A stretch of 64,000 nucleotides of DNA from an uncultured Eudoraea sp. (GTDB lineage: Bacteria > Bacteroidota > Bacteroidia > Flavobacteriales > Flavobacteriaceae). Position 1 is the first letter of the stretch. Each line of letters starts with the position of its first letter. The notes under the pieces were generated by a model that was given only the letters and a program-made list of their open reading frames with translations, had not been told where the DNA came from and did no database searches. Below, in pieces: positions 1 to 64,000 of the stretch. Location of the stretch: positions 1-64,000 of the forward strand of contig CAMYJF010000005.1 in the NCBI GenBank assembly GCA_947258555.1, given 5' to 3'. The position numbers and the translations under genes were made by a program.

Positions 1-770
1 GGGGTTATGGCGGATGGGGTTATCCCTATTACGGCTACGGAGGATATGGCTACGGATATGGCTATCATCCTTACTACGGATATAACAACAGATATTCCTA
101 TAACCGAAGCAGACGCGGATATTATTCTTCCGGGCTAGCATCAAACAACTTAAGAGGTAGATCCAATACCGGTGTAAGTCGCGGTACTAGCAATGTACGT
201 TATAGAAGCAACAGTGGGCTTTCTAATACGGGGCGTACCAGCATGGCTTCACGTTCGTCAACCCGAAGTAGAAGTAATGTCGCGGGGCGTACAGCAGGCA
301 TTGATGGAATTGCTCGAAACAGGGCATATCGTTCAAGTCGAAGCACACGTGCCTTGCCAAACTATAATAGAAGTAGCAGATCAAATCAATATAACAGAAC
401 TACAACACCGAGAAGCAGCACCTATCGCCGAGGAACACAGAGTTCTTCAAACAGAAGCAGCTATAGGAGTACTTCTCCTCGTAGATCTACCTATTCCAGG
501 CCTTCCAATTCTTCGAGAAGTTCAGGATATAGAAGTCCGAGTCGAAGTTCTTCCAGGAATTCAGGATACCGATCGAGCCGAAGTGCTCCAAGGAGTTCCG
601 GTTACCGCTCCAGCAGGAGTAGTCCTTCCAGAAGTTCAGGAGTTCGTTCTTCCAGCCGAAGTAGTTCAAGAAGTTCTGGTAGTATGAGAAGCTCCGGAAG
701 AAGCAGTTCAAGATCTTCCGGGATGAGCAGATCGTCTGGAAGCAGAGGCAGAAGCGGCGGACGGCACTAA
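1..770 (+). CDS. Gly/Tyr-rich then Arg/Ser-rich low-complexity protein (5' end outside window)
   Basis: The reading frame is already open at base 3, so the true start lies upstream; 255 residues are visible. The first ~30 are almost only Gly and Tyr (GYGGYGYGYGYHPYYGY); the rest is dominated by Arg and Ser, with repeated RSS, SSGYRSS and SRSS units and few acidic or hydrophobic residues. No enzyme motif is seen. Similar proteins beside a FadL-type barrel in flavobacteria have, as I recall, sometimes been labelled 'vitellogenin II'-like, a name based on composition only. The very basic, disordered composition suggests binding to a polyanion or cell-envelope material, but function is unknown. 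The FadL-like gene follows after 27 bp and is likely co-transcribed. Confidence 0.75.
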   Translation, partial: GYGGWGYPYYGYGGYGYGYGYHPYYGYNNRYSYNRSRRGYYSSGLASNNLRGRSNTGVSRGTSNVRYRSNSGLSNTGRTSMASRSSTRSRSNVAGRTAGIDGIARNRAYRSSRSTRALPNYNRSSRSNQYNRTTTPRSSTYRRGTQSSSNRSSYRSTSPRRSTYSRPSNSSRSSGYRSPSRSSSRNSGYRSSRSAPRSSGYRSSRSSPSRSSGVRSSSRSSSRSSGSMRSSGRSSSRSSGMSRSSGSRGRSGGRH

Positions 771-797
771 TTCCATCAAAACATAAAACAACACAAA

Positions 798-2300
798 ATG
801 AAAAGGATTTTAACTTTCATAATGGTACTGGCATGCGCAGTTGGAAGCGCACAAACTGCAAATGATGTCTTATTATTCAGCCTTGAAGATCAGCAGGGAA
901 CAGCCCGATTCCAGGGAATGAGTGGGGCTTTTGGTGCCCTGGGAGGCGATATGTCGGCCTTGAGTATCAACCCGGCAAGTTCAGCCGTATTCAACAATTC
1001 TATTTTCTCTGTTACAGGTACCCATTACGAAAAAGAGAATGCCACAACCTATGGCGGCGGATTCCGAAACATAGGTGAAAATCGGGTAGAACTAAATCAA
1101 TTAGGCGGTGTATTTGTATACAAGAATACGTCTGATTCAGAGTGGAAGAAGATCTCTTTCGCTGTGAACTATGATATGGTTCAACAATTCAATAACGAGA
1201 TTGCCGTATCGGGAAATAGTGCAGAAGGCATAGACAATTACTTTCTTGCCTTTGCACAGGGCACACCCTTGGGATCGATCCTGATTCAGGGCGATGAGCT
1301 CATTGAAGATGCTTATTTAGATATTGGTGCCGGCTCCGGTTTTGGTGCACAGCAAGCCTTTCTTGGATACTACGGAGGTTTGATAGATCCTACAGATATG
1401 GACGAAGGAACAAGTACGTATGTGCCTACAGCTCAATATACTTCAGTAAATCAAGAATACAGACAGAGTACTTCTGGTTATAACAGTAAATTCACTTTGA
1501 ATTTTGCCGGACAGCATCAAGAGAACCTATATGTAGGTGCCTCATTGAATTTTCATACGATATTTTATGACAAGGCAACCTTCCTTGATGAAACCGGTTA
1601 TGAAGCTGCCTCGCCAGTTCAAAGTACCATCTTTGATAATCTTTTGCATACTGAAGGTTCCGGATTTTCATTCCAACTTGGTGCGATTGCCAAAGTAAAT
1701 GAAAGCATCCGTCTTGGCGGAAGTTATCAGTCTCCGACCTGGTATCGTTTGACTGACGATACAGCTCAACGGATCGATAGCGACCTGGCAGATGACGAGA
1801 TCGGTTTTATCGATTTTAATATCATTAACCTATTTGAAGAGTACGAGATCAAAGTTCCAGCCAAATACACAGGGAGTGTCGCATTGGTCTTTGGCCGCGA
1901 CGGACTGCTCAGCTTTGATTATTCCTATCAGGACATGGCAAATGCAGAGCTTCAGCCCACTTCAGACCCTTCATTTTCAGTTGTAAATGATCAGATCGCA
2001 AGCAATTTTGGCGATATAAATACCTTTCGTATTGGAGCTGAATATAGGATTGATGAAGTAAGCCTTCGGGGTGGATATCGCATGGAAGAAAGTCCGTATG
2101 TAGATGGTAATACTGTAGGAGATCTTACAGGCTATTCCCTTGGATTGGGCTATTCTTTTGGCGGAAGTCGTTTAGACCTTGGCTTTAACCAATCAGAAAG
2201 GGATATCAATATGCCTTTATACGAAGTAGGAATAAGCACCCGTGCGTTCAGAAACCTTGAAAATACCCAGGTCGCCCTTACGTATACCCTGAATTTCTAG
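798..2300 (+). CDS. OmpP1/FadL-family outer-membrane beta-barrel protein
   Basis: A 500-residue protein with a clear signal peptide (residues 1-19, ending GSAQ). It is followed by the family hallmark near the N-terminus, a GAFGALGGDMSA...NPAS segment at about residues 42-62. The remainder has the alternating aromatic/polar pattern of beta-strands and ends in a C-terminal strand (YTLNF). FadL/OmpP1/TodX proteins are outer-membrane channels for hydrophobic compounds; Bacteroidota members are often named 'hemin receptor' without proof. Substrate cannot be read from the sequence. It lies 27 bp downstream of the Arg/Ser-rich gene. Its stop overlaps the stop of the convergent gene in a shared CTAG. 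Confidence 0.85.
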   Translation: MKRILTFIMVLACAVGSAQTANDVLLFSLEDQQGTARFQGMSGAFGALGGDMSALSINPASSAVFNNSIFSVTGTHYEKENATTYGGGFRNIGENRVELNQLGGVFVYKNTSDSEWKKISFAVNYDMVQQFNNEIAVSGNSAEGIDNYFLAFAQGTPLGSILIQGDELIEDAYLDIGAGSGFGAQQAFLGYYGGLIDPTDMDEGTSTYVPTAQYTSVNQEYRQSTSGYNSKFTLNFAGQHQENLYVGASLNFHTIFYDKATFLDETGYEAASPVQSTIFDNLLHTEGSGFSFQLGAIAKVNESIRLGGSYQSPTWYRLTDDTAQRIDSDLADDEIGFIDFNIINLFEEYEIKVPAKYTGSVALVFGRDGLLSFDYSYQDMANAELQPTSDPSFSVVNDQIASNFGDINTFRIGAEYRIDEVSLRGGYRMEESPYVDGNTVGDLTGYSLGLGYSFGGSRLDLGFNQSERDINMPLYEVGISTRAFRNLENTQVALTYTLNF

Positions 2301-3709
2301 CGTTTTAAACTGAAATGACTTCGGATTGTGTTGGCTACTACAACGCCTTCTTCATCCCTGGAATATTCTAGTCGGAACCAGTAATCAGAAGATGGCATGG
2401 GTCGTCCGTTAAACGTACCGTCCCAGCCAAAGGTAGCTGCATCTAATTGCTTCAGCAATTTCCCGTAACGGTCAAAAATAAATACAACCGGATTTGTCAG
2501 AGTTTCTATACCCAATACATTCCAGTCGTCATGGATCCCATCCCCGTTCGGGGTGAAAAATTTTGGATATCCCACTACAAGGAAAGGAATAGGTTCTGTA
2601 GTTCCGCATCCATTCTTATCATTGATCACCAGGGTATTTTCCCCGGGAGGAACGTCTACGAATATCGGAGAATCCTGAAAAGGACCATTATTTATTGAGT
2701 ATTCATAACTTCCTGTTCCCTGAACAAAGACTTCAATGATATTCCGATCAGACAGATCTTCAATGACATCGATCCTGTCAAGGACCGGTATCCCATAAAA
2801 AGTGATCAGGATATCATCCGTTATGACGGTAGCTAATGTGGTTTCAATAGAGACAAAATAGCGTCCGGAATTAGGGCTTGTTACGGTATATGTAGTTTCT
2901 GTGGCTCCTGAGGCCAGGACTTGATCGACAACACCATCATCTTCATAATCCACAGACCAGGTAACATTAGCAATATCAGGTCCTGCAGGAGAATTTAATG
3001 CACTTAAAACGATATCCGGGTCCCCTTCACAGGCAATTATATCCAAGCCAAGGAATTCGTCTCTTAAGGTACAATCCAGGGCAGTATCCTGATCGGCATC
3101 TACAGAAGTTCCTGTAAAAGTTAGTATGTAGGCTTCCGGATCCCCGTCGAAATTTGTATTAAAATTGTTGATCAGCAGATAGTAGATCTCGCCCGCTTGT
3201 ACGTCTAACCATTCATCATATGTATTCTGGCTTCCCACTAAGGGTGGTGCACCAGCCTGTCCATTTTCCGGGTTGACCCCTATTCCGGTAAATCGTGTAG
3301 TATTCACTTCATAGTTACAGCGAATAGGTTGGGCAGTGCCATTGCTGATGCCTGCGCAATCAGAATCAGGGCCGTATAGGGCGAAATCCCATTCTGCCGT
3401 AATGATCATACCGGTGGAGGGAAGGGCTTCTATATCAAATCCGATCTGTCCGTCTGTTCCGGCCCGGAATACGAACCAGGAGGTATTATTCTCTATATTG
3501 GCAGAACTAACACTGCCTTTTTCTAAACAGCCAGTTTGACGGATAACGTCAGGATCAAAATCATCAATATCTCCACCCCCATCTGCAATTCCAATGATAG
3601 GTGCATCTGCACATACAGGAATAGCAGAGCGACAATCAGGCGCATTTTGTGCACTAACGACTATCGTAAAAAGGAAAAATATACTAAGGGATAAGATAAG
3701 CAAGCGCAT
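2297..3709 (-). CDS. T9SS type B cargo protein (CHU_C / gliding-associated C-terminal domain)
   Basis: A 470-residue secreted protein. The chosen ATG (MRLLILSL) directly precedes a Sec signal peptide ending in SAQ; an ATG six codons upstream is possible but adds nothing. The mature N-terminus (APDC..AIPVC) begins a ~180-residue domain shared with the next gene, including EEWLDV/DEWLDV and YYLLINNF. An Ig-like region follows. The last ~90 residues are a type B T9SS sorting domain: FFTPNGDG, then DRYGKL, WDGTFNGRP and a closing basic residue. Such proteins cross the outer membrane by the type IX system and are surface-attached or released. Ligand unknown. Together with its neighbour it forms a tandem paralogous pair. 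Confidence 0.85.
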   Translation of the reverse strand: MRLLILSLSIFFLFTIVVSAQNAPDCRSAIPVCADAPIIGIADGGGDIDDFDPDVIRQTGCLEKGSVSSANIENNTSWFVFRAGTDGQIGFDIEALPSTGMIITAEWDFALYGPDSDCAGISNGTAQPIRCNYEVNTTRFTGIGVNPENGQAGAPPLVGSQNTYDEWLDVQAGEIYYLLINNFNTNFDGDPEAYILTFTGTSVDADQDTALDCTLRDEFLGLDIIACEGDPDIVLSALNSPAGPDIANVTWSVDYEDDGVVDQVLASGATETTYTVTSPNSGRYFVSIETTLATVITDDILITFYGIPVLDRIDVIEDLSDRNIIEVFVQGTGSYEYSINNGPFQDSPIFVDVPPGENTLVINDKNGCGTTEPIPFLVVGYPKFFTPNGDGIHDDWNVLGIETLTNPVVFIFDRYGKLLKQLDAATFGWDGTFNGRPMPSSDYWFRLEYSRDEEGVVVANTIRSHFSLKR

Positions 3710-3838
3710 TCTGAGCGGGGCTAACAACTTTGTTTTTCTAGAGTATAACTAAAGCAAGCCTTATTTAGTATGCGGAAAATTGAGTTTTCAGGCCATTATT
3801 CGATGAAACGCACACTTGGAAAATCATATGACCGTATA

Positions 3839-5644
3839 TCAGCGTCTTAGTGCAAAGTGATTGCTTATATAAGCCGCTTCTACGCGTTGTCCTTGTACAT
3901 CCATGTACGAAAGTTTGAACCAGTAGTCAGTCGATGGCAATTCCTGGCCATTAAATGTCCCGTCCCATCCTATACTCTGCCTGTCTAACTCTTTGATAAA
4001 CATACCATAGCGATTAAAAATATGGACGATAGGTTCCTGAAGGCTTTCCAAGCCTTCGATATGCCAGTAATCATTAGCCCCATCCCCGTTAGGTGTAAAG
4101 AACTTAGGAAAACCCACTACTGTGATCTGCGTAGATACCGAACCACACCCTTTAGGGTCATTAATGGTAACGGTATGCAGCCCCGGGGCCACATTACCGA
4201 AAATATTGGTGGCCTGTATTGGTCCATTATCTAACTGGTATTCATAGGGCACATCTAATTCTGTCAGGACCTGAACCGTATTATTCTTTTGAAGATCTTC
4301 TACGATCACCTGGTCTATGCGAGGTGCCAGTGAGATGGTAACACTCACTGTTTTAGTGATAGAACAATCAACCCCATTGCTGGAGTTAGTAACCGTCAGT
4401 GTATACGCTCCGTCCTCACTAACAAAGATACTGGAGGTGTTTTCGCCTGTACTCCACATATAGTCATACGATCCTATAGGAGATAATTCGCCTATTTCAA
4501 CACCAGCGGTCGATTCGCAGATATATACTTCTGTTTCAATATCCAGTTCCGGTGTTTGCACAACGGTGAGTTCAAAAGATTGAGAGGCATCAAAGCAGGC
4601 CGGATTTTCTTGTGAAGTGATCCTGGCGAAAATTTCTACCGTTCCTGCGGCAGGGGAATACAATGCAGGAAGGGCATTTATCCCCAGCTGTGCATCGGTT
4701 GCATCCTCGTGATACGAAACGACAAAATCTGCGGGATCCTGGTTCCCCAGTACTTCGCTGTTTTTTACTTCCAGGTTAAAAGTTTCCAATCCCGAGCAAC
4801 TCACAGCATCTGTAATAGGTTGCGCTACGGGTGAAGGGCTAAAAAATACCTGTGCATCACTGATGAGATTATTTTGTGTGGTACGGATGACCTCCACCCT
4901 GTACAAAGCAGAAGTTGTGACGTTAAGTGTAGGACTTGTTTCCCCACTAAGGACCTGAAATCCACTGCCCGTATCAGAATACCAGGTATAGCTGACCACA
5001 TCATTAGTGGTAGCATCCAATACAACTGGATCTCCTTCACAGGCCGCTAAAGGTGGTCCTAATAAGTTGTTGATAATTGAGCAATCCAGAGCGTCGTATG
5101 GATTTGTCACAAAAATCTCACCTGAAAATTGAATAGAGAATCCGGAATTGGTATTGCTAAAATTATTTATCAGCAAGTAGTAATCTTCCCCGGGATTTAC
5201 ATCTAACCATTCCTCATATAAAAAAGTATCGGTATTGCCATTAGGATCTTCACCAACACCCATAAAAGTCTCCAGATCGCGATTGTCGAAGAAATTGCAT
5301 CGCACCGGATCGCCCAGATTATTGCAATCATCTGTCTGATATAAGGCGAAATCCCAATCCTCGGAGGAATCAAAGCCAATATTGAAGCCCAATTGTCCGC
5401 TGGCTCCGGTTCTGAAACGGTACCAGGCAGAATTAGATTCTATAGCCCCGGTAATTGTAGGCTCCAGGCATCCGCTGGCTGCAGCGCCGTTAAAATCGTC
5501 TACACCAAAGCCCATAGTACCACTGTTCACCGGTGTATTGTTGCAGATCGGTATTGCATTTATGCAATCAGGCGATATCTGTGCAACTAGTGTCGGGGAC
5601 AGGGATACGAATAAAAACCAAATAAAGAGGGTTTTCCACCTCAT
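3839..5644 (-). CDS. T9SS type B cargo protein, longer paralog
   Basis: A 601-residue paralog of the gene at 2297-3709. A signal peptide ends VAQ, followed by SPDC..AIPIC and the same N-terminal domain (EEWLDVNPGEDYYLLINNF). The middle is longer, with Ig/PKD-like segments (YTWYSDTGSG; YDYMWSTGENTS). The type B sorting domain occupies about the last 90 residues (FFTPNGDG, WDGTFNG, final RR). Likely exported by T9SS to the cell surface. The 129-bp gap between the paralogs lies downstream of this gene and upstream of the other, so they could share a transcript. Function beyond surface display is unknown. Confidence 0.85.
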   Translation of the reverse strand: MRWKTLFIWFLFVSLSPTLVAQISPDCINAIPICNNTPVNSGTMGFGVDDFNGAAASGCLEPTITGAIESNSAWYRFRTGASGQLGFNIGFDSSEDWDFALYQTDDCNNLGDPVRCNFFDNRDLETFMGVGEDPNGNTDTFLYEEWLDVNPGEDYYLLINNFSNTNSGFSIQFSGEIFVTNPYDALDCSIINNLLGPPLAACEGDPVVLDATTNDVVSYTWYSDTGSGFQVLSGETSPTLNVTTSALYRVEVIRTTQNNLISDAQVFFSPSPVAQPITDAVSCSGLETFNLEVKNSEVLGNQDPADFVVSYHEDATDAQLGINALPALYSPAAGTVEIFARITSQENPACFDASQSFELTVVQTPELDIETEVYICESTAGVEIGELSPIGSYDYMWSTGENTSSIFVSEDGAYTLTVTNSSNGVDCSITKTVSVTISLAPRIDQVIVEDLQKNNTVQVLTELDVPYEYQLDNGPIQATNIFGNVAPGLHTVTINDPKGCGSVSTQITVVGFPKFFTPNGDGANDYWHIEGLESLQEPIVHIFNRYGMFIKELDRQSIGWDGTFNGQELPSTDYWFKLSYMDVQGQRVEAAYISNHFALRR

Positions 5645-5749
5645 GACAAGATCGGGCTTTGGATTATATAAAAATATGGCTTAGGTGTCCTACGCCCTAA
5701 ATAATGTTGTGTATGCCCGTAAACACGATATAAAGTGCCATATTATGTA

Positions 5750-5757
5750 TATCTTTG
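5750..5757 (+). promoter_or_regulatory. Probable -7 element for folE
   Basis: TATCTTTG matches the Bacteroidota -7 consensus TAnnTTTG and ends 23 nt before the folE ATG. No good TTTG -33 element is visible at the usual 17-23 bp spacing, so only the -7 box is claimed. Confidence 0.45.
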
Positions 5758-5780
5758 CTCTTCTTTAAAGCCTATTTTTA

Positions 5781-6461
5781 ATGAAATTTGACCCCGATTT
5801 AGAAGCACATTTGGATGCCCTCGGAAATGATCATGTATCTACCTCAGAAACTACTCCTCTAAGGCAGGATGCCTTTGTGTTGAGTGATGAAGAAAAAATT
5901 GAACGGATCAGGGAAAATATCAGGGAAATAATGCTCACCCTGGGCATGGATCTGGAAGATGATAGTTTGAAGGGAACACCGCAACGTGTGGCTAAGATGT
6001 ATGTTAAAGAGATCTTCGGTGGCTTACACCCAAAAAGACAGCCAAAACCATCTACTTTTAAGAACAAATACAAATACGGCGAAATGCTGGTTGAAAAAAA
6101 CATTACCGTCTATTCTACCTGCGAGCACCATTTACTTCCGATAGTTGGAAAAGCACATATTGCCTATTTGTCCAGTGGAACCGTTATTGGTCTTTCCAAA
6201 ATGAACAGAATAGTGGATTACTACGCAAAACGTCCACAGGTTCAGGAACGTATGAATATCCAGATCGTCAAAGAATTGCAAAAAGCCCTCAATACGGAAG
6301 ATGTGGCCTGTGTGATCGATGCAAAGCACTTATGTGTGAACTCAAGAGGCATCAAAGATGTTGATAGCAGTACCGTCACAGCTGAGTATGGCGGTAAATT
6401 TAAAGAGGAATCGGTCAGAAGAGAATTTCTGGACTATATTAAACTGGAAACGAATTTCTAA
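5781..6461 (+). CDS. folE: GTP cyclohydrolase I
   Basis: A 226-residue protein catalysing GTP to 7,8-dihydroneopterin triphosphate, the entry step for folate and related pterins. The core motif STCEHHLLP is at residues 112-120, with zinc ligands Cys114, His117 and Cys185 (KHLCVNSRG). The substrate/GTP segment [20 protein letters not shown] is at 137-156. The length fits type I enzymes with a ~35-residue N-terminal extension. It starts a co-directional run with cysS 13 bp downstream. folD lies far away at 58978. Confident assignment. Confidence 0.97.
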
Positions 6462-6474
6462 TATCGCCCGATCT

Positions 6475-7953
6475 ATGCAGCTGTACACCAGCCAGAAGCT
6501 TCAGGTTCATAATTCCTTATCAGGCAAAAAAGAAGATTTCATTCCTTTGAATGAAGGCCATATAGGGATGTATGTATGCGGTCCAACCGTGTACAGCAAT
6601 GTGCATCTGGGCAATTGCCGGACCTTTATGTCTTTTGATATGATCTTCAGGTATCTGAAGCATCTTGGATATAAGGTTCGTTATGTGCGAAATATTACGG
6701 ATGCAGGGCATCTGGAGGATGAAGGGGAACAGGAAGATAAGATCTCCAAAAAAGCACGCCTGGAGCAATTAGAGCCTATGGAAGTAGTACAGCGGTATAC
6801 CGTTGATTTTCACCAAATTCTCGAAAAATTCAATTTCTTACCCCCGAGTATTGAACCCACAGCAACCGGACACATCATTGAGCAGATAGAGATCATCAAA
6901 GATATCCTGGATAAAGGATATGCCTATGAAATGAATGGCTCTGTTTATTTCGATGTAAGCAAGTTTAATAAGACATATTCCTACGGTAAATTAAGCGGCA
7001 GAAAGCTTGAAGACATGATCACCAATACACGCGATCTGGCTGCGCAGGATGAAAAGCGGAATCCTCAGGATTTTGCCTTGTGGAAAAAGGCCGAGCCTCA
7101 GCATATTATGCGCTGGCCCTCTCCCTGGGGTGATGGCTTTCCGGGATGGCATTTGGAATGTACTGCCATGAGCACAAAATACCTCGGCGAAACATTTGAT
7201 ATTCACGGCGGCGGTATGGATCTGAAATTTCCGCACCACGAAGCAGAGATCGCCCAGGCTGAAGCTAGCTATGGGAATTCGCCGGTTCGCTACTGGCTTC
7301 ATACCAATATGCTTACTTTGAACGGCAGGAAAATGGCCAAATCTACCGGCAATAATATCCTGCCCAATGAAATATTTAGTGGAGAGAATAAAATATTAAG
7401 TAAGGCATATAGCCCATCTGCCGTTCGCTTTTTTATGATGCAAGCCCATTATTCCAGCATTCTGGATCTAAGTGATGATGCCCTCCTGGCTTCCGAAAAA
7501 GGTTATTTGAAGCTAATGGATGCCATGAACCAGTTGGCTGATCTGCCTACAGGCAAAACCACAGATTTTGATATTGCCTCGTGGAAGCAAGAGTGCTACA
7601 AGGCAATGAATGATGATTTCAATACACCTGTCCTTATCGCACAACTTTTTGAAGCCGTACGTCAGACAAACCTCATTCATGATGGTCAGGTGTCCATTAC
7701 CGAGGAAGACAAGCAGGAATTAATGCAGAATATGTCTGTTTTTGTATATGAGATCCTTGGCTTAGAGAATAACCAAAATACGGGCCAGGATAGAGATACC
7801 CTTTCAGGCCTGGTAGATCTGTTGATCGAAATCCGTAATTCTGCCCGTGCCAATAAGGACTTTGCTACCTCTGATAAGATCCGGAATGATCTGGCCAGTT
7901 TGGGCGTTCAACTAAAAGACGGCAAAGAGGGTACCTCTTTCAGCATTAAGTAA
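6475..7953 (+). CDS. cysS: Cysteinyl-tRNA synthetase
   Basis: A class I aminoacyl-tRNA synthetase that charges tRNA-Cys, 492 residues from this ATG. The frame is open further upstream inside folE, but MQLYTSQKL is the conserved family start. The zinc/active-site motif MYVCGPTVY is at 32-40, the HIGH-like HLGN at 44-47, GWHLECTAM and HHEAEIAQ in the catalytic core, and KMAKS as the KMSKS loop. The C-terminus ends with the DALR-like anticodon-binding helices. It follows folE by 13 bp. Confidence 0.97.
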
Positions 7954-7981
7954 TTCCGGTCGGTGTACGGCTACTACGCAA

Positions 7982-8209
7982 ATGACCTTCAAAAAAATAC
8001 TAATAGCTCCGTTTGTTTTTCTGGTTAGGGCCTACCAATTGCTTATTTCCTCCTGGACACCTGCCAGTTGCCGATACAGCCCTACCTGCTCACACTATAC
8101 ACTAGAGGCATTACAAAAACATGGTTTATTCAAAGGAGGATGGCTGGCTATAAAAAGAATTGCGAGTTGTCACCCATGGGGAGGCCAGGGTTATGACCCC
8201 GTTCCCTGA
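7982..8209 (+). CDS. yidD: Membrane protein insertion efficiency factor YidD
   Basis: A 75-residue protein with the YidD signature: an amphipathic/membrane N-terminus, then YQ..ISSW.PASCRY.PTCSHYT.EAL.KHG..KG.WL..KRI..CHPWG, ending in YDPVP. The three conserved cysteines (CRY, CSHY, CHPW) are present. Known YidD proteins act at the inner membrane and assist YidC-dependent insertion. In many bacteria it lies near rnpA/yidC; here it sits between cysS and lgt, which is common in flavobacteria. Confidence 0.95.
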
Positions 8210-8248
8210 TTCCCATAACTTGGCAAAATGTTAGGGAACTCACTTCAC

Positions 8249-8276
8249 TTGTCAAGCACCTATTTTAGTATCTTAG
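8249..8276 (+). promoter_or_regulatory. Possible promoter for lgt
   Basis: TTG at 8249-8251, a 17-bp spacer, and TATCTTAG at 8269-8276, one mismatch-class away from TAnnTTTG. It ends 19 nt before the lgt ATG. It would let lgt be transcribed separately from cysS-yidD. Confidence 0.35.
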
Positions 8277-8295
8277 CGGCCAAATCATTTTTCAA

Positions 8296-9249
8296 ATGTA
8301 CTTTTTAGGTTTCAACTGGAATCCCGCAGACACTCTATTCTCCATTGGTGTCCTACAAATAAAATACTACAACTTACTTTGGATCATAGCTTTTGGTGTG
8401 GGTTGGTATATCATGAAACGTATCTTTAAAAATGAAAACCGACCTATAGCACATTTAGATTCCCTTTTTGTCTATACCGTTTTAGCTACCATGATCGGAG
8501 CGCGGTTAGGCCATGTTATTTTCTATGACTGGAGCTATTATAAAGACCATTTGGTCGAGATCTTTTTACCTATTCGTGAACGAACAGGCAGCAGTCTCTT
8601 TGGACTGATCAATGGCTACGAATTCACGGGATTTGCCGGTCTGGCCAGCCATGGAGCTGCCATAGGGATTATTGTGGGCATGTACCTGTTCGTAAGAAAA
8701 TATAAGGACTTCACCTTGCTAAATGTTTTGGATAGAGTTGTCATCCCAATTTCCCTGGGCGCTTTTTGTATCCGACTCGGAAACTTCTTTAATTCTGAGA
8801 TCAATGGTAAGATCGTCGACTCGGGCTTTGCATTTGCCACAAGATTCATCAGGGATTCTGATGATATGCCAGCTAGCAGAGCATTGTCCATCACAAAAGA
8901 GAAGACAGTTAATGCGGCATATAATGCTATAGAAAATAATCCTGAATTCGCTTCCTATTTAGAGGCGATCCCCTACAGGCACCCGGCACAACTCTATGAA
9001 GGTATTTGTTATATCGGGGTTTTCCTGATCTTACGGCATTTCTATTGGAAAACTGAAAAAGGGGCCAAACCCGGATTTCTGTTCGGGCTGTTTCTCGTTA
9101 TGCTCTGGACGATACGCTTCCTTGTAGAATACGTCAAGAAGAGTCAGGGTGGTTTCGAGGAAAGCCTGGGGCTTTTCTCAACAGGCCAATGGCTGAGTGT
9201 CCCTTTTATTATGATCGGACTTTATTTCGTATTCCGTAAAACAAAGTAA
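8296..9249 (+). CDS. lgt: Prolipoprotein diacylglyceryl transferase
   Basis: A 317-residue inner-membrane enzyme that transfers diacylglycerol from phosphatidylglycerol to the lipobox Cys of prolipoproteins, the first step of lipoprotein maturation. At least six hydrophobic segments are visible. Family landmarks are GARLGHVIFYDW, the signature RLGNFFNSEINGK and HPAQLYEG with its essential His. The many lipoproteins in this window are its expected substrates, and one of them (DUF192) is encoded 5 bp downstream. Confidence 0.96.
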   Translation: MYFLGFNWNPADTLFSIGVLQIKYYNLLWIIAFGVGWYIMKRIFKNENRPIAHLDSLFVYTVLATMIGARLGHVIFYDWSYYKDHLVEIFLPIRERTGSSLFGLINGYEFTGFAGLASHGAAIGIIVGMYLFVRKYKDFTLLNVLDRVVIPISLGAFCIRLGNFFNSEINGKIVDSGFAFATRFIRDSDDMPASRALSITKEKTVNAAYNAIENNPEFASYLEAIPYRHPAQLYEGICYIGVFLILRHFYWKTEKGAKPGFLFGLFLVMLWTIRFLVEYVKKSQGGFEESLGLFSTGQWLSVPFIMIGLYFVFRKTK

Positions 9250-9254
9250 CAGTG

Positions 9255-9749
9255 ATGTTCAAATTTCCAAACTCTTTTTACTATCTCCTGGCTTTTTTTC
9301 TTTTCTTTTCTATTGCCTGCAAGGAAGATAAGAAAGTGGTGAAAACCGAAGTCATTAGTTTTAAGAAAGAAGGGGATCTCAGTATTTATAAGGGCGAATC
9401 AGATAGTCTTATCACAAAGTTGGATATTGAGATCGCCAGCACTTCCTATGAAACACAAACCGGACTGATGTACAGGGATGGCATGGAAGACAACCAGGCT
9501 ATGCTCTTTATTTTTGGCGAACCGGCCTATCATTCCTTTTATATGAAGAACACCCGGTTCTCTATCGATATCATCTTCATCAATGATCAATTGCGCATCG
9601 CCAGTTTCAAGGAAAGGGCCAAACCCATGGACGAGAACGGACTGTCTTCTGAAGTGCCGGTACAGTACGTCCTGGAAGTAAATGCCGGATTGGCCGAACA
9701 ATGGCAACTGGAAATAGGAGACCGTATCTCTTATCAGGAGACCAATTAA
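9255..9749 (+). CDS. DUF192-domain lipoprotein
   Basis: 164 residues from the ATG (a GTG one codon earlier is less likely). A signal peptide with lipobox SIAC gives a lipidated Cys at about residue 22, followed by charged EDKK. The DUF192 domain follows, with QTGLMYR at about 75 and YSFYMKNT-type motif YHSFYMKNTRFSIDIIFI, then VLEVNAGLAE. Known DUF192 members are small beta proteins of unclear role. The conserved Met/Trp surface motifs are retained. Probably tethered to a membrane on the periplasmic side. It is tightly linked to lgt and the GNAT gene. Confidence 0.88.
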   Translation: MFKFPNSFYYLLAFFLFFSIACKEDKKVVKTEVISFKKEGDLSIYKGESDSLITKLDIEIASTSYETQTGLMYRDGMEDNQAMLFIFGEPAYHSFYMKNTRFSIDIIFINDQLRIASFKERAKPMDENGLSSEVPVQYVLEVNAGLAEQWQLEIGDRISYQETN

Positions 9750-9757
9750 TTCTACAC

Positions 9758-10270
9758 ATGCTACTCGACGGGCACAAAACAGATCGACTCCATTTTCGGA
9801 AGCTTGTTGAATCCGACTTTCAAAATTGGCTTCCATTTTTTAAGGATCCTTCAAGCACAGAATTTTGGGAAGGGATCCCCAATGATCCCGTGGAGGCCTG
9901 CACAGAGCAATTCAATCGGCAATTTGAAAGATATGAGAAGAAGATCGGAGGCATGAACGCTCTGATAGATATCGCCTCAGGTAAATTAGCCGGAATTTGT
10001 GGTCTCTTACTGCAGGAGTTCGATGGCAGGAAAGAATGGGAGATCGGGTATTCCCTGATGCCCGAATTCAGAGGCAAAGGCCTGGCGACTGAAGCCGCCC
10101 AGTATTGCAAAGCTGTGGCTTTTGAAAAGAAGCTAGCACCAAGTTTGATCTCCATGATCCATGTCGCCAATCTTCCCTCTCAAGCTGTAGCCGAGCGTAA
10201 TGGCATGATAAGAGATTCGCAAACGATCTACAAAGGAAACCCCGTTTATATCTACAGGGTTTGGCCCTGA
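9758..10270 (+). CDS. GNAT-family N-acetyltransferase (RimJ/RimL-like)
   Basis: 170 residues from the ATG at 9758. N-terminal TDRLHFRKL is typical of RimJ/RimL-type acetyltransferases (Acetyltransf_3). The acetyl-CoA P-loop region is visible as GYSLMPEFRGKGLATEA at about residues 94-110, followed by IHVANLPSQAVAERNGM. The usual use is Nalpha-acetylation of a protein or acetylation of a small amine; the substrate is unknown. The start lies 8 bp after the DUF192 stop. The promoter of the next gene overlaps its last codons. Confidence 0.88.
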   Translation: MLLDGHKTDRLHFRKLVESDFQNWLPFFKDPSSTEFWEGIPNDPVEACTEQFNRQFERYEKKIGGMNALIDIASGKLAGICGLLLQEFDGRKEWEIGYSLMPEFRGKGLATEAAQYCKAVAFEKKLAPSLISMIHVANLPSQAVAERNGMIRDSQTIYKGNPVYIYRVWP

Positions 10271-10289
10271 ATTCCAAAATGTATCTTTG
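10260..10289 (+). promoter_or_regulatory. Strong consensus promoter predicting a leaderless mRNA for the ABC ATPase
   Basis: TTTG at 10260-10263, an 18-bp spacer and a perfect TATCTTTG at 10282-10289. The ATG at 10295 is only 5 nt beyond the -7 box, so transcription should begin at or a few bases from the start codon, leaving no room for a ribosome-binding site. The -33 element lies in the last codons of the upstream GNAT gene. Confidence 0.7.
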
Positions 10290-10294
10290 TTTAT

Positions 10295-11527
10295 ATGGGA
10301 AAAGAACATTGGGCCATATTCGTAACAAATAGTTCAAAGGTTGCCGACTTTACTGAGAAGCTTCTAAAAGGTAATCCTCCCGAAGAACTCCGGCATTTCC
10401 GTAGAAAAAGAGGTGTCTTGTTTTCACAAAAAATGGTTGATGTTTTTATTGAAGAAGAATCTAAACACGATATAAAGATCCTCAACCAGGGATCCGGGCA
10501 ACTACTGAAAACCTACTCGAGTGGAGAGCGTAAAAAAGCGCTACTAACCTATTTGCTTGATCAAAACCCGGAATTTATGATCCTGGATAATCCCTTTGAT
10601 AATTTGGATCAAAATAGCCAGCAGGCATTGAGCGTATTACTAGTAGATCTATCTCGTAACTTATCACTTATACAATTGATTTCTCGCAAAGGGGATGTAC
10701 TTCCATTTATCAGCCAATATGGTCAATTGAATAATGGCAAATTTGAAGTTGTCGGTGATCTCAACATCGATCAAGGTTCAGCTGATGAAATCTCAAAGTA
10801 TGATATTCCCCAGCCACTGGAATCCTGGACGTATCCTCATGAATTTCTTGTCAGAATGCGAAAAGTTACTGTATCGTACGGCGACAAGAAAATTGTTGCC
10901 GATATTGATTGGGAAATACGCCCCGGGGAATTTTGGCAACTTGCCGGGCCTAATGGAAGCGGTAAGACTACCTTGCTTTCATTGATCACCGGTGATAATC
11001 CTAAGGCCTACGGTCAGGATCTTTTTTTATTTGGCTATCAAAAGGGGCAGGGAGAAAGTGTCTGGGATATCAAAGAAGTGTTGGGATATTTTACGCCTGC
11101 CATTACTGATCGATTTCGAGGTTATCACAGCCTGGAGCACATGCTTATTTCAGGTTTATTTGATTCGATCGGACTCTATGTACAACCCTCAAAACGGCAA
11201 AAGCAATTGGCCTTGGAATGGCTCCGTCTTCTGGGAATGGACCACCGGGCTCAGGATCTATTTGCTTCCTTGTCGACAGGTGAAAAAAGATTGATCATGT
11301 GTGCACGGGCTATGATCAAGCATCCGCTGCTTCTGATCCTTGACGAACCTACTGCAGGCCTGGATGATAAGAGTGCGGCCCTGGTCGTTGATCTTGTCAA
11401 CAAAATGGCTAAGAACAGCATGTCGGCTATCGTATTTGTTTCACATCGCAAGGAATCTGGACTCAATCCAGATCATACTCTGGAGTTGATTACAAATACT
11501 CAAGGATCCCGAGGAATTGTAATATAA
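10295..11527 (+). CDS. Twin ABC ATPase, ModF-like, with degenerate first nucleotide-binding domain
   Basis: 410 residues, two ABC domains, no membrane segments. The C-terminal domain is complete: Walker A GPNGSGKT (218-225), signature LSTGE (326-330), Walker B LLLILDEP (345-352), and a late switch His in FVSHRKE. The N-terminal domain keeps a signature (SSGER, 75-79) and Walker B (FMILDNP, 94-100), but no Walker A is present. The first ~60 residues are short and lack a GxxGxGK. This resembles the ModF/YbbA-type soluble twin ATPases annotated as 'molybdate transport ATP-binding', but no permease or binding protein is nearby, so a transport role is doubtful. Confidence 0.85.
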   Translation: MGKEHWAIFVTNSSKVADFTEKLLKGNPPEELRHFRRKRGVLFSQKMVDVFIEEESKHDIKILNQGSGQLLKTYSSGERKKALLTYLLDQNPEFMILDNPFDNLDQNSQQALSVLLVDLSRNLSLIQLISRKGDVLPFISQYGQLNNGKFEVVGDLNIDQGSADEISKYDIPQPLESWTYPHEFLVRMRKVTVSYGDKKIVADIDWEIRPGEFWQLAGPNGSGKTTLLSLITGDNPKAYGQDLFLFGYQKGQGESVWDIKEVLGYFTPAITDRFRGYHSLEHMLISGLFDSIGLYVQPSKRQKQLALEWLRLLGMDHRAQDLFASLSTGEKRLIMCARAMIKHPLLLILDEPTAGLDDKSAALVVDLVNKMAKNSMSAIVFVSHRKESGLNPDHTLELITNTQGSRGIVI

Positions 11528-11635
11528 TCACTAACATATCACGCTTTGGGCGTCGTAATATCTTCTTTTTTAACTCTTTAAATAGAAATTATTCATTAAT
11601 TTAACAATGCTATAGTTTTTTTAAAGTTCCCTGCA

Positions 11636-12058
11636 ATGCCATTGGAGTTATCACATAGAATTCATCCTGAATATTTAGAAGTTGAGGTCAATGGTCAGCG
11701 CACCCTTGGTATGGAATTTGAAGAATCTATTTCTTTGTGGTCTAATGTCTTTTCGATCAGCAAAAAACAGGACATGCAAAATATCCTTGCACATAATCGC
11801 GCCCAAGGCAAATTTCCAGTCAAGGCGCAGATCAATCTTTCCTTTAAGATCCAGGAGATCGGATGTACGCCTGCTCATCGGATCGCCGTGATAGCTTATA
11901 ACGGTGAAGTAACCAAAAACTCTCAACTTATTGTCCGATTCATGCAAAGCAAAAACTACACCATCCAGTTTTTCAAAAACAAGGAAAAGGCTAAGAGATG
12001 GCTGTTAAGAGAAAAGAAAAGGTCTAAAATACTTGATCTATTGGATTCCTTTGATTAG
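11636..12058 (+). CDS. SpoIIAA/STAS-like protein, first of a pair
   Basis: A 140-residue soluble protein. The pattern of a central beta/alpha core, a late hydrophobic strand (HRIAVIAYNG), and a closing helix FKNKEKAKRWLL resembles the SpoIIAA-like STAS-fold family. In that family the terminal motif is 'F.(D/E)..EA..WL'. It is clearly paralogous to the next gene: both begin M.L.LSH..H..YLEVE..G.R and share the FEESISLW / YEESLILW segment. No signal peptide. Known relatives are anti-sigma antagonists or stress-linked proteins; here function is unassigned. Confidence 0.7.
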   Translation: MPLELSHRIHPEYLEVEVNGQRTLGMEFEESISLWSNVFSISKKQDMQNILAHNRAQGKFPVKAQINLSFKIQEIGCTPAHRIAVIAYNGEVTKNSQLIVRFMQSKNYTIQFFKNKEKAKRWLLREKKRSKILDLLDSFD

Positions 12059-12091
12059 CGTTCAGTAGTTTACAATATTATACACTTTTGC

Positions 12092-12120
12092 TAAATTTGT
12101 CTATACGTACATTAGTACGT
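12092..12120 (+). promoter_or_regulatory. -7 element followed by perfect inverted repeat ACGTAC-ATTA-GTACGT
   Basis: TAAATTTG (12092-12099) fits the Bacteroidota -7 box. A 16-bp inverted repeat with 6-bp arms and a 4-nt loop occupies 12105-12120, where transcription would begin. It could be an operator or a 5'-UTR hairpin for the SpoIIAA-like gene starting at 12153. A -33 TTTG is not clearly present. Confidence 0.45.
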
Positions 12121-12152
12121 TTAATGTTGATTTATCTCTACCCTTTTTTAGT

Positions 12153-12575
12153 ATGGCTTTAATATTATCACACGAAGTTCACGAAGATTATCTGGAGGTC
12201 GAAATAGCTGGTAAGCGAGTACCGCAATTGGAATATGAAGAATCACTAATTCTGTGGAAAAGTGTTTTCGAACTATGCGAAAAATACGACAAGAAAAATA
12301 TAATGGTCAAATTAAAGGCCCGTGGACGAATGCCCATGAGAGGAAGGATTACCTATGCCTTTAACTTGGAAGAGATAGGTTGGCAAAAGCACCACAAAGT
12401 AGCGGGAATTACATTGACATCGCAAATAAAAAACGATGCCCCACTCGTTGTCAAATTTGCAAATAGTGCAGGTTATAACGCCAAATTATTTTCCAATGAA
12501 GCGGATGCCTTGGACTGGCTCTTGAATGATCATATCGAATTAAGTTTTCAAAGTGATACTACCCTAAAGGAATAA
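12153..12575 (+). CDS. SpoIIAA/STAS-like protein, second of a pair
   Basis: 140 residues, the same length as its upstream paralog. Shared features are LSHEVH.DYLEVE at the start, YEESLILWKSVF, FNLEEIGW..HHKVAGI, and the terminal LFSNEADALDWLL helix. The 94-bp gap contains its own promoter-like box and a palindrome, so it may be expressed independently. Function unknown. The convergent secDF gene ends 10 bp away. Confidence 0.7.
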   Translation: MALILSHEVHEDYLEVEIAGKRVPQLEYEESLILWKSVFELCEKYDKKNIMVKLKARGRMPMRGRITYAFNLEEIGWQKHHKVAGITLTSQIKNDAPLVVKFANSAGYNAKLFSNEADALDWLLNDHIELSFQSDTTLKE

Positions 12576-12585
12576 GTAAGCCCGG

Positions 12586-15549
12586 CTATGCTGAAGCCTT
12601 CTCTGCGGCCATGATCTTCTTCCGCAAAGTGTCGAACATTACAGGAGTCGCAATAAACACCGAAGAATATGTACCCACGATCACACCTACGATCATGGCA
12701 AACATAAACCCTCTCAAGGTTTCCCCTCCAAAAATGAATATGGACAGAAGAACAACCAAGGTAGTCAGCGAGGTGTTTAATGTCCTGCTCAACGTACTAT
12801 TCAGGGCCAGGTTTATGTTATCGCCGGAACGCCATCCTTTTTCATTGACAATTTCACGTATCCGGTCAAACACAACCACTGTATCATTCAGGGAATATCC
12901 GATCACCGTAAGAATCGCAGCAATAAAGGCCTGATCTATTTCCATGCTGAAAGGCATGATCTGGCTCGTAAGGGAAAAGATCCCCAGTACGATCAATACA
13001 TCATGGAATACTGCGGCTACAGCACCCAATGAAAATTGCCATCTTCGGAACCGGATCAATATATACAAGAAAACAACCGCCAGGGAACCTATTATGGCCC
13101 ACAAGGCATTTTTCTTTATATCATCGGCAATCGTCGGACCTACTTTCCTATACTTCATTACGCCAACATCCCCATTGGATCCGCCCGGAATGAAGTCGTT
13201 ATATGTAGTTCCTTCCGGTAAGTATTTTCCAAGTGAAGTGAATAAAATGCCCAGGATCTCATCATCTACTTCTGTTCCCTGAACATCTACTTTATACTTG
13301 GTGGTGATCATGATCTGATTGGCATCACCAAATGTCTTGGCACCAGCACTTCCCAGAACGTCTGTGAGTTCTGCAGTGATCTCAGAAGGATTCACAGCGT
13401 CAATAAATCTTACCTGGTAATTTCGTCCTCCCACAAAATCCACACCCTGATCCAAGCCACGTGTCACTAGTGAGAACAGTCCCACAGCGACCAAAATACC
13501 TGAGATCACATAGGCGATCTTTCTTTTGCTAAGGAACTTAATAGACAGGTTACGGAATAGATTTTTCGTGATTTTGGTGGAAAAATCCAGTTTCCTCCCT
13601 TTGCCTGCCACATAGGAATCAACCAATAATCGGGTAATAAATATGGCGGTGAAGAGGGATGTAAGTATACCAATGATAAGAGTCGTAGCAAATCCTTTGA
13701 TCGGACCGGATCCGAAGATCAGTAATATGATCGCGGTCAATCCTGTCGTGATATTCGCATCGAGAATTGAACTTAAGGCATTGGCAAAACCATCAGCGAT
13801 GGCCTGACCTTTTCCTTTTCCTTTAGCTATCTCTTCCTTGATCCGTTCAAAGATGAGCACGTTGGCATCTACGGACATACCGATAGTCAACACAATACCG
13901 GCTATACCCGGTAAGGTAAGTACGGCCCCCAGGCTAGACAGCACACCGAAGATCAAAACAATATTAAAGACCAGCGCTATATCCGCAAATATTCCGGCTT
14001 TGCCGTAATAGAAAATCATCCAGATAAGGACGAAGATCATGGCGATCAGGAATGACATAAATCCGCTGTCTATCGCTTCCTGTCCGAGCGATGGCCCAAC
14101 CACAAAGGAATCAATGATCTCCGCAGAAGCAGGTAATTTACCCGCCCGCAAGACATTGGCAATATCTTTAGTTTCATTAACCGTGAAAGTACCCGTGATC
14201 TCTGAGCTTCCACCGGAAATACCCCCTACTTGTGATACCCCTGGGGCTGTATATACTTTATTATCAAGAACGATCGCAATTCCAGTATTATTAAGATTGG
14301 CTTCACTGGTCAGCTTTTCCCATTCTTTAGCACCAGAAACGTTCATATCCATGCCTACGGCCGGACGATTAAATTGATCGAATTGATCTCTGGCATCGCT
14401 CACTACATCGCCACTGATCCTGGGGATCGCATCGCGGTTAGATTTTAAAGCAAACAAGGAGGCAACTTCAGTGCCCTTTGATGGACGTTCCCATAAAAAT
14501 TTTGTGAATTGCACAGAACCCGGTAAAAGTCTTCTTATCTCAGGTTGACGTAACCATCCGCCTATCTCGGCTGTATCTTTTATGGCAGCAACTCCAACAG
14601 CAAATCCGGGACCACTTAATTGGAGTTTCTCAAAAAGCGGGTTTCTGTCTGTTGCAAGGTCAAGTGAATCCTGTATGACATCAGACAGCAGCGAATCTAT
14701 TTCTGTAGCCTCCTTTACAGGCTCTTCTTCATCCGCCTCCAATTGTTCTTTTAATACAGTATTGGCCTGGATAAAGAAATTGATCAGATCCTGATTCCCG
14801 GGCTCATAGGTTTCCCAGAATTCTAATTGAGCTGTACTGGAAAGCAGGTCTTGTGCCCGCGCAATATCGCGGGCGCCTGGTAGTTCTACCAAGATCCGGC
14901 CTGAAGTTCCTTCCCGCTGGATATTTGGCTGGGTTACCCCAAAGCCGTCAATACGTTCCCTTAATACTTCAAAAGCAGAAACGACGGATTCATCGATCTT
15001 CCTTCGGATGATCGGTTTAACCTCATCATCTGTCATTTGAAAATTTACCTCATCACTTAACCCTTTATTGGCAAAGATGTCCGGAGAGGCCAACTTGGTA
15101 TCCCCCTGTATCGCTTCAAAAGCATCAAAGAACAAGTCAAGATAGGTATCATCACTGCTCTTGGATAAGACATCTGCATCTGCAAGAGCCTTATTGAATA
15201 TCGGGTTCCTGGTATTGCCGGCAAGTCCTTTTAAGATATCTTTTACCGAGATCTGCAGGGTTACATTAATACCCCCCTTTAAGTCAAGCCCCTTATTGAG
15301 CTCCTTCTTTTTTGCATCCTCGTAACTGGTGAAACCCAGGATGGGATTTTTGGCAATAGAATCGAGGTAACTGGCCTCCAATACTTCCCGCTTTGCCACA
15401 TAGTCTTCCTCAGAGGTAGCAATAGCATTTGCAGCATAACGCTCTGCATCTGTTTCCAGCTTACCTGTGATGAAGGTATAGGAGAGTTGATATATACTTA
15501 CAATCCCAAAAAGGAAGGCAAACAGCCTGATTAGTCCTTTATTCTGCAT
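12586..15549 (-). CDS. secDF: Fused protein translocase subunit SecDF
   Basis: 987 residues joining SecD and SecF, as is usual in Bacteroidota. Each half has one N-terminal membrane segment, a large periplasmic domain, and a C-terminal five-helix block. The SecD half shows LKGGINVTLQI at about 63-73, PGARD, and the FVLIWMIFYY...GIAGIVLTIGMSVDANVLIFERI block. The SecF half shows GVDFVGG and VIGYSLNDTVVVFDRIRE. It uses the proton motive force to pull secreted proteins through SecYEG, supplying the signal-peptide-bearing proteins of this window. Confidence 0.97.
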   Translation of the reverse strand: MQNKGLIRLFAFLFGIVSIYQLSYTFITGKLETDAERYAANAIATSEEDYVAKREVLEASYLDSIAKNPILGFTSYEDAKKKELNKGLDLKGGINVTLQISVKDILKGLAGNTRNPIFNKALADADVLSKSSDDTYLDLFFDAFEAIQGDTKLASPDIFANKGLSDEVNFQMTDDEVKPIIRRKIDESVVSAFEVLRERIDGFGVTQPNIQREGTSGRILVELPGARDIARAQDLLSSTAQLEFWETYEPGNQDLINFFIQANTVLKEQLEADEEEPVKEATEIDSLLSDVIQDSLDLATDRNPLFEKLQLSGPGFAVGVAAIKDTAEIGGWLRQPEIRRLLPGSVQFTKFLWERPSKGTEVASLFALKSNRDAIPRISGDVVSDARDQFDQFNRPAVGMDMNVSGAKEWEKLTSEANLNNTGIAIVLDNKVYTAPGVSQVGGISGGSSEITGTFTVNETKDIANVLRAGKLPASAEIIDSFVVGPSLGQEAIDSGFMSFLIAMIFVLIWMIFYYGKAGIFADIALVFNIVLIFGVLSSLGAVLTLPGIAGIVLTIGMSVDANVLIFERIKEEIAKGKGKGQAIADGFANALSSILDANITTGLTAIILLIFGSGPIKGFATTLIIGILTSLFTAIFITRLLVDSYVAGKGRKLDFSTKITKNLFRNLSIKFLSKRKIAYVISGILVAVGLFSLVTRGLDQGVDFVGGRNYQVRFIDAVNPSEITAELTDVLGSAGAKTFGDANQIMITTKYKVDVQGTEVDDEILGILFTSLGKYLPEGTTYNDFIPGGSNGDVGVMKYRKVGPTIADDIKKNALWAIIGSLAVVFLYILIRFRRWQFSLGAVAAVFHDVLIVLGIFSLTSQIMPFSMEIDQAFIAAILTVIGYSLNDTVVVFDRIREIVNEKGWRSGDNINLALNSTLSRTLNTSLTTLVVLLSIFIFGGETLRGFMFAMIVGVIVGTYSSVFIATPVMFDTLRKKIMAAEKASA

Positions 15550-15585
15550 TTGAATCTTGATTTAATGACGTAGGTAAACAGCGTG

Positions 15586-15616
15586 CAAATATATCATTTC
15601 CCTTAGGAAATGCCAA
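15586..15616 (-). promoter_or_regulatory. secDF promoter with an inverted repeat in its spacer
   Basis: On the minus strand: TTG (15614-15616), a 20-bp spacer, TATATTTG (15586-15593), 36 nt upstream of the secDF ATG. The spacer contains the inverted repeat CATTTCC-CTTA-GGAAATG (15595-15612), placed exactly between the two promoter boxes. Confidence 0.6.
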
Positions 15617-15695
15617 TAAAAGTACCCTAATTATCAGGGGTTGAACGGGGTCATACCGTCCAATTCGATCTTGTGCATCGCTCGGGTAAAACAGC

Positions 15696-16622
15696 TTACA
15701 ATTTTAATAAGCCATTTGTTTTCTTCACGCCTTCAGCACTCTCTTTTAACTTGGCACTTTCTGCATCATCCAATTCGATCTCTACGATTTTTTCAATTCC
15801 GTTTTTCCCTAAGATCACCGGAACACCAATGCATATATCGTTTAGGCCAAACTCACCTTCCAGATACGTTGAACAAGGGAACATTTTCTTTTGGTCACAA
15901 GCAATGGCCTGAACCAATCCGGATACGGCAGCTCCAGGTGCATACCAGGCACTGGTGCCAAGTAATTTTGTAAGGGTAGCACCTCCAACCTTCGTGTCTT
16001 CTACTACCTGTTGTAATCTTTCTTCGGATAGGAATTCAGATACTTTAACGCTATTTCGCGTCGCATGTCTTTTTAAAGGAACCATACCTTTATCGCTATG
16101 ACCCCCGATTACCATGCCGTCAACATCGGATATTGGTGCACCAAGTGCTTCGGCCAATCGAAATTTAAAGCGAGCGCTATCCAGGGCACCTCCCATCCCT
16201 ATGATCCTGTGCCTTGGAAGATCTGTGATCTTATGGGTCAGGTAGGTCATGGTATCCATAGGATTGCTCACCACGATGAGGATGACATTTGGTGAGTGTT
16301 CAATCAGGCTGGTTGCCACAGTACGAACGATACCGGCGTTAATCCCAATTAATTCTTCACGAGTCATTCCAGGCTTTCTTGGAATTCCGGAAGTGATCAC
16401 GGCTATGTCGCTATTTGCAGTTTTAGTATAATCGCTTGTCGTTCCAGTAAGTGTAGTGTCAAATCCATTTAAGGAAGCTGTCTGCATCAAATCCATGGCC
16501 TTTCCTTCGGCATAGCCTTCTTTGATATCTAACAATACTATTTCAGAAGCAAAATCCTTAATGGCAATATATTCGGCGCAGCTGGCTCCTACGGCTCCTG
16601 CACCAACAATAGTAACTTTCAT
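15696..16622 (-). CDS. mdh: Malate dehydrogenase
   Basis: 308 residues from MKVTIVGAGAVG; the frame is open 27 codons further upstream but without family similarity. The NAD-binding GAGAVGAS is at 7-14, and SGIPRKPGMTREELI carries the substrate-loop arginines. MVSNPMD-type VVSNPMD and the catalytic His in VIGGHSDKGM are present. This is the LDH-like (type III) malate dehydrogenase, which interconverts malate and oxaloacetate in the TCA cycle. It is downstream of a minus-strand TACTTTTG box at 16653-16660 that may be its -7 element. Confidence 0.96.
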   Translation of the reverse strand: MKVTIVGAGAVGASCAEYIAIKDFASEIVLLDIKEGYAEGKAMDLMQTASLNGFDTTLTGTTSDYTKTANSDIAVITSGIPRKPGMTREELIGINAGIVRTVATSLIEHSPNVILIVVSNPMDTMTYLTHKITDLPRHRIIGMGGALDSARFKFRLAEALGAPISDVDGMVIGGHSDKGMVPLKRHATRNSVKVSEFLSEERLQQVVEDTKVGGATLTKLLGTSAWYAPGAAVSGLVQAIACDQKKMFPCSTYLEGEFGLNDICIGVPVILGKNGIEKIVEIELDDAESAKLKESAEGVKKTNGLLKL

Positions 16623-16837
16623 AACATGATCTTTAAAGTGGAAATTCGCGGGCAAAAGTACAGCTTTTGAGCTAAAAAGACTACAGAAAGTAGATATTCC
16701 CACTCTGGATATTCTTCTGATTTACGAGCCATAAAAAAGAGATCTGTTAAAAAGATGTGCGTTTCATCGAAGATATAAAGAGGAAGCATGCCGTTCATCG
16801 ATTTTTCGCAATATGCCTCCTGAAAAGACCGTTTATA

Positions 16838-17239
16838 ATGCAAGTTCCAAATCAGAAAATACCTACAAAATTGAAACGAACTTATGCTTTTTTGGCAATT
16901 CTTGCCATCCTCTTAGGTAGCAATTGTTCGGAGATCCCCGAAAATACAGATCCCGTTTTGGGCATTTGGTATAAGGCGGGTACGATTTCTTCGACAACTA
17001 ATAATCCCATCACTAAGGAGGAATGGATCTTCAATGATGTCTATTTGGGCAGGTATCAGGTATACACGAATAATGAAGTGACTTTTTACACCGACTTCAG
17101 TTGGGAACAAGAAGACGGATTATATACACTAAAATATCCCGGTACGGAGAAAAATCCTCAACAAGCGAGGATGGTGAAAATGGAGGCACAGGAAGTGCTA
17201 CAAGATGAAGAAGGAAACGTACTGGCTCTTAGAGAGTAA
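16838..17239 (+). CDS. Small lipoprotein of unknown function
   Basis: 133 residues from the ATG at 16838. This start is preferred because it places a normal signal peptide (KRTYAFLAILAILLGSNC) with its lipid Cys near residue 30; upstream in-frame codons give an implausible leader. The mature part (DPVLGIWYKAG...EEWIFND..LGRYQVY..NEVTFYTDFSWEQEDGLYTLKY) looks like a small lipocalin-like / 'DUF5004'-type beta barrel that reports 'lipocalin family' in related genomes, though this is inferred from pattern only. It faces gyrB and shares a terminator with it. Confidence 0.7.
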   Translation: MQVPNQKIPTKLKRTYAFLAILAILLGSNCSEIPENTDPVLGIWYKAGTISSTTNNPITKEEWIFNDVYLGRYQVYTNNEVTFYTDFSWEQEDGLYTLKYPGTEKNPQQARMVKMEAQEVLQDEEGNVLALRE

Positions 17240-17266
17240 CCCCCTAATTTTTCCATATCTTTCTTT

Positions 17267-17293
17267 AAAACGGCCTTGCTATGGGGCCGTTTT
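17267..17293. terminator. Bidirectional terminator between lipoprotein gene and gyrB
   Basis: AAAACGGCC (17267-17275) pairs with GGCCGTTTT (17285-17293) across a 9-nt loop, with T-runs on both strands. It sits in the 64-bp gap between convergent stops. Confidence 0.85.
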
Positions 17294-17303
17294 TCTTTTG
17301 GGA

Positions 17304-19265
<1,962 letters not shown>

Positions 19266-19465
19266 TTACTGATTTTGCAATCTTACAAATATAAGCAATA
19301 GCCTATGAAATATAGGGTTTTGGCATATTATTAGCATTGAAGTTATTAACAGAAATTTGTGAAAAATTATCTATTATTTTACTATGATTTTTAATGGAAC
19401 GTCTAAGAAGTTTATATTTCTTTCAGGCCATGACATTTGTTAGGTTTTTGAAGGTTCTCTTGCCA

Positions 19466-19473
19466 TACATTTG
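19466..19473 (+). promoter_or_regulatory. -7 element upstream of the DASS transporter
   Basis: TACATTTG matches TAnnTTTG. A TTTG at 19447-19450 gives a short 15-bp spacer. The in-frame TTG at 19471 that could extend the downstream gene lies inside this box, which favours the ATG at 19495 as start. Confidence 0.45.
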
Positions 19474-19494
19474 CATAAGAAATTTCACCCTCTA

Positions 19495-20940
19495 ATGGCC
19501 GATTCCAGAACCGCCTCCATCAAGATATTATCCGATATACAAAGGGTAATAGATGTCCAAAGCAAGATCATCTATTTCCTGCTCAGTATTATCTTCTCTT
19601 TTAGCCTGACGTATTTCCTATATGAACCTGTCATGAATATGGCCCAGGTTTATGTTTTGTTCGCCCTATTCCTGGCAATCGGACTATGGATCACCGAGGC
19701 CATACCCCCATTTGCCGTGGGCCTGCTTGTCTTTGGATTTCTAATTTTTGCCATGAATAGTTATTATTCTGAGGTAGATCCAAGCAATGTTCAATCGCAT
19801 TATGCCGAATATGTCAATTCATGGTCAAGCAGCGTGATATGGTTGTTATTAGGCGGGTTTTTTATGGCTGAAGCGATGAGTAAGACAAAATTAGACCGAA
19901 CCGTCTTCCGACTTACGGTTTCGAATTTTGGTACGATCCCCAAAAATATTCTGCTGGGGCTGATGTTGTCTACTGCGATATTTTCTATGATCATGTCAAA
20001 TACAGCAACAACAGCGATGATGATAGCCTCCGTAATGCCTTTTATAAATAGCCTGGATAAAGACTCGCCTTTTTCCAAGGCCATGCTGATAGGAATTGCC
20101 GGCGCAGCCTCTTTGGGAGGGATGGGAACGATCATCGGTTCACCACCAAATGCAATTGCCGTGGAGGCTCTGAACAATCATGGTATCGATGTGGGTTTCC
20201 TGGAATGGATGATGGTTGGTTTTCCTATTGCCTTGCTATTAGTCTTCCTGTTCTGGCTGGCCCTGACACGAAAGTACATCCCTAAAAAGAAGCGGATGAA
20301 GATCATCCTTGAAGAGGAAGAAACTGCCGGTTCTGAGGAGTTGCACAAGATCGATAAACTTAAAAAGAGGGTGGTTTTGGGCGTCCTGTCACTTACGCTG
20401 ATCCTGTGGCTAACAGAAAACCTGCACGGTATACCTGCCTCTGTAATTTCCTTATTACCCATCATTCTGCTCACCATGTCTGGGATCATTACCGGTGATG
20501 ATGTTCGAAAACTCCCCTGGGATACACTTATGCTGGTAGCCGGTGGACTCGCCCTTGGACTTGCAATCAAGGAAACTGGATTGGCCAACTTTTATATTGA
20601 CAAGATCGAACATGGCGATCTAAATATTTATGTATTGCTCCTCGGTTTTGGATTTCTGACTATGATCTTTTCGAACATAATGAGTAATACGGCAACAGCC
20701 TCCGTCTTAATTCCAATAAGTATTATTCTATCCTATGACAACCCTATCGTATTGCCACTGGTGATCGGGCTCTGTGCTTCTACGGCCTTATTCCTGCCAA
20801 TTTCCACACCGCCAAATGCCATTGCTTACAGTACCGGCAAGTTGCAACAACGAGATTTCTCCTATGGCGGTATTGTGATCGGAATTGTCGGCCCGATAGT
20901 AATTACCGGACTCGTGTTGATCCTGGTCACATTTTTATAG
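19495..20940 (+). CDS. DASS/SLC13-family sodium-coupled anion transporter
   Basis: 481 residues from ATG with about 11-12 hydrophobic segments. Two pseudo-symmetric halves each carry the SNT sodium/substrate motif: MSNTATTAMM and IMSNTATASVLIPI, together with GSPPNAIA and STPPNAIAYSTG. This is the signature of the divalent anion:Na+ symporters (succinate, malate, citrate, or sulfate). Substrate cannot be decided, but a TCA-cycle acid is most common in the group. An unusual hydrophilic loop rich in Lys/Glu is near the middle. The gene is alone between gyrB and asnB. Confidence 0.9.
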   Translation: MADSRTASIKILSDIQRVIDVQSKIIYFLLSIIFSFSLTYFLYEPVMNMAQVYVLFALFLAIGLWITEAIPPFAVGLLVFGFLIFAMNSYYSEVDPSNVQSHYAEYVNSWSSSVIWLLLGGFFMAEAMSKTKLDRTVFRLTVSNFGTIPKNILLGLMLSTAIFSMIMSNTATTAMMIASVMPFINSLDKDSPFSKAMLIGIAGAASLGGMGTIIGSPPNAIAVEALNNHGIDVGFLEWMMVGFPIALLLVFLFWLALTRKYIPKKKRMKIILEEEETAGSEELHKIDKLKKRVVLGVLSLTLILWLTENLHGIPASVISLLPIILLTMSGIITGDDVRKLPWDTLMLVAGGLALGLAIKETGLANFYIDKIEHGDLNIYVLLLGFGFLTMIFSNIMSNTATASVLIPISIILSYDNPIVLPLVIGLCASTALFLPISTPPNAIAYSTGKLQQRDFSYGGIVIGIVGPIVITGLVLILVTFL

Positions 20941-20967
20941 GCAACCCCGTAATATGTTCATTCAAAA

Positions 20968-22638
20968 TCAGCTGATATAGGCATCATCATGGACATGAGC
21001 CACGGCTCTCCCCGATGGATCATTCATGTTCTTAAAAGCCTCATCCCATTCTAAAGCAATTTTTGTGCTGCAGGCTACAGAAGCTTCTTGAGGTACACAC
21101 AAGGCTGCAGCATCACTAGGAAAATGCTCTTCAAAAATCGACCTATAATAGTATTCTTCCTTGTTCTGGGGTGTTTGGATCGGGAAGCGGAATTGGGCAT
21201 GTGTCAGTTCTGCATCTGATACTTCATGGTCCACCAATTGCTTTAAGGTATCGATCCAGCTATAGCCTACCCCATCCGAAAATTGTTCCTTCTGCCTCCA
21301 AGCAACACTTTCAGGTAAGTAGTCTTCAAAAGCCTTTCTTACCACCCATTTCTCCATACGCTCGCCATTGATCATTTTATCTTGAGGGTTGATCCGCATA
21401 GCTACATCCATAAATTCCTTGTCCAGGAATGGAACCCGACCTTCAATACCCCATGCAGCAAGCGACTTGTTTGCCCGCAGGCAATCATAGAGATGTAGTT
21501 TTTTTAACTTCCGTACCGTTTCCTCATGAAAATCAAGGGCACTTGGTGCTTTGTGGAAATACAGGTAGCCCCCGAAAAGTTCATCGGCTCCTTCTCCTGA
21601 TAAAACCATTTTGATTCCCATAGATTTGATCACACGTGCCATTAAATACATAGGCGTAGAGGCCCTGATAGTTGTGATATCATAGGTTTCCAGGTTGTAG
21701 ATCACGTCCCGGATGGCGTCTAACCCTTCTTGTATCGTAAATTCTATTTCATGGTGGATCGTCCCAATGTGATCTGCCACCTTCCTGGCAGCAGCCAGAT
21801 CCGGAGAGCCTTCCAGACCCACTGAGAATGAATGCAATTGTGGCCACCAGGCTTCCTGGGTATCATCTGATTCGACCCGCATTTGAGAATATTTTTTTGC
21901 AATGGCTGATGTCACCGAAGAATCCAGTCCGCCGGAGAGTAGTACTCCATAGGGAACATCTGACATCAATTGCCTGTGCACAGCTGCCTCCAGGGCATCA
22001 CGAATCTCCGATATTGAGGTTTCATTATCCTTAACATTATCGTATTCCATCCAATCCCGGCTATACCATCTTTTTAACTCTCCTTCACTACTCAACAGAT
22101 AATGACCAGGTGGAAATAATTCAATTCGTGTACAAACACCTTCAAGGGCCTTTAGTTCTGAGGCCACATAGAATGTGCCGTGCTTATCCCACCCCATGTA
22201 TAAGGGTATGATGCCCATGTGATCTCTTGCTACAAAATATTCATCCTTTTTAGCATCATAAAGGGCAAAGCCAAAAATGCCATTCATTTCATCCAGGAAA
22301 GAGACACCCTTTTCCTGATAAAGGGCCAGGATCACTTCGCAATCAGAAGCTGTACTAAATTCATACTTCCCATCAAATTGTTCCCGTAATTCACGATGGT
22401 TGTATATTTCCCCATTTGCTGCGAGGATCAATTGCTTGTCCGCACTAAACAAAGGTTGCTTTCCAGATGCAGGGTCTACAATGGCCAAACGCTCATGCCC
22501 CATAACTGCATTTTCAGCAGCATAAATGCCACTCCAATCGGGGCCACGATGTCTGACTTTCTTCGCCATTTTCAAAATTTGAGGCCTGATCTTTTCCGAA
22601 GATTCTTTGAGATCGAACGCACATACTATTCCGCACAT
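20968..22638 (-). CDS. asnB: Asparagine synthase B (glutamine-hydrolysing)
   Basis: 556 residues. The N-terminal class II glutamine amidotransferase domain begins MCGIVCAFD, with Cys2 as nucleophile, then RHRGPDWSG and NGEIYNHRELR. The synthetase domain has the PP-loop LLSGGLDSS (residues about 230-238) and SGEGADELFGGY. It makes Asn from Asp, Gln and ATP. Length and motifs match the AsnB-A type of proteobacteria and flavobacteria. It is divergent from the DUF2911 gene across a 235-bp A+T-rich region holding a palindrome. Confidence 0.96.
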   Translation of the reverse strand: MCGIVCAFDLKESSEKIRPQILKMAKKVRHRGPDWSGIYAAENAVMGHERLAIVDPASGKQPLFSADKQLILAANGEIYNHRELREQFDGKYEFSTASDCEVILALYQEKGVSFLDEMNGIFGFALYDAKKDEYFVARDHMGIIPLYMGWDKHGTFYVASELKALEGVCTRIELFPPGHYLLSSEGELKRWYSRDWMEYDNVKDNETSISEIRDALEAAVHRQLMSDVPYGVLLSGGLDSSVTSAIAKKYSQMRVESDDTQEAWWPQLHSFSVGLEGSPDLAAARKVADHIGTIHHEIEFTIQEGLDAIRDVIYNLETYDITTIRASTPMYLMARVIKSMGIKMVLSGEGADELFGGYLYFHKAPSALDFHEETVRKLKKLHLYDCLRANKSLAAWGIEGRVPFLDKEFMDVAMRINPQDKMINGERMEKWVVRKAFEDYLPESVAWRQKEQFSDGVGYSWIDTLKQLVDHEVSDAELTHAQFRFPIQTPQNKEEYYYRSIFEEHFPSDAAALCVPQEASVACSTKIALEWDEAFKNMNDPSGRAVAHVHDDAYIS

Positions 22639-22873
22639 AAGATTATAGTTTTTATTTTAAGCAAAAATGACTCTTTTTATATAATATTAAAATAGTAATA
22701 GTCTTATTGTTTATTATTTATATCTATTTTTTAATATTACATTACAAATTGTAATTACTATTCTAAAAATTGCAACGATTTATTGAAAGGGTGTAAGATG
22801 CTTAAATTTTAACGACTTTTTATAAGTTACAGGAATGATTTCCTTGTAGATTTGAATTCTTAAAAACACAATT
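22639..22873. other. A+T-rich divergent intergenic region (asnB / DUF2911)
   Basis: 235 bp, very A+T-rich, between divergent genes. It holds the palindrome at 22741-22755 and a TAGATTTG -7 box (22847-22854) ending 19 nt before the DUF2911 ATG. No ORF or RNA gene seen. Confidence 0.6.
22741..22755. promoter_or_regulatory. 15-bp perfect palindrome, candidate operator
   Basis: ATTACAA-A-TTGTAAT: 7-bp arms around a single central A. It lies about 103 bp upstream of asnB and 119 bp upstream of the DUF2911 start. Length and symmetry fit a dimeric helix-turn-helix regulator; the regulator is not known. Confidence 0.5.
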
Positions 22874-23428
22874 ATGAAAAAACTAATTTTATTATTATTC
22901 ACAGCACTTACCTTCGGATTTTCACATACGGTTCAGGCACAAAAATTTAGCGGACTTGATAATAGTCCGGCTGATATAGCCGCCTATCCTTCAAGTTACA
23001 GGATTGCTGCCAAAGTTGTAAAAGTTATATACAGCAGGCCGCAACTAAAGGGGCGTAGCCTGGCACAATTGGCGCCATCCGGAAAGGTTTGGAGAACTGG
23101 TGCAAATGAAAGTGTGGAGATCACCTTTTATAAAGACGTTACTTTTGGTGGTACCTCTATCAGTGCAGGAACGTATTCCCTATTCACTATTCCAGGTGAG
23201 ACTGAATGGACGGTGATCCTCAATAGGCGACTTAATCAGTGGGGAGCCTATTCCTATGATAAAGCTGCGGATGAGGCCAGGGTAACTGGTACGGTAAGCA
23301 CAGGAGATGAGAGTCTTGAGGCTTTTTCTATAGCCTTCAATGATAAAGGGTCTGACGATGATGGCCAAACGGCTGAATTGGTCATGGGCTGGGGTACTAC
23401 CCGGGTCACTGTTCCCTTGAGCATGTAG
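22874..23428 (+). CDS. DUF2911 secreted protein
   Basis: 184 residues with a signal peptide (1-22, ending VQAQ). The DUF2911 pattern is seen: SRP.LKGR, GKVWRTGANE...ITF, GTYSLFTIPGETEWTVILN and the closing LVMGWGTTRVTVPL. Family function is unknown; proteins are small beta-rich periplasmic or secreted proteins common in Bacteroidota. Monocistronic, closed by a strong terminator. Confidence 0.9.
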   Translation: MKKLILLLFTALTFGFSHTVQAQKFSGLDNSPADIAAYPSSYRIAAKVVKVIYSRPQLKGRSLAQLAPSGKVWRTGANESVEITFYKDVTFGGTSISAGTYSLFTIPGETEWTVILNRRLNQWGAYSYDKAADEARVTGTVSTGDESLEAFSIAFNDKGSDDDGQTAELVMGWGTTRVTVPLSM

Positions 23429-23447
23429 GAATTGAATACGAAACAAT

Positions 23448-23477
23448 AAAGGCCGAATAGTTATTCGGCCTTTTTTT
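23448..23477. terminator. Bidirectional intrinsic terminator
   Basis: AAAGGCCGAATA (23448-23459) pairs with TATTCGGCCTTT (23462-23473) and runs into T-tract 23471-23477. On the other strand the A-rich flank also serves the convergent amidohydrolase gene. Confidence 0.9.
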
Positions 23478-23495
23478 ATGCGTATTTGAAACGTT

Positions 23496-25115
23496 CTATT
23501 TTACTTGTTCGCCAGCCAGGTAGACCTTTTCTGCAGACATCCCCGGTATTTCCTCTTCTGCTATTGTCATAATATCGCCATTCAGGATCACAAAATCTGC
23601 CCATTTGCCCACTTCAATACTTCCTTTTTCTCCTTCTTCAAAATTTGAATAGGCAGCCCAAATAGTCATTCCTTTTAGAGTCTCTTCCCTGGATAGCGCA
23701 TCCTTCATCTGGAATCCTGGATCAGGGTAGCCCTTTAAGTCTTTACGTGCTACTGAAGCATAAAATGTATGGAAAGGATTGACCCTCTCCACCGGAAAAT
23801 CTGTTCCCAGGGCAACTATACCTGCTCGGTCCAGTAACTCCTTAAATGCATAGGCTCCGGGCATACGATCCGCCCCGAGTCTGTCTCCGGCCCAATACAT
23901 ATCGCTGGTCGCGTGAGTAGGCTGTACAGAAGGGATGATACCTGTCTCGAAATAATCAAAATCAGGCGCAGATATTATCTGGGCGTGCTCTACCTTCCAA
24001 CGACGGTCTCTCTTGCCCTCCAGGGCTTTCTTATAGGATCTGAGTACGGCGATGTTAGCAGAATCGCCTATGGCATGTGTATTCATTTGATAGTCTGAAT
24101 CGGCAAGCCGTGAAGCCAGGGCTTCCAATTCTTCAGCAGTTGTGATCATGGCGCCATAATGCCCGTCTTTATCCGAATAGGGAGCTCGCAGAGCCGCACC
24201 CCGGGAACCTAGAGCCCCATCGCCATAAACTTTAAAGGAACGAACATTGAGTCGGTCTGTCTTTACAATCCCTTTATCCAGAAAATGATCAAGGTTTTCT
24301 TTGCTATTACTGACCATGGCATAGACGCGCATTTTCAGATCACCGGCTTGTTGAAGGCTGTCAATTAATTCTATTATATCGCGATTAAGTCCCGCGTCAT
24401 TTACTGTGGTGAGTCCGTAATCAAAGCAAATTCCCTCTGCCTGCTGCAAGGCACTTATTTTAGTTGCCTTATCCGGAGCCGGTAGTATCTTATCGATCAT
24501 AAACATAGGCCCATCGACCAATACCCCGGTTTCTTCTCCATCAATACGTATCACTTCACCGTCATCCGGATCGGTCTCGGCATTGATCCCTGCAAGATCA
24601 AGGGCTTTTTGATTAACTAAATAAGCATGTCCATCTACGCGTTCCAGCACGACTGGAACGTCCGGAAAGCGTTTGTCCAATTCTTCCTTGGTAGGAAATT
24701 CTTTCACCTCCCAATCATTCTGATCCCATCCACGACCCAATAAATAATTACCAGGATTCTCCTTATAAAAAGTATCCAGGCGTTCCAGGATCTCTTCAAA
24801 GCTCTCAGTGCCCACCAGGTCAACTTTTAATTGGTTTAATCCCAGGCCGTAGAAATGGCAATGCGCATCAATTAAACCGGGGATTATGGTCTTACCGTTA
24901 ACATCTAGAAGATTTTCGGACGCATAATCCCGTTGGATATCTTCGCTGCTCCCTACGCCTATGAATCGTCCATCACGAACTGCAAAGGCTTCGGCTTTAG
25001 GCATGCCTTCTACAAGTGTGTACATATTAGCATTGAGAAGGATCAGATCCGCTGATTCTTTTGATTCGCCACAGGCCATCAAAAATGGCAAGATTAGGAT
25101 AATAATTTTCTTCAT
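23496..25115 (-). CDS. Metal-dependent amidohydrolase lipoprotein (YtcJ-like, amidohydrolase 3)
   Basis: 539 residues from MKKIIILILPFLMAC, a lipoprotein signal with lipid Cys at about residue 15; the frame extends 13 codons upstream without signal character. The fold is marked by IIPGLIDAHCHFYGLGL (metal-binding HxH), an EHAQ motif (VEHAQII), NTHAIGDSAN and the closing GTDFPVE with the catalytic Asp. Members hydrolyse amide or imide bonds in cyclic compounds. Substrate unknown. It would be anchored at the cell envelope, unlike the cytoplasmic YtcJ relatives. A minus-strand TATATTTG (25160-25167) may be its -7 box. Confidence 0.88.
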   Translation of the reverse strand: MKKIIILILPFLMACGESKESADLILLNANMYTLVEGMPKAEAFAVRDGRFIGVGSSEDIQRDYASENLLDVNGKTIIPGLIDAHCHFYGLGLNQLKVDLVGTESFEEILERLDTFYKENPGNYLLGRGWDQNDWEVKEFPTKEELDKRFPDVPVVLERVDGHAYLVNQKALDLAGINAETDPDDGEVIRIDGEETGVLVDGPMFMIDKILPAPDKATKISALQQAEGICFDYGLTTVNDAGLNRDIIELIDSLQQAGDLKMRVYAMVSNSKENLDHFLDKGIVKTDRLNVRSFKVYGDGALGSRGAALRAPYSDKDGHYGAMITTAEELEALASRLADSDYQMNTHAIGDSANIAVLRSYKKALEGKRDRRWKVEHAQIISAPDFDYFETGIIPSVQPTHATSDMYWAGDRLGADRMPGAYAFKELLDRAGIVALGTDFPVERVNPFHTFYASVARKDLKGYPDPGFQMKDALSREETLKGMTIWAAYSNFEEGEKGSIEVGKWADFVILNGDIMTIAEEEIPGMSAEKVYLAGEQVK

Positions 25116-25187
25116 AAGGTGTCGTAATAAAGTGGCCGTCAGAGAGGACGGCAAACGATCAAATATACATATATTTTAGAGGGAGGG

Positions 25188-26288
25188 CTAAGGCAGTTTT
25201 TTGGAGATAACAAACTCTACACGCCGATTTTTTTGTCGCCCTTCTTCGGTAGCATTTTCGGCTATAGGATGCAGACCTCCAAAGCCCTTCCAGTCAATTC
25301 GATCACCAGACAACCCAAGTGAAATGAGATAATTGGCGACTGCCTGGCATCGAGAATCCGATAAATCTTGATTGTACTTATCAGATCCTAGATTGTCTGT
25401 ATGGCCGCTTATTTTAAGTAAGTAAGATTCATTTTTTTGTAAAAAGTCGTACAGCCCTTTGAGGTCCCTTTTGGCAGGATCCTGCAGTTGGGATGCATCA
25501 AAATCAAAATGAATATTCTCAAATACCTGTGGTTCATCGAGCGGGATATCTACGGAAAGTGCCTCCGGGGCATTACCTGTCGGGGGAGTAAACAAACTGA
25601 GTTTATCTATGTAATAGTAGGCACCTTGTTTGGCATTTCGTTTCGTCATTAAGTTGCGGGTCTTGGCATTGTTGCGAAAGTTGCCTATACAGATATATCG
25701 TTCGGTGCCTTTAGCCGTAAAGGAGGTGCTCACTTTCACCCAATCTTTCTTGTCCTTGTAATATTCTGAATAGTTGACTTCCAGGAAATGATAGGAATTC
25801 TCCGTTATTCTATAGAGATGCATTTTGGAAAGTGTTCTCCTGGTTTCAACTACGATCGGACCGCTCGAGAAGAGAATACCAAAATCTTTAATGGCGAAGT
25901 CTGATCGTTCGGCAAGGCTAACAAAAAAAGAGATCTCATATTCCTTTCCTTCCTCAAGTGTTTCTATCAACTCTACCTGGAGGTATTCCCGATAATCACC
26001 TGGTGCATAGAGATAGAGACCGGCATACGCTTTTCCAAAATAAGCTTCTTGTTCCCCGTTAAAATTCTTTGGAGTTCCCATAATGGTACTGCAGTTATTG
26101 AAATAATCTGTAGATCCCATTGTCGGCGTATTCCATAATGTCACATCTGTAAAGAAATTTCCCAATTGCACAGGGCAGTGCTCATACTCTTCAAAGCTGG
26201 GATTGGGAATTAAATTCTGGGCACTAACCCAAATACAAGATCCGAGCAGTAAACATCCCAGCAATATGTATTTATTAACCCCTTCCAT
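25188..26288 (-). CDS. OmpA-family peptidoglycan-associated protein
   Basis: 366 residues. Signal peptide 1-23 (ending VSAQ), then a ~220-residue N-terminal domain beginning NLIPNPSFEEYEHCP, a carbohydrate-binding-like beta-sandwich often found in flavobacterial OmpA proteins. The C-terminal OmpA domain (about 255-366) has IHFDFDAS, ISGHTDNLGSDKYN, LSDSRCQAVANYL and NRRVEF. Expected role: non-covalent link between outer membrane and peptidoglycan. Confidence 0.9.
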   Translation of the reverse strand: MEGVNKYILLGCLLLGSCIWVSAQNLIPNPSFEEYEHCPVQLGNFFTDVTLWNTPTMGSTDYFNNCSTIMGTPKNFNGEQEAYFGKAYAGLYLYAPGDYREYLQVELIETLEEGKEYEISFFVSLAERSDFAIKDFGILFSSGPIVVETRRTLSKMHLYRITENSYHFLEVNYSEYYKDKKDWVKVSTSFTAKGTERYICIGNFRNNAKTRNLMTKRNAKQGAYYYIDKLSLFTPPTGNAPEALSVDIPLDEPQVFENIHFDFDASQLQDPAKRDLKGLYDFLQKNESYLLKISGHTDNLGSDKYNQDLSDSRCQAVANYLISLGLSGDRIDWKGFGGLHPIAENATEEGRQKNRRVEFVISKKLP

Positions 26289-26346
26289 TGGAAAATTTCA
26301 CAAATTACTTCCATAAAATTAGCCAAAATAAAAGGAGAGAAATAAG

Positions 26347-26379
26347 AAAGGGGCCGCTAGCAGATAAACGAACCCCTTT
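26347..26379 (-). terminator. Possible terminator downstream of the barrel gene
   Basis: AAAGGGG (26347-26353) and CCCCTTT (26373-26379) form a 7-bp stem with a 19-nt loop holding GCTAGC. It lies 80 bp past the minus-strand barrel gene. The loop is long and the T-run weak, so confidence is moderate. Confidence 0.4.
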
Positions 26380-26458
26380 ACAGAGTTCCGCAATAATAAC
26401 CTATATAACTGTATATCAGTTTCGTACAAACTATTAAGACAGGACGAATGATCTAATG

Positions 26459-28207
26459 TCAAAAGTCGAATTTATAGGAGATCCCACCTAAAATTTGCAG
26501 GCTTTGGACTCTAAAATTGGCCCAGCGCTGATATTGATTATTTGCAAGATTATTACCACGGGCAAAAATCGCTAATTGCTCATTGACGCGATAACCTAAA
26601 TAAGCATTGGCATCAAAATAACTGTCAAGTGCCACTGTAAAGGAAGGAAAGTCCTGTGGTAAGGTATTAGGCGCCGCTTGTGAAACCAGATCCTCTCTTT
26701 CGCCTACATAGAATAAACTGGCCCCAAAATACCAGGCTGTGGGTGAATTGTAATCCAGGGTTAGTGCACCTTTAATATCAGGAAGATTCCAAGGCGGGTT
26801 ATTTGTTTCCGTATTATAGTTAAATACCTCTGCATTCACACCCAGGGAAAAATTACGGTTAACATCTACAGTAAGCTCTCCAAATAAACCAAATGTCCTA
26901 AGATCGTCATAGAAAACATCAAAGGAATTTCCGTAAGTATAGCCTTGTGTATCTGTACGAAATTGGTTCTCCGGGTTCAATTTAAACAGCGGAATACGGT
27001 TCTCCGCCTTATAGGACGCTTTAACATTATAACTTAGGTTAGACGAAAGCTGTCCCCTTAGGCCAACAAAGGCATCGTATTGCTGATCTGTAGGCTGGAT
27101 CTCCAGGGTAGGAGAAACATAAGGGTTCTTATTAACGAGATCGTAATAGCTATTCTGTCGGAGCTGCCCCTGCAGTCCTCCATAAGCAATGGCCAGCTCG
27201 TCTGCCAATCTGTAAGAAGCAGTTACCTCAGGATAGAGATAGAAATTTGTATCATTTCGTTCCGTATCTAAACCAACGACAATTCGAGCGCCTAAGTTTA
27301 GTGTCAACTCATCGCGTATGATCCTCAAACTCGGCGTAATTCCGGCTTGAAAATAACTGTATTGTATTGGAGTGTCGTTATCCAGACTATTCAAACTCTC
27401 ATTTTCAAAATTTCCGTTTAAATAGTCCAGGTGGAAGGTGAAATTTACCACTTCGTCCGTAATGGGCAGTTCTAAGGAAGGAGCTATGCGGAGCCTGTTC
27501 TCCCCGGAACCTGCTTTATCCCAAAAGCGCCTGAGCAACAATTCGCCACCCTGAAAGGCGGTTTCTTCCATTCCCAGACTTGCTGTTGCCTGTACATTAT
27601 AATAGGTCTGTCTGGCATCTACAGCGGCCACCAGGGCTGTATCGATCACGCCCTCAGCAACACCATACCAATGATAGATCTTGTGGTCTGCAGCGAGCTG
27701 GGCATTCCATTCATAATCCCTGTCTCGAGCAGAATAGGTCGTGGCGAAATGCGTGTTGTACAGATCGGTTTCCAGGGGTGTCTGATCTATATCCCCACGA
27801 GATGAAAAGTGATTTAAGGCAAAATCAATTCGCTTTTCCCCCCTATCTATATCCTTACTTGTATACAGGTCGATATCTGCATTGTTAAAATTTCCCAGGG
27901 CCACAGAAGCGTAGGAATTATACAATACTTCGGGCTTGGCTTTTTTCACACCTGCTGCCCTACCCTTGGCAGGCGTAAATGTAGAAGCCACTGGCACAGA
28001 AAATATACTGTAGTTGATCTTCTTTTTTTGAAGATTAAGAGAATCTGTCAGCTCGGGTACTGAATTAATCTTATGCGCATCGGCCACTGTAGGCGAATAC
28101 GATTTAACCACGGTAACGGTTTCGGTACCTATATCATCCTGTGCTAAAAGAGTCCCTTGAACTAGCAAGGCAAGTGCGACTCCGATTAAATTTTTTGCGT
28201 ACTTCAT
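26459..28207 (-). CDS. Outer-membrane beta-barrel protein, TonB-receptor-like
   Basis: 582 residues from the ATG at 28207, chosen because it precedes a signal peptide (ending LLAQ). After an N-terminal region with TVTVVKSYSPTVADAHKI there are many amphipathic beta strands rich in Tyr, ending in LQILGGISYKFDF with a terminal Phe, typical for barrel assembly. It resembles the barrel part of TonB-dependent receptors, but a recognisable plug domain is not seen. It lies 10 bp after the TPR gene and is probably cotranscribed; this pairing is common in flavobacteria. Ligand unknown. Confidence 0.75.
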   Translation of the reverse strand: MKYAKNLIGVALALLVQGTLLAQDDIGTETVTVVKSYSPTVADAHKINSVPELTDSLNLQKKKINYSIFSVPVASTFTPAKGRAAGVKKAKPEVLYNSYASVALGNFNNADIDLYTSKDIDRGEKRIDFALNHFSSRGDIDQTPLETDLYNTHFATTYSARDRDYEWNAQLAADHKIYHWYGVAEGVIDTALVAAVDARQTYYNVQATASLGMEETAFQGGELLLRRFWDKAGSGENRLRIAPSLELPITDEVVNFTFHLDYLNGNFENESLNSLDNDTPIQYSYFQAGITPSLRIIRDELTLNLGARIVVGLDTERNDTNFYLYPEVTASYRLADELAIAYGGLQGQLRQNSYYDLVNKNPYVSPTLEIQPTDQQYDAFVGLRGQLSSNLSYNVKASYKAENRIPLFKLNPENQFRTDTQGYTYGNSFDVFYDDLRTFGLFGELTVDVNRNFSLGVNAEVFNYNTETNNPPWNLPDIKGALTLDYNSPTAWYFGASLFYVGEREDLVSQAAPNTLPQDFPSFTVALDSYFDANAYLGYRVNEQLAIFARGNNLANNQYQRWANFRVQSLQILGGISYKFDF

Positions 28208-28217
28208 GTGTTCTTTC

Positions 28218-31200
28218 TTAGTTTCCGTCTGTCGGTACCGACGAATTACGTTGTGCTTCCTTAGCCTTGATAATTTCAAGTTCATTTCGGGCTTCAGTCA
28301 CAATATCCGGGAAGCCTTCAAAATTACTTATCACACTCTCCAGGATATAGGTAGCTTGAAAGGCATCGTCCAGTTCATAGTAATTTTTGGCCATCAGGAT
28401 CAGCCCTTTTCCTCCCCATTCCTTATAAGCTGCATAATCGCTTGCCAGCTTTTGAATTACGCCATTAGAGCGCTCAAACAATTGATCTTTATGGTCAAAA
28501 TAAGCTTCATAATACAAGGCTTCTGCAGCTATGGCGCCAGTGGCAATAGGTTTTACCCGAGCATAGGCGGTTTTTGCCCTTTCTTCATCTCCTAAGGCAA
28601 ACGCTGTTCTGGCGATCATAATACGTGCATCACTTTTTATTCTGTTGTCTATCCCAGGTGTATTCTCAACCACCTCGGCATAGGACAGTGTTTTCTCATA
28701 ATTACCTTGTTGGTAATATCCTTTCATCAAATTCGACTGTGCGAAAGTCCGGTTCTGAACTATATCGGCCATGCTCTCCAGATCCAGCAGGTAAGGCATT
28801 GCCTGGTCATATTTATCCTCACTCACATAGATCTCACAAACACGTGTCAGGGCTTGTTCGAAAGATTCTCCAGAGCCAGTTTCTACAACCGACTTATAAT
28901 GGGGCAAAGCAGCGGCTGCATCATTCTTTTCAAAGTATAATTGCGCCAGGCTAAAATGAGCCTCCGTCCTGTGTAGTCCATTCGGGAAATCAGTCAGATA
29001 GTTACTCAGGCTTTTGATCGCTTGATCCTTATTGCCATCTAATAGTTGGCGACTGGCAGATTCATAACTGGCATTGTCGAGTTCTGCATCCGTCACTTCT
29101 ACGAAATCCAGGTCTTTTACCCAGTTGGCATACTCGCGTACGCGACCTTCTTCTACATAAATGAGCTTTGCCGTGCTGACGGCCTGCACTGCTTCCTGGC
29201 TGTTCGGATACTTTCGCACCACATTTTTAAACTTATCCAGTGCCTGATCATTCCTGCTGGCATTGTAGTGCACCAGGCCCTGGCGAAGCAAAGAAACAGG
29301 TACAAGCGAACTTCTGTTGAATCGCTCTATCAATTGATCATAGGCCCGAAGACCCAGGTTGTTCTGCCCGTTCTTTACATAGGTATTACCCAATTCAAAG
29401 AGGGCATCATCCCTATAGGAAGAGTTTGGAAATCTACTCACAAACCTATCGAGCGTACTGATCTTTTCACTCGTATTTCCAGTAAATCCATGACACATAG
29501 CCTCTTGAAATGCAGCGTAATCTTTTTCTTTTCCATTGGCAGACTGAACCTGTTCATAAGCACGGATCGCCGGATTGTATTGTCGTGTTACAAAGTAACT
29601 ATCACCCAGTCTTGCATAAGCATCATGCGCCTTTTCTCCTGAAGAATTGGATCTTACATAGGCATTAAAATGATCGGCAGAAGCGCTGTACTCCTTTAAC
29701 TTAAAAGCTGCATAGCCCCTGTTATACTGTATATCTCCATACTCATCTGTAAGAGATGCATTTGAAGAGCTTGCAAAATCTGAATACAGGCCTGACGCTT
29801 CCTCAAAGCGATTTAACATATAGGCCGATTCCCCTTTCCAATAGGTAGATCTGGTTTCAAGTAACCTATCTGCGGTGTTAGATAAGGATTTGCTAAATGA
29901 TTCGTACGCCTTGGCATAATCCAATTCCTGGAATTGTTCCAGGCCCAAATAGAAGGCCACCTTCTGAAATGTTAGTTCATCGGCGTACTCTTTGTTGTTC
30001 TCAAGAATGTCCAAAGCCCCCTGGAAATTTCGAGAGGTGATGTATGAATCCACCAAAAGCTCTCGAATTTCATTTTCATGGCTATCGCCAGGATAGGTTT
30101 CCAGGTATGTTGTCAGTACCTGGGGTATTGGCTCATAGGCATTGCCTATATCATAGCTCAGGCGGGCGTAATTAAGTAATGCATCTTTCTTGATATCTTC
30201 ATTGAATTCCATTTCAGATGCATTTCTAAAGGCATTGAGTGCCTCTTGCTTTTTTTCCAGATTCAGATAGCATTCGGCCAAATGGTAATAGGCGTTCTGG
30301 GCCACATCATTATCGCCGCCAATAATTTTATTGAATTGCTGAATGGCACTGGCGTAATCCGATTGTTTATAGTAGCAGTATCCCAGGAGGTAGTAATCCG
30401 AATTATTCCATTTGCCCCTTTTGCCTTTATATTTCTGCAGGTATGGGATGGCAGTATTGTACTGCTCCAGGTTGAAATAACTCTCCCCAATGATCTTATT
30501 TAGCTCTGATATTTCTTGTCGGTTTGCCCGTGGTAAATAGTCTTCTGCCAGTTTGATGGCTTCCTCGAATTTACCTAGTTTAAAATTGAGGTCGGCCTGG
30601 TAATAAGCTAATTTCTCGCCTAAAAGTTCAGGGTCTGTGATCTCATCGAATCGGTCGCTTGCCTCATCATAATCATCTTGCTGATAGGCAATAAATCCGA
30701 GATAATATTTGGCCTGTGATCCATAAACCGGGGAGTTTGTCACTCGCCGCAAATAGCGTTCTGCTTCTTCTGGTTTGCGGGAAGAATAAAGCGCATATCC
30801 CATATTAAAGGTATATCTGTCTACATCGCCTCTCGCCATGGACGTTTGGTCTACCCTTCTATACCACTTAAGGGCATAGGGATATTTACCATTTTCAAAA
30901 TAATAATCCGCCACATCCAGAAAGGCTGAATTTCGTTTGGTAGAAGTAGGGTAATCGCCCACAAAATCCTCCATGAGTCGATCTGCACCGACTTGATTCA
31001 AACGAACTGCTGCATTGGCCACATAGTAGGCACTATTGGCCTTGGTTTCTTCATCTTCGGTTTCGGCATGCACTTTTTCAAACAAAGTTTGAGCTGCCTG
31101 GTACTGTTTCGTGTTATAAAGGGATAGTGCCTCCTGAAAGGTTTTGTTGTCGTGGGTGTAGATCCGGGATTCCTGTGCACTCGTAAGTTGCACAATCCCA

Positions 31201-31238
31201 ATTAAGGCCGCTATCAGGGCAAGGTTCTGGATTCGCAT
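28218..31238 (-). CDS. Large tetratricopeptide-repeat protein, exported
   Basis: 1006 residues from MRIQNLALIAALIG, giving a signal peptide that ends TSAQ. Almost the whole mature protein is TPR units: repeated A.YYLG..AY..GDY..A pairs, for example YYHLAECYLNLEKKQEAL and ALFELGNTYVKNGQNNLGL. Perhaps 20 or more repeats, forming a long periplasmic or outer-membrane-associated solenoid. It is upstream of the barrel gene by 10 bp, so a role as periplasmic partner of that barrel is a reasonable inference. It is divergent from ftsE. Confidence 0.85.
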   Translation of the reverse strand: MRIQNLALIAALIGIVQLTSAQESRIYTHDNKTFQEALSLYNTKQYQAAQTLFEKVHAETEDEETKANSAYYVANAAVRLNQVGADRLMEDFVGDYPTSTKRNSAFLDVADYYFENGKYPYALKWYRRVDQTSMARGDVDRYTFNMGYALYSSRKPEEAERYLRRVTNSPVYGSQAKYYLGFIAYQQDDYDEASDRFDEITDPELLGEKLAYYQADLNFKLGKFEEAIKLAEDYLPRANRQEISELNKIIGESYFNLEQYNTAIPYLQKYKGKRGKWNNSDYYLLGYCYYKQSDYASAIQQFNKIIGGDNDVAQNAYYHLAECYLNLEKKQEALNAFRNASEMEFNEDIKKDALLNYARLSYDIGNAYEPIPQVLTTYLETYPGDSHENEIRELLVDSYITSRNFQGALDILENNKEYADELTFQKVAFYLGLEQFQELDYAKAYESFSKSLSNTADRLLETRSTYWKGESAYMLNRFEEASGLYSDFASSSNASLTDEYGDIQYNRGYAAFKLKEYSASADHFNAYVRSNSSGEKAHDAYARLGDSYFVTRQYNPAIRAYEQVQSANGKEKDYAAFQEAMCHGFTGNTSEKISTLDRFVSRFPNSSYRDDALFELGNTYVKNGQNNLGLRAYDQLIERFNRSSLVPVSLLRQGLVHYNASRNDQALDKFKNVVRKYPNSQEAVQAVSTAKLIYVEEGRVREYANWVKDLDFVEVTDAELDNASYESASRQLLDGNKDQAIKSLSNYLTDFPNGLHRTEAHFSLAQLYFEKNDAAAALPHYKSVVETGSGESFEQALTRVCEIYVSEDKYDQAMPYLLDLESMADIVQNRTFAQSNLMKGYYQQGNYEKTLSYAEVVENTPGIDNRIKSDARIMIARTAFALGDEERAKTAYARVKPIATGAIAAEALYYEAYFDHKDQLFERSNGVIQKLASDYAAYKEWGGKGLILMAKNYYELDDAFQATYILESVISNFEGFPDIVTEARNELEIIKAKEAQRNSSVPTDGN

Positions 31239-31387
31239 AGTGTTCGGGCTATTAGGTCCTGCCAAATTTTTCTAATAACGTCAAATATTGTTCCGAAGTA
31301 TGTTTGCTTTTCAATAAAAATAAAATTGTCCTTATCGCCACACCAGTTATTAGGGAACTTATTACTTTTATAATAACAAAAAATGCT

Positions 31388-32071
31388 ATGGCCGAAAATA
31401 TCCTTATGCTTAAAGATGTCGCTGTCTACCAAGGCGATACGATGATCCTTCAAGATGTGACCCTTGAGGTTAAAAAAGGAGAGTTCGTTTATCTTATCGG
31501 CAAAACCGGAAGCGGGAAAAGTAGTTTTATGAAAACGCTCTATGCCGATATACCTTTGAAAGAGGGGCACGGTCGAGTGGTAGGCTTCAACCTTAAAACC
31601 CTTGAGGAGAAGAACATTCCTCATTTACGAAGAAAACTCGGTATTGTATTCCAGGATTTTAAGCTATTGCCTGACCGGACGATAAACAAGAACATGGAAT
31701 TCGTTCTGCGTGCTACGGGATGGGAAGATCCGGAAGCGATGGCAAACAAAATCGAGGATGTCTTAGAGCGTGTGGGTATGAAGACAAAAGGTTTTAAATT
31801 TCCTCACGAACTATCCGGTGGGGAACAACAACGGGTGGCTATAGCGCGGGCACTTCTCAATGATCCGGAACTGATCCTGGCCGATGAACCTACGGGAAAC
31901 CTGGATCCCCAGACTAGTGTTGAAGTCATGAAAGTGATGCAGGAATTAAATAAAGCAGGCAATACCATTTTAATGGCTACTCATGATTATGCCTTACTTC
32001 TGAAATACCCTGCAAAAACCCTTAAGTGCGAGGCAAACCGTGTCTTTGAAGTCATTCAAAAGGCTGTGTAA
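31388..32071 (+). CDS. ftsE: Cell-division ATP-binding protein FtsE
   Basis: 227 residues; start chosen at [20 protein letters not shown] ATPase motifs: Walker A GKTGSGKS (38-45), Q-loop [11 protein letters not shown], signature LSGGEQQ (142-148), Walker [13 protein letters not shown] (162-173), switch His THDY. Sequence closely follows FtsE, which with FtsX controls peptidoglycan hydrolases at the division site. ftsX is not adjacent, as usual in Bacteroidota. The next gene follows after 20 bp. Confidence 0.92.
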
Positions 32072-32091
32072 AATCCCAAAATCTATTTCCT

Positions 32092-32538
32092 ATGATCCTT
32101 AGAAAGCAATCTCAGCAAGCTGCCAAAAAGGTAAATCCTTTCTTTGGTCTTCTTTTATTTCTGATCTCAATATTCTTATTTGTTTTGACCGGTCCGCTTG
32201 GTTTCATTTATGGTTTTTTTCACGGTCTGTTTTCACGTGGAATCAAAGGGGTAGGTGAATATTTACTGAAAATTGCCATTTCGATCGATCAGCTCGGGAA
32301 TGTGGGGATGCAACATATGCTCAATGCGCTCTGGGTTAAAAAAGGGGGTTATTTATTTGGCAATAGAGACGAAACTATTTCCAGCGCTTTAGGGAAAAAC
32401 AAAGCTCAAAAGACACTTACTGCTTTTGGGAAACTAATGGACAATATCCTGGACTCCATTGACCCCAATCACAGCCTGAATTCCATTGACTACTACGTAG
32501 AGCCTCTCAAGCAAATTACACCTTCAGATAGTCCCTGA
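32092..32538 (+). CDS. Small membrane protein of unknown function downstream of ftsE
   Basis: 148 residues. A basic N-terminus (RKQSQQAAKK) precedes a long hydrophobic stretch (about 16-50), wide enough for one or two membrane passes. The soluble C-terminal part has FGNRDETISSALGKN, then LDSIDPNHSLNSID. From memory this resembles a motif (DET.S...G...LD.IDP.H...S) in small phage and bacterial proteins of unknown role; that match needs a profile search. It begins 20 bp after ftsE, suggesting one transcript. Function unknown. Confidence 0.7.
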   Translation: MILRKQSQQAAKKVNPFFGLLLFLISIFLFVLTGPLGFIYGFFHGLFSRGIKGVGEYLLKIAISIDQLGNVGMQHMLNALWVKKGGYLFGNRDETISSALGKNKAQKTLTAFGKLMDNILDSIDPNHSLNSIDYYVEPLKQITPSDSP

Positions 32539-32562
32539 TCAAATGTGTCTGGATGATTTTAT

Positions 32563-32570
32563 TACATTTG
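32563..32570 (+). promoter_or_regulatory. Possible -7 element for the ROK kinase gene
   Basis: TACATTTG matches TAnnTTTG, 25 nt before the ATG at 32596. No clear -33 element. Confidence 0.35.
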
Positions 32571-32595
32571 CAGGATTCAAAGTAGTTGGCAATCT

Positions 32596-33345
32596 ATGAT
32601 CGTATTAGGTATTGATATTGGTGGTTCTGGTATGAAAGGTGCCCTGGTGGACACCGAAACCGGTCAACGTATCTCAGAACGACACCGTATACCTACGCCC
32701 GTGGATCGCAAACCCGAATCCATGGCACTTGTTGTCAAACAACTAGTCGATCATTTTAACCATAAAGGCCCTGTTGGTTGTGGTTTCCCTACAATAGTCA
32801 AACACGGCGTTTGTATATCTTCTGGAAATCTTCACAAATCCTGGGTCGGCGTAAATATCAAGGAATTGTTTACAGAAGCTACCGGCTTACCCGTAACAGT
32901 TGTCAATGATGCGGATGCAGCCGGCTATGCTGTGATGAATTATGGCTTGGGGAAAGGGAAGAACGGCTTAGTTGTTATTATCACTATTGGAACGGGACTG
33001 GGCAGTGGCGCCTTCTATAACGGCGAGCTGATCCCTAACTTTGAACTAGGTCAGATCCCTTATAAAAAATACAAGAAGATCGAACAATGGGCTGCGGCCT
33101 CAATAAAAGAAAAGGAAGAATTAACTTTTGAAAAATGGGGGAAGCGTTTTAACACCTTCCTGCATTATGTAGAACTCCTTATATCCCCGGATCTGATCAT
33201 TTTAGGCGGGGGAACTGCTAAAAACTTTGATGAGTTCAAGGAGTATCTTTCCGTAAAATCACCTGTCGTTCCCGCCTACTTGGGCAATTATGCCGGTATT
33301 ATCGGTGCGGCAGCTGCAGCCTTGCACCAGGCTCCAATTGATTGA
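32596..33345 (+). CDS. ppgK: ROK-family kinase, polyphosphate-glucokinase-like
   Basis: 249 residues. ROK/actin-like ATPase motifs: phosphate-1 GIDIGGSGMKGA (5-16), NDADAAGYA (catalytic Asp), ITIGTGLGSG and LIILGGGTAKNF. The length and the GSGMKG / GQIPYKKYKKIEQWAA features match the polyphosphate glucokinase branch, which phosphorylates glucose using polyphosphate or ATP. The ROK zinc-binding CxCGxxGC motif is absent, as expected for this branch. Phosphoryl donor cannot be decided here. Confidence 0.82.
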   Translation: MIVLGIDIGGSGMKGALVDTETGQRISERHRIPTPVDRKPESMALVVKQLVDHFNHKGPVGCGFPTIVKHGVCISSGNLHKSWVGVNIKELFTEATGLPVTVVNDADAAGYAVMNYGLGKGKNGLVVIITIGTGLGSGAFYNGELIPNFELGQIPYKKYKKIEQWAAASIKEKEELTFEKWGKRFNTFLHYVELLISPDLIILGGGTAKNFDEFKEYLSVKSPVVPAYLGNYAGIIGAAAAALHQAPID

Positions 33346-33374
33346 TCATTAATTTAACCGGATCAAAGTACTAC

Positions 33375-35174
33375 CTAAACGATTTTATTCCTTTTTCTGT
33401 CGACTTCCTTGAGAAAGATCTTGCGAAGTCGCAAATGCTTTGGGGTTACTTCAACATATTCGTCTTTCTGGATGTATTCCAAGGCCTCTTCTAATGAAAA
33501 TTTTACTGCGGGCACGATCTTGGCCTTATCATCTGCTCCTGCGGAGCGGACATTCGAAAGTTTTTTAGTTTTAGTTACGTTGATCACCATATCATCACCC
33601 CTGGTATTCTCTCCAATTACCTGGCCTTCATAGATGTCCTCACCCGGATCTACAAAAAACCGACCGCGATCCTGAAGCTTATCAATAGAATAGGGAATAG
33701 CCTTCCCATTTTCCATGGACACCAGCGATCCATTCTGGCGCTGTGGTATGTCATCCTTCATAGGCTGGTACTCCAAAAATCGGTGTGCCATGATAGCTTC
33801 CCCTGCCGTTGCCGTCAAGAGTTGATTCCTAAGTCCGATAATACCCCGGGAAGGGATAATGAATTCACAAACCATACGCTCTCCACGGGCTTCCATCCGG
33901 GTCATCTCTCCTTTTCGCTTTGAGACCATTTCCACCGCTTTTCCCGAAACCTCTTCCGGAAGATCTATGGTAAGATCTTCCATAGGCTCGCAAGACACGC
34001 CATCTATCTTTTTAATGATCACCTGCGGCTGTCCAATTTGAAGCTCATAGCCCTCACGTCGCATTGTTTCGATCAGCACGGAAAGATGTAATACCCCACG
34101 GCCAAAAACAGTGAATTTATCAGCACTATCCGTTTCCTCAACGCGTAGCGCCAAATTCTTTTCCAGTTCTTTTTCCAGTCGCTCCTTAAGATGTCTAGAG
34201 GTAACGAATTTGCCTTCCTTTCCAAAAAACGGACTGTCGTTAATCGTAAACAACATGCTCATAGTGGGTTCATCTATGGCAATAGTTTCCATTCCTTCAG
34301 GCTGTTCCAGGTCGGCAACTGTATCGCCTATGTCGAACCCTTCCAGACCCGTCATAGCACAAATATCTCCTGTTGCTACCTCAGCCACTTTCATTTTACC
34401 AAGGCCATCGAAGGTAAAAAGCTCCTTAATTTTCGATTTCACAATACTTCCATCCCGCTTTACCAGGGATACTTGTTGGCCTTCCTTTAATGATCCACGC
34501 GTGAGCCTGCCAATGGCAATTCTTCCTGTAAAAGAAGAATAGTCTAATGAAGTGATAAGCATCTGTGTACTTCCTGATTCGGGCACAAAAGAAGGAATAT
34601 GATCAACCACCATTTCCAGTAAAGGTTCAATGGAATCTGTTTTCACATTCCAGTCTGTACTCATCCAATTGAATTTGGCGGAACCGTAAACAACCGGGAA
34701 ATCCAGTTGCCATTCTTCGGCTCCTAATTCAAACATCAGGTCGAATACCTTCTCGTGAACCTCTTCCGGGGTACAGTTTTCTTTATCGACCTTGTTTATT
34801 ACCACACAGGGTTTTAAACCAAGATCTATGGCTTTTTTCAACACAAATCGTGTCTGCGGCATGGGGCCTTCAAAAGCATCTACAAGAAGGAGGGCGCCAT
34901 CTGCCATATTCAAAACACGTTCTACTTCACCCCCAAAATCGGCGTGACCGGGTGTGTCTATAATATTGATCTTTGTGCCTTTGTAGGTCACTGAAACGTT
35001 TTTGGAAACTATAGTAATTCCCCTTTCTCGTTCCAGGTCATTATTGTCCAGAATGAGCTCCCCGGTTTTTTCATTATCGCGGAAGAGCTGGCAAAAATGA
35101 AGGATCTTATCCACCAAAGTGGTTTTACCATGATCTACGTGGGCGATTATTGCAATATTCTTTGTGTTGGGCAT
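33375..35174 (-). CDS. typA: Translational GTPase TypA/BipA
   Basis: 599 residues from [19 protein letters not shown]; an ATG three codons upstream is also possible. G1 AHVDHGKTT (11-19), G2 RERGITI, G3 [11 protein letters not shown]4 NKVDKE, then EF-G-like domains II, III and V and the TypA-specific C-terminal domain ([14 protein letters not shown]). A ribosome-binding GTPase involved in 50S assembly and cold/stress growth. A minus-strand TATCTTTG (35193-35200) ends 18 nt upstream and is a likely -7 box. Confidence 0.96.
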
Positions 35175-35358
35175 AGCCGTCATTTAAGCGCGCAAAGATA
35201 CGCAAAGGAAGTGGGAGGACTCTTAAATAAACCTGAAAACACAAAAGGGCCTATTAGCGGGTTTCCGGAAACTAAAATGACGTTCAAAGCCTGTCCTGCC
35301 GTTAACCTGAATGAATAAATCCTTTGGAATCTACTATCTTTAGCCAGAAATTTTTTTG

Positions 35359-36180
35359 ATGGATTTAAGCCACATCCCTAAAATAAAGCATGTTGAAAGC
35401 GGTAATTTTTTCCTTTTGGCAGGCCCTTGTGCCATTGAAGGTGAGGAAATGGCCATGCACATTGCCGAGCAAATCACAGCAATTACTGATGCCCTTCAAA
35501 TCCCCTTTGTATTCAAAGGGAGTTTTAGGAAGGCAAATAGGAGTCGACTAGATTCCTTCACCGGTATAGGGGATGAGAAAGCTTTGAAAATTCTCGCAAA
35601 AGTCTCCGAATCCTTTAATATTCCTACGATAACTGATATCCATGAAATAGCTGATGCCGAAAAAGCGGCAGCCTATGTAGACATTTTACAAATACCGGCC
35701 TTTCTGGTAAGGCAGACAGACTTAGTGGTTGCAGCAGCTAAAACCGGGAAAGTGGTGAACCTGAAAAAAGGACAATTTATGAGTCCTGAAAGCATGAAAC
35801 ATGCGGTGACTAAGGTTAAAGATGCCGGGAATGATAAGGTCATGATCACTGAGCGAGGTTCTATGTTCGGCTATCAGGATATGGTCGTTGATTTCCGTGG
35901 AATACCCACCATGAAGGCTTTTGCTCCTGTAGTATTGGACGTTACCCATTCCCTCCAGCAACCCAACCAGTCTTCCGGTGTCACCGGTGGAAGGCCTGAA
36001 CTTATCGAAACCCTAGCCAGGGCCGGAATAGCCAGTGGCGTTGATGGGTTGTTTATAGAAACACATTTCGACCCGGCCAATGCAAAGAGTGATGGGGCTA
36101 ATATGCTTCATTTGGAAAAATTAGCCGGTCTGCTGGAAAATTTAGTGGCCCTGCACACAACGGTCAGACAGCTTTCCTAA
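35359..36180 (+). CDS. kdsA: 3-deoxy-8-phosphooctulonate synthase, class II (metal-dependent) type
   Basis: 273 residues from ATG (a TTG one codon earlier is less likely). Condenses arabinose-5-phosphate with PEP to make KDO-8-phosphate for LPS. Motifs: LAGPCAIEG, FKGSFRKANRSR, LKKGQFMSPESM, ERGSMFGY and the terminal FIETHFDPANAKSDG. The Cys in GPCAIEG marks the metal-dependent class II enzyme, where class I (E. coli) has Asn. Supports a Gram-negative LPS outer membrane. Confidence 0.95.
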   Translation: MDLSHIPKIKHVESGNFFLLAGPCAIEGEEMAMHIAEQITAITDALQIPFVFKGSFRKANRSRLDSFTGIGDEKALKILAKVSESFNIPTITDIHEIADAEKAAAYVDILQIPAFLVRQTDLVVAAAKTGKVVNLKKGQFMSPESMKHAVTKVKDAGNDKVMITERGSMFGYQDMVVDFRGIPTMKAFAPVVLDVTHSLQQPNQSSGVTGGRPELIETLARAGIASGVDGLFIETHFDPANAKSDGANMLHLEKLAGLLENLVALHTTVRQLS

Positions 36181-36193
36181 GTCTTATTTTAGA

Positions 36194-37399
36194 TTAAATT
36201 TTATCTACATAATCTTGCAGATATTTGAAGTTGGGTGTAAGATTTCCATCTTGGGTCATTCGTGCTCGCTCTAGAATTCCTTTTGCGTCGCCATTAAAAA
36301 AGGAAGGAACAACTTCTTCAACAAATGTAAAGCCAAAGCCCCTGCTGGCATCACGAGGTAATTCGGCCGGGAGGTTGTCCACAGCCATTACGGCAATAGC
36401 ACCTGAATTCAAATAGCTTACCTCATCGCCTGTTTCAGGATCATAGCCATAGATTGGTTCTTCAATTGTTGATGCCCTTATAGTAGTGGGTACAGGTCCA
36501 TCGATGTCGCAACTGATATCGGCAATAACCGAGATCTTGAAATCTTCTCTTTGTGTATCCTTGTGCGTAAAGAAGCGCGGGGCTTTGGGTGCGTGGAAAT
36601 GGGCAGCAAGATAAAGATCTGTTGCCTTTGCGAAGCGCATAAAATTGGCTTCATACTCCTCGGGATGATCAAAGAAATCCTGCATATCTATTGATTTGCC
36701 ATCTATTCTGCGGTTGTAATCCAAAACATCTATTTGGCAAAATACGGCTTCTTCAAAGCGCTCATTCAGGTAATTTTCAACACCTACCTCCCGCATCCCC
36801 ATTCCTGTAAGTATCTCATGAACACCTCCCCCTACCCTTCCCGTACCTGTGACAAGTATCTTCATGGGCGGGAGATGAATATCCTTAAGGGTTTCAATAA
36901 GGGCAGCCCGATCTTTGAGCGTATTTGCCTTCGGTAATTGAAATAGTTCATGTTTCAAGCCAAATGCCCGGATCCCGTTATAGGCACCTACTATGCCGGC
37001 ATAGCGTCCAAACGCCACGAGTCGGATTCCTTTTTCGTTGGTAATAACTTCGTGATCATAGAGCTCGATGTTATTTTCCAGTATAGCCCGGAGCAGATCC
37101 CGGTTGTAGGGCTGTTTTTTGATGGTGTGAGAGAAGAAAAAATACTTTTTGACTGAAATCAATTGGTCTATTGGTACTTCTTTTACTCCAAGCAGTACAT
37201 CACAATCGGCCACAGAATTAGCCACCTTGATTCCCGCATCTCGATATTCCTGATCACTAAAAACGCGAATGGGTGAAGATTCAACAGTGATTTGAGCCTG
37301 CGGAAAATCAGATAAGACTTTTTGACAGGCAGTTGGGGATAAGACCACACGGTGATCCGGTGGTATTTTTCGTTCTCTGATTAGTCCGAAGTGCACCAT
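36194..37399 (-). CDS. NAD(P)-dependent oxidoreductase, saccharopine-/alanine-dehydrogenase superfamily
   Basis: 401 residues from MVHFGLIRERKIPPDHRV; the frame is open 18 codons upstream. The N-terminal AlaDH/PNT fold shows VVLSP, GVKEVP and YFFFSHTIKKQPYNRDLLRAIL, the last close to the lysine-forming saccharopine dehydrogenase of fungi. The Rossmann motif is VTGTGRVGGGV, an altered GxGxxG. SVIADISCDIDGPVP follows. Bacterial members are poorly characterised; a role in lysine or another amino-acid step is inference. Not a canonical alanine dehydrogenase. Confidence 0.75.
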   Translation of the reverse strand: MVHFGLIRERKIPPDHRVVLSPTACQKVLSDFPQAQITVESSPIRVFSDQEYRDAGIKVANSVADCDVLLGVKEVPIDQLISVKKYFFFSHTIKKQPYNRDLLRAILENNIELYDHEVITNEKGIRLVAFGRYAGIVGAYNGIRAFGLKHELFQLPKANTLKDRAALIETLKDIHLPPMKILVTGTGRVGGGVHEILTGMGMREVGVENYLNERFEEAVFCQIDVLDYNRRIDGKSIDMQDFFDHPEEYEANFMRFAKATDLYLAAHFHAPKAPRFFTHKDTQREDFKISVIADISCDIDGPVPTTIRASTIEEPIYGYDPETGDEVSYLNSGAIAVMAVDNLPAELPRDASRGFGFTFVEEVVPSFFNGDAKGILERARMTQDGNLTPNFKYLQDYVDKI

Positions 37400-37422
37400 T
37401 TTCTTTTGGTATAAAATTTGCG

Positions 37423-37454
37423 CAAAAATACTCGGATTAAAAGGGGTGCGCAAA
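37423..37454 (-). promoter_or_regulatory. Consensus promoter for the saccharopine-dehydrogenase-like gene
   Basis: On the minus strand TTTG (37451-37454), 20-bp spacer, TATTTTTG (37423-37430), 23 nt before the start codon. Both boxes match the Bacteroidota consensus. Confidence 0.65.
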
Positions 37455-37466
37455 CTTTTTGTTACC

Positions 37467-37495
37467 TTGGCAATCCTTTTTTATAGATAACGTTC
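37467..37495 (+). promoter_or_regulatory. Weak candidate promoter for tmRNA
   Basis: TTG (37467-37469), 18-bp spacer, TAACGTTC (37488-37495), about 10 nt before the mature 5' end. The -7 box departs from TAnnTTTG at two places, so this is tentative. Confidence 0.35.
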
Positions 37496-37505
37496 TTAAA
37501 CATAT

Positions 37506-37900
37506 GGGGCCGACTGGTTTTGACAGCGAGACCAATGGCTATGTAAGCATGCCGAGCGCTGAGATACAGCTCGTAAATATCATATTTCATCTTTTAAATG
37601 GCGAATCTAATTACGCTCTTGCCGCATAATCCGAATTATAGTAGGATCATGCCTCGTCTCTGCTAGGCAGAGAAGCGAGATGTCCCTTGGAAGCCCTTGT
37701 TGGCGGCGTCTAAATTAGGGGCACCATAAATGTCAACATAGAATAACTGAAGCTTCGGCAGTTGTTCAAAACTTAAGAAGCTAAGTGCGTAGTATGCGGT
37801 TTTTGGTGAGTTACGCACCGACAATTAAACAAAAACTAAGCATGTAGAAAGCATAGGTATTTCTTGTTTGGACGGGAGTTCGAATCTCCCCGGCTCCACC
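37506..37900 (+). ncRNA. ssrA: Transfer-messenger RNA (tmRNA)
   Basis: The 5' end GGGGCCGACUGGUUUUGACAG and 3' end GGACGGGAGTTCGAATCTCC.. CGGCTCC form the alanyl acceptor stem (GGGGCCG pairs with CGGCTCC) and T-arm. The tag frame reads GGC GAA TCT AAT TAC GCT CTT GCC GCA TAA at 37600-37629, i.e. GESNYALAA preceded by the tRNA-borne Ala. A strong helix CTCTGC-TAG-GCAGAG follows the tag. The genome encodes discriminator A plus CC but T follows, so the final A of CCA must be added enzymatically. Rescues stalled ribosomes and tags the peptide for proteolysis. Confidence 0.97.
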
Positions 37901-37903
37901 TTC

Positions 37904-37942
37904 GCCCGCCGAAGCTCGAGAAACTCGAGAGCGAAGGCGGGC
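37904..37942. repeat. Compound hairpin H1 (REP-like), abutting tmRNA 3' end
   Basis: Outer stem GCCCGCC (37904-37910) with GGCGGGC (37936-37942); internal loop GAA (37911-37913) opposite GAA (37933-37935); inner stem CTCGAG with CTCGAG around an AAA loop. It begins 4 nt after the tmRNA sequence ends and could also act as terminator, though only a weak T-rich stretch follows. Confidence 0.8.
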
Positions 37943-38016
37943 TTATTAATTTTAGTGCTTCACAATATCATAATCCCAACAGCGGGCTTGCGCCTCCGCT
38001 AAAGCTTCAGCGACAC

Positions 38017-38046
38017 GCGGACGGTGGACACGTCCACCACATCCGC
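38017..38046. repeat. Nested palindrome GCGGA..GGTGGAC-AC-GTCCACC..TCCGC
   Basis: GGTGGAC (38023-38029) pairs with GTCCACC (38032-38038); flanking GCGGA (38017-38021) can pair with TCCGC (38042-38046). The right arm overlaps the left outer arm of the next hairpin, so the two structures are mutually exclusive. Confidence 0.65.
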
Positions 38047-38079
38047 CGAAGCTTTTGTACAACAAAAGCGAAGGCGGGC
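38043..38079. repeat. Compound hairpin H2, second copy of the H1 architecture
   Basis: Outer CCGCC (38043-38047) with GGCGG (38073-38077), internal loop GAA / GAA (38048-38050 and 38070-38072), inner stem GCTTTTGT / ACAAAAGC with an ACA loop. The outer stem, internal loops and right flank (GCGAAGGCGGGCTT) equal those of H1 while the inner stem differs on both arms, keeping pairing. Confidence 0.8.
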
Positions 38080-38086
38080 TTTCTAT

Positions 38087-38121
38087 ATCCTCCATAGCCA
38101 TTTTTAATGGCGACGGAGGAT
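38087..38121. repeat. Compound hairpin H3
   Basis: Outer ATCCTCC / GGAGGAT (7 bp), 3x3 internal loop ATA / GAC, inner GCCATT / AATGGC with a TTT triloop. Same layout as H1 and H2 (outer stem, three-by-three loop, inner stem, triloop) but unrelated sequence. Confidence 0.7.
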
Positions 38122-38247
38122 TATTTAATTACCAACCTTAAAGATTCTGACAATCAAGTTGTTGGGCTTCGGTGGATATAGATCCAATTCTCAAATTCAT
38201 TTTTAGGCTATGAACAGAAATTACGGGTAATAAGGCTATTCTTATTT

Positions 38248-38493
38248 ATGAATTTAATCTATTCGGTATATATATTGAAGTGCTCGAACGGGCAATTCTA
38301 TACAGGATATTCACGTAACCTACCTTCCAGACTACTCGCACATAATAATGGTGAAATCCATTTCACCAAAGACAAACTTCCCGTCAGTCTCATTCATGTT
38401 TCATATTTTCAAAAGAAGCAATTGGCTTATGATTTTGAACGCTATTTAAAATCCGGATCAGGTAGGGCATTTATGAAAAGGCACCTGATTTGA
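38248..38493 (+). CDS. Stand-alone GIY-YIG nuclease domain protein
   Basis: 81 residues forming one GIY-YIG domain of the YhbQ/UPF0213-like type. VYIL (7-10) stands for GIY, YTGYS (18-22) for YIG; Arg28 in LPSRLLAHN and Glu64 in FERYLKSG are the expected catalytic residues, and the family end motif KSGSGRAF is present. No DNA-binding appendage. It is surrounded by hairpins on both sides and has no operon partner. Related small GIY-YIG proteins are common and often multicopy in flavobacteria; role uncertain (repair, homing-type mobility or repeat processing). Confidence 0.88.
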   Translation: MNLIYSVYILKCSNGQFYTGYSRNLPSRLLAHNNGEIHFTKDKLPVSLIHVSYFQKKQLAYDFERYLKSGSGRAFMKRHLI

Positions 38494-38540
38494 AGGATCT
38501 GCAGGACTGTAGCTATGGTGATCACCGAACGCAGTGAGGT

Positions 38541-38591
38541 AATCTCCTTTATCGATATCAGAATTCCTGCCAAGGTAAACTTGAGGAGATT
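38541..38591 (+). terminator. Long-loop hairpin with T-run after GIY-YIG gene
   Basis: AATCTCCT (38541-38548) pairs with AGGAGATT (38584-38591), followed by TTTTGTTTTT. The 35-nt loop is long for a terminator but may fold further. It may end GIY-YIG transcripts. Confidence 0.45.
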
Positions 38592-38604
38592 TTTTGTTTT
38601 TCAG

Positions 38605-38633
38605 ACACCTGGACCGCAGGTACAGCCAGGTGT
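38605..38633. repeat. Hairpin ACACCTGG-n13-CCAGGTGT
   Basis: 8-bp perfect stem (38605-38612 with 38626-38633), directly followed by the second copy of the 11-bp direct repeat. Confidence 0.65.
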
Positions 38634-38670
38634 ATCTGCAGGACCGGAGAACAGCAGCATAAATGAATTC

Positions 38671-38694
38671 TTATCCGGAAACCTGAACGGATAA
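38671..38694. repeat. Hairpin TTATCCG-n10-CGGATAA
   Basis: 7-bp perfect inverted repeat in the gap before the methyltransferase gene, 94 bp upstream of its ATG. Could be an operator or part of the repeat cluster. Confidence 0.5.
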
Positions 38695-38787
38695 AATGCT
38701 ATCTTAGATCGTATATGACGAGTTAGCAACCAGTTGATAAACTTAAAGATGATTTAATCTATAAGAATATTCAATACAAAATTAAGT

Positions 38788-39537
38788 ATGTCACTTAAAA
38801 ATGTTCAAAAAGCTTATGAGAAAGTTGGATCAGACGATCCCCTCTGGGCAATTCTCACAGACGACAAAAAACGTGGAAATAAATGGGATCCAAAAGAATT
38901 TTTTGAGACAGGGCGAAATGAAATCAACTCTGTAATTGCCTATCTAGAAAGCATTGATGTTGAGATCAACTATGGCAATGCATTCGATTTCGGTTGTGGT
39001 GTAGGAAGATTAACTCAAGCTCTTTGTTATCACTTTGATCAAGTTACTGGAGTGGATATTTCCAGCACCATGATTGCTGGTGCCATTCGATACAATAAAT
39101 TCGACAAAAATTGCACTTACATTACTAACACTGAACCAAACCTAAAATGTTTAAACAGTAACACTTTTGATTTCGTATACACAAATATTGTGTTACAGCA
39201 TATGGCACCGCGCTATCAGGTCGAATACATCAAAGAATTTTTCCGCATACTTAAGCCTGGCGGCAAAGCACTATTTCAGGTCCGCACACCAAAAAGCCCC
39301 AGGCCCAAGCCAGGATCACTTGCAGAAAAGATGTACAACTTCAAAATGGAAAGGTTAAAACCATTTTGGAAAACTATCCGTGGCCGTCCACCAATTCAGG
39401 TCCACACAATTTCACCCCATGTAGTGGAGCAGATTATTGCAGAGTGTGGTGCGACACTTCTTGATGTGAAAGTAGTAGATAAAAGAGTCCGAAGGTGGCA
39501 TAAGAACCTGCGTTATTGTGCAATGAAGCCTACATAA
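38788..39537 (+). CDS. Class I SAM-dependent methyltransferase, orphan
   Basis: 249 residues. SAM motif I AFDFGCGVGRLTQAL at about 64-78, motif II TGVDIS, and post-motif KPGGKALFQVRTP. A methyltransf_11/25-type domain with a Lys/Arg-rich C-terminal third (KSPRPKPGS, RVRRWHKNLR). The target cannot be inferred. It is isolated between repeats, more A+T-rich than neighbouring housekeeping genes and rich in AAA/AAT codons, so acquisition by transfer is plausible. No partner gene adjacent. Confidence 0.85.
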   Translation: MSLKNVQKAYEKVGSDDPLWAILTDDKKRGNKWDPKEFFETGRNEINSVIAYLESIDVEINYGNAFDFGCGVGRLTQALCYHFDQVTGVDISSTMIAGAIRYNKFDKNCTYITNTEPNLKCLNSNTFDFVYTNIVLQHMAPRYQVEYIKEFFRILKPGGKALFQVRTPKSPRPKPGSLAEKMYNFKMERLKPFWKTIRGRPPIQVHTISPHVVEQIIAECGATLLDVKVVDKRVRRWHKNLRYCAMKPT

Positions 39538-39566
39538 TATTGCTTTTCTTGCTTTGTTGAAAAAAA

Positions 39567-39601
39567 ACGACGATTCAAATATTGGCATTGATTTGAGTCG
39601 T
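39567..39601. terminator. Terminator-like hairpin after methyltransferase
   Basis: ACGAC + TCAAAT (39567-39571, 39575-39580) pairs with ATTTGA + GTCGT (39591-39601), leaving a 3-nt GAT bulge; A-run on the left and a T-rich stretch about 10 nt to the right. Located 30 bp past the stop codon. Confidence 0.6.
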
Positions 39602-39869
39602 AGTAGGGTTTTCTTTTTATATGATACTTTTAATTGGCAAATTGACTCAACTGTAAGGCTTTTATTTCACTATTAGGATAAATAGTTTGACTGGGGAGTG
39701 TATAGAAATCGAGACAAATGGATATGCATGAATCAGTTGCTAACAAAACAATGGCTATAATTCAGCTTTCCTCTTGAACAAATCAAAAAACCATAACTTT
39801 AAAAACGGTAGGATTCCGAACTTGGGAAATCCTAACGGATTTGCCGTGTTCTCTTATCGGGGTTTCCCT

Positions 39870-39887
39870 CCCCGATAGCTATCGGGG
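39870..39887. repeat. 18-bp perfect palindrome CCCCGATAGCTATCGGGG
   Basis: Nine-bp arms with no loop, 95 bp upstream of the TPR lipoprotein start. I recall CCCGATAGCTATCGGG-like palindromes as frequent in flavobacterial genomes; only this copy was noticed in the window. Confidence 0.75.
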
Positions 39888-39981
39888 GAGCTGTTTTCTC
39901 CAATTGTACAAACACTATTTCTCACTGATTTTCACTACCTTGGAAAAATTTCCTCCCATTTATTCACTTAATAATATCATT

Positions 39982-41490
39982 ATGATTAAAAGATTAAAAC
40001 TAACCACATTATTACTGGTAATGGGTGCTTTTGTGTTTACCGCTTGCCAGGAAAAACAAACACAGGAGAATGCTGTCGATGATGGCGAACTTCCTGTTAG
40101 TACAGCTTCAGAAGAGGCTTTGGAAAAGTTCAACACAGCATTGGCCTATTTCGATGAAGGGAATGGACAAAAAGCCAGACCCTTATTTGATGAAGCCCTG
40201 AAAACTGATCCTAATTTTGTCAGCGCTCAATTGTACCGCGCCTTGAGCGCAAATTCTGCCAAAGATTGGAGCGAAAACCGGGATAAATTTCTAGCTATGC
40301 GGGATCAAGCCAACGAAGCCGAATCCATTATGCTGGATTATGTAGAAGCCGGTATGGCCGATGACGATCTTAAAGAATTGGAGGTGATGAAGCAATTGGC
40401 TGAAAAATACCCAAAATCTGCGCGAGCACAGGTATATTTAGCAAATACATATGACGGAATAGACGAGTTTCAAAAAGGCAGGGCTCATTACGAAAAAGCG
40501 TTGGAATTAGACAATGAGCATTTACCTGCACTCTCTGCACTGGGTTTTTCGTATATGTTCTTTGAGCCCAAAGATTTCCAAAAAGCTGAGGAATATATGG
40601 CAAAGGCGGTGGAACTCGCTCCTAATAGTGCGCGTAAGCATATAGATCTGGGAGATACCTACAGGGCCCAGAATAACCTGGAAGGGGCTTTAGAAAGTTA
40701 CCTTAAAGCTTCCGAACTCGACTCGGAAGATCCGATTACCTTTTCCAAAGCTGGCCATGCGAATAGTTTTCTCGGAAATTTTGAAGCGGCACGTAAGAAT
40801 TATCAGGATGCACGGGCGGCAAGTGAATTCGGTACCGGTTCTTTCAATTTTGAAGCTTATACCTATTTGTATGAGGACGGAAATTATAAAAAAGCTCTGG
40901 AATATTTTAAAGAAGTAAATGCTTCCGTAGATGGAATGGACATACCGGAAAGCAATAAAACCGGAACAAAAGCAGCTTGCCATTTTAATTCTGCTATGAT
41001 CGCCATGCATTTTGATGACGTGGAAAGTCTTAAAGCTATTATCGAATCATGGAAGCCTCTGGCAAGCAAAATTGCCGAAGATGTGGATACGGAAGCAGCC
41101 AGGTTAAATCAAAAAGCAAATATGCAATATTGGGAGGCCGTGGCAATGGCCTTAGATGGCGATCATGATGGAGCGGTGGCAAAGTCTGATGAAATAAAAT
41201 CAACTTTAGAAACGATCAAAGACCCCCATAAATTGCGGGGCTATCATCGTGTACATGCTCTTATTAATTATTCTCAGGAGAACTATGAAAAGGCCCTTGA
41301 GCATATGGCAGAATTGGATGAAACCAATGTGTATGATAAATTTTGGATGGCTAAGGCGCATATGGAATCAGGCAATACGGATGAAGCCATGGAAATGTTT
41401 AAAGAGTTATCTACCTATAACTTTAATAGTGTAGGATATGCACTTATTCGCAATGAGGTGCTCGCCATGATGGAGGCGGAAAGTGTTTGA
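39982..41490 (+). CDS. Tetratricopeptide-repeat lipoprotein
   Basis: 502 residues from MIKRLKLTTLLLVM, chosen since it begins a lipoprotein signal with lipobox FTAC (Cys at about residue 21). The mature protein is a run of TPRs, for example ALAYFDEGNGQKARPLFDEAL, VYLANTYDGIDEFQKGRAHYEKAL and AHMESGNTDEAMEMFKEL. Expected to be anchored in the envelope as a scaffold. Function unknown; there is no enzyme domain. Closed by a strong terminator. Confidence 0.88.
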   Translation: MIKRLKLTTLLLVMGAFVFTACQEKQTQENAVDDGELPVSTASEEALEKFNTALAYFDEGNGQKARPLFDEALKTDPNFVSAQLYRALSANSAKDWSENRDKFLAMRDQANEAESIMLDYVEAGMADDDLKELEVMKQLAEKYPKSARAQVYLANTYDGIDEFQKGRAHYEKALELDNEHLPALSALGFSYMFFEPKDFQKAEEYMAKAVELAPNSARKHIDLGDTYRAQNNLEGALESYLKASELDSEDPITFSKAGHANSFLGNFEAARKNYQDARAASEFGTGSFNFEAYTYLYEDGNYKKALEYFKEVNASVDGMDIPESNKTGTKAACHFNSAMIAMHFDDVESLKAIIESWKPLASKIAEDVDTEAARLNQKANMQYWEAVAMALDGDHDGAVAKSDEIKSTLETIKDPHKLRGYHRVHALINYSQENYEKALEHMAELDETNVYDKFWMAKAHMESGNTDEAMEMFKELSTYNFNSVGYALIRNEVLAMMEAESV

Positions 41491-41510
41491 AATTTGAAAT
41501 AATACAACGA

Positions 41511-41540
41511 AACCCTGGCAGTCATCGCCAGGGTTTTTTG
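41511..41540 (+). terminator. Intrinsic terminator after TPR lipoprotein
   Basis: AACCCTGGC (41511-41519), 7-nt loop, GCCAGGGTT (41527-41535) running into a T-tract to 41539. Confidence 0.92.
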
Positions 41541-41652
41541 TTATATCCAAGCCCTAATCTTGCCGGGTTAAACAGAATTATGGGATCGGCAAGATTTTCA
41601 TTTGGGCTATCATAGCAGAATCCACTAATTTTATTCTTTCAATTTAGCTTAT

Positions 41653-43044
41653 TTGTACTGCATCGTCGACATAGAGACCACCGGAAACGGGATCGTAGGG
41701 AATAAGATCACCGAGATCGCCATATTTAAACATGATGGGGAGCAGGTGATCGATGAATACCACAGCCTGGTGAATCCGCAATGTGAGATTCCTTACTTTA
41801 TAACAGGCCTCACAGGGATAGATAATCAGATGGTACGAAATTCGCCATTGATCTCTGATATCGCATCTGAAATTCACGACTTTACACAAGACCAGATCTT
41901 TGTCGCGCATAGCGTGAATTTTGATTACAATGTGATCAAGCACGAACTGAAAGGCCTGGGACAAAGCTATGTCCGAAAGAAACTCTGCACGGTGCGCTTA
42001 TCAAGGAAACTATTCCCCGGTTTTAACTCCTATAGCCTGGGCAAACTCTGTTCCTCCCTTGAGATCCCTTTGTACGACAGGCACCGGGCTCGTGGCGATG
42101 CTCAGGCAACCGTGCTCTTATTTGAAAAGATCTTAGGTTCTGAGAGCTCTGAAGAAGTGATAAAGACCTTCCTCAATGCCCGCTCCCAGGAAGCCACACT
42201 GCCACCCCTTCTATCGAGGGAAATCTATGAAGAATTACCTTCCTCTCCGGGAATCTATTATTTCAAAAATGCATCCGGTGAGATCATTTATGTAGGCAAG
42301 GCTAAGAATATCCAGAAACGCGTACTCGGGCATTTCTATGATAAGAGTACGAAAGAAGTACGCATGTGTCGGGAAACGGCTCAGATCGATCACGAGGAAT
42401 CAGGTAGCGAATTACTGGCTCTGCTTATGGAAACCGCTGCCATCAAACATCATTTTCCCTTGTATAACAGCGCTCAAAAAGGCTTTTTAAGACAGTATGC
42501 GCTATTCTCTTATGAGGACCGAAATGGCATTAAACACCTGGCTTATAATTCTTTGAAAAATGTATCTGCGCCTTTGATCATATTTACGACCACTACGGAT
42601 TGCCGATTATTCATGGAACAGGTCTGCCTAGAATTCGATCTCTGCCCGAAATATTGCCATTTACAGGAAAACGTGTCATCCTGCAATCATTTTCGGATCA
42701 GCTGCAAAGGGGTCTGCCGTGAAGATGAAAATATAACCGAATACAATTTAAGAGTGGATCAGGCCGTCTCTTATATGAAAGCAGGGCAAGAAGATCTCCT
42801 TATTCGCACCAAAGGCAGAAATTTTGATGAATACGGATTTGCTTACTTGAGCGAAGGATCGTTTAAAGGATATGGATATATTCCAGCTGAAATAGCTGTA
42901 AAACACCTGGATGATCTTGAACCTTACCTGATCGCCCAGCGGGATACCCCCGAAGCAAGGCGCTATATGTATTCCCATGCGGTGAAATATCCTGATGCCG
43001 TAGTTGACCTTGCCCTTCAGTCATCAGAAACTTCAGGGGATTAG
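41653..43044 (+). CDS. DnaQ-like exonuclease fused to a GIY-YIG nuclease domain
   Basis: 463 residues. No ATG is available between the upstream in-frame stop (41626) and the conserved first residues, so TTG at 41653 is the likely start (YCIVDIETTG). The DEDD 3'-5' exonuclease domain covers about 1-165 (DIETTG; VAHSVNFDYNVI; HRARGDAQAT). A UvrC-like GIY-YIG domain follows (SSPGIYYFKNASGEIIYVGKAKNIQKRV, about 195-222). The C-terminal third is uncharacterised, with a Cys-rich patch (CPKYCH...CNHF..SCKGVC). The family is annotated as Pol III epsilon / UvrC-like and is presumed to act in DNA repair; it is not the replicative epsilon subunit. Confidence 0.88.
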   Translation: MYCIVDIETTGNGIVGNKITEIAIFKHDGEQVIDEYHSLVNPQCEIPYFITGLTGIDNQMVRNSPLISDIASEIHDFTQDQIFVAHSVNFDYNVIKHELKGLGQSYVRKKLCTVRLSRKLFPGFNSYSLGKLCSSLEIPLYDRHRARGDAQATVLLFEKILGSESSEEVIKTFLNARSQEATLPPLLSREIYEELPSSPGIYYFKNASGEIIYVGKAKNIQKRVLGHFYDKSTKEVRMCRETAQIDHEESGSELLALLMETAAIKHHFPLYNSAQKGFLRQYALFSYEDRNGIKHLAYNSLKNVSAPLIIFTTTTDCRLFMEQVCLEFDLCPKYCHLQENVSSCNHFRISCKGVCREDENITEYNLRVDQAVSYMKAGQEDLLIRTKGRNFDEYGFAYLSEGSFKGYGYIPAEIAVKHLDDLEPYLIAQRDTPEARRYMYSHAVKYPDAVVDLALQSSETSGD

Positions 43045-43060
43045 GGCTTGTATCATTTGC

Positions 43061-44470
43061 TTATAATGTACTTGGACAAACGTAGTCTGTTACTTCAATG
43101 CCGGCTTCTTTAATAGCATCGAATCCTCCTTTGATATCTATCAGGTTATGGATACCACGACTCTTTAATATCGATGAAGCGATCACGGAGCGATATCCCC
43201 CTGCACAATGAACCATAAAAGTTTCATCCTTTGGTATCTCGGCCAGATGGTCATTAAGAAAATCCAGCGATGCCAGCTGAGCATCTACTACGTGTTCGGA
43301 TTTGTATTCGCTCTCTTTTCGTACATCTATTACAGGAACCGTTTCTTTCTCCAAAGTGGCTTTCATCTCCTCTGCTGTAATCGACTTAATAGAATCTACT
43401 TCCATTCCAGCCTCTTTCCAGGCTTCGAAACCGCCTTTAAGGATCCCCAGCGTATTGTCGAAACCAACGCGTGACAGTCGGGTAACCGCTTCTTCTTCAC
43501 TTCCTTCTGGAGTCACTAAAAGAATAGGCTGTTCTACATCGGCAATGAGTGCTCCTACCCAGGGTGCAAAATCACCACCTAAACCTATAAAAATTGATCG
43601 GGGGATATGTCCTTTCACAAAATCATCCTGGTGGCGAACATCGAGCACGATAGCTCCTGTATCATTGGCAGCCACCTCGAATGCCTCAGGTGATAGCATT
43701 GTTGTTCCGCGCTCTAATACTTCAGCAATATCCGCGTAGCCCTCTTTATTCATTTTTACATTAAGCGGGAAATATTTTGGAGGAGGTAACAATCCTTCTG
43801 TGACTTCTTGAATGAACTCATCACGTGTCATATCCGCCCTCAGGGCGTAGTTCATTCTCTTCTGATTCCCCAAGGTATCTACGGTTTCCTTCATCATGTT
43901 CTTACCACACGCAGAACCCGCGCCATGGGCAGGGTAAACGATCACGTCGTCTGTCAGAGGCATGATCTTGGAACGCAGGCTATCGAACAGCATACCGGCT
44001 AAATCTTCCTGTGTCATGTGAGCTGCTTTCTGCGCCAGATCGGGGCGGCCAACATCACCGAGAAATAACGTATCGCCCGAAAAAATGGCATGATCATTAC
44101 CATCTTTATCTCTCAGTAGATAGGTTGTACTTTCCATGGTGTGTCCGGGTGTATGGAGGACTTTAATTCGAATATCACCGATTTGAAATTCTTGTCCATC
44201 TTCGGCGATTACGGCCTCAAAAGCCGGATTTGCTGTTGGGCCATAAATTATTGGGGCACCGGTGCGCTTGGAAAGGGTTACATGCCCGCTGACAAAATCT
44301 GCATGGAAATGCGTTTCAAAGACATATTTGATCTTAGCTCCATTTTCTGCAGCTTTCTTTATATAAGGCTCTACCTCCCTCAGCGGATCAATAATAGCAG
44401 CCTCACCCTTGCTTTCAATATAATAAGCGCCCTGGGCCAGGCATCCGGTATATATTTGTTCTATGTTCAT
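43061..44470 (-). CDS. Metallo-beta-lactamase-fold hydrolase with two rhodanese domains (persulfide dioxygenase-like)
   Basis: 469 residues from MNIEQIYTGCLAQGAYYI. The MBL domain (about 1-245) carries THFHADFVSGH, HTPGHTMESTTY, FSGDTLFLGDVGRPDL and YPAHGAGSACG, the glyoxalase-II/ETHE1-like metal site. Two rhodanese domains follow: VLDVRHQDDF..GHI, whose active-site loop has no Cys, and VIDVRKESEY with a catalytic Cys in VHCAGGYRS. Such proteins oxidise persulfides or handle sulfane sulfur. A Crp/Fnr gene lies upstream and a palindrome at the promoter suggests regulation by it. Confidence 0.9.
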   Translation of the reverse strand: MNIEQIYTGCLAQGAYYIESKGEAAIIDPLREVEPYIKKAAENGAKIKYVFETHFHADFVSGHVTLSKRTGAPIIYGPTANPAFEAVIAEDGQEFQIGDIRIKVLHTPGHTMESTTYLLRDKDGNDHAIFSGDTLFLGDVGRPDLAQKAAHMTQEDLAGMLFDSLRSKIMPLTDDVIVYPAHGAGSACGKNMMKETVDTLGNQKRMNYALRADMTRDEFIQEVTEGLLPPPKYFPLNVKMNKEGYADIAEVLERGTTMLSPEAFEVAANDTGAIVLDVRHQDDFVKGHIPRSIFIGLGGDFAPWVGALIADVEQPILLVTPEGSEEEAVTRLSRVGFDNTLGILKGGFEAWKEAGMEVDSIKSITAEEMKATLEKETVPVIDVRKESEYKSEHVVDAQLASLDFLNDHLAEIPKDETFMVHCAGGYRSVIASSILKSRGIHNLIDIKGGFDAIKEAGIEVTDYVCPSTL

Positions 44471-44491
44471 TCCTATCTGAATTTGTGGGTA

Positions 44492-44535
44492 CAAAATTAA
44501 GATTTCTTTCAACTAAGCAATGTAACTTGGGTTAC
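44492..44535 (-). promoter_or_regulatory. Promoter of MBL/rhodanese gene with Crp/Fnr-type palindrome at about -42
   Basis: Minus strand: TTG (44518-44520), 18-bp spacer, TAATTTTG (44492-44499). Directly upstream is GTAAC-TTGG-GTTAC (44522-44535), 5-bp arms, centre 44528.5. With transcription starting near 44486 the centre lies at about -42, the classical position for an activating Crp/Fnr protein. The neighbouring crp-like gene (44543-45175) is the obvious candidate regulator. Confidence 0.65.
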
Positions 44536-44542
44536 GACTTAT

Positions 44543-45175
44543 TTACAAAGCCAGTACCTTTATGGAATTCCGATTAAGTTCTATTTTTCCCTCTTTTTCA
44601 AGTCGCTTTAATAATCTTGATATCACAACACGTGAGGTATGCATATCCTGGGCCACTTCCAGGTGAGTAGTTTGTATCACATCGTCATGGGTGACCATGG
44701 CCTTATCCTTGAGATATCGCATCAGGCGCTCATCCATGCGCATAAAGGCAATGCTATCTACGGTCTCCAACAATTCATGCATACGTTCGTGATAACTATC
44801 CAGCACAAATTTGCGCCAGCTTCGGTACTCCTGCATCCATTTATCCATACAAGCCACCGGGATCATCATCATCTCAATATCTGTCTCGGCAATGGCCCGA
44901 ATTTCACTGGTACCTGAACCCAGGCAGCACGTAAAGGTCATGGCGCAGGTATCTCCTTTTTCTAAGAAATATAGCAAGAGTTCATCTCCATCGTCATCTT
45001 CTCTTAGGATTTTAATAGCTCCCTCAAACAAAAGCGGCATGGCCGTAATGGTTTGGCCTATGTCCATTATTTTCTCCCCTTGCTTGACAGACCTCGGAAC
45101 CCCAACTTTGTTAATGGCATCCAGCAGTTCAGGTTCGAACAAATACCCGTAATGTTGTTCTAATTTTTCGTACAT
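44543..45175 (-). CDS. Crp/Fnr-family transcriptional regulator
   Basis: 210 residues. The N-terminal cyclic-nucleotide-binding fold has VKQGEKIMDIGQ and LLYFLEKGDTCAMTFTCCLGSGTSEIRA; the central helix and C-terminal HTH follow (LEVAQDMHTSRVVISRLLKRLEKEGKI). The CTFTCC pair of cysteines (about residues 75-83) is suggestive of redox or sulfur sensing, but there is no Fnr-type four-Cys N-terminus. It is encoded upstream of the MBL/rhodanese gene, 72 bp away, on the same strand. Likely regulates it. Confidence 0.92.
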   Translation of the reverse strand: MYEKLEQHYGYLFEPELLDAINKVGVPRSVKQGEKIMDIGQTITAMPLLFEGAIKILREDDDGDELLLYFLEKGDTCAMTFTCCLGSGTSEIRAIAETDIEMMMIPVACMDKWMQEYRSWRKFVLDSYHERMHELLETVDSIAFMRMDERLMRYLKDKAMVTHDDVIQTTHLEVAQDMHTSRVVISRLLKRLEKEGKIELNRNSIKVLAL

Positions 45176-45181
45176 GGGAGC

Positions 45182-46477
45182 TTAGGATTTGATCAGACGA
45201 TAAAGCAAGATAGCGGTTCTTTTTGTCAGCGCTTCAAATGTCTTCAAGTTAACTGTTTCCTGAGGTGTATGCGCTCCGGAACCCATTGTTCCCAAGCCAT
45301 CGAGGCAATCCACATATTCTGCCACAAAAGAGACATCTGCCGCTCCTCTCCTCCCTGGATCGAAAGGTTTTACCCCTCCCTGGCCCAGATCTAGGCTTAC
45401 CTGGTTTAGCTCTTCCAGGAGCACCATATTCCCTGCTGTGGGTGCCATGGCAGGATAACTGTCCGTAAAACTTATAGTAGCTGAAGTTTTCGGTAAGTTC
45501 CGATTTACGATCTCGCGCATTTTTGCCCTCGCATTTTCCTTCTGCTCCTCTGAAATAAATCTCAATCCCCCGCGCACCATAGCCGTTTGAGATACGACAT
45601 TGGACTTCCCAAAAGCAGTGCCTCCACTTGTCATTGGATCATAGTCTGTAAAAGTACCTCCCAGCATCATCCCCGGATTAAAAGACAGAAATTCTTCCCC
45701 CCTGACTTCTTCATAGAAATCATTGAGTATTCGTGACATTTCAAATATGGCTCCAGCTCCGACACGCTCACTAAACACACCGGAGGAATGCGCTCTTTTG
45801 CCTTTTACCTCAACGGCCCAGCCGCTGGCACCTCTCCGAGCTACCGTGGCATAATCAAAGCCTGTAGCCGTTTCAAAACCCAGCGCAATATCGCTTCTTT
45901 TAGCAGCATCTATCAGATCTTTTCTACTCACTGACAAAGGCTTACCCGTGCTTTCTTCATCTCCGGTAAAGGCCACTATTATCTGGGCATCGTTGAGCAA
46001 TCCATTTTCATACAATGCTTTTAAGGCATAAAGTACAACGACATCTCCGCCTTTCATATCATTCCCACCGGGGGCATGGGCCAATGTATCGTTCACCTTT
46101 TCAAATTTTTGAAACGGACTATCTTTTTCAAATACGGTATCAAGGTGTCCGATCAGCAGCAATTTCTTGCCTTTCGTTCCCACAGTCTCTGCAAATAAAT
46201 GACCCGAACGGTTCATCTCTGCAGGTAGTGGTATCCATGTACTCGTAAATCCTATTTCTTCAAAGGCTTCTCCAAATACCTTTCCCACCGTTTCTACTCC
46301 TTCAAGATTTAGCGTGCCACTGTTTATATTTACAACCTTCTCTAAAAATTGAAGTGCTTCAGAATTGTTAGACGCTACAGACTTGAGAATTTTTTTCTCC
46401 TTTTGTGACACATTTTGGGCTATAACAGGGTAGGCAAATAAGAGGGCTAAAACTAAAAGAAGTGTTTTCTTGATCAT
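45182..46477 (-). CDS. Exported M20-family metallopeptidase (carboxypeptidase G2-like)
   Basis: 431 residues with a signal peptide (1-20, ending VIAQ). M20 metal-site motifs: LLIGHLDTVFE, APGGNDMKGGDVVVLYAL, AFTGDEESTGKP, GFETATG and the late GAHTPQETVN. The fold is closest to glutamate carboxypeptidase/ArgE-type dimetal hydrolases. Periplasmic or secreted peptidase or amidase; substrate unknown. Six base pairs from the crp-like gene, so possibly cotranscribed. Confidence 0.9.
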   Translation of the reverse strand: MIKKTLLLVLALLFAYPVIAQNVSQKEKKILKSVASNNSEALQFLEKVVNINSGTLNLEGVETVGKVFGEAFEEIGFTSTWIPLPAEMNRSGHLFAETVGTKGKKLLLIGHLDTVFEKDSPFQKFEKVNDTLAHAPGGNDMKGGDVVVLYALKALYENGLLNDAQIIVAFTGDEESTGKPLSVSRKDLIDAAKRSDIALGFETATGFDYATVARRGASGWAVEVKGKRAHSSGVFSERVGAGAIFEMSRILNDFYEEVRGEEFLSFNPGMMLGGTFTDYDPMTSGGTAFGKSNVVSQTAMVRGGLRFISEEQKENARAKMREIVNRNLPKTSATISFTDSYPAMAPTAGNMVLLEELNQVSLDLGQGGVKPFDPGRRGAADVSFVAEYVDCLDGLGTMGSGAHTPQETVNLKTFEALTKRTAILLYRLIKS

Positions 46478-46506
46478 AAATATGGATTTTTATCAAGTTA
46501 TAAATT

Positions 46507-47487
46507 CTACTCTAAAAACCCCTGCTCTCGCATCCAATCATCATTGAATATTTTACCTACATATCGGCTTCCGTGATCGTGAAAAAGTACAACGACTACA
46601 TCGTCCTTTGTAAAATGTTCTTTTAACTGGAGTACGCCCTTGATGGCGGCCCCGGCTGAATTCCCGAGGAACATGCCTTCTTCACGGGCCAGTCGGCGTG
46701 TATATATGGCAGCATCTTTGTCGGTCACCTTAGTAAAGCCATCAATGATATCAAAATTCACATTGGCCGGAAGTATGTCCTCACCGATGCCTTCAGTTAC
46801 ATATGGGTAGATCTCCTTTTCGTCAAAAATCCCAGTCTCATGGTATTTTTTAAACACCGATCCATACGTATCTACGCCCCAAATTTTAATATCAGGATTT
46901 TTGGATTTTAGATACTTTCCAACGCCTGATATCGTTCCTCCCGTACCCACACCCACAACAAAATGAGTCACCTTCCCATCTGTTTGATTCCAGATCTCAG
47001 GTCCGGTACTTAAGAAATGAGCTTTCGTATTAGACGGATTATCATACTGGTTTACATGGACCGAATTAGGTGTTTCTTTAGCCAATCTTGCAGCAACAGA
47101 ATAATACGACCTGGGATCATCAGGGGCAACTGCTGAAGGGCAGACATGCACTTCACAGCCCATGGCCTTTAGAATATCTATTTTTTCTTTGGACTGTTTA
47201 TCATTGATGACGCAAATCATCTTATAGCCTTTGATCACTGCAGCCAATGCCAGGCCCATGCCGGTATTTCCCGATGTTCCTTCAATAATGGTCCCACCCG
47301 GCTTTAACCCCCCGTCTTTTTCAGCATCTTCCACCATTTGCAGAGCCATCCTGTCTTTTACTGAATTCCCGGGATTAAAGGTTTCATACTTGGCTAAAAC
47401 CAGGCAAGGGAGCTCAGCAGTAAGCCGATTCATTTTTACCAGCGGTGTATTACCGATTGTGCCCAGGATATTGTCTTCGTACTGCAT
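46507..47487 (-). CDS. cysM: PLP-dependent cysteine synthase family protein
   Basis: 326 residues. Fold II PLP enzyme with NTPLVKMNRL, PLP lysine in NPGNSVKDRMAL (about residues 38-49), phosphate loop SGNTGMGLA, and VVGVGTGGTISGVGKYL. Makes cysteine from O-acetylserine and sulfide. CysK and CysM (and cystathionine beta-synthase-like members) are hard to separate by motif; the symbol cysM is tentative. Its position beside an MBL/rhodanese and Crp/Fnr module fits sulfur metabolism. Confidence 0.88.
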   Translation of the reverse strand: MQYEDNILGTIGNTPLVKMNRLTAELPCLVLAKYETFNPGNSVKDRMALQMVEDAEKDGGLKPGGTIIEGTSGNTGMGLALAAVIKGYKMICVINDKQSKEKIDILKAMGCEVHVCPSAVAPDDPRSYYSVAARLAKETPNSVHVNQYDNPSNTKAHFLSTGPEIWNQTDGKVTHFVVGVGTGGTISGVGKYLKSKNPDIKIWGVDTYGSVFKKYHETGIFDEKEIYPYVTEGIGEDILPANVNFDIIDGFTKVTDKDAAIYTRRLAREEGMFLGNSAGAAIKGVLQLKEHFTKDDVVVVLFHDHGSRYVGKIFNDDWMREQGFLE

Positions 47488-47589
47488 AGATAGTATATCA
47501 AATGGATCTTAACAGACCATTTTCCTTTCGGGATGCTAAGGTAAAACTTAAAACGGGGCTAAGGAAACTAGTGAATTACGAATATCGAC

Positions 47590-48831
47590 TTATTCGAACC
47601 GAATGGCTTTTACGGGCGAGATCCGTGCAATACTTCTCGAAGGGATGAGCAGCATAAGCAGACAGAGCAGTAACACACCCAGATTTAACAAAAGGACTGT
47701 GAAAGGTGTGATATATACAGGAATATAATCTATATAATACTCTTCAGGGTTTGGGAATTTCAAGAATCGGAATTTATCCTGAAGGGCTATGAGACCCAGG
47801 CCGATGATATTTCCCCAAAGCAATCCAATGCCGATCAGGTAGGCCGCATTGATCAGAAATATTTTACGGATACTCCAATTGGTAGACCCCAATGCTTTTA
47901 ATACGCCGATCATCGGTGTACGCTCAAGGATCAATACCAGCAAAGCTGTGATCATATTAATACCCCCTACTATGATCATGATCCCGATAATGAGGGCTAT
48001 GTTGAAATCAAATAGACCGATCCACTCAAAGATCTTGTAATACTTGGTCCTGATATTCTGTGTATCGAGAATGGAAACTGTTTGTCCGTAGATCTCATTG
48101 GTTTTCTCTTCAATATCATCGAAGTCGCTAAGAAAGACCTCAAAATTCCCGATCTGGTCCTCTTCCCATTTATTCATACGCTGAATGTGACGGATATCGA
48201 CAAAAACATAGCTGCCGTCAAACTCTTCAAATCCGCTATCATACAATCCAACGATCTCAAACTTTCGCTGATTCGGAGTCTGGGAGGCATCATCATCTTT
48301 TAGAAAAAAGGCAAAGAAGGTATCCCCGGTTTGTAGTTGCAACCTGTTTGCCATCAGGCGTGAAAGGAGTACTTCTGTATTGAGTTTTCCAGAATATTCG
48401 GGCACCCTGCCGGAGGCTATGAATTCTTCAAAGACCGTCCAATTATAATCAGGTCCTACCCCTTTGGCGATAATACCTTCAAACGTCTCTGCCGTACGTA
48501 TGATCCCACCTTTACTGGCCACTGCCTGCACATGCTCAATGCCATCTATACCCTTGAATTCCGGATAAAAATCTTGCATTTTGTAGACAGGGACTACCGA
48601 AACCTCGGAGGCATTGTTGTCATAATTATAGATCTGGACATGCCCGTTAAAAGCGGCGACTTTCTCCCGTATTTTGTACTTAAGGCCCAGCCCTGTTGCT
48701 ATAGCGATCAGCATCATAACCAAGCCGATGGCAATGGCAACGATGGCTATTTTTATTATTGGGGCCGAAATGTTAATTTTATGATCCTTACCCCTTATTA
48801 AACGCCTGGCGATAAAATATTCTAAATTCAA
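47590..48831 (-). CDS. LolC/LolE-family ABC transporter permease
   Basis: 413 residues. Starts with TTG giving (M)NLEYFIARRLIRG, the conserved N-terminus of this group; no ATG is usable. One N-terminal membrane helix, a ~220-residue periplasmic domain, and three C-terminal helices (FtsX-type arrangement), with the hinge motif LERTPMIGVLKALGST. LolCDE extracts lipoproteins from the inner membrane. The ATPase (lolD) is not adjacent, as usual in Bacteroidota. Confidence 0.9.
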   Translation of the reverse strand: MNLEYFIARRLIRGKDHKINISAPIIKIAIVAIAIGLVMMLIAIATGLGLKYKIREKVAAFNGHVQIYNYDNNASEVSVVPVYKMQDFYPEFKGIDGIEHVQAVASKGGIIRTAETFEGIIAKGVGPDYNWTVFEEFIASGRVPEYSGKLNTEVLLSRLMANRLQLQTGDTFFAFFLKDDDASQTPNQRKFEIVGLYDSGFEEFDGSYVFVDIRHIQRMNKWEEDQIGNFEVFLSDFDDIEEKTNEIYGQTVSILDTQNIRTKYYKIFEWIGLFDFNIALIIGIMIIVGGINMITALLVLILERTPMIGVLKALGSTNWSIRKIFLINAAYLIGIGLLWGNIIGLGLIALQDKFRFLKFPNPEEYYIDYIPVYITPFTVLLLNLGVLLLCLLMLLIPSRSIARISPVKAIRFE

Positions 48832-48833
48832 GT

Positions 48834-50075
48834 ATGCCTCTTTTCTCTCCTATCAAAAGTACACTTTTCTGTTGGGTCTTGATAGTCCTTTCTTGCGGGC
48901 AGGGAGTCCCTTCAAGCGACTCTGAAGGCCGAAGCTCCTCTAAAGATTCGACAGTCGAGATCACAGTGGGAGCGAACAGGATACCGGCCTATCTGAAACA
49001 ACTTCAAAATAAACGAGTGGGCATTGTTGCCAATCAAACAAGCGTGATCTTTAGATCCCACTCAAACTCAGAAGCGTCCTATGTACATCTTGTGGATTCC
49101 CTCCTGTTACATAAGATCGATATAAAACGGGTTTTTTCACCGGAGCATGGATTCAGAGGTACAGCCGATGCCGGAGAAAAAGTTACGGATGGCAAAGATG
49201 AACGTACGGGTATCCCGATCGTTTCACTCTATGGCGCTCAACGCAAGCCGTCACAGGATCATCTGGCCGACCTGGATGTGGTCGTTTTTGATATCCAGGA
49301 TGTAGGTGTACGGTTCTATACATATATAGCCACCCTTCAGTACGTCATGGAAGCATGTGCAGAAGCAGGTGTTCCGGTCCTTGTACTGGACAGGCCAAAT
49401 CCGAACGGACATTATGTAGACGGACCCACTATGGAAGAAGAAAATCGAAGTTTCCTGGGATTAAATGCCATCCCACTGGTATACGGTATGACGATAGGTG
49501 AATATGCGTTGATGGTCAATGGTGAGAAATGGTTGGAGAACGGGGCAATGGCAGATCTGAAAGTGATTGAATTAGAGAATTATACACACCAAAGCAACTA
49601 CGCGCTCCCGATAAGGCCTTCCCCTAATTTACCTAATGACAAAGCCATCAACCTCTACCCAAGTCTTGGGCTTTTTGAAGGCACTCATATGAATGCAGGC
49701 AGGGGAACAGATTTTCAATTTCAACGATATGGTTCACCTTATCATGATTCAACCCAGTTTAAATTACGTTACATACCCAAACCTAATTTTGGATCCAAAT
49801 CACCAAAATTTAATGGGCTAAGCTGCTACGGCGAAGACCTCCGGGGAGTACCCTTCATGAAGGAAATGAGTTTGCAATGGCTGATAAAGGCCTATAAAGG
49901 AAGTGCGGCAAAATCAGAATTCTTTAATACCTCCGGTTTCACAAAACATGCGGGTACTGCCGAACTTCAAGAGCAAATAGTAGCAGGATGGAGCGAAGCC
50001 AAGATCAAAGAAAGTTGGGCTAAGTCTCTTGAAGATTTTAAGAAGATCCGTGGAAAATATTTGTTATACCCTTAA
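48834..50075 (+). CDS. DUF1343 lipoprotein (NamZ-like exo-beta-N-acetylmuramidase)
   Basis: 413 residues. Lipoprotein signal with lipobox VLSC (Cys about 21). DUF1343 motifs: GIVANQTS, FSPEHGFRGTADAGEKV, GIPIVSLYG, FDIQDVGVRFYTYI, VLDRPNPNG and GRGTDFQFQ. Family members (YbbC/NamZ) cleave N-acetylmuramic acid from peptidoglycan fragments in wall recycling, so this is a probable cell-wall sugar hydrolase. Its start lies 2 bp from the divergent LolC/E gene's start. Confidence 0.9.
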   Translation: MPLFSPIKSTLFCWVLIVLSCGQGVPSSDSEGRSSSKDSTVEITVGANRIPAYLKQLQNKRVGIVANQTSVIFRSHSNSEASYVHLVDSLLLHKIDIKRVFSPEHGFRGTADAGEKVTDGKDERTGIPIVSLYGAQRKPSQDHLADLDVVVFDIQDVGVRFYTYIATLQYVMEACAEAGVPVLVLDRPNPNGHYVDGPTMEEENRSFLGLNAIPLVYGMTIGEYALMVNGEKWLENGAMADLKVIELENYTHQSNYALPIRPSPNLPNDKAINLYPSLGLFEGTHMNAGRGTDFQFQRYGSPYHDSTQFKLRYIPKPNFGSKSPKFNGLSCYGEDLRGVPFMKEMSLQWLIKAYKGSAAKSEFFNTSGFTKHAGTAELQEQIVAGWSEAKIKESWAKSLEDFKKIRGKYLLYP

Positions 50076-50914
50076 ACTTCGAGCTGTTTTCCAGTCGTAG
50101 GTTTCCGGTATTTGTGAAAGGGTTGTTTTAGCAATCCCACGATACTTCCGTTCTCTTCCTTGTCCGGAAACGTATCAACACCATAAATGATTACTTCACG
50201 ATCTAATTCCATGTAAGTGCCAAACAAGCGGTCCCAAATAGAAAAAATATTTCCATAATTAGAATCTGTATACGGCAATACATAGTGGTGGTGGACTTTG
50301 TGCATGTCGGGAGAAACGATCACCCAACTCAACGCTTTGTCAATTTTACGCGGCAAGCGAATATTGGCATGACCAAATTGTGTGGCGACCAATGAAAGTG
50401 ATTGATAAAGCATAATAATGCCAACAGGAGTACCTACAACTAATACACCCAGAGTGGTAAAGACAAAACGAATAACACTTTCAAAAGGATGGTGCCTGTT
50501 CGCAGTAGTGGTATCTACTTCATGATCTGTATGATGCACCAAATGGATCATCCATAGTGGTTTCACCTGGTGCTCTACATAATGAGCAAGGTAGGCCCCA
50601 AAAAAATCCAATAAGAGAACTCCCATGACCACATAGGCCCAAAGCGGCATTTCAGGAAACCAGTTAATGATCCCAAAATCATTAGCTACAGCCCAATCGC
50701 TCGTCATCAGCAGAATAAAGGCCAGCCCAAAATTGACGGCTAAGGTAGTTAAGGTGAAAAAGAAATTAGGGAGGGCATGCCGCCATTTGCGATAGTCAAA
50801 TTTGAATAAGGGTACGGCTCCTTCAAGCAACCAGAAAAATGTGATCCCTGACACAAGAATAAGACTTCTATGAGCAGAGGGGATCGTTTCAAAATATTCA
50901 ATTATGGCTTCCAT
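50072..50914 (-). CDS. Sterol desaturase / fatty acid hydroxylase family membrane protein
   Basis: 280 residues from the ATG (MEAIIEYF); a TTG three codons earlier is possible. Several hydrophobic helices plus the di-iron histidine clusters: HYVEHQ, HLVHHTDHE, HKVHHHY. The superfamily inserts oxygen or double bonds in lipids; bacterial members may modify carotenoids, hopanoids or ornithine lipids. Its stop overlaps the stop of the DUF1343 gene in TTAA. Confidence 0.88.
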   Translation of the reverse strand: MEAIIEYFETIPSAHRSLILVSGITFFWLLEGAVPLFKFDYRKWRHALPNFFFTLTTLAVNFGLAFILLMTSDWAVANDFGIINWFPEMPLWAYVVMGVLLLDFFGAYLAHYVEHQVKPLWMIHLVHHTDHEVDTTTANRHHPFESVIRFVFTTLGVLVVGTPVGIIMLYQSLSLVATQFGHANIRLPRKIDKALSWVIVSPDMHKVHHHYVLPYTDSNYGNIFSIWDRLFGTYMELDREVIIYGVDTFPDKEENGSIVGLLKQPFHKYRKPTTGKQLEV

Positions 50915-50929
50915 GACGCTCAAAAATAA

Positions 50930-51427
50930 CTAAAAATCTACTTTTAATTTCAGGGCTTCCACAATGTTATAAGCGGCAGGGCATATAGCTACGTTCTTAA
51001 GGTTTAAGGGGCCACGATTTTGAAATTTACGCTGATTTGTGTGGGGATACTCCCTGCATGCCTTAGGCCGGTGTTCATACACACTGCAGTAATTATCAGA
51101 CCCTAAAAACGGACATGGCACAGATTGAAGCACATAATCATGGTCTTCATCCAGCCTTAAATAGGTGTCGATAAATTGAGCTGGTCTTAGTTTGAATACT
51201 TTGGAAAGTCGCTTTATATCTGTCTGTGTAAAAAGCGGGCCGGTGGTCTTGCAACAATTAGCACAATCGAGGCAATCAGTCTTTTGAAATTCAGCATCAT
51301 GCAAATCGGCCATCAACGTGTCCAGACCTTTTGGTGGCTTTTTCTTAAGCTGCGCAAAAAATCGCTTGTTCTCTTTCTGCTTGCCTGCAGCTAGTGCAGT
51401 TAAATCGGTACGTTCTTTAGTTGTCAA
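50930..51427 (-). CDS. YkgJ-family cysteine-cluster protein
   Basis: 165 residues. Begins with TTG (MTTKERTDL); the region before the first internal ATG is conserved in relatives as I recall, so TTG is preferred. Metal-cluster cysteines: TDCLDCANCCKTTGPLF, CPFLGSDNYCSVY, RPKACREYPH and ICPAAYN. YkgJ proteins carry a Fe-S or zinc cluster; function unknown. The start lies inside the end of the preceding small gene (11-bp overlap), indicating translational coupling. Confidence 0.88.
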   Translation of the reverse strand: MTTKERTDLTALAAGKQKENKRFFAQLKKKPPKGLDTLMADLHDAEFQKTDCLDCANCCKTTGPLFTQTDIKRLSKVFKLRPAQFIDTYLRLDEDHDYVLQSVPCPFLGSDNYCSVYEHRPKACREYPHTNQRKFQNRGPLNLKNVAICPAAYNIVEALKLKVDF

Positions 51428-51608
51428 ATTCCAGGATGCTTAGCCCGGCACTGTACAATTCTGTGCTATTTGCCAGGATCTTTTGACCGGTTTCGCTAAG
51501 ATAGAAATTTGACATGGTCGTCGTCTCATTTTCCATAAATTGTTGTCTGAAATTAGAGGCAAGACCAGCAAAGATTTCAATGATGACCTGATCTTTTCTT
51601 ATTTCCAT
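51417..51608 (-). CDS. Small hypothetical protein coupled to YkgJ gene
   Basis: 63 residues, no recognisable domain, no signal peptide. It overlaps the YkgJ gene's TTG start by 11 bp and is preceded by a normal-looking upstream gap. This kind of overlap, and lack of any competing ORF, supports reality. Not recognised. Confidence 0.55.
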   Translation of the reverse strand: MEIRKDQVIIEIFAGLASNFRQQFMENETTTMSNFYLSETGQKILANSTELYSAGLSILEFDN

Positions 51609-51683
51609 CTGGATCCGTTCTTCGCGTTTGATCTAATGTAATTCACAATCTTAAATTTTTTCTTTTATTTTAATTAGCACATT

Positions 51684-52391
51684 ATGTCAATTTTATTAGG
51701 AAAAGCTATACTTAATTATTTAAAGCGATCGAAGGATGCAGATATTATCACTTTTACCTCACTAGGCGAGAAAGATGTCCTCCCTGTTTCCTATTTATTC
51801 AGGGGTATAGACAGTATGCCGGCATTGGAAATCAAGGCGCTTAACCTGGCAAAAGGCAGCATTCTGGACGTTGGGGCGGGTGCCGGAGCCCATAGCCTGA
51901 TCTTGCAGGATCGAGGTTTAGACGTTACTGCCATGGATAGGTCGCCAGGTGCTGTAGCTTGTTGCCGAAAGAGGGGAATACAAAACGTGGTGCAATCCCA
52001 ACTTCTCGAATACCTGGGGTCTACCTTTGATACCATCCTCATGCTTATGAATGGAATAGGTATTGCAGGCAGCCTCAGCAATCTGAAACCCTATTTATTA
52101 CATCTTAAAAAGCTACTGAAGCCAGAAGGTCAGATCCTGCTGGATTCAAGTGATATTCGTTTTATGTTCGATCTTAATAAAAAAGGAGAGCCCATATTAC
52201 CAAAGAAGGAGGGGTATTATGGCGATGTTCTCTTTGCCCTGTATTACGAAGGGGACTATGAACCTTCCTTTCCATGGGTCTATGTTGACTTCAATACCCT
52301 CGAAGGTGTTGCTGTTAGCTGTGGCCTGCGAGCCGAAAAAGTGCTGGATGGACCTCATTTCGATTATTTAGCCCGTTTAACACTGTATTAA
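51684..52391 (+). CDS. Class I SAM-dependent methyltransferase
   Basis: 235 residues. Motif I SILDVGAGAGAHSLIL at about 58-73, motif II AMDRSPGAVACC, and motif IV-like TILMLMNGIGIAGSL; LLKPEGQILLDSSD is the post-motif. Substrate unknown, no neighbouring biosynthetic genes. Divergent from the small gene/YkgJ pair. Confidence 0.85.
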   Translation: MSILLGKAILNYLKRSKDADIITFTSLGEKDVLPVSYLFRGIDSMPALEIKALNLAKGSILDVGAGAGAHSLILQDRGLDVTAMDRSPGAVACCRKRGIQNVVQSQLLEYLGSTFDTILMLMNGIGIAGSLSNLKPYLLHLKKLLKPEGQILLDSSDIRFMFDLNKKGEPILPKKEGYYGDVLFALYYEGDYEPSFPWVYVDFNTLEGVAVSCGLRAEKVLDGPHFDYLARLTLY

Positions 52392-52446
52392 TACCAAAAT
52401 ACCAGCAAATACCGTTATTTTAGGGCAAAACAACGCACTTGTTAGT

Positions 52447-53238
52447 ATGAAAAAGATTGTATTCCTACCATTCTTGCTCTTTAGCTTGCTATTGATCCAA
52501 TGCTCAAAAGATGATCCGATTACGGAGCCTACGCCTGATTTTAAGGCGTTGAACCTATTGGGTACTGGTGACTCAGCTAACGATATTTTGGCTAATGACA
52601 CCTATAGTAATATGGTAATAGAAGCCGTCTACAATCCCGGTTTCCGGCCTACGGCCTTGGCCATGGCCGATTTTGTTAGCTTCCTAGAGGCCAGGACTTT
52701 TAAAAACGACATCAGTGTTGTGTATCGCGAAATACCTTCTGAAGGTGTAGAGACTTTTTCCATACAACAAGCAGCAGATCTGGAAGCAGATGTAAGAACC
52801 TTGTACAATGAAGACGATACTATTGCGATCTATATTTATTTCTCTGATACGAATTCAGAAGGAGATGATCCGGAAAATGAACTTGTCACCTTGGGGGCAT
52901 CATATAGAAACACTTCCATGATCATCTACGAGAAAACTATCAAATCGCTCGCAGCGCAGAGTTCATCAATCAGTGAGGCTGATATAGAAGCTGCTACCCT
53001 CATGCATGAATTCGGACACCTCTTTGGATTAGTTGACCTGGGTACACCGCAAGTAAATCAACATCAGGATCCGATAGCTCCAAATCATTGTGTGGTTGAT
53101 AACTGCCTTATGCTGGCAGAGATCCAATTTGGCGGAGGCATGATGGGCATGTTACAATCCCTGTCGGCTAAAGGCATCGCTGCGCCTGCATTGGACGCAG
53201 AATGTATCCTGGATCTTCAAGCCAATGGCGGAAAATAA
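52447..53238 (+). CDS. Zincin-like metalloprotease lipoprotein
   Basis: 263 residues. Lipoprotein signal with lipobox LIQC (Cys about 19). The zinc-protease motif HEFGHLFGLVD (HExxHxxGxxD) is at about residues 184-194 inside TLMHEFGHLFGL, followed by VDNCLM with a Met-turn-like segment. Expected to be a membrane-anchored peptidase of unknown substrate. Convergent with queE, 5 bp apart. Confidence 0.82.
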   Translation: MKKIVFLPFLLFSLLLIQCSKDDPITEPTPDFKALNLLGTGDSANDILANDTYSNMVIEAVYNPGFRPTALAMADFVSFLEARTFKNDISVVYREIPSEGVETFSIQQAADLEADVRTLYNEDDTIAIYIYFSDTNSEGDDPENELVTLGASYRNTSMIIYEKTIKSLAAQSSSISEADIEAATLMHEFGHLFGLVDLGTPQVNQHQDPIAPNHCVVDNCLMLAEIQFGGGMMGMLQSLSAKGIAAPALDAECILDLQANGGK

Positions 53239-53243
53239 AATGC

Positions 53244-53876
53244 TTAAGGAATATTCAGGTATTTGTGTGTTTGAAGGGATACTTTCCACTTGGGATGGGC
53301 CATCACATAATCCACGATCATTGGGGTAACCTTTTCGCGAACGCTCCATTCCGGTTGAAGGTATAATTCACAATTTTCTTTCACCTTTGACGCCTGCTCT
53401 TCTGCAAAAACCAGATCGTGTTTATTGTATACGATCACTTTTAATTCATCTGCAAACGGATAGATCTCAGGCAGCGGCAGTTTGTTTTTTTTAGGAGAAA
53501 GACAAACCCAATCCCAATGTCCGGTAAATGGGTAGGCTCCTGAAGTTTCAATATGGGTACTTACCCCCTTTTCTTTTAGCGCATTTGTCAACGGGGACAT
53601 ATTCCACATCAAAGGTTCTCCTCCGGTAACTACAATAGTATTGGAGTAAGTCACCGCATTCGCTACAATGGGAGCTATCGCAGTTGCCGGGTGCAGGTTG
53701 GCATCCCAGCTTTCCTTGACATCGCACCAATGACAGCCCACATCACATCCACCTATACGAATAAAATAAGCGGCAGTCCCCTTGTGATATCCCTCGCCCT
53801 GGATCGTGTAAAACTCTTCCATAAGCGGAAGCATAGTGCCTTTTTCAACAGCGTCAAGTACGGTAGGATCAGCCAT
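53244..53876 (-). CDS. queE: 7-carboxy-7-deazaguanine synthase (radical SAM)
   Basis: 210 residues. FYTIQGEGYHKGTAAYFIRIGG then the cluster CDVGCHWCD (Cx3Cx2C) at about 47-55. VVTGGEPLM and SGAYPFTGHWDWVCLSPK are typical of QueE. Converts carboxytetrahydropterin to CDG in queuosine (and archaeosine) synthesis. The pathway begins from the FolE product 7,8-dihydroneopterin triphosphate, whose gene is far away in this window. Confidence 0.94.
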   Translation of the reverse strand: MADPTVLDAVEKGTMLPLMEEFYTIQGEGYHKGTAAYFIRIGGCDVGCHWCDVKESWDANLHPATAIAPIVANAVTYSNTIVVTGGEPLMWNMSPLTNALKEKGVSTHIETSGAYPFTGHWDWVCLSPKKNKLPLPEIYPFADELKVIVYNKHDLVFAEEQASKVKENCELYLQPEWSVREKVTPMIVDYVMAHPKWKVSLQTHKYLNIP

Positions 53877-53912
53877 GCGTCAAAGATAGTATTTCCTCGG
53901 CCATGCCCTCAT

Positions 53913-54368
53913 TTATTCGGGTCGGATCGCGATCACTTCGATCTCAATGGCAGCATTCCTGGCAAGTCCGCTTGCCGCAAAAGTCGTTCGGGCAGGTTTC
54001 TTGGTAAAATATTGGGAGTATACTTCGTTAAAGGCCTGAAAATCCTCCATAGTACTCAATATGACCATACATTTTACAACATGGTCCAGGGTAAGGCCAC
54101 GTTGGGCCAGGACATCCTTAATGTTCATGATCACTTGTTTTGTCTCTGCCTTTATTCCGCCCTCAACCATTGTTCTTGTCGAGTGGTCCATCCCAATCTG
54201 TCCGGCCAGAAAATACATATTACCATATTCGACAACATCGCTGAATGGTGCATTGGCTTTTAAGGGTTCATGGGAAGGGTGAAATACGATCTGGTTCATC
54301 TCCTGAGACCAGGCGAATATGCCGATAAAAAATGCGATTATTACGCAGAGTCTTTGCATTATTTTCAT
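53913..54368 (-). CDS. RidA/YjgF-family protein with signal peptide
   Basis: 151 residues. A signal peptide (MQRLCVIIAFFIGIFAWSQ) precedes a standard RidA domain: YFLAGQIGMD, VVKCMVILSTMEDFQAFNEVY, and the substrate arginine in PARTTFAASGLARNAAIEIEVIA. Most RidA enzymes hydrolyse reactive enamines in the cytoplasm; an exported one is uncommon. Start could be the fourth codon. Confidence 0.88.
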   Translation of the reverse strand: MKIMQRLCVIIAFFIGIFAWSQEMNQIVFHPSHEPLKANAPFSDVVEYGNMYFLAGQIGMDHSTRTMVEGGIKAETKQVIMNIKDVLAQRGLTLDHVVKCMVILSTMEDFQAFNEVYSQYFTKKPARTTFAASGLARNAAIEIEVIAIRPE

Positions 54369-54382
54369 AAGCTGATACCATT

Positions 54383-54412
54383 TTTGAGTTGCTTAAAATT
54401 ACCCTATTTTTA
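54383..54412 (+). promoter_or_regulatory. Probable promoter for HerA-like ATPase gene
   Basis: TTTG (54383-54386), 18-bp spacer, TATTTTTA (54405-54412), one mismatch from TAnnTTTG; 17 nt before the ATG at 54429. Confidence 0.5.
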
Positions 54413-54428
54413 TCGAAATTAAACATTG

Positions 54429-55946
54429 ATGAGTACCAAAGAAGAATTCTTTGCACATATAGAAGAGGGATATAAAACCAAGGGCGATTTCATCACCATG
54501 GGCGCTGCCATGCTCGAGGGCGAAACGATCACCGGCGCACATGTGAAAATTCCCCTGAAAACCTTGAACCGCCACGGTCTGATCGCCGGTGCCACGGGTA
54601 CAGGAAAGACTAAAACCCTCCAGATCATCGCTGAAAACCTCTCCGAAAAAGGCATCCCAGTATTATTAATGGACTTAAAAGGGGATCTTAGTGGTATTGC
54701 CGAGCCATCACCCGGGCATCCCAAGATCGATGAGCGGCATGAAAAGATCGGGATCCCATTTACGCCCAAGGATTTCCCTATTGAGATCTTATCGCTTTCC
54801 GAACAGGATGGGGTTAAATTAAGAGCCACAGTATCTGAATTCGGGCCGGTTCTATTGTCCAGGATTCTGGATCTTTCTACCGTCCAGGAGGGGATCGTAG
54901 CCGTCGTCTTTAAGTACTGCGATGACAATAAACTCCCCTTGCTCGACCTTAAAGATTTTAAAAAGGTATTGCAATATGCGACCGGGGAAGGCAAAAAAGA
55001 GTTCTCTAAAGATTATGGGCGTATCTCTACCAGTTCTACCGGAACGATACTACGGAAAGTCATAGAGTTGGAACAGCAGGGCGCCGATCTTTTTTTTGGG
55101 GAAAAATCTTTCGATGTAGACGACCTCACGCGGATCGATGAAAATGGGCGGGGTATTATCAATATAATCCGACTCACTGATATACAAGACAGGCCTAAAT
55201 TATTCTCAACATTTATGCTCAGTCTCCTTGCTGAGATATATGATTCTTTTCCGGAACAAGGCGACAGTGACAGGCCGGAACTTATTTTCTTTGTTGATGA
55301 AGCCCATTTGATCTTTAAGGAAGCATCAAAAGCCCTGCTGGGCCAAATAGAAAGTATAGTTAAACTGATCCGCTCTAAAGGTGTAGGGCTTTATTTCGTG
55401 ACCCAAAATCCTACAGATGTACCCGGAGCTGTTCTTTCGCAATTAGGATTGAAAGTGCAACACGCCTTACGAGCTTTTACGGCTAAAGACAGAAAGGCCA
55501 TCAAGCTCACAGCTGAGAATTATCCGCTTTCGGATTATTACGACACTAAGCAAGTGCTTACCAGCCTCGGGATCGGAGAAGCCCTTATTACTGCCCTGGA
55601 TGAAAAGGGACGCCCTACTCCTTTGGCTGCCACGATGCTCAGAGCACCTATGAGCAGGATGGATATCCTATCTGATAGCGAACTCAAGGAAGTAATTGGG
55701 GCGTCTAAATTGGTTGAGAAATATAATAAGGAGATCGATCGTGAAAGCGCCTATGAGATCTTGTCTGAAAAAATTGAAAAAGCTGAGAAATTGGCTGAGA
55801 AAGAGCAGAAGCGATCAGAGGGAACCTCTACCAAGCGAACGAGCAGCAGGAGGCGAAGTACTCGCCAAAATCCGGTAATTAAGGTACTTACATCAGCTAC
55901 TTTCATAAGAGGAGTCCTCGGCGTACTGAAAAAAGTGATACGATAA
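54429..55946 (+). CDS. HerA-like ATPase (DUF853, YjgR family)
   Basis: 505 residues from ATG. FtsK/HerA P-loop GATGTGKTKTLQI at about 39-51, LLMDLKGDLSG (Walker-like), Walker B ELIFFVDEAHLIF, and Arg-finger-rich VGLYFVTQNPTDVP. Basic tail (KRTSSRRRSTRQ). E. coli YjgR-type proteins are hexameric putative helicases/ATPases of unknown process; relation to the HerA-NurA end-resection pair is by fold. Next gene starts 2 bp after the stop. Confidence 0.9.
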   Translation: MSTKEEFFAHIEEGYKTKGDFITMGAAMLEGETITGAHVKIPLKTLNRHGLIAGATGTGKTKTLQIIAENLSEKGIPVLLMDLKGDLSGIAEPSPGHPKIDERHEKIGIPFTPKDFPIEILSLSEQDGVKLRATVSEFGPVLLSRILDLSTVQEGIVAVVFKYCDDNKLPLLDLKDFKKVLQYATGEGKKEFSKDYGRISTSSTGTILRKVIELEQQGADLFFGEKSFDVDDLTRIDENGRGIINIIRLTDIQDRPKLFSTFMLSLLAEIYDSFPEQGDSDRPELIFFVDEAHLIFKEASKALLGQIESIVKLIRSKGVGLYFVTQNPTDVPGAVLSQLGLKVQHALRAFTAKDRKAIKLTAENYPLSDYYDTKQVLTSLGIGEALITALDEKGRPTPLAATMLRAPMSRMDILSDSELKEVIGASKLVEKYNKEIDRESAYEILSEKIEKAEKLAEKEQKRSEGTSTKRTSSRRRSTRQNPVIKVLTSATFIRGVLGVLKKVIR

Positions 55947-55947
55947 G

Positions 55948-56502
55948 ATGCAGATGATTCGAAACCTGATTTTTGGGATGGCAGTAATAGGCTGCTTGAC
56001 CCAATGTAAACAAGAAAAGGACACGACCTTCCTGATCCAATCCGAGCAAGTAGGACTTCTGACAAAAGGTACCCCATCAGCTGATATTGAGAGTCTCTTT
56101 AGTAACGATTCCATTATTCGGGATACCTCGACAAGTATTTTGGGAAGCTCTCAAAATAAGATCCGCGTATACCAAAAAGGGGGCGACTTGCTCCTTACTA
56201 TAACACCCTCCAAGGATAGTACGGCAGTGGTTGAGAATATTCAAATCCATGATCCGCGTTATAAAACAGTCGGAAACATTAGTGTAAACAGTACTTTTAA
56301 GGATATCAAGGAGGCTTATGAGATCCGAAAAATTGTGACTTCCCTGAATAACCTGGTCATCTTTGTGAAAAATAGTGATGTCTACTTCACCATATCTAAA
56401 GAAGAGCTCCCAGGAAGTTTGAGATATAATCCCAGCTTGTCTATTGAAGCCGTGCAAATTCCGGATAAGGCCAGACTCAAATACATGATGGTAGGCTGGT
56501 AG
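55948..56502 (+). CDS. Small lipoprotein of unknown function
   Basis: 184 residues. Signal peptide with lipobox LTQC (Cys about 20). Mature part contains LLTKGTPSADIESLF and DIKEAYEIRKIVTSL, faint beta-propeller/PDZ-like character but no recognised domain. Start is one base after the HerA stop, suggesting an operon. Unknown. Confidence 0.7.
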   Translation: MQMIRNLIFGMAVIGCLTQCKQEKDTTFLIQSEQVGLLTKGTPSADIESLFSNDSIIRDTSTSILGSSQNKIRVYQKGGDLLLTITPSKDSTAVVENIQIHDPRYKTVGNISVNSTFKDIKEAYEIRKIVTSLNNLVIFVKNSDVYFTISKEELPGSLRYNPSLSIEAVQIPDKARLKYMMVGW

Positions 56503-56583
56503 ATCCTATAATTTTAGGAAAGCTTTAACTGGCAGGGGGAATTGGATTTTTTTTAAAATTGTAATTTGAAGCAAAGCTCTTTT

Positions 56584-57159
56584 ATGAAATCTATTATACT
56601 CCTAGCTACCTTGATCTTTGGTCTGGCTAGCGCACAAGCCCAATTTGCCTATGAAGCCTCAGCAGAACACCCATTTGGACTACCCAACCCGGAAGCACCT
56701 GAACAAATAAAAGATTACGCCCCTTTGATAGGAGAATGCGACTGTTCTTCAGTAAGGCGCAAACCGGATCAATCCTGGGACGAGCCCAAAAAGATGCTAT
56801 GGCGCTTCAAGTATATTCTGAATGGAATGGCTGTCCAGGACGATGCTTTGCATGAAGGTGGCACCCATGGTGGCAGCATACGGCAATTCATAGCCGATAG
56901 TACCCGTTGGTATGTACATTACTACAGTACTAATTTTCCTTCTACCACCTTGCCTGCCTGGGAAGGGAATAGGAATGACAGCACTATGGTTCTTTACAAA
57001 GAGCAAAAAGCCCCGAATGGCATGGAGGGGTTTTATAAGATCACCTTTTCAGAAATGACTGAAGACGGCTTTAAATGGTCGGGAGATTGGGTAAATCCTG
57101 ATGAGTCTATCGTTTATCCGACCTGGAAGATCGAATGCATAAAGCGGAAAGAAGAATAA
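56584..57159 (+). CDS. Secreted protein of unknown function, possibly DUF1579-like
   Basis: 191 residues from the ATG; an in-frame TTG six codons upstream is disfavoured because the signal peptide (MKSIILLATLIFGLASAQAQ) starts here. Mature HPFGLPNPEAPEQIKDYAPLIGECDC, then YILNGMAVQDDAL and WSGDWVNPDESIVYPTWKIECIKRK. Resembles lipocalin-like proteins of the DUF1579 type, function unknown. Confidence 0.7.
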   Translation: MKSIILLATLIFGLASAQAQFAYEASAEHPFGLPNPEAPEQIKDYAPLIGECDCSSVRRKPDQSWDEPKKMLWRFKYILNGMAVQDDALHEGGTHGGSIRQFIADSTRWYVHYYSTNFPSTTLPAWEGNRNDSTMVLYKEQKAPNGMEGFYKITFSEMTEDGFKWSGDWVNPDESIVYPTWKIECIKRKEE

Positions 57160-57192
57160 GATGTTATTTTAGCGGTCAAGTTTCACCGTACG

Positions 57193-58050
57193 ATGCAGCA
57201 ACAATTTAAAAAGATCCTACCAAAACTGATCGGATACACCTACAATGCCACTGTAATAGTCCATCCCCGTTTAGCCGCATATTGGGCCTTTCTCACGTTT
57301 TGTCGCATCCGAAAGGGCGGTGTACGTCCGGAACAAGTCGATTTTCTCAAAAGTGCGAAATCGGTAAGCCGTAAAATCGAAAACCTTGATATACAGGAAT
57401 ACCAATGGCAAGGATCCGGGGATACCGTGATTCTAGTACATGGTTGGGAAAGCAATGCAGCACGCTGGCGCAACCTTATCTCCATGCTGATAGAAGCCGA
57501 TTTTAATGTCATTGCTTTTGATGCCCCAGGACATGGGCGGTCTAGCGGGAAATTCCTGAATGTCGTTCTTTATGGGGAATGCCTGGAAGCGTTACTACAA
57601 ATTCATAATCCCGTTCACCTTGTAGGACACTCTGTAGGAGGCATGACGATTCTTTTTAATGAATTCAAACGCCCCAATCCGACCTTAAAGCAGATCGTAA
57701 CCACAGGTGCCCCATCAGAGTTTTATGAGATCATGGAAGAATACCAGGCTGTGCTTGGCCTGAATGATCGCATGATGCGTGCCTTTGACCGCTTAGTGCT
57801 GGATAAATTCGGATATACCATCCGAGAATTCTCTACTACCAAATTTGCAGCGAGTAACATGAAGAAAGGATTATTAATCCACGATAAGCGAGACAGGGTT
57901 GCACCTTATCACGGTTCCGTGAATGTTCATAAGGCCTGGAAAGATAGCCGACTTATTAGTACAGAGGGGTACGGGCATGCCTTACATCAGGAAGAAGTTA
58001 ATACATCTATTGTTGATTTCCTTTTAGGCAATGATGTCGATAATCTGTAA
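57193..58050 (+). CDS. Alpha/beta hydrolase
   Basis: 285 residues, no signal peptide. Oxyanion VILVHGWESNAARW, then GHSVGG with Ser nucleophile (~147-152), AFDAPGHGRS, and late VAPYHGSVNVHKAW plus GYGHALHQEE containing the catalytic His. Serine hydrolase of unknown substrate. Follows the DUF1579-like gene by 33 bp. Confidence 0.88.
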   Translation: MQQQFKKILPKLIGYTYNATVIVHPRLAAYWAFLTFCRIRKGGVRPEQVDFLKSAKSVSRKIENLDIQEYQWQGSGDTVILVHGWESNAARWRNLISMLIEADFNVIAFDAPGHGRSSGKFLNVVLYGECLEALLQIHNPVHLVGHSVGGMTILFNEFKRPNPTLKQIVTTGAPSEFYEIMEEYQAVLGLNDRMMRAFDRLVLDKFGYTIREFSTTKFAASNMKKGLLIHDKRDRVAPYHGSVNVHKAWKDSRLISTEGYGHALHQEEVNTSIVDFLLGNDVDNL

Positions 58051-58059
58051 TTTCATACT

Positions 58060-58482
58060 ATGAATTCTGTTTCACCTTTCCATATAGCCATACCGGTTCA
58101 TAATTTGAACGAATGCAGGAAGTTCTATGGCGAGATCCTGGAATGTGAAGAAGGCAGAAGCAGTGATCACTGGGTAGATTTTAACCTTTTTGGGCATCAA
58201 CTCGTCATCCATTACAAACCCCAAGCCGAAGAGGGACTGCATACAAATCCAGTAGATGGTAAGAACGTACCTGTCCCGCATTACGGAGTAGTTCTGCCCT
58301 GGGAAGATTTCAAACCTTTTTCAAAAAGATTGAAATCCAAAGGCGTAGAATTCATCATAGAACCCTATATCCGGTTCGAGGGAGAAGTAGGAGAACAAGC
58401 AACCATGTTTTTCTTAGATCCTGCAGGCAATGCCTTGGAATTCAAAGCGTTTAAGGATATCGATCAGCTTTTTGCCAATTAG
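58060..58482 (+). CDS. VOC-family (glyoxalase-fold) protein
   Basis: 140 residues. [23 protein letters not shown] opens the fold (metal ligand His), [37 protein letters not shown] closes it. Typical of glyoxalase/bleomycin-resistance/dioxygenase superfamily members, substrate unknown. Ten base pairs from the hydrolase, probably one operon. The last codon lies 2 bp from the next convergent gene. Confidence 0.88.
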
Positions 58483-58483
58483 A

Positions 58484-58675
58484 TCACTCCTTTTTCCTTC
58501 CCATATATTTATCTCTTACTACTATAAATACTCCATAAAGTACGCCGAAGACCAATCCTTCCGCGATCTCTCGCATCAATATCTCATTTGAATATTCCCC
58601 TTCCAGGATCATTGAGATCAATACATAGAGGGCTGCGGCAACAAGGGCCTGTATGATATATTTTTTAGTTTTCAT
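58484..58675 (-). CDS. Small two-helix membrane protein
   Basis: 63 residues with two hydrophobic segments (about 8-24 and 40-55) and a basic tail (RDKYMGRKKE). Conserved pattern EGEYSNEILMREIAEGLVFG. Likely an inner-membrane protein; unknown role. Convergent with the VOC gene, monocistronic. Confidence 0.6.
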   Translation of the reverse strand: MKTKKYIIQALVAAALYVLISMILEGEYSNEILMREIAEGLVFGVLYGVFIVVRDKYMGRKKE

Positions 58676-58819
58676 CTCTTGAGTCTATATGTAAGTTCCC
58701 TGATTCCACCTCTGCTCATGATACCAATCTTGTTGTGATAAAAGATACTAAATAACTGTGGATTCGGATACCATAAACGGGTTGGTGATCGTTATAAGAT
58801 ATACCCAAATACCCAAATC

Positions 58820-58951
58820 ATGAAAAAACTCATCTACCTGATTATCCTGCTCGGGATAATCTTTTTAGGATGTTGCACTAACAACGAAGGTTCTGAAGAT
58901 ATTGATGTGATCACACCTGCTGATTCTACCGGGTCTGTCACTTTAGAGTAG
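58820..58951 (+). CDS. 43-residue lipoprotein
   Basis: A very short open frame: Lys-rich N-terminus, LIYLIILLGIIFLGCC hydrophobic core with a lipobox (FLGC), then an acidic tail NNEGSEDIDV and STGSVTLE, stop. 43 residues. Lipobox and absence of other ORFs in the 302-bp gap argue it is real. Function unknown. Confidence 0.55.
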   Translation: MKKLIYLIILLGIIFLGCCTNNEGSEDIDVITPADSTGSVTLE

Positions 58952-58977
58952 ATATTCCAATTTAAATCTGCGAAATA

Positions 58978-59859
58978 CTAGTTTTGCCCATGTCGCTCCC
59001 TGGCAAGCAAGGTATTCTTGAGGAGCATAGCAATAGTCATTGGGCCCACACCACCGGGAACGGGCGTAATAAAAGACGCTTTTTGAGAGACAGCGTCATA
59101 ATCCACATCTCCTGTGATATAATAGCCTCGCTCTCTGCTTTCATCGGCTACGCGCGTGATACCTACATCTACGATAACAACACCTTCTTTAACCATATCT
59201 GCTTTAAGAAAACCGGGAACGCCCAATGCCGATACTACAACATCTGCTTGTCTGGTGATCTCTGCTAAATTCTGTGTCCTGCTATGGGTTAACGTCACAG
59301 TGGCATTGCCAGGATCTCCTTTCTGGCTCATCAATATACTGATAGGCCTTCCCACTATATGGCTCCTCCCGATCACAACTACGTGTTTGCCCTGAAGAGG
59401 CACATCGTATCTCTTAAGTAATTCCATGATACCATATGGAGTGGCCGAAATAAAACTGGGCATATCGAGGGCCATCTTTCCGAAATTCGTTGGGTGAAAA
59501 CCGTCAACATCCTTTTCCGGATCTACGGCCATAAGCACCTTCTGTTCATCGATATGTTTTGGCAAGGGTAATTGAACGATATAACCATCGATCTCGCCAT
59601 TCGCATTAAGCTCGGCGACTTTCTGTAGTAATTCTTCTTCCGTAGTTTCTTCAGGTAAATGGATCAGTGTAGATTCAAAACCAATCCTTTTGCATGATCT
59701 TACCTTACTGCCAACATAGGTCAAGCTCGCCCCATCATTCCCTACAAGAACAGCTGCCAGATGCGGGACTTTCTCCCCCCTGGCTATTATCCCGGAAACT
59801 TCTTTTTTGATCTCCTCCTTGATCTCATTACTGACCTTTTTCCCGTCTAGTAGTATCAT
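58978..59859 (-). CDS. folD: Bifunctional methylenetetrahydrofolate dehydrogenase/cyclohydrolase
   Basis: 293 residues. Motifs [14 protein letters not shown] (catalytic Lys), [35 protein letters not shown] and [11 protein letters not shown]. Interconverts methylene- and formyl-THF using NADP. Eight base pairs after ffh on the minus strand; likely cotranscribed. Confidence 0.97.
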
Positions 59860-59867
59860 TCGCTGTC

Positions 59868-61199
59868 TTATCTACGCATTTGGTTCATCATTTGCATCAT
59901 TTTCTTACCACCACCACCTTGCATCATCTTCATCATTTTACTCATTTGGTTGAATTGTTTCAACAACTGGTTCAATTCCTGTATGCTGCGGCCGCTTCCT
60001 TTAGCGATGCGCTTTTTCCTGGAAGCGTTTAATGTTGAGGGATTGGCCCGCTCATCCGGGGTCATGGAATGGATCATCGCCTCTACATGCTTAAATGCAT
60101 CATCTTCGACATCAATACCTTTCATGGCCTTGCCCATTCCGGGGATCATTCCCATCAGGTCTTTCATATTCCCCATCTTCTTGATCTGCTGGATCTGAGA
60201 CAGGAAGTCATCAAGGCCAAATTTATTCTTTGCGATCTTCTTCTGGATCTTGCGTGCTTCTTCCTCATCAAACTGATCCTGGGCACGTTCGACTAATGAG
60301 ATCACATCGCCCATCCCTAAGATCCTGTCAGCCATCCTGTCGGGATAGAAGACATCCAGGGCATCCATTTTTTCACCTGTACCTATAAATTTGATCGGTT
60401 TTTGTACGACCGATTTGATAGATAAAGCAGCACCTCCTCGTGTATCCCCATCTAACTTGGTAAGGATAACACCTTCGAAATTTAAAATTTCATTAAAGGC
60501 TTTTGCTGTATTTACAGCATCCTGACCCGTCATGGCATCTACGACAAAAAGGGTTTCCTGGGGTTGTATCGCCTTATGGATATTGGCGATCTCTGCCATC
60601 ATCTCCTCATCGATTGCGAGTCGGCCAGCTGTATCCACGATGACAACATTATGTCCATTCGACTTGGCATGGGCGATCCCCGCTTTGGCAATGGCCACGG
60701 CATCTTTACTTTCCCTGTCGGAATACACCTCAACACCGATCTGATCGCCAACTACATGCAACTGATCAATGGCAGCAGGTCTGTATATATCACAACCGAC
60801 TAAAAGGGGCTTTTTAGATTTTTTACTTTTCAGGTAGTTGGCAAGTTTTCCTGAGAAGGTGGTTTTACCGGAACCCTGTAGTCCGGACATCAGAATTACG
60901 GAAGGTTGACCGGAAAGATCGATCTCTTCGGCCTCACCACCCATCAACTCTGTCAATTCGTCCTTGACGATCTTGACCATCAACTGCCCGGGCTGTAGTG
61001 TAGTCAATACATTCTGGCCCAATGCCTTTTCTCTCACCCTATTGGTGAATTCCTTGGCTATCTTAAAGTTGACATCGGCATCCAATAAGGCACGTCTGAC
61101 CTCTTTGACCGTTTCGGCAACATTGATCTCAGTAATCTGGCCATGTCCTTTGAGGACGTGCAGGGCCTTATCCAGCTTTTCACTTAAACTATCGAACAT
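59868..61199 (-). CDS. ffh: Signal recognition particle protein Ffh (SRP54)
   Basis: 443 residues: N domain, GTPase G domain with G1 [34 protein letters not shown], and a Met-rich M domain ending [20 protein letters not shown]. Targets nascent membrane and secreted proteins to SecYEG via FtsY. A minus-strand TAAATTTG (61224-61231) lies 24 nt upstream as -7 candidate. Confidence 0.97.
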
Positions 61200-61274
61200 T
61201 CTATCTGTGTACTAAAAGAAGTGCAAATTTAAGCAACTCCAGTGGATAGAGGAAGTCAGGAGCACCTAAAATCA

Positions 61275-61308
61275 AAAAGGGTAACTCCTTTTCGGAAGTC
61301 ACCCTTTT
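61275..61308 (-). terminator. Terminator of the repeat lipoprotein gene
   Basis: AAAAGGGT (61275-61282) pairs with ACCCTTTT (61301-61308), with inner ACT/AGT and CC/GG. On the minus strand a T-rich run follows. Lies downstream of the 61356 gene and upstream of ffh. Confidence 0.75.
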
Positions 61309-61355
61309 CTGCAAAATTGGGGGCAAATATGATTTGGTTGCGTATGTTTTGCTTA

Positions 61356-63140
61356 CTAGATTCTTTCGAAGACCAGTAAATCTGTACCATCTACCGTACC
61401 CGCCGGTGAATAGTCATCACTGACATCACGCAATTCAATACGATTTGGTGTTATTTCAACCAGTTTCCAGTCGTCAGTTAATTCGCCATAAGGATCAGCG
61501 TCGCCAAAGTTTAAATAAACCTTGATCTTACCTTCACTATTGCGGATCACTCTCCACATTCCCATATAAGCTGGGCCTGTCGGACTCACTGTAACGGATA
61601 CTAAATGATCTGGAAGGAATTCGAAAGTGCTTCCTGTGAACAATTCAGTTTCATCGACACCATCATCCTTATACTGAGCAACGATCCATGGACCTTGAGC
61701 CATAATACTTCTGATCTCTACCAGGTCACCATCGGTGTTTGTATCATCACATACACGCTGTAATACAAGCTCATAATCGATCTCTTCTATCTCAAACTTC
61801 AATCGATCGTGACGAAGGTCACTCAACGGCCACTCGAAAGTAATTGCAGGTTCTGAGCCAAAGCTTAACGCCATGACCAATCTTCCTTGTGCATTCATCG
61901 TGATCTCCCAGCTTCCTTCAGAAGTAGACTCACCGTTACTCAAGGTAACAACACCTTCAGCATGGAATTGGAATTCCCATCCAAGTAAACGGTCTATCTC
62001 TTCACCCTGGTTCTTTACTTTCTTGATCACCCAGACGCATTCCTTCAAAATTTCACGTAGCGTATCCGGATTATCATTGATGATATCACAAGCACTCTCC
62101 ATTACGATCAGATCCCGATCACTGGCAAATAACTTGATCTTACCTGGGCTAATTTCATACACAAACCACTCTAAGGTAAAATCTACGAGGACATCAAATT
62201 CCATGATCAATTTTACATGGTGATCTGTAACTCGTGTATCCCAAGCTCCAGTAAGCATGTTCCCTTCACGATCTTTCACTACGACCGTACCATCTTCAGT
62301 AAAATTGAATAAGTATTCAAAATATTGATCAGTAAGACTTACGGCATCGCGCTCGATCTTTTTCACGAACCAAGGGCATTCTACCAATAAGGCACGAAGG
62401 CGTTCTTCTGTGAAGTCATCATCATTATAGTCATTATCATCATCTTCATCACACATTTGCTTAGCCATTTCAATAGCCTGTACCATTTCTTCATTACTGG
62501 TCACCAATACTTCCGTTCCATCAGATTTAACCAAAGTGATCGGAAAATCAATACTGATCAGGTCATCATCATCCAAACCGGCAAAAAAGCGTCGTAACTG
62601 GTAGTCGTTCTCGACAGTGACACTCCCTGTTTGTTGTTCATTCAGGTCAAAAGTGTATAATGTAATAGGATAGACGAAATCTATACATTCAATATCGTCA
62701 TCATCTCCTCCTTCAATACATTCCGCAGCAAGGTCACGTAGTTGATCGAAACTTTCTATGACGATCTCCGAGTAATCTGCAATGGTGATTGTAACAGGGA
62801 AAAGGATATCTAATTCATCAACATCATTATCAAATTGATCAAAGATCTCTTCGATAATGCGTAAACCATCTTCATTCTCGACGGTAATAGTAATTCCATT
62901 TACCGCGACGGTATAAGGAAATTTAATGTCAAAACAGCTAGCGCCATCAACTATATTGTCAAAAGAACCGTCATTGGATACGGTGCCGGCAATAAGTTGA
63001 CCAGTAGTAGAACTGGCCATAAGGGTCTGTTGTTCCTGATCTGGATCAGGTAGCGGTTCAAATTCTTCCTGACATCCGGTAAAGGTCAGAGCCAAGGCAA
63101 GCAGAACAGCGTAGATAGATTGTTGCAATAACTTTTTCAT
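61356..63140 (-). CDS. Acidic repeat lipoprotein of unknown function
   Basis: 594 residues. Lipoprotein signal (FTGC, Cys23). Three parts: a Gln/Ser linker (~24-60), four short units about 70-101, 112-142, 153-190, 197-230 each with the form I.FP.TI....G and a Leu/Ile-rich helix, and three ~105-residue units (248-351, 361-464, 476-594) each opening L/I R..L..CPW(F/V)(V/I)KK and containing a W..D/E core with G.W. Between the parts is an Asp-rich hinge (EDDDNDYNDDD). Divergent from an ECF sigma factor, so likely its regulon member. No known domain. Confidence 0.8.
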   Translation of the reverse strand: MKKLLQQSIYAVLLALALTFTGCQEEFEPLPDPDQEQQTLMASSTTGQLIAGTVSNDGSFDNIVDGASCFDIKFPYTVAVNGITITVENEDGLRIIEEIFDQFDNDVDELDILFPVTITIADYSEIVIESFDQLRDLAAECIEGGDDDDIECIDFVYPITLYTFDLNEQQTGSVTVENDYQLRRFFAGLDDDDLISIDFPITLVKSDGTEVLVTSNEEMVQAIEMAKQMCDEDDDNDYNDDDFTEERLRALLVECPWFVKKIERDAVSLTDQYFEYLFNFTEDGTVVVKDREGNMLTGAWDTRVTDHHVKLIMEFDVLVDFTLEWFVYEISPGKIKLFASDRDLIVMESACDIINDNPDTLREILKECVWVIKKVKNQGEEIDRLLGWEFQFHAEGVVTLSNGESTSEGSWEITMNAQGRLVMALSFGSEPAITFEWPLSDLRHDRLKFEIEEIDYELVLQRVCDDTNTDGDLVEIRSIMAQGPWIVAQYKDDGVDETELFTGSTFEFLPDHLVSVTVSPTGPAYMGMWRVIRNSEGKIKVYLNFGDADPYGELTDDWKLVEITPNRIELRDVSDDYSPAGTVDGTDLLVFERI

Positions 63141-63204
63141 AACGATTTGGACTATTTTTTTTGTTTGTACACGCTTATAACAACCAGGAATTAATAAACC
63201 CTAC

Positions 63205-63235
63205 TTTGTCCAGACTCTTTTTTCAAATATCTTTG
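63205..63235 (+). promoter_or_regulatory. Consensus promoter of the ECF sigma factor gene
   Basis: TTTG (63205-63208), 19-bp spacer, TATCTTTG (63228-63235), 31 nt before ATG. Perfect match to the housekeeping Bacteroidota consensus. Confidence 0.75.
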
Positions 63236-63266
63236 GGGGAAATCCACCATAAGAACCCAACTCCCT

Positions 63267-63764
63267 ATGGATAATGTATGCGAAGAGCAGGTATATAGCG
63301 AGCTCTTCAAAACTAATTCTAAAACGGTATTCAATTCCATTTATTATAAGTTTGGGAACGAGGAAAAGGCCTATGATGTTGTCCAGGAAGCTTTTATAAA
63401 ACTTTGGGAAAATTGTCAGAAAGTAAGTCCGGAGAAGGCTGCTGGATATGTCTATACAGTAGCCAATAATCTATACCTTAATATTATAAAAGCAGAGAAA
63501 GTAAGACTCAAATACACAGATAAGAAACCGGGACAGACCCATGAATCTCCCGAGTTTTTAATGGAAGAGAAGGAGTATAAGGACAAACTGGACCGGGCTT
63601 TGAACAGTTTACCCGAAAATCAGCGTATTACCTTCTTATTGAATAGGATCGACGGGAAAAAATACGCGGAAATAGCCGAAATGGAAGGGGTTAGCATAAA
63701 AGCGATAGAAAAACGTATGCATCTGGCTTTGAAGACTTTACGCGAACAAATAGATGGAATTTAA
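63267..63764 (+). CDS. ECF-type RNA polymerase sigma factor
   Basis: 165 residues. Region 2: YDVVQEAFIKLWENCQ (-7 recognition helices). Region 4: LPENQRITFLLNRIDGKKYAEIAEMEGVSIKAIEKRMHLALKTLR, an HTH. The short, two-domain form is typical of extracytoplasmic-function sigma factors. Next to it lies a likely anti-sigma factor (63823), and opposite lies the repeat lipoprotein. Confidence 0.9.
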   Translation: MDNVCEEQVYSELFKTNSKTVFNSIYYKFGNEEKAYDVVQEAFIKLWENCQKVSPEKAAGYVYTVANNLYLNIIKAEKVRLKYTDKKPGQTHESPEFLMEEKEYKDKLDRALNSLPENQRITFLLNRIDGKKYAEIAEMEGVSIKAIEKRMHLALKTLREQIDGI

Positions 63765-63822
63765 AGATATAGGTAGGGTTTTTGGAAAGTTAATTGTTAA
63801 AATGTAGAAACGCCACAAAATC

Positions 63823-64000
63823 ATGCAAGAGAATTACTTGGCAAAATGGCTTAATAACGAACTGAGTCCGGAAGAACTCGAAGCTTTTAAAGCGAGTCCG
63901 GAATACAGTTCATATCTTAAGTTAGCCGACATATCATCGCAGCTTGAAGCCCCCGCATTTGATGCGGAGCAGGCGTTCTTAGACAATGTTAAAAGACGCG
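63823..64000 (+). CDS. Start of a probable anti-sigma factor (FecR-like), truncated by the window
   Basis: 59 full codons visible from an ATG 58 bp after the sigma factor's stop. MQENYLAKWLNNELSPEELEAF begins with a helical region typical of anti-sigma N-termini (the KWL..ELS.EE segment). No membrane segment is reached. The position immediately after an ECF sigma gene supports this call; domain identity is incomplete. Confidence 0.55.
   Translation, partial: MQENYLAKWLNNELSPEELEAFKASPEYSSYLKLADISSQLEAPAFDAEQAFLDNVKRR

Follow-up and report, generated by a model that had tools for sequence, protein, structure and literature searches.

The window analysed here is a stretch of 64,000 nucleotides from an uncultured Eudoraea sp. 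(contig CAMYJF010000005.1), in which a tmRNA gene on the forward strand (37506..37900 by ARAGORN; 37506-37901 by Rfam RF00023) is followed on the same strand by a series of hairpins and a small GIY-YIG nuclease gene. The tmRNA gene, the host target in the reading developed below, ends in TCCACC (37895-37900), here termed the target end T, and the left hairpin module sets in at the C75/A76 position of the tmRNA, directly after this motif. The module is repeated and partly degenerate, in the order A1-B1-A2-A3-B2. A1 (37904..37942), which begins at the tmRNA end, and A2 (38043..38079), which follows the tmRNA-end copy of B1, are compound palindromes with a GAA/GAA internal loop and the common pattern CCGCC-GAA-GC..GC-GAA-GGCGGGC, in which the inner stems differ yet pair. 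A3 (38087..38121) is a compound palindrome of the form ATCCTCC-ATA..GAC-GGAGGAT. The hairpin B1 (38023..38038, GGTGGA-CACG-TCCACC) consists of an inverted tmRNA end (T') and then a restored tmRNA end (T), and B2 (38164..38187, GGGCTTCGGTGGAT-ATAG-ATCCA) is a degenerate hairpin. Folded as single-stranded DNA, A1, A2, A3 and B2 are more stable than dinucleotide shuffles, with z scores of -2.5, -4.5, -5.5 and -2.3, respectively. The nuclease gene (38248..38493) encodes 81 aa, and a further hairpin, CACCTGG..CCAGGTG, lies 3' of it at about 38604-38632. A preliminary description of this DNA had already reported the three A palindromes (A1 and A2 with a shared outer stem, GAA loops and covarying inner stems, A3 with this layout in other sequence), as well as the 81-residue gene and further hairpins behind it, and it proved accurate; the tmRNA-end copy in B1, the onset at C75/A76 and seven other small GIY-YIG genes in the genome are points beyond it.

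The 81-aa product matches the Pfam GIY-YIG family (PF01541, E=2.4e-13) and bears the family signature ERYLKSGSGRAFMKRHL. Across a family alignment of 32 members, Y8, Y18, G20 and E64 are invariant and R28 is conserved in at least 90%; the window protein keeps the invariant Tyr, Tyr and Glu, and it has the domain with catalytic Tyr/Tyr/Arg/Glu that defines the GIY-YIG superfamily. NCBIfam and PHROGs hold no family matching the window protein, and the closest relatives with a solved structure are UPF0213 proteins; the fold as such is beyond question. Further along the window (41653-43044), a 463-aa protein has a PF01541 match in its middle, after an N-terminal exonuclease-like region, and probably comes from a conventional repair gene that has no bearing on the element discussed here.

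In a same-genus genome (G002), island-like repeats come next after the tmRNA gene, then a tmRNA-end copy, a lone hairpin A and a TPR gene, which is found at 39841 in the window and adjoins hairpin A directly in G002; hairpin B, the GIY-YIG gene and the methyltransferase gene are absent from this tmRNA locus. The repeats between tmRNA and hairpin A in G002 are homologous to an island-like segment behind the nuclease gene in the window (38497..38665, +), which may be a right end in decay or what is left of an island. Island remnants blur the right side of the window copy, where nothing in a search for a right-hand tmRNA copy matched the tmRNA tail directly at a significant level. Because such a copy is undetectable, the window locus is probably an old or truncated element copy. 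Island-like motifs of the form GGGATCA..TAATCCC were considered as the element's own right end and dropped for tmRNA loci, since relatives without a GIY-YIG gene also have them.

The hairpins might also be plain tmRNA terminators that happen to lie beside an unrelated GIY-YIG gene. A T-run follows hairpin A in G002 as well as at L024, L025 and L088, and for this reason hairpin A may end tmRNA transcription as a side role. As a full account of the locus, however, we consider the terminator reading next to negligible: 28 of the 30 family tmRNA loci that were read have unrelated DNA, mostly a terminator, directly 3' of the tmRNA, which does not fit a plain ssrA terminator, and the architecture recurs together with GIY-YIG genes at tRNA-Ser, -Met, -Val, -Glu and others.

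Several further observations concern the surroundings of tmRNA genes. Many of the family tmRNA genes (L065-L094 and L193) are trailed by island-like remnants with no GIY-YIG gene, in which modified T-arm copies carry a mini-palindrome, ACC-N-GGT, in the T loop; these are possibly non-autonomous relatives or integrase att remnants. At L062 (2094-2500) and L097, the A-B palindrome module is tandemly repeated behind the tmRNA, and each A comes after a tmRNA-end copy supplied by the B before it, as though B renewed the insertion target. Upstream of the methyltransferase gene in the window (38670-38735) there is a short repeat, CCGGAAACCTGAAGGGATAAAATGCTATCTTAGGT..TATAACGAGTT, which precedes other, unrelated genes in two same-genus genomes (L194, L195 and L196) and seems to mark gene cassettes that can move; the methyltransferase gene itself is found at a different locus in G001, in DNA that is 94% identical.

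Across the source genome, the exact hairpin pattern occurs in four copies, two in the window and two at C2:78002/78103 that have no GIY-YIG gene, and hairpin A was therefore rejected as a high-copy exact repeat. The preliminary description had named, as an outcome speaking against it, one or two copies with no link to GIY-YIG genes in relatives; the copy number is indeed low, but relatives show a strong link to GIY-YIG genes. PF01541 has 12 matches in the genome, eight of which are small free-standing genes. Behind each of tmRNA, tRNA-Asn and tRNA-His there is one of these small genes, and most of the remaining ones are flanked by palindromic repeats of their own kind. The repeat GTCGAGCGGAGTCGAGA has 17 genome copies and brackets the two GIY-YIG paralogues of C47 and C7, with five copies within about 150 bp of these genes and opposite orientation on the two sides, while 8 of the 14 copies of CTTCGACTGCGCTCAG surround the GIY-YIG gene at C17:3469. 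Within a 389-kb sample, selected so as to contain repeat-flanked GIY-YIG loci, every repeat family is centred on its own GIY-YIG gene. The bracketed non-tRNA genes (C47:8928-9349, C7:129020-129387 and C17:2910-3810) combine repeats of opposite orientation on each side with a few dispersed copies.

The GIY-YIG loci of the family share with REP/RAYT systems (REPINs) the mismatched-loop compound palindromes, the inverted pairs bracketing a nuclease gene and the dispersed copies. Unlike in REP/RAYT, the nuclease is a GIY-YIG rather than an HUH-Y1 enzyme, and tRNA genes are targeted. Searches of the genome for a Y1/RAYT transposase (HUH-Y1, PF01797; also TnpA) gave no matches, with positive controls, so REP/RAYT, which the preliminary description had brought in, can serve as an analogy only, and the non-tRNA GIY-YIG loci of the source genome are a RAYT-free REP-like system. 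The proposed tie between palindromes and GIY-YIG genes itself holds, both in the repeat families around the genes of this genome and in relatives, although a link to tRNA and tmRNA ends had been overlooked.

This link emerged from a scan of a genome collection with the window protein as query, which recovered 41 loci from Bacteroidota, Patescibacteria, WOR-3 and Edwardsbacteria; the family therefore extends well past the flavobacteria to which it had first been assigned. Most of these 41 loci lie directly behind a tRNA, frequently tRNA-Ser. We combined them with 29 top-scoring and 40 lower-scoring loci from 296 Bacteroidota genomes into a set of 110, picked on protein similarity alone with tRNA position ignored. 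A tRNA or tmRNA lies within 700 nt of 79 of the 110 GIY-YIG genes, as against 0.95% of random positions, and all 79 linked genes are on the strand of their tRNA or tmRNA. Two types can be distinguished, a 3'-type behind the tRNA and a 5'-type immediately in front of it. About 30% of the 110 loci have no adjacent tRNA, and on the protein tree some of them, which have REP-like repeats, fall into a clade of their own. Some genomes contain ten or more small GIY-YIG genes.

The palindromes of the family are alike in architecture and not in sequence. The rule read at the tRNA 3' end is an outer stem of 5-6 bp with C-G as its closing pair, then an internal loop of 3 nt, T[TA]C on each side, which reads GWA on the opposite strand (TWC/GWA), and an inner stem. 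Among 18 distinct outer stems, five of the six pairs show compensatory changes and the closing C-G is constant. The architecture of A1 recurs at tRNA ends: in 31 of 62 3'-type loci a compound palindrome starts no more than 7 nt from the tRNA 3' end, compared with 0.07 expected from dinucleotide shuffles, and the other half of the 3'-type loci fail the strict rule. In one form the tRNA end serves as the left arm and is followed by an inverted and then a restored copy (e.g. TCCGCC-TTC-P-TTC-GGCGGA-CAAAG-TCCGC), and B1 of the window is this restored-copy form with a tmRNA end. In 14 of the 62 loci the restored copy agrees with the tRNA of that very locus, versus 1.9% of cross pairs. At loci with both ends intact, the two end palindromes were judged by inspection to have opposite loop types, i.e. 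to stand in inverted sense (e.g. L030, L058, L111, L113, L116 and L121).

Many units also carry a copy of part of their own tRNA. Behind the ORF, 19 of 61 3'-type loci repeat the 3' part of their tRNA exactly or nearly so (0.6% of cross pairs), and the first ~21 nt or more of the tRNA lie in front of the ORF in 15 of 20 5'-type loci (1.7% of cross pairs). The half copies are typically broken in the T loop (TTC^GAATCC) or the D loop (GGATA^GAGC), with a palindrome at the break in 14 of 19 and 7 of 15 cases, respectively, against about 2 each in shuffles. Just upstream of one tRNA-Leu (L125 1440-1514, and L220) there is a pseudo-tRNA 5' half with a palindrome (CCTGTCTGCCGACAGGCAGG), and the same tRNA-Leu bears a 3'-type array, so that one tRNA has seemingly been hit on both sides.

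In several genomes the units occur in near-identical tandem arrays, each unit containing part of the tRNA. Two arrays lie behind tRNA-Leu, one of 5.3 units of 450 bp and one of 3.2 units of 345 bp; a tRNA-Ser is preceded by 3.1 units of 323 bp, and a tRNA-Met (G230) is followed by five units of about 365 bp. The array units may have arisen by unequal recombination rather than by repeated insertion. Their size bears on the possibility that the nuclease is a passenger of tRNA-targeting islands, i.e. cargo or a remnant left where a tyrosine integrase inserted at the T loop. Such islands resemble the present units in the direct copy of the tRNA 3' end, the regenerated tRNA and the capacity for tandem arrays; the T-loop breakpoints are similar to att sites, family tmRNA 3' ends bear island-like remnants with modified T-arm copies, and L024 and L025 have island-like segments between tmRNA and hairpin A. 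Units of 323-450 bp, however, are far smaller than integrase islands and have room solely for the GIY-YIG ORF, with no integrase gene between the duplicated tRNA ends. They have palindromes of fixed loop type at both ends, placed in the T and D loops, and all tRNA-linked GIY-YIG genes are on the tRNA strand. The mirrored 5' class, in turn, reproduces the 5' end of the tRNA as far as the D loop, which is unusual for integrases. We regard an island passenger as unlikely.

Comparisons among congeners reveal both filled and empty sites. The tRNA-Met array of G230 is missing at the same locus in 18 congeners, and in the closest empty one (91-92% identical upstream) the tRNA terminator is followed by the array-flanking sequence, so that the empty site is joined on both sides. 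At one tRNA-Leu locus, three congeners are filled and three are empty, and filled and empty genomes differ at 1-2 of the first 40 nt of the tRNA and at 16 of the last 45 nt, which indicates that the 3' half of the tRNA-Leu was exchanged or changed in concert in the filled genomes. The filled and empty genomes may be sister clades, in which case the change could be a single event not caused by the element. The right flank of this array (G295) has no homology to the empty congeners, and its empty site is for that reason not joined on both sides. The coexistence of filled and empty alleles at one site is a property of free-standing homing endonucleases.

A phage gene offers a precedent here. SegB, a free-standing GIY-YIG homing endonuclease of T-even phages, strongly co-localises with tRNAs of many isotypes and promotes tandem amplification of tRNA together with its own gene in phage T6 (PMC13096335), and it sets a precedent for a tRNA-linked GIY-YIG enzyme that drives tandem amplification. 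The units described here are likewise free-standing, linked to tRNAs of many isotypes and tandemly amplified, but their genes, of ~80 aa, lie in cellular chromosomes and are accompanied by compound palindromes, which are absent from the description of SegB, and by tRNA-half copies. Local amplification of this kind, in which a cut in the tRNA leads recombination to multiply tRNA and nuclease with no defined element, would fit L131, where the whole tRNA-Ser is duplicated along with each GIY-YIG gene. We nevertheless find it very improbable as a general explanation, given the presence and absence at orthologous sites (i.e. spread to empty sites), the many tRNA isotypes that serve as targets and the defined palindromic ends.

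The distribution of the family among congeners is patchy. The protein tree, which is based on a short alignment and leaves many forks unresolved, needs 28 changes of tRNA isotype, and this suggests repeated target switching of the elements; some subclades are constant in target, among them a tmRNA clade of Flavobacteriaceae to which the window belongs (support 99). A phage or plasmid vehicle was considered and rejected, as no relatives were found in viral contigs and the plasmid search returned one weak match.

The enzyme might alternatively serve the host, trimming single-stranded DNA (e.g. incoming DNA in transformation) at cognate repeats, with the tRNA linkage a matter of expression only. 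The model would be Neisseria Ssn/NTS, in which the cognate repeats are dispersed sites modulating transformation; the Ssn enzymes, site-specific single-strand nucleases, are members of UPF0213 (COG2827). The nearest solved structures of our family are UPF0213 proteins, its non-tRNA members in this genome have dispersed cognate repeats, and by description both groups pair a small GIY-YIG enzyme with enzyme-cognate genomic repeats. The description of Ssn, unlike the present units, is without tRNA-end insertion or tRNA-half copies, and such copies, together with the tandem arrays, the empty sites and the patchiness among congeners, point to a mobile element. We therefore give a host-serving nuclease only a small probability.

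Instead, we think it likely that there is a minimal, homing-like mobile element whose targets are tRNA and tmRNA gene ends, and that the window locus represents an old or truncated copy of it. In a complete unit of 320-450 bp, the host tRNA would be intact, with a compound palindrome at the tRNA 3' end; the GIY-YIG ORF would follow on the tRNA strand, then another compound palindrome, inverted relative to the first, and finally a copy of the tRNA 3' part. In the mirror-image class, the unit would lie upstream of the tRNA with the tRNA 5' part. On this reading, the nuclease may drive insertion by acting on the palindromes: it would nick or cut a palindrome or a tRNA-arm hairpin, probably in single-stranded form. 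Starting from an element copy, repair or homing would then set a unit beside the tRNA, with co-conversion of the adjacent tRNA half. Since the tRNA would be regenerated, insertion would be cheap and the target would survive, leaving a unit able to insert or recombine again, which could yield tandem arrays. The promoter of the tRNA or tmRNA probably drives the ORF as well.

The T'-T hairpin B is perhaps a guide complementary to the target end; T' is complementary to this end in 14 of 62 loci. A possible analogue is found in IS200/IS605 elements, which have subterminal hairpins and short guides pairing with the target (PMC6006769), although the present units differ from these in their nuclease, the lack of TnpA, the use of a tRNA end as target and the copying of a tRNA half. 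More broadly, and tentatively, we propose a new class of minimal transposable elements, in which a GIY-YIG enzyme, using compound palindromes and a guide hairpin complementary to the target, would insert ~0.4 kb units at tRNA and tmRNA ends across phyla. A replacement tRNA half would be carried along or copied in the process, so that tRNA genes would be rewritten, and the class would be a GIY-YIG counterpart of IS200/IS605 and REP/RAYT. The family is widespread across phyla and apparently undescribed: in the open-access literature searched, outside of which most subscription papers fall, there was no description of tRNA-end GIY-YIG elements and nothing that connects GIY-YIG enzymes to REP or to cellular tRNA ends.

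The genomes of Bacteroidota and candidate phyla commonly contain small GIY-YIG genes whose role is unclear. If the proposal is true, many of these genes would be selfish elements parasitising tRNA and tmRNA genes, bacterial palindromic repeat families that lack a RAYT would be explained, and tRNA genes would have a route by which to gain foreign halves. The family would also be a source of tiny nucleases with readable target rules, and the tRNA-Met array provides a direct system for catching such movement.
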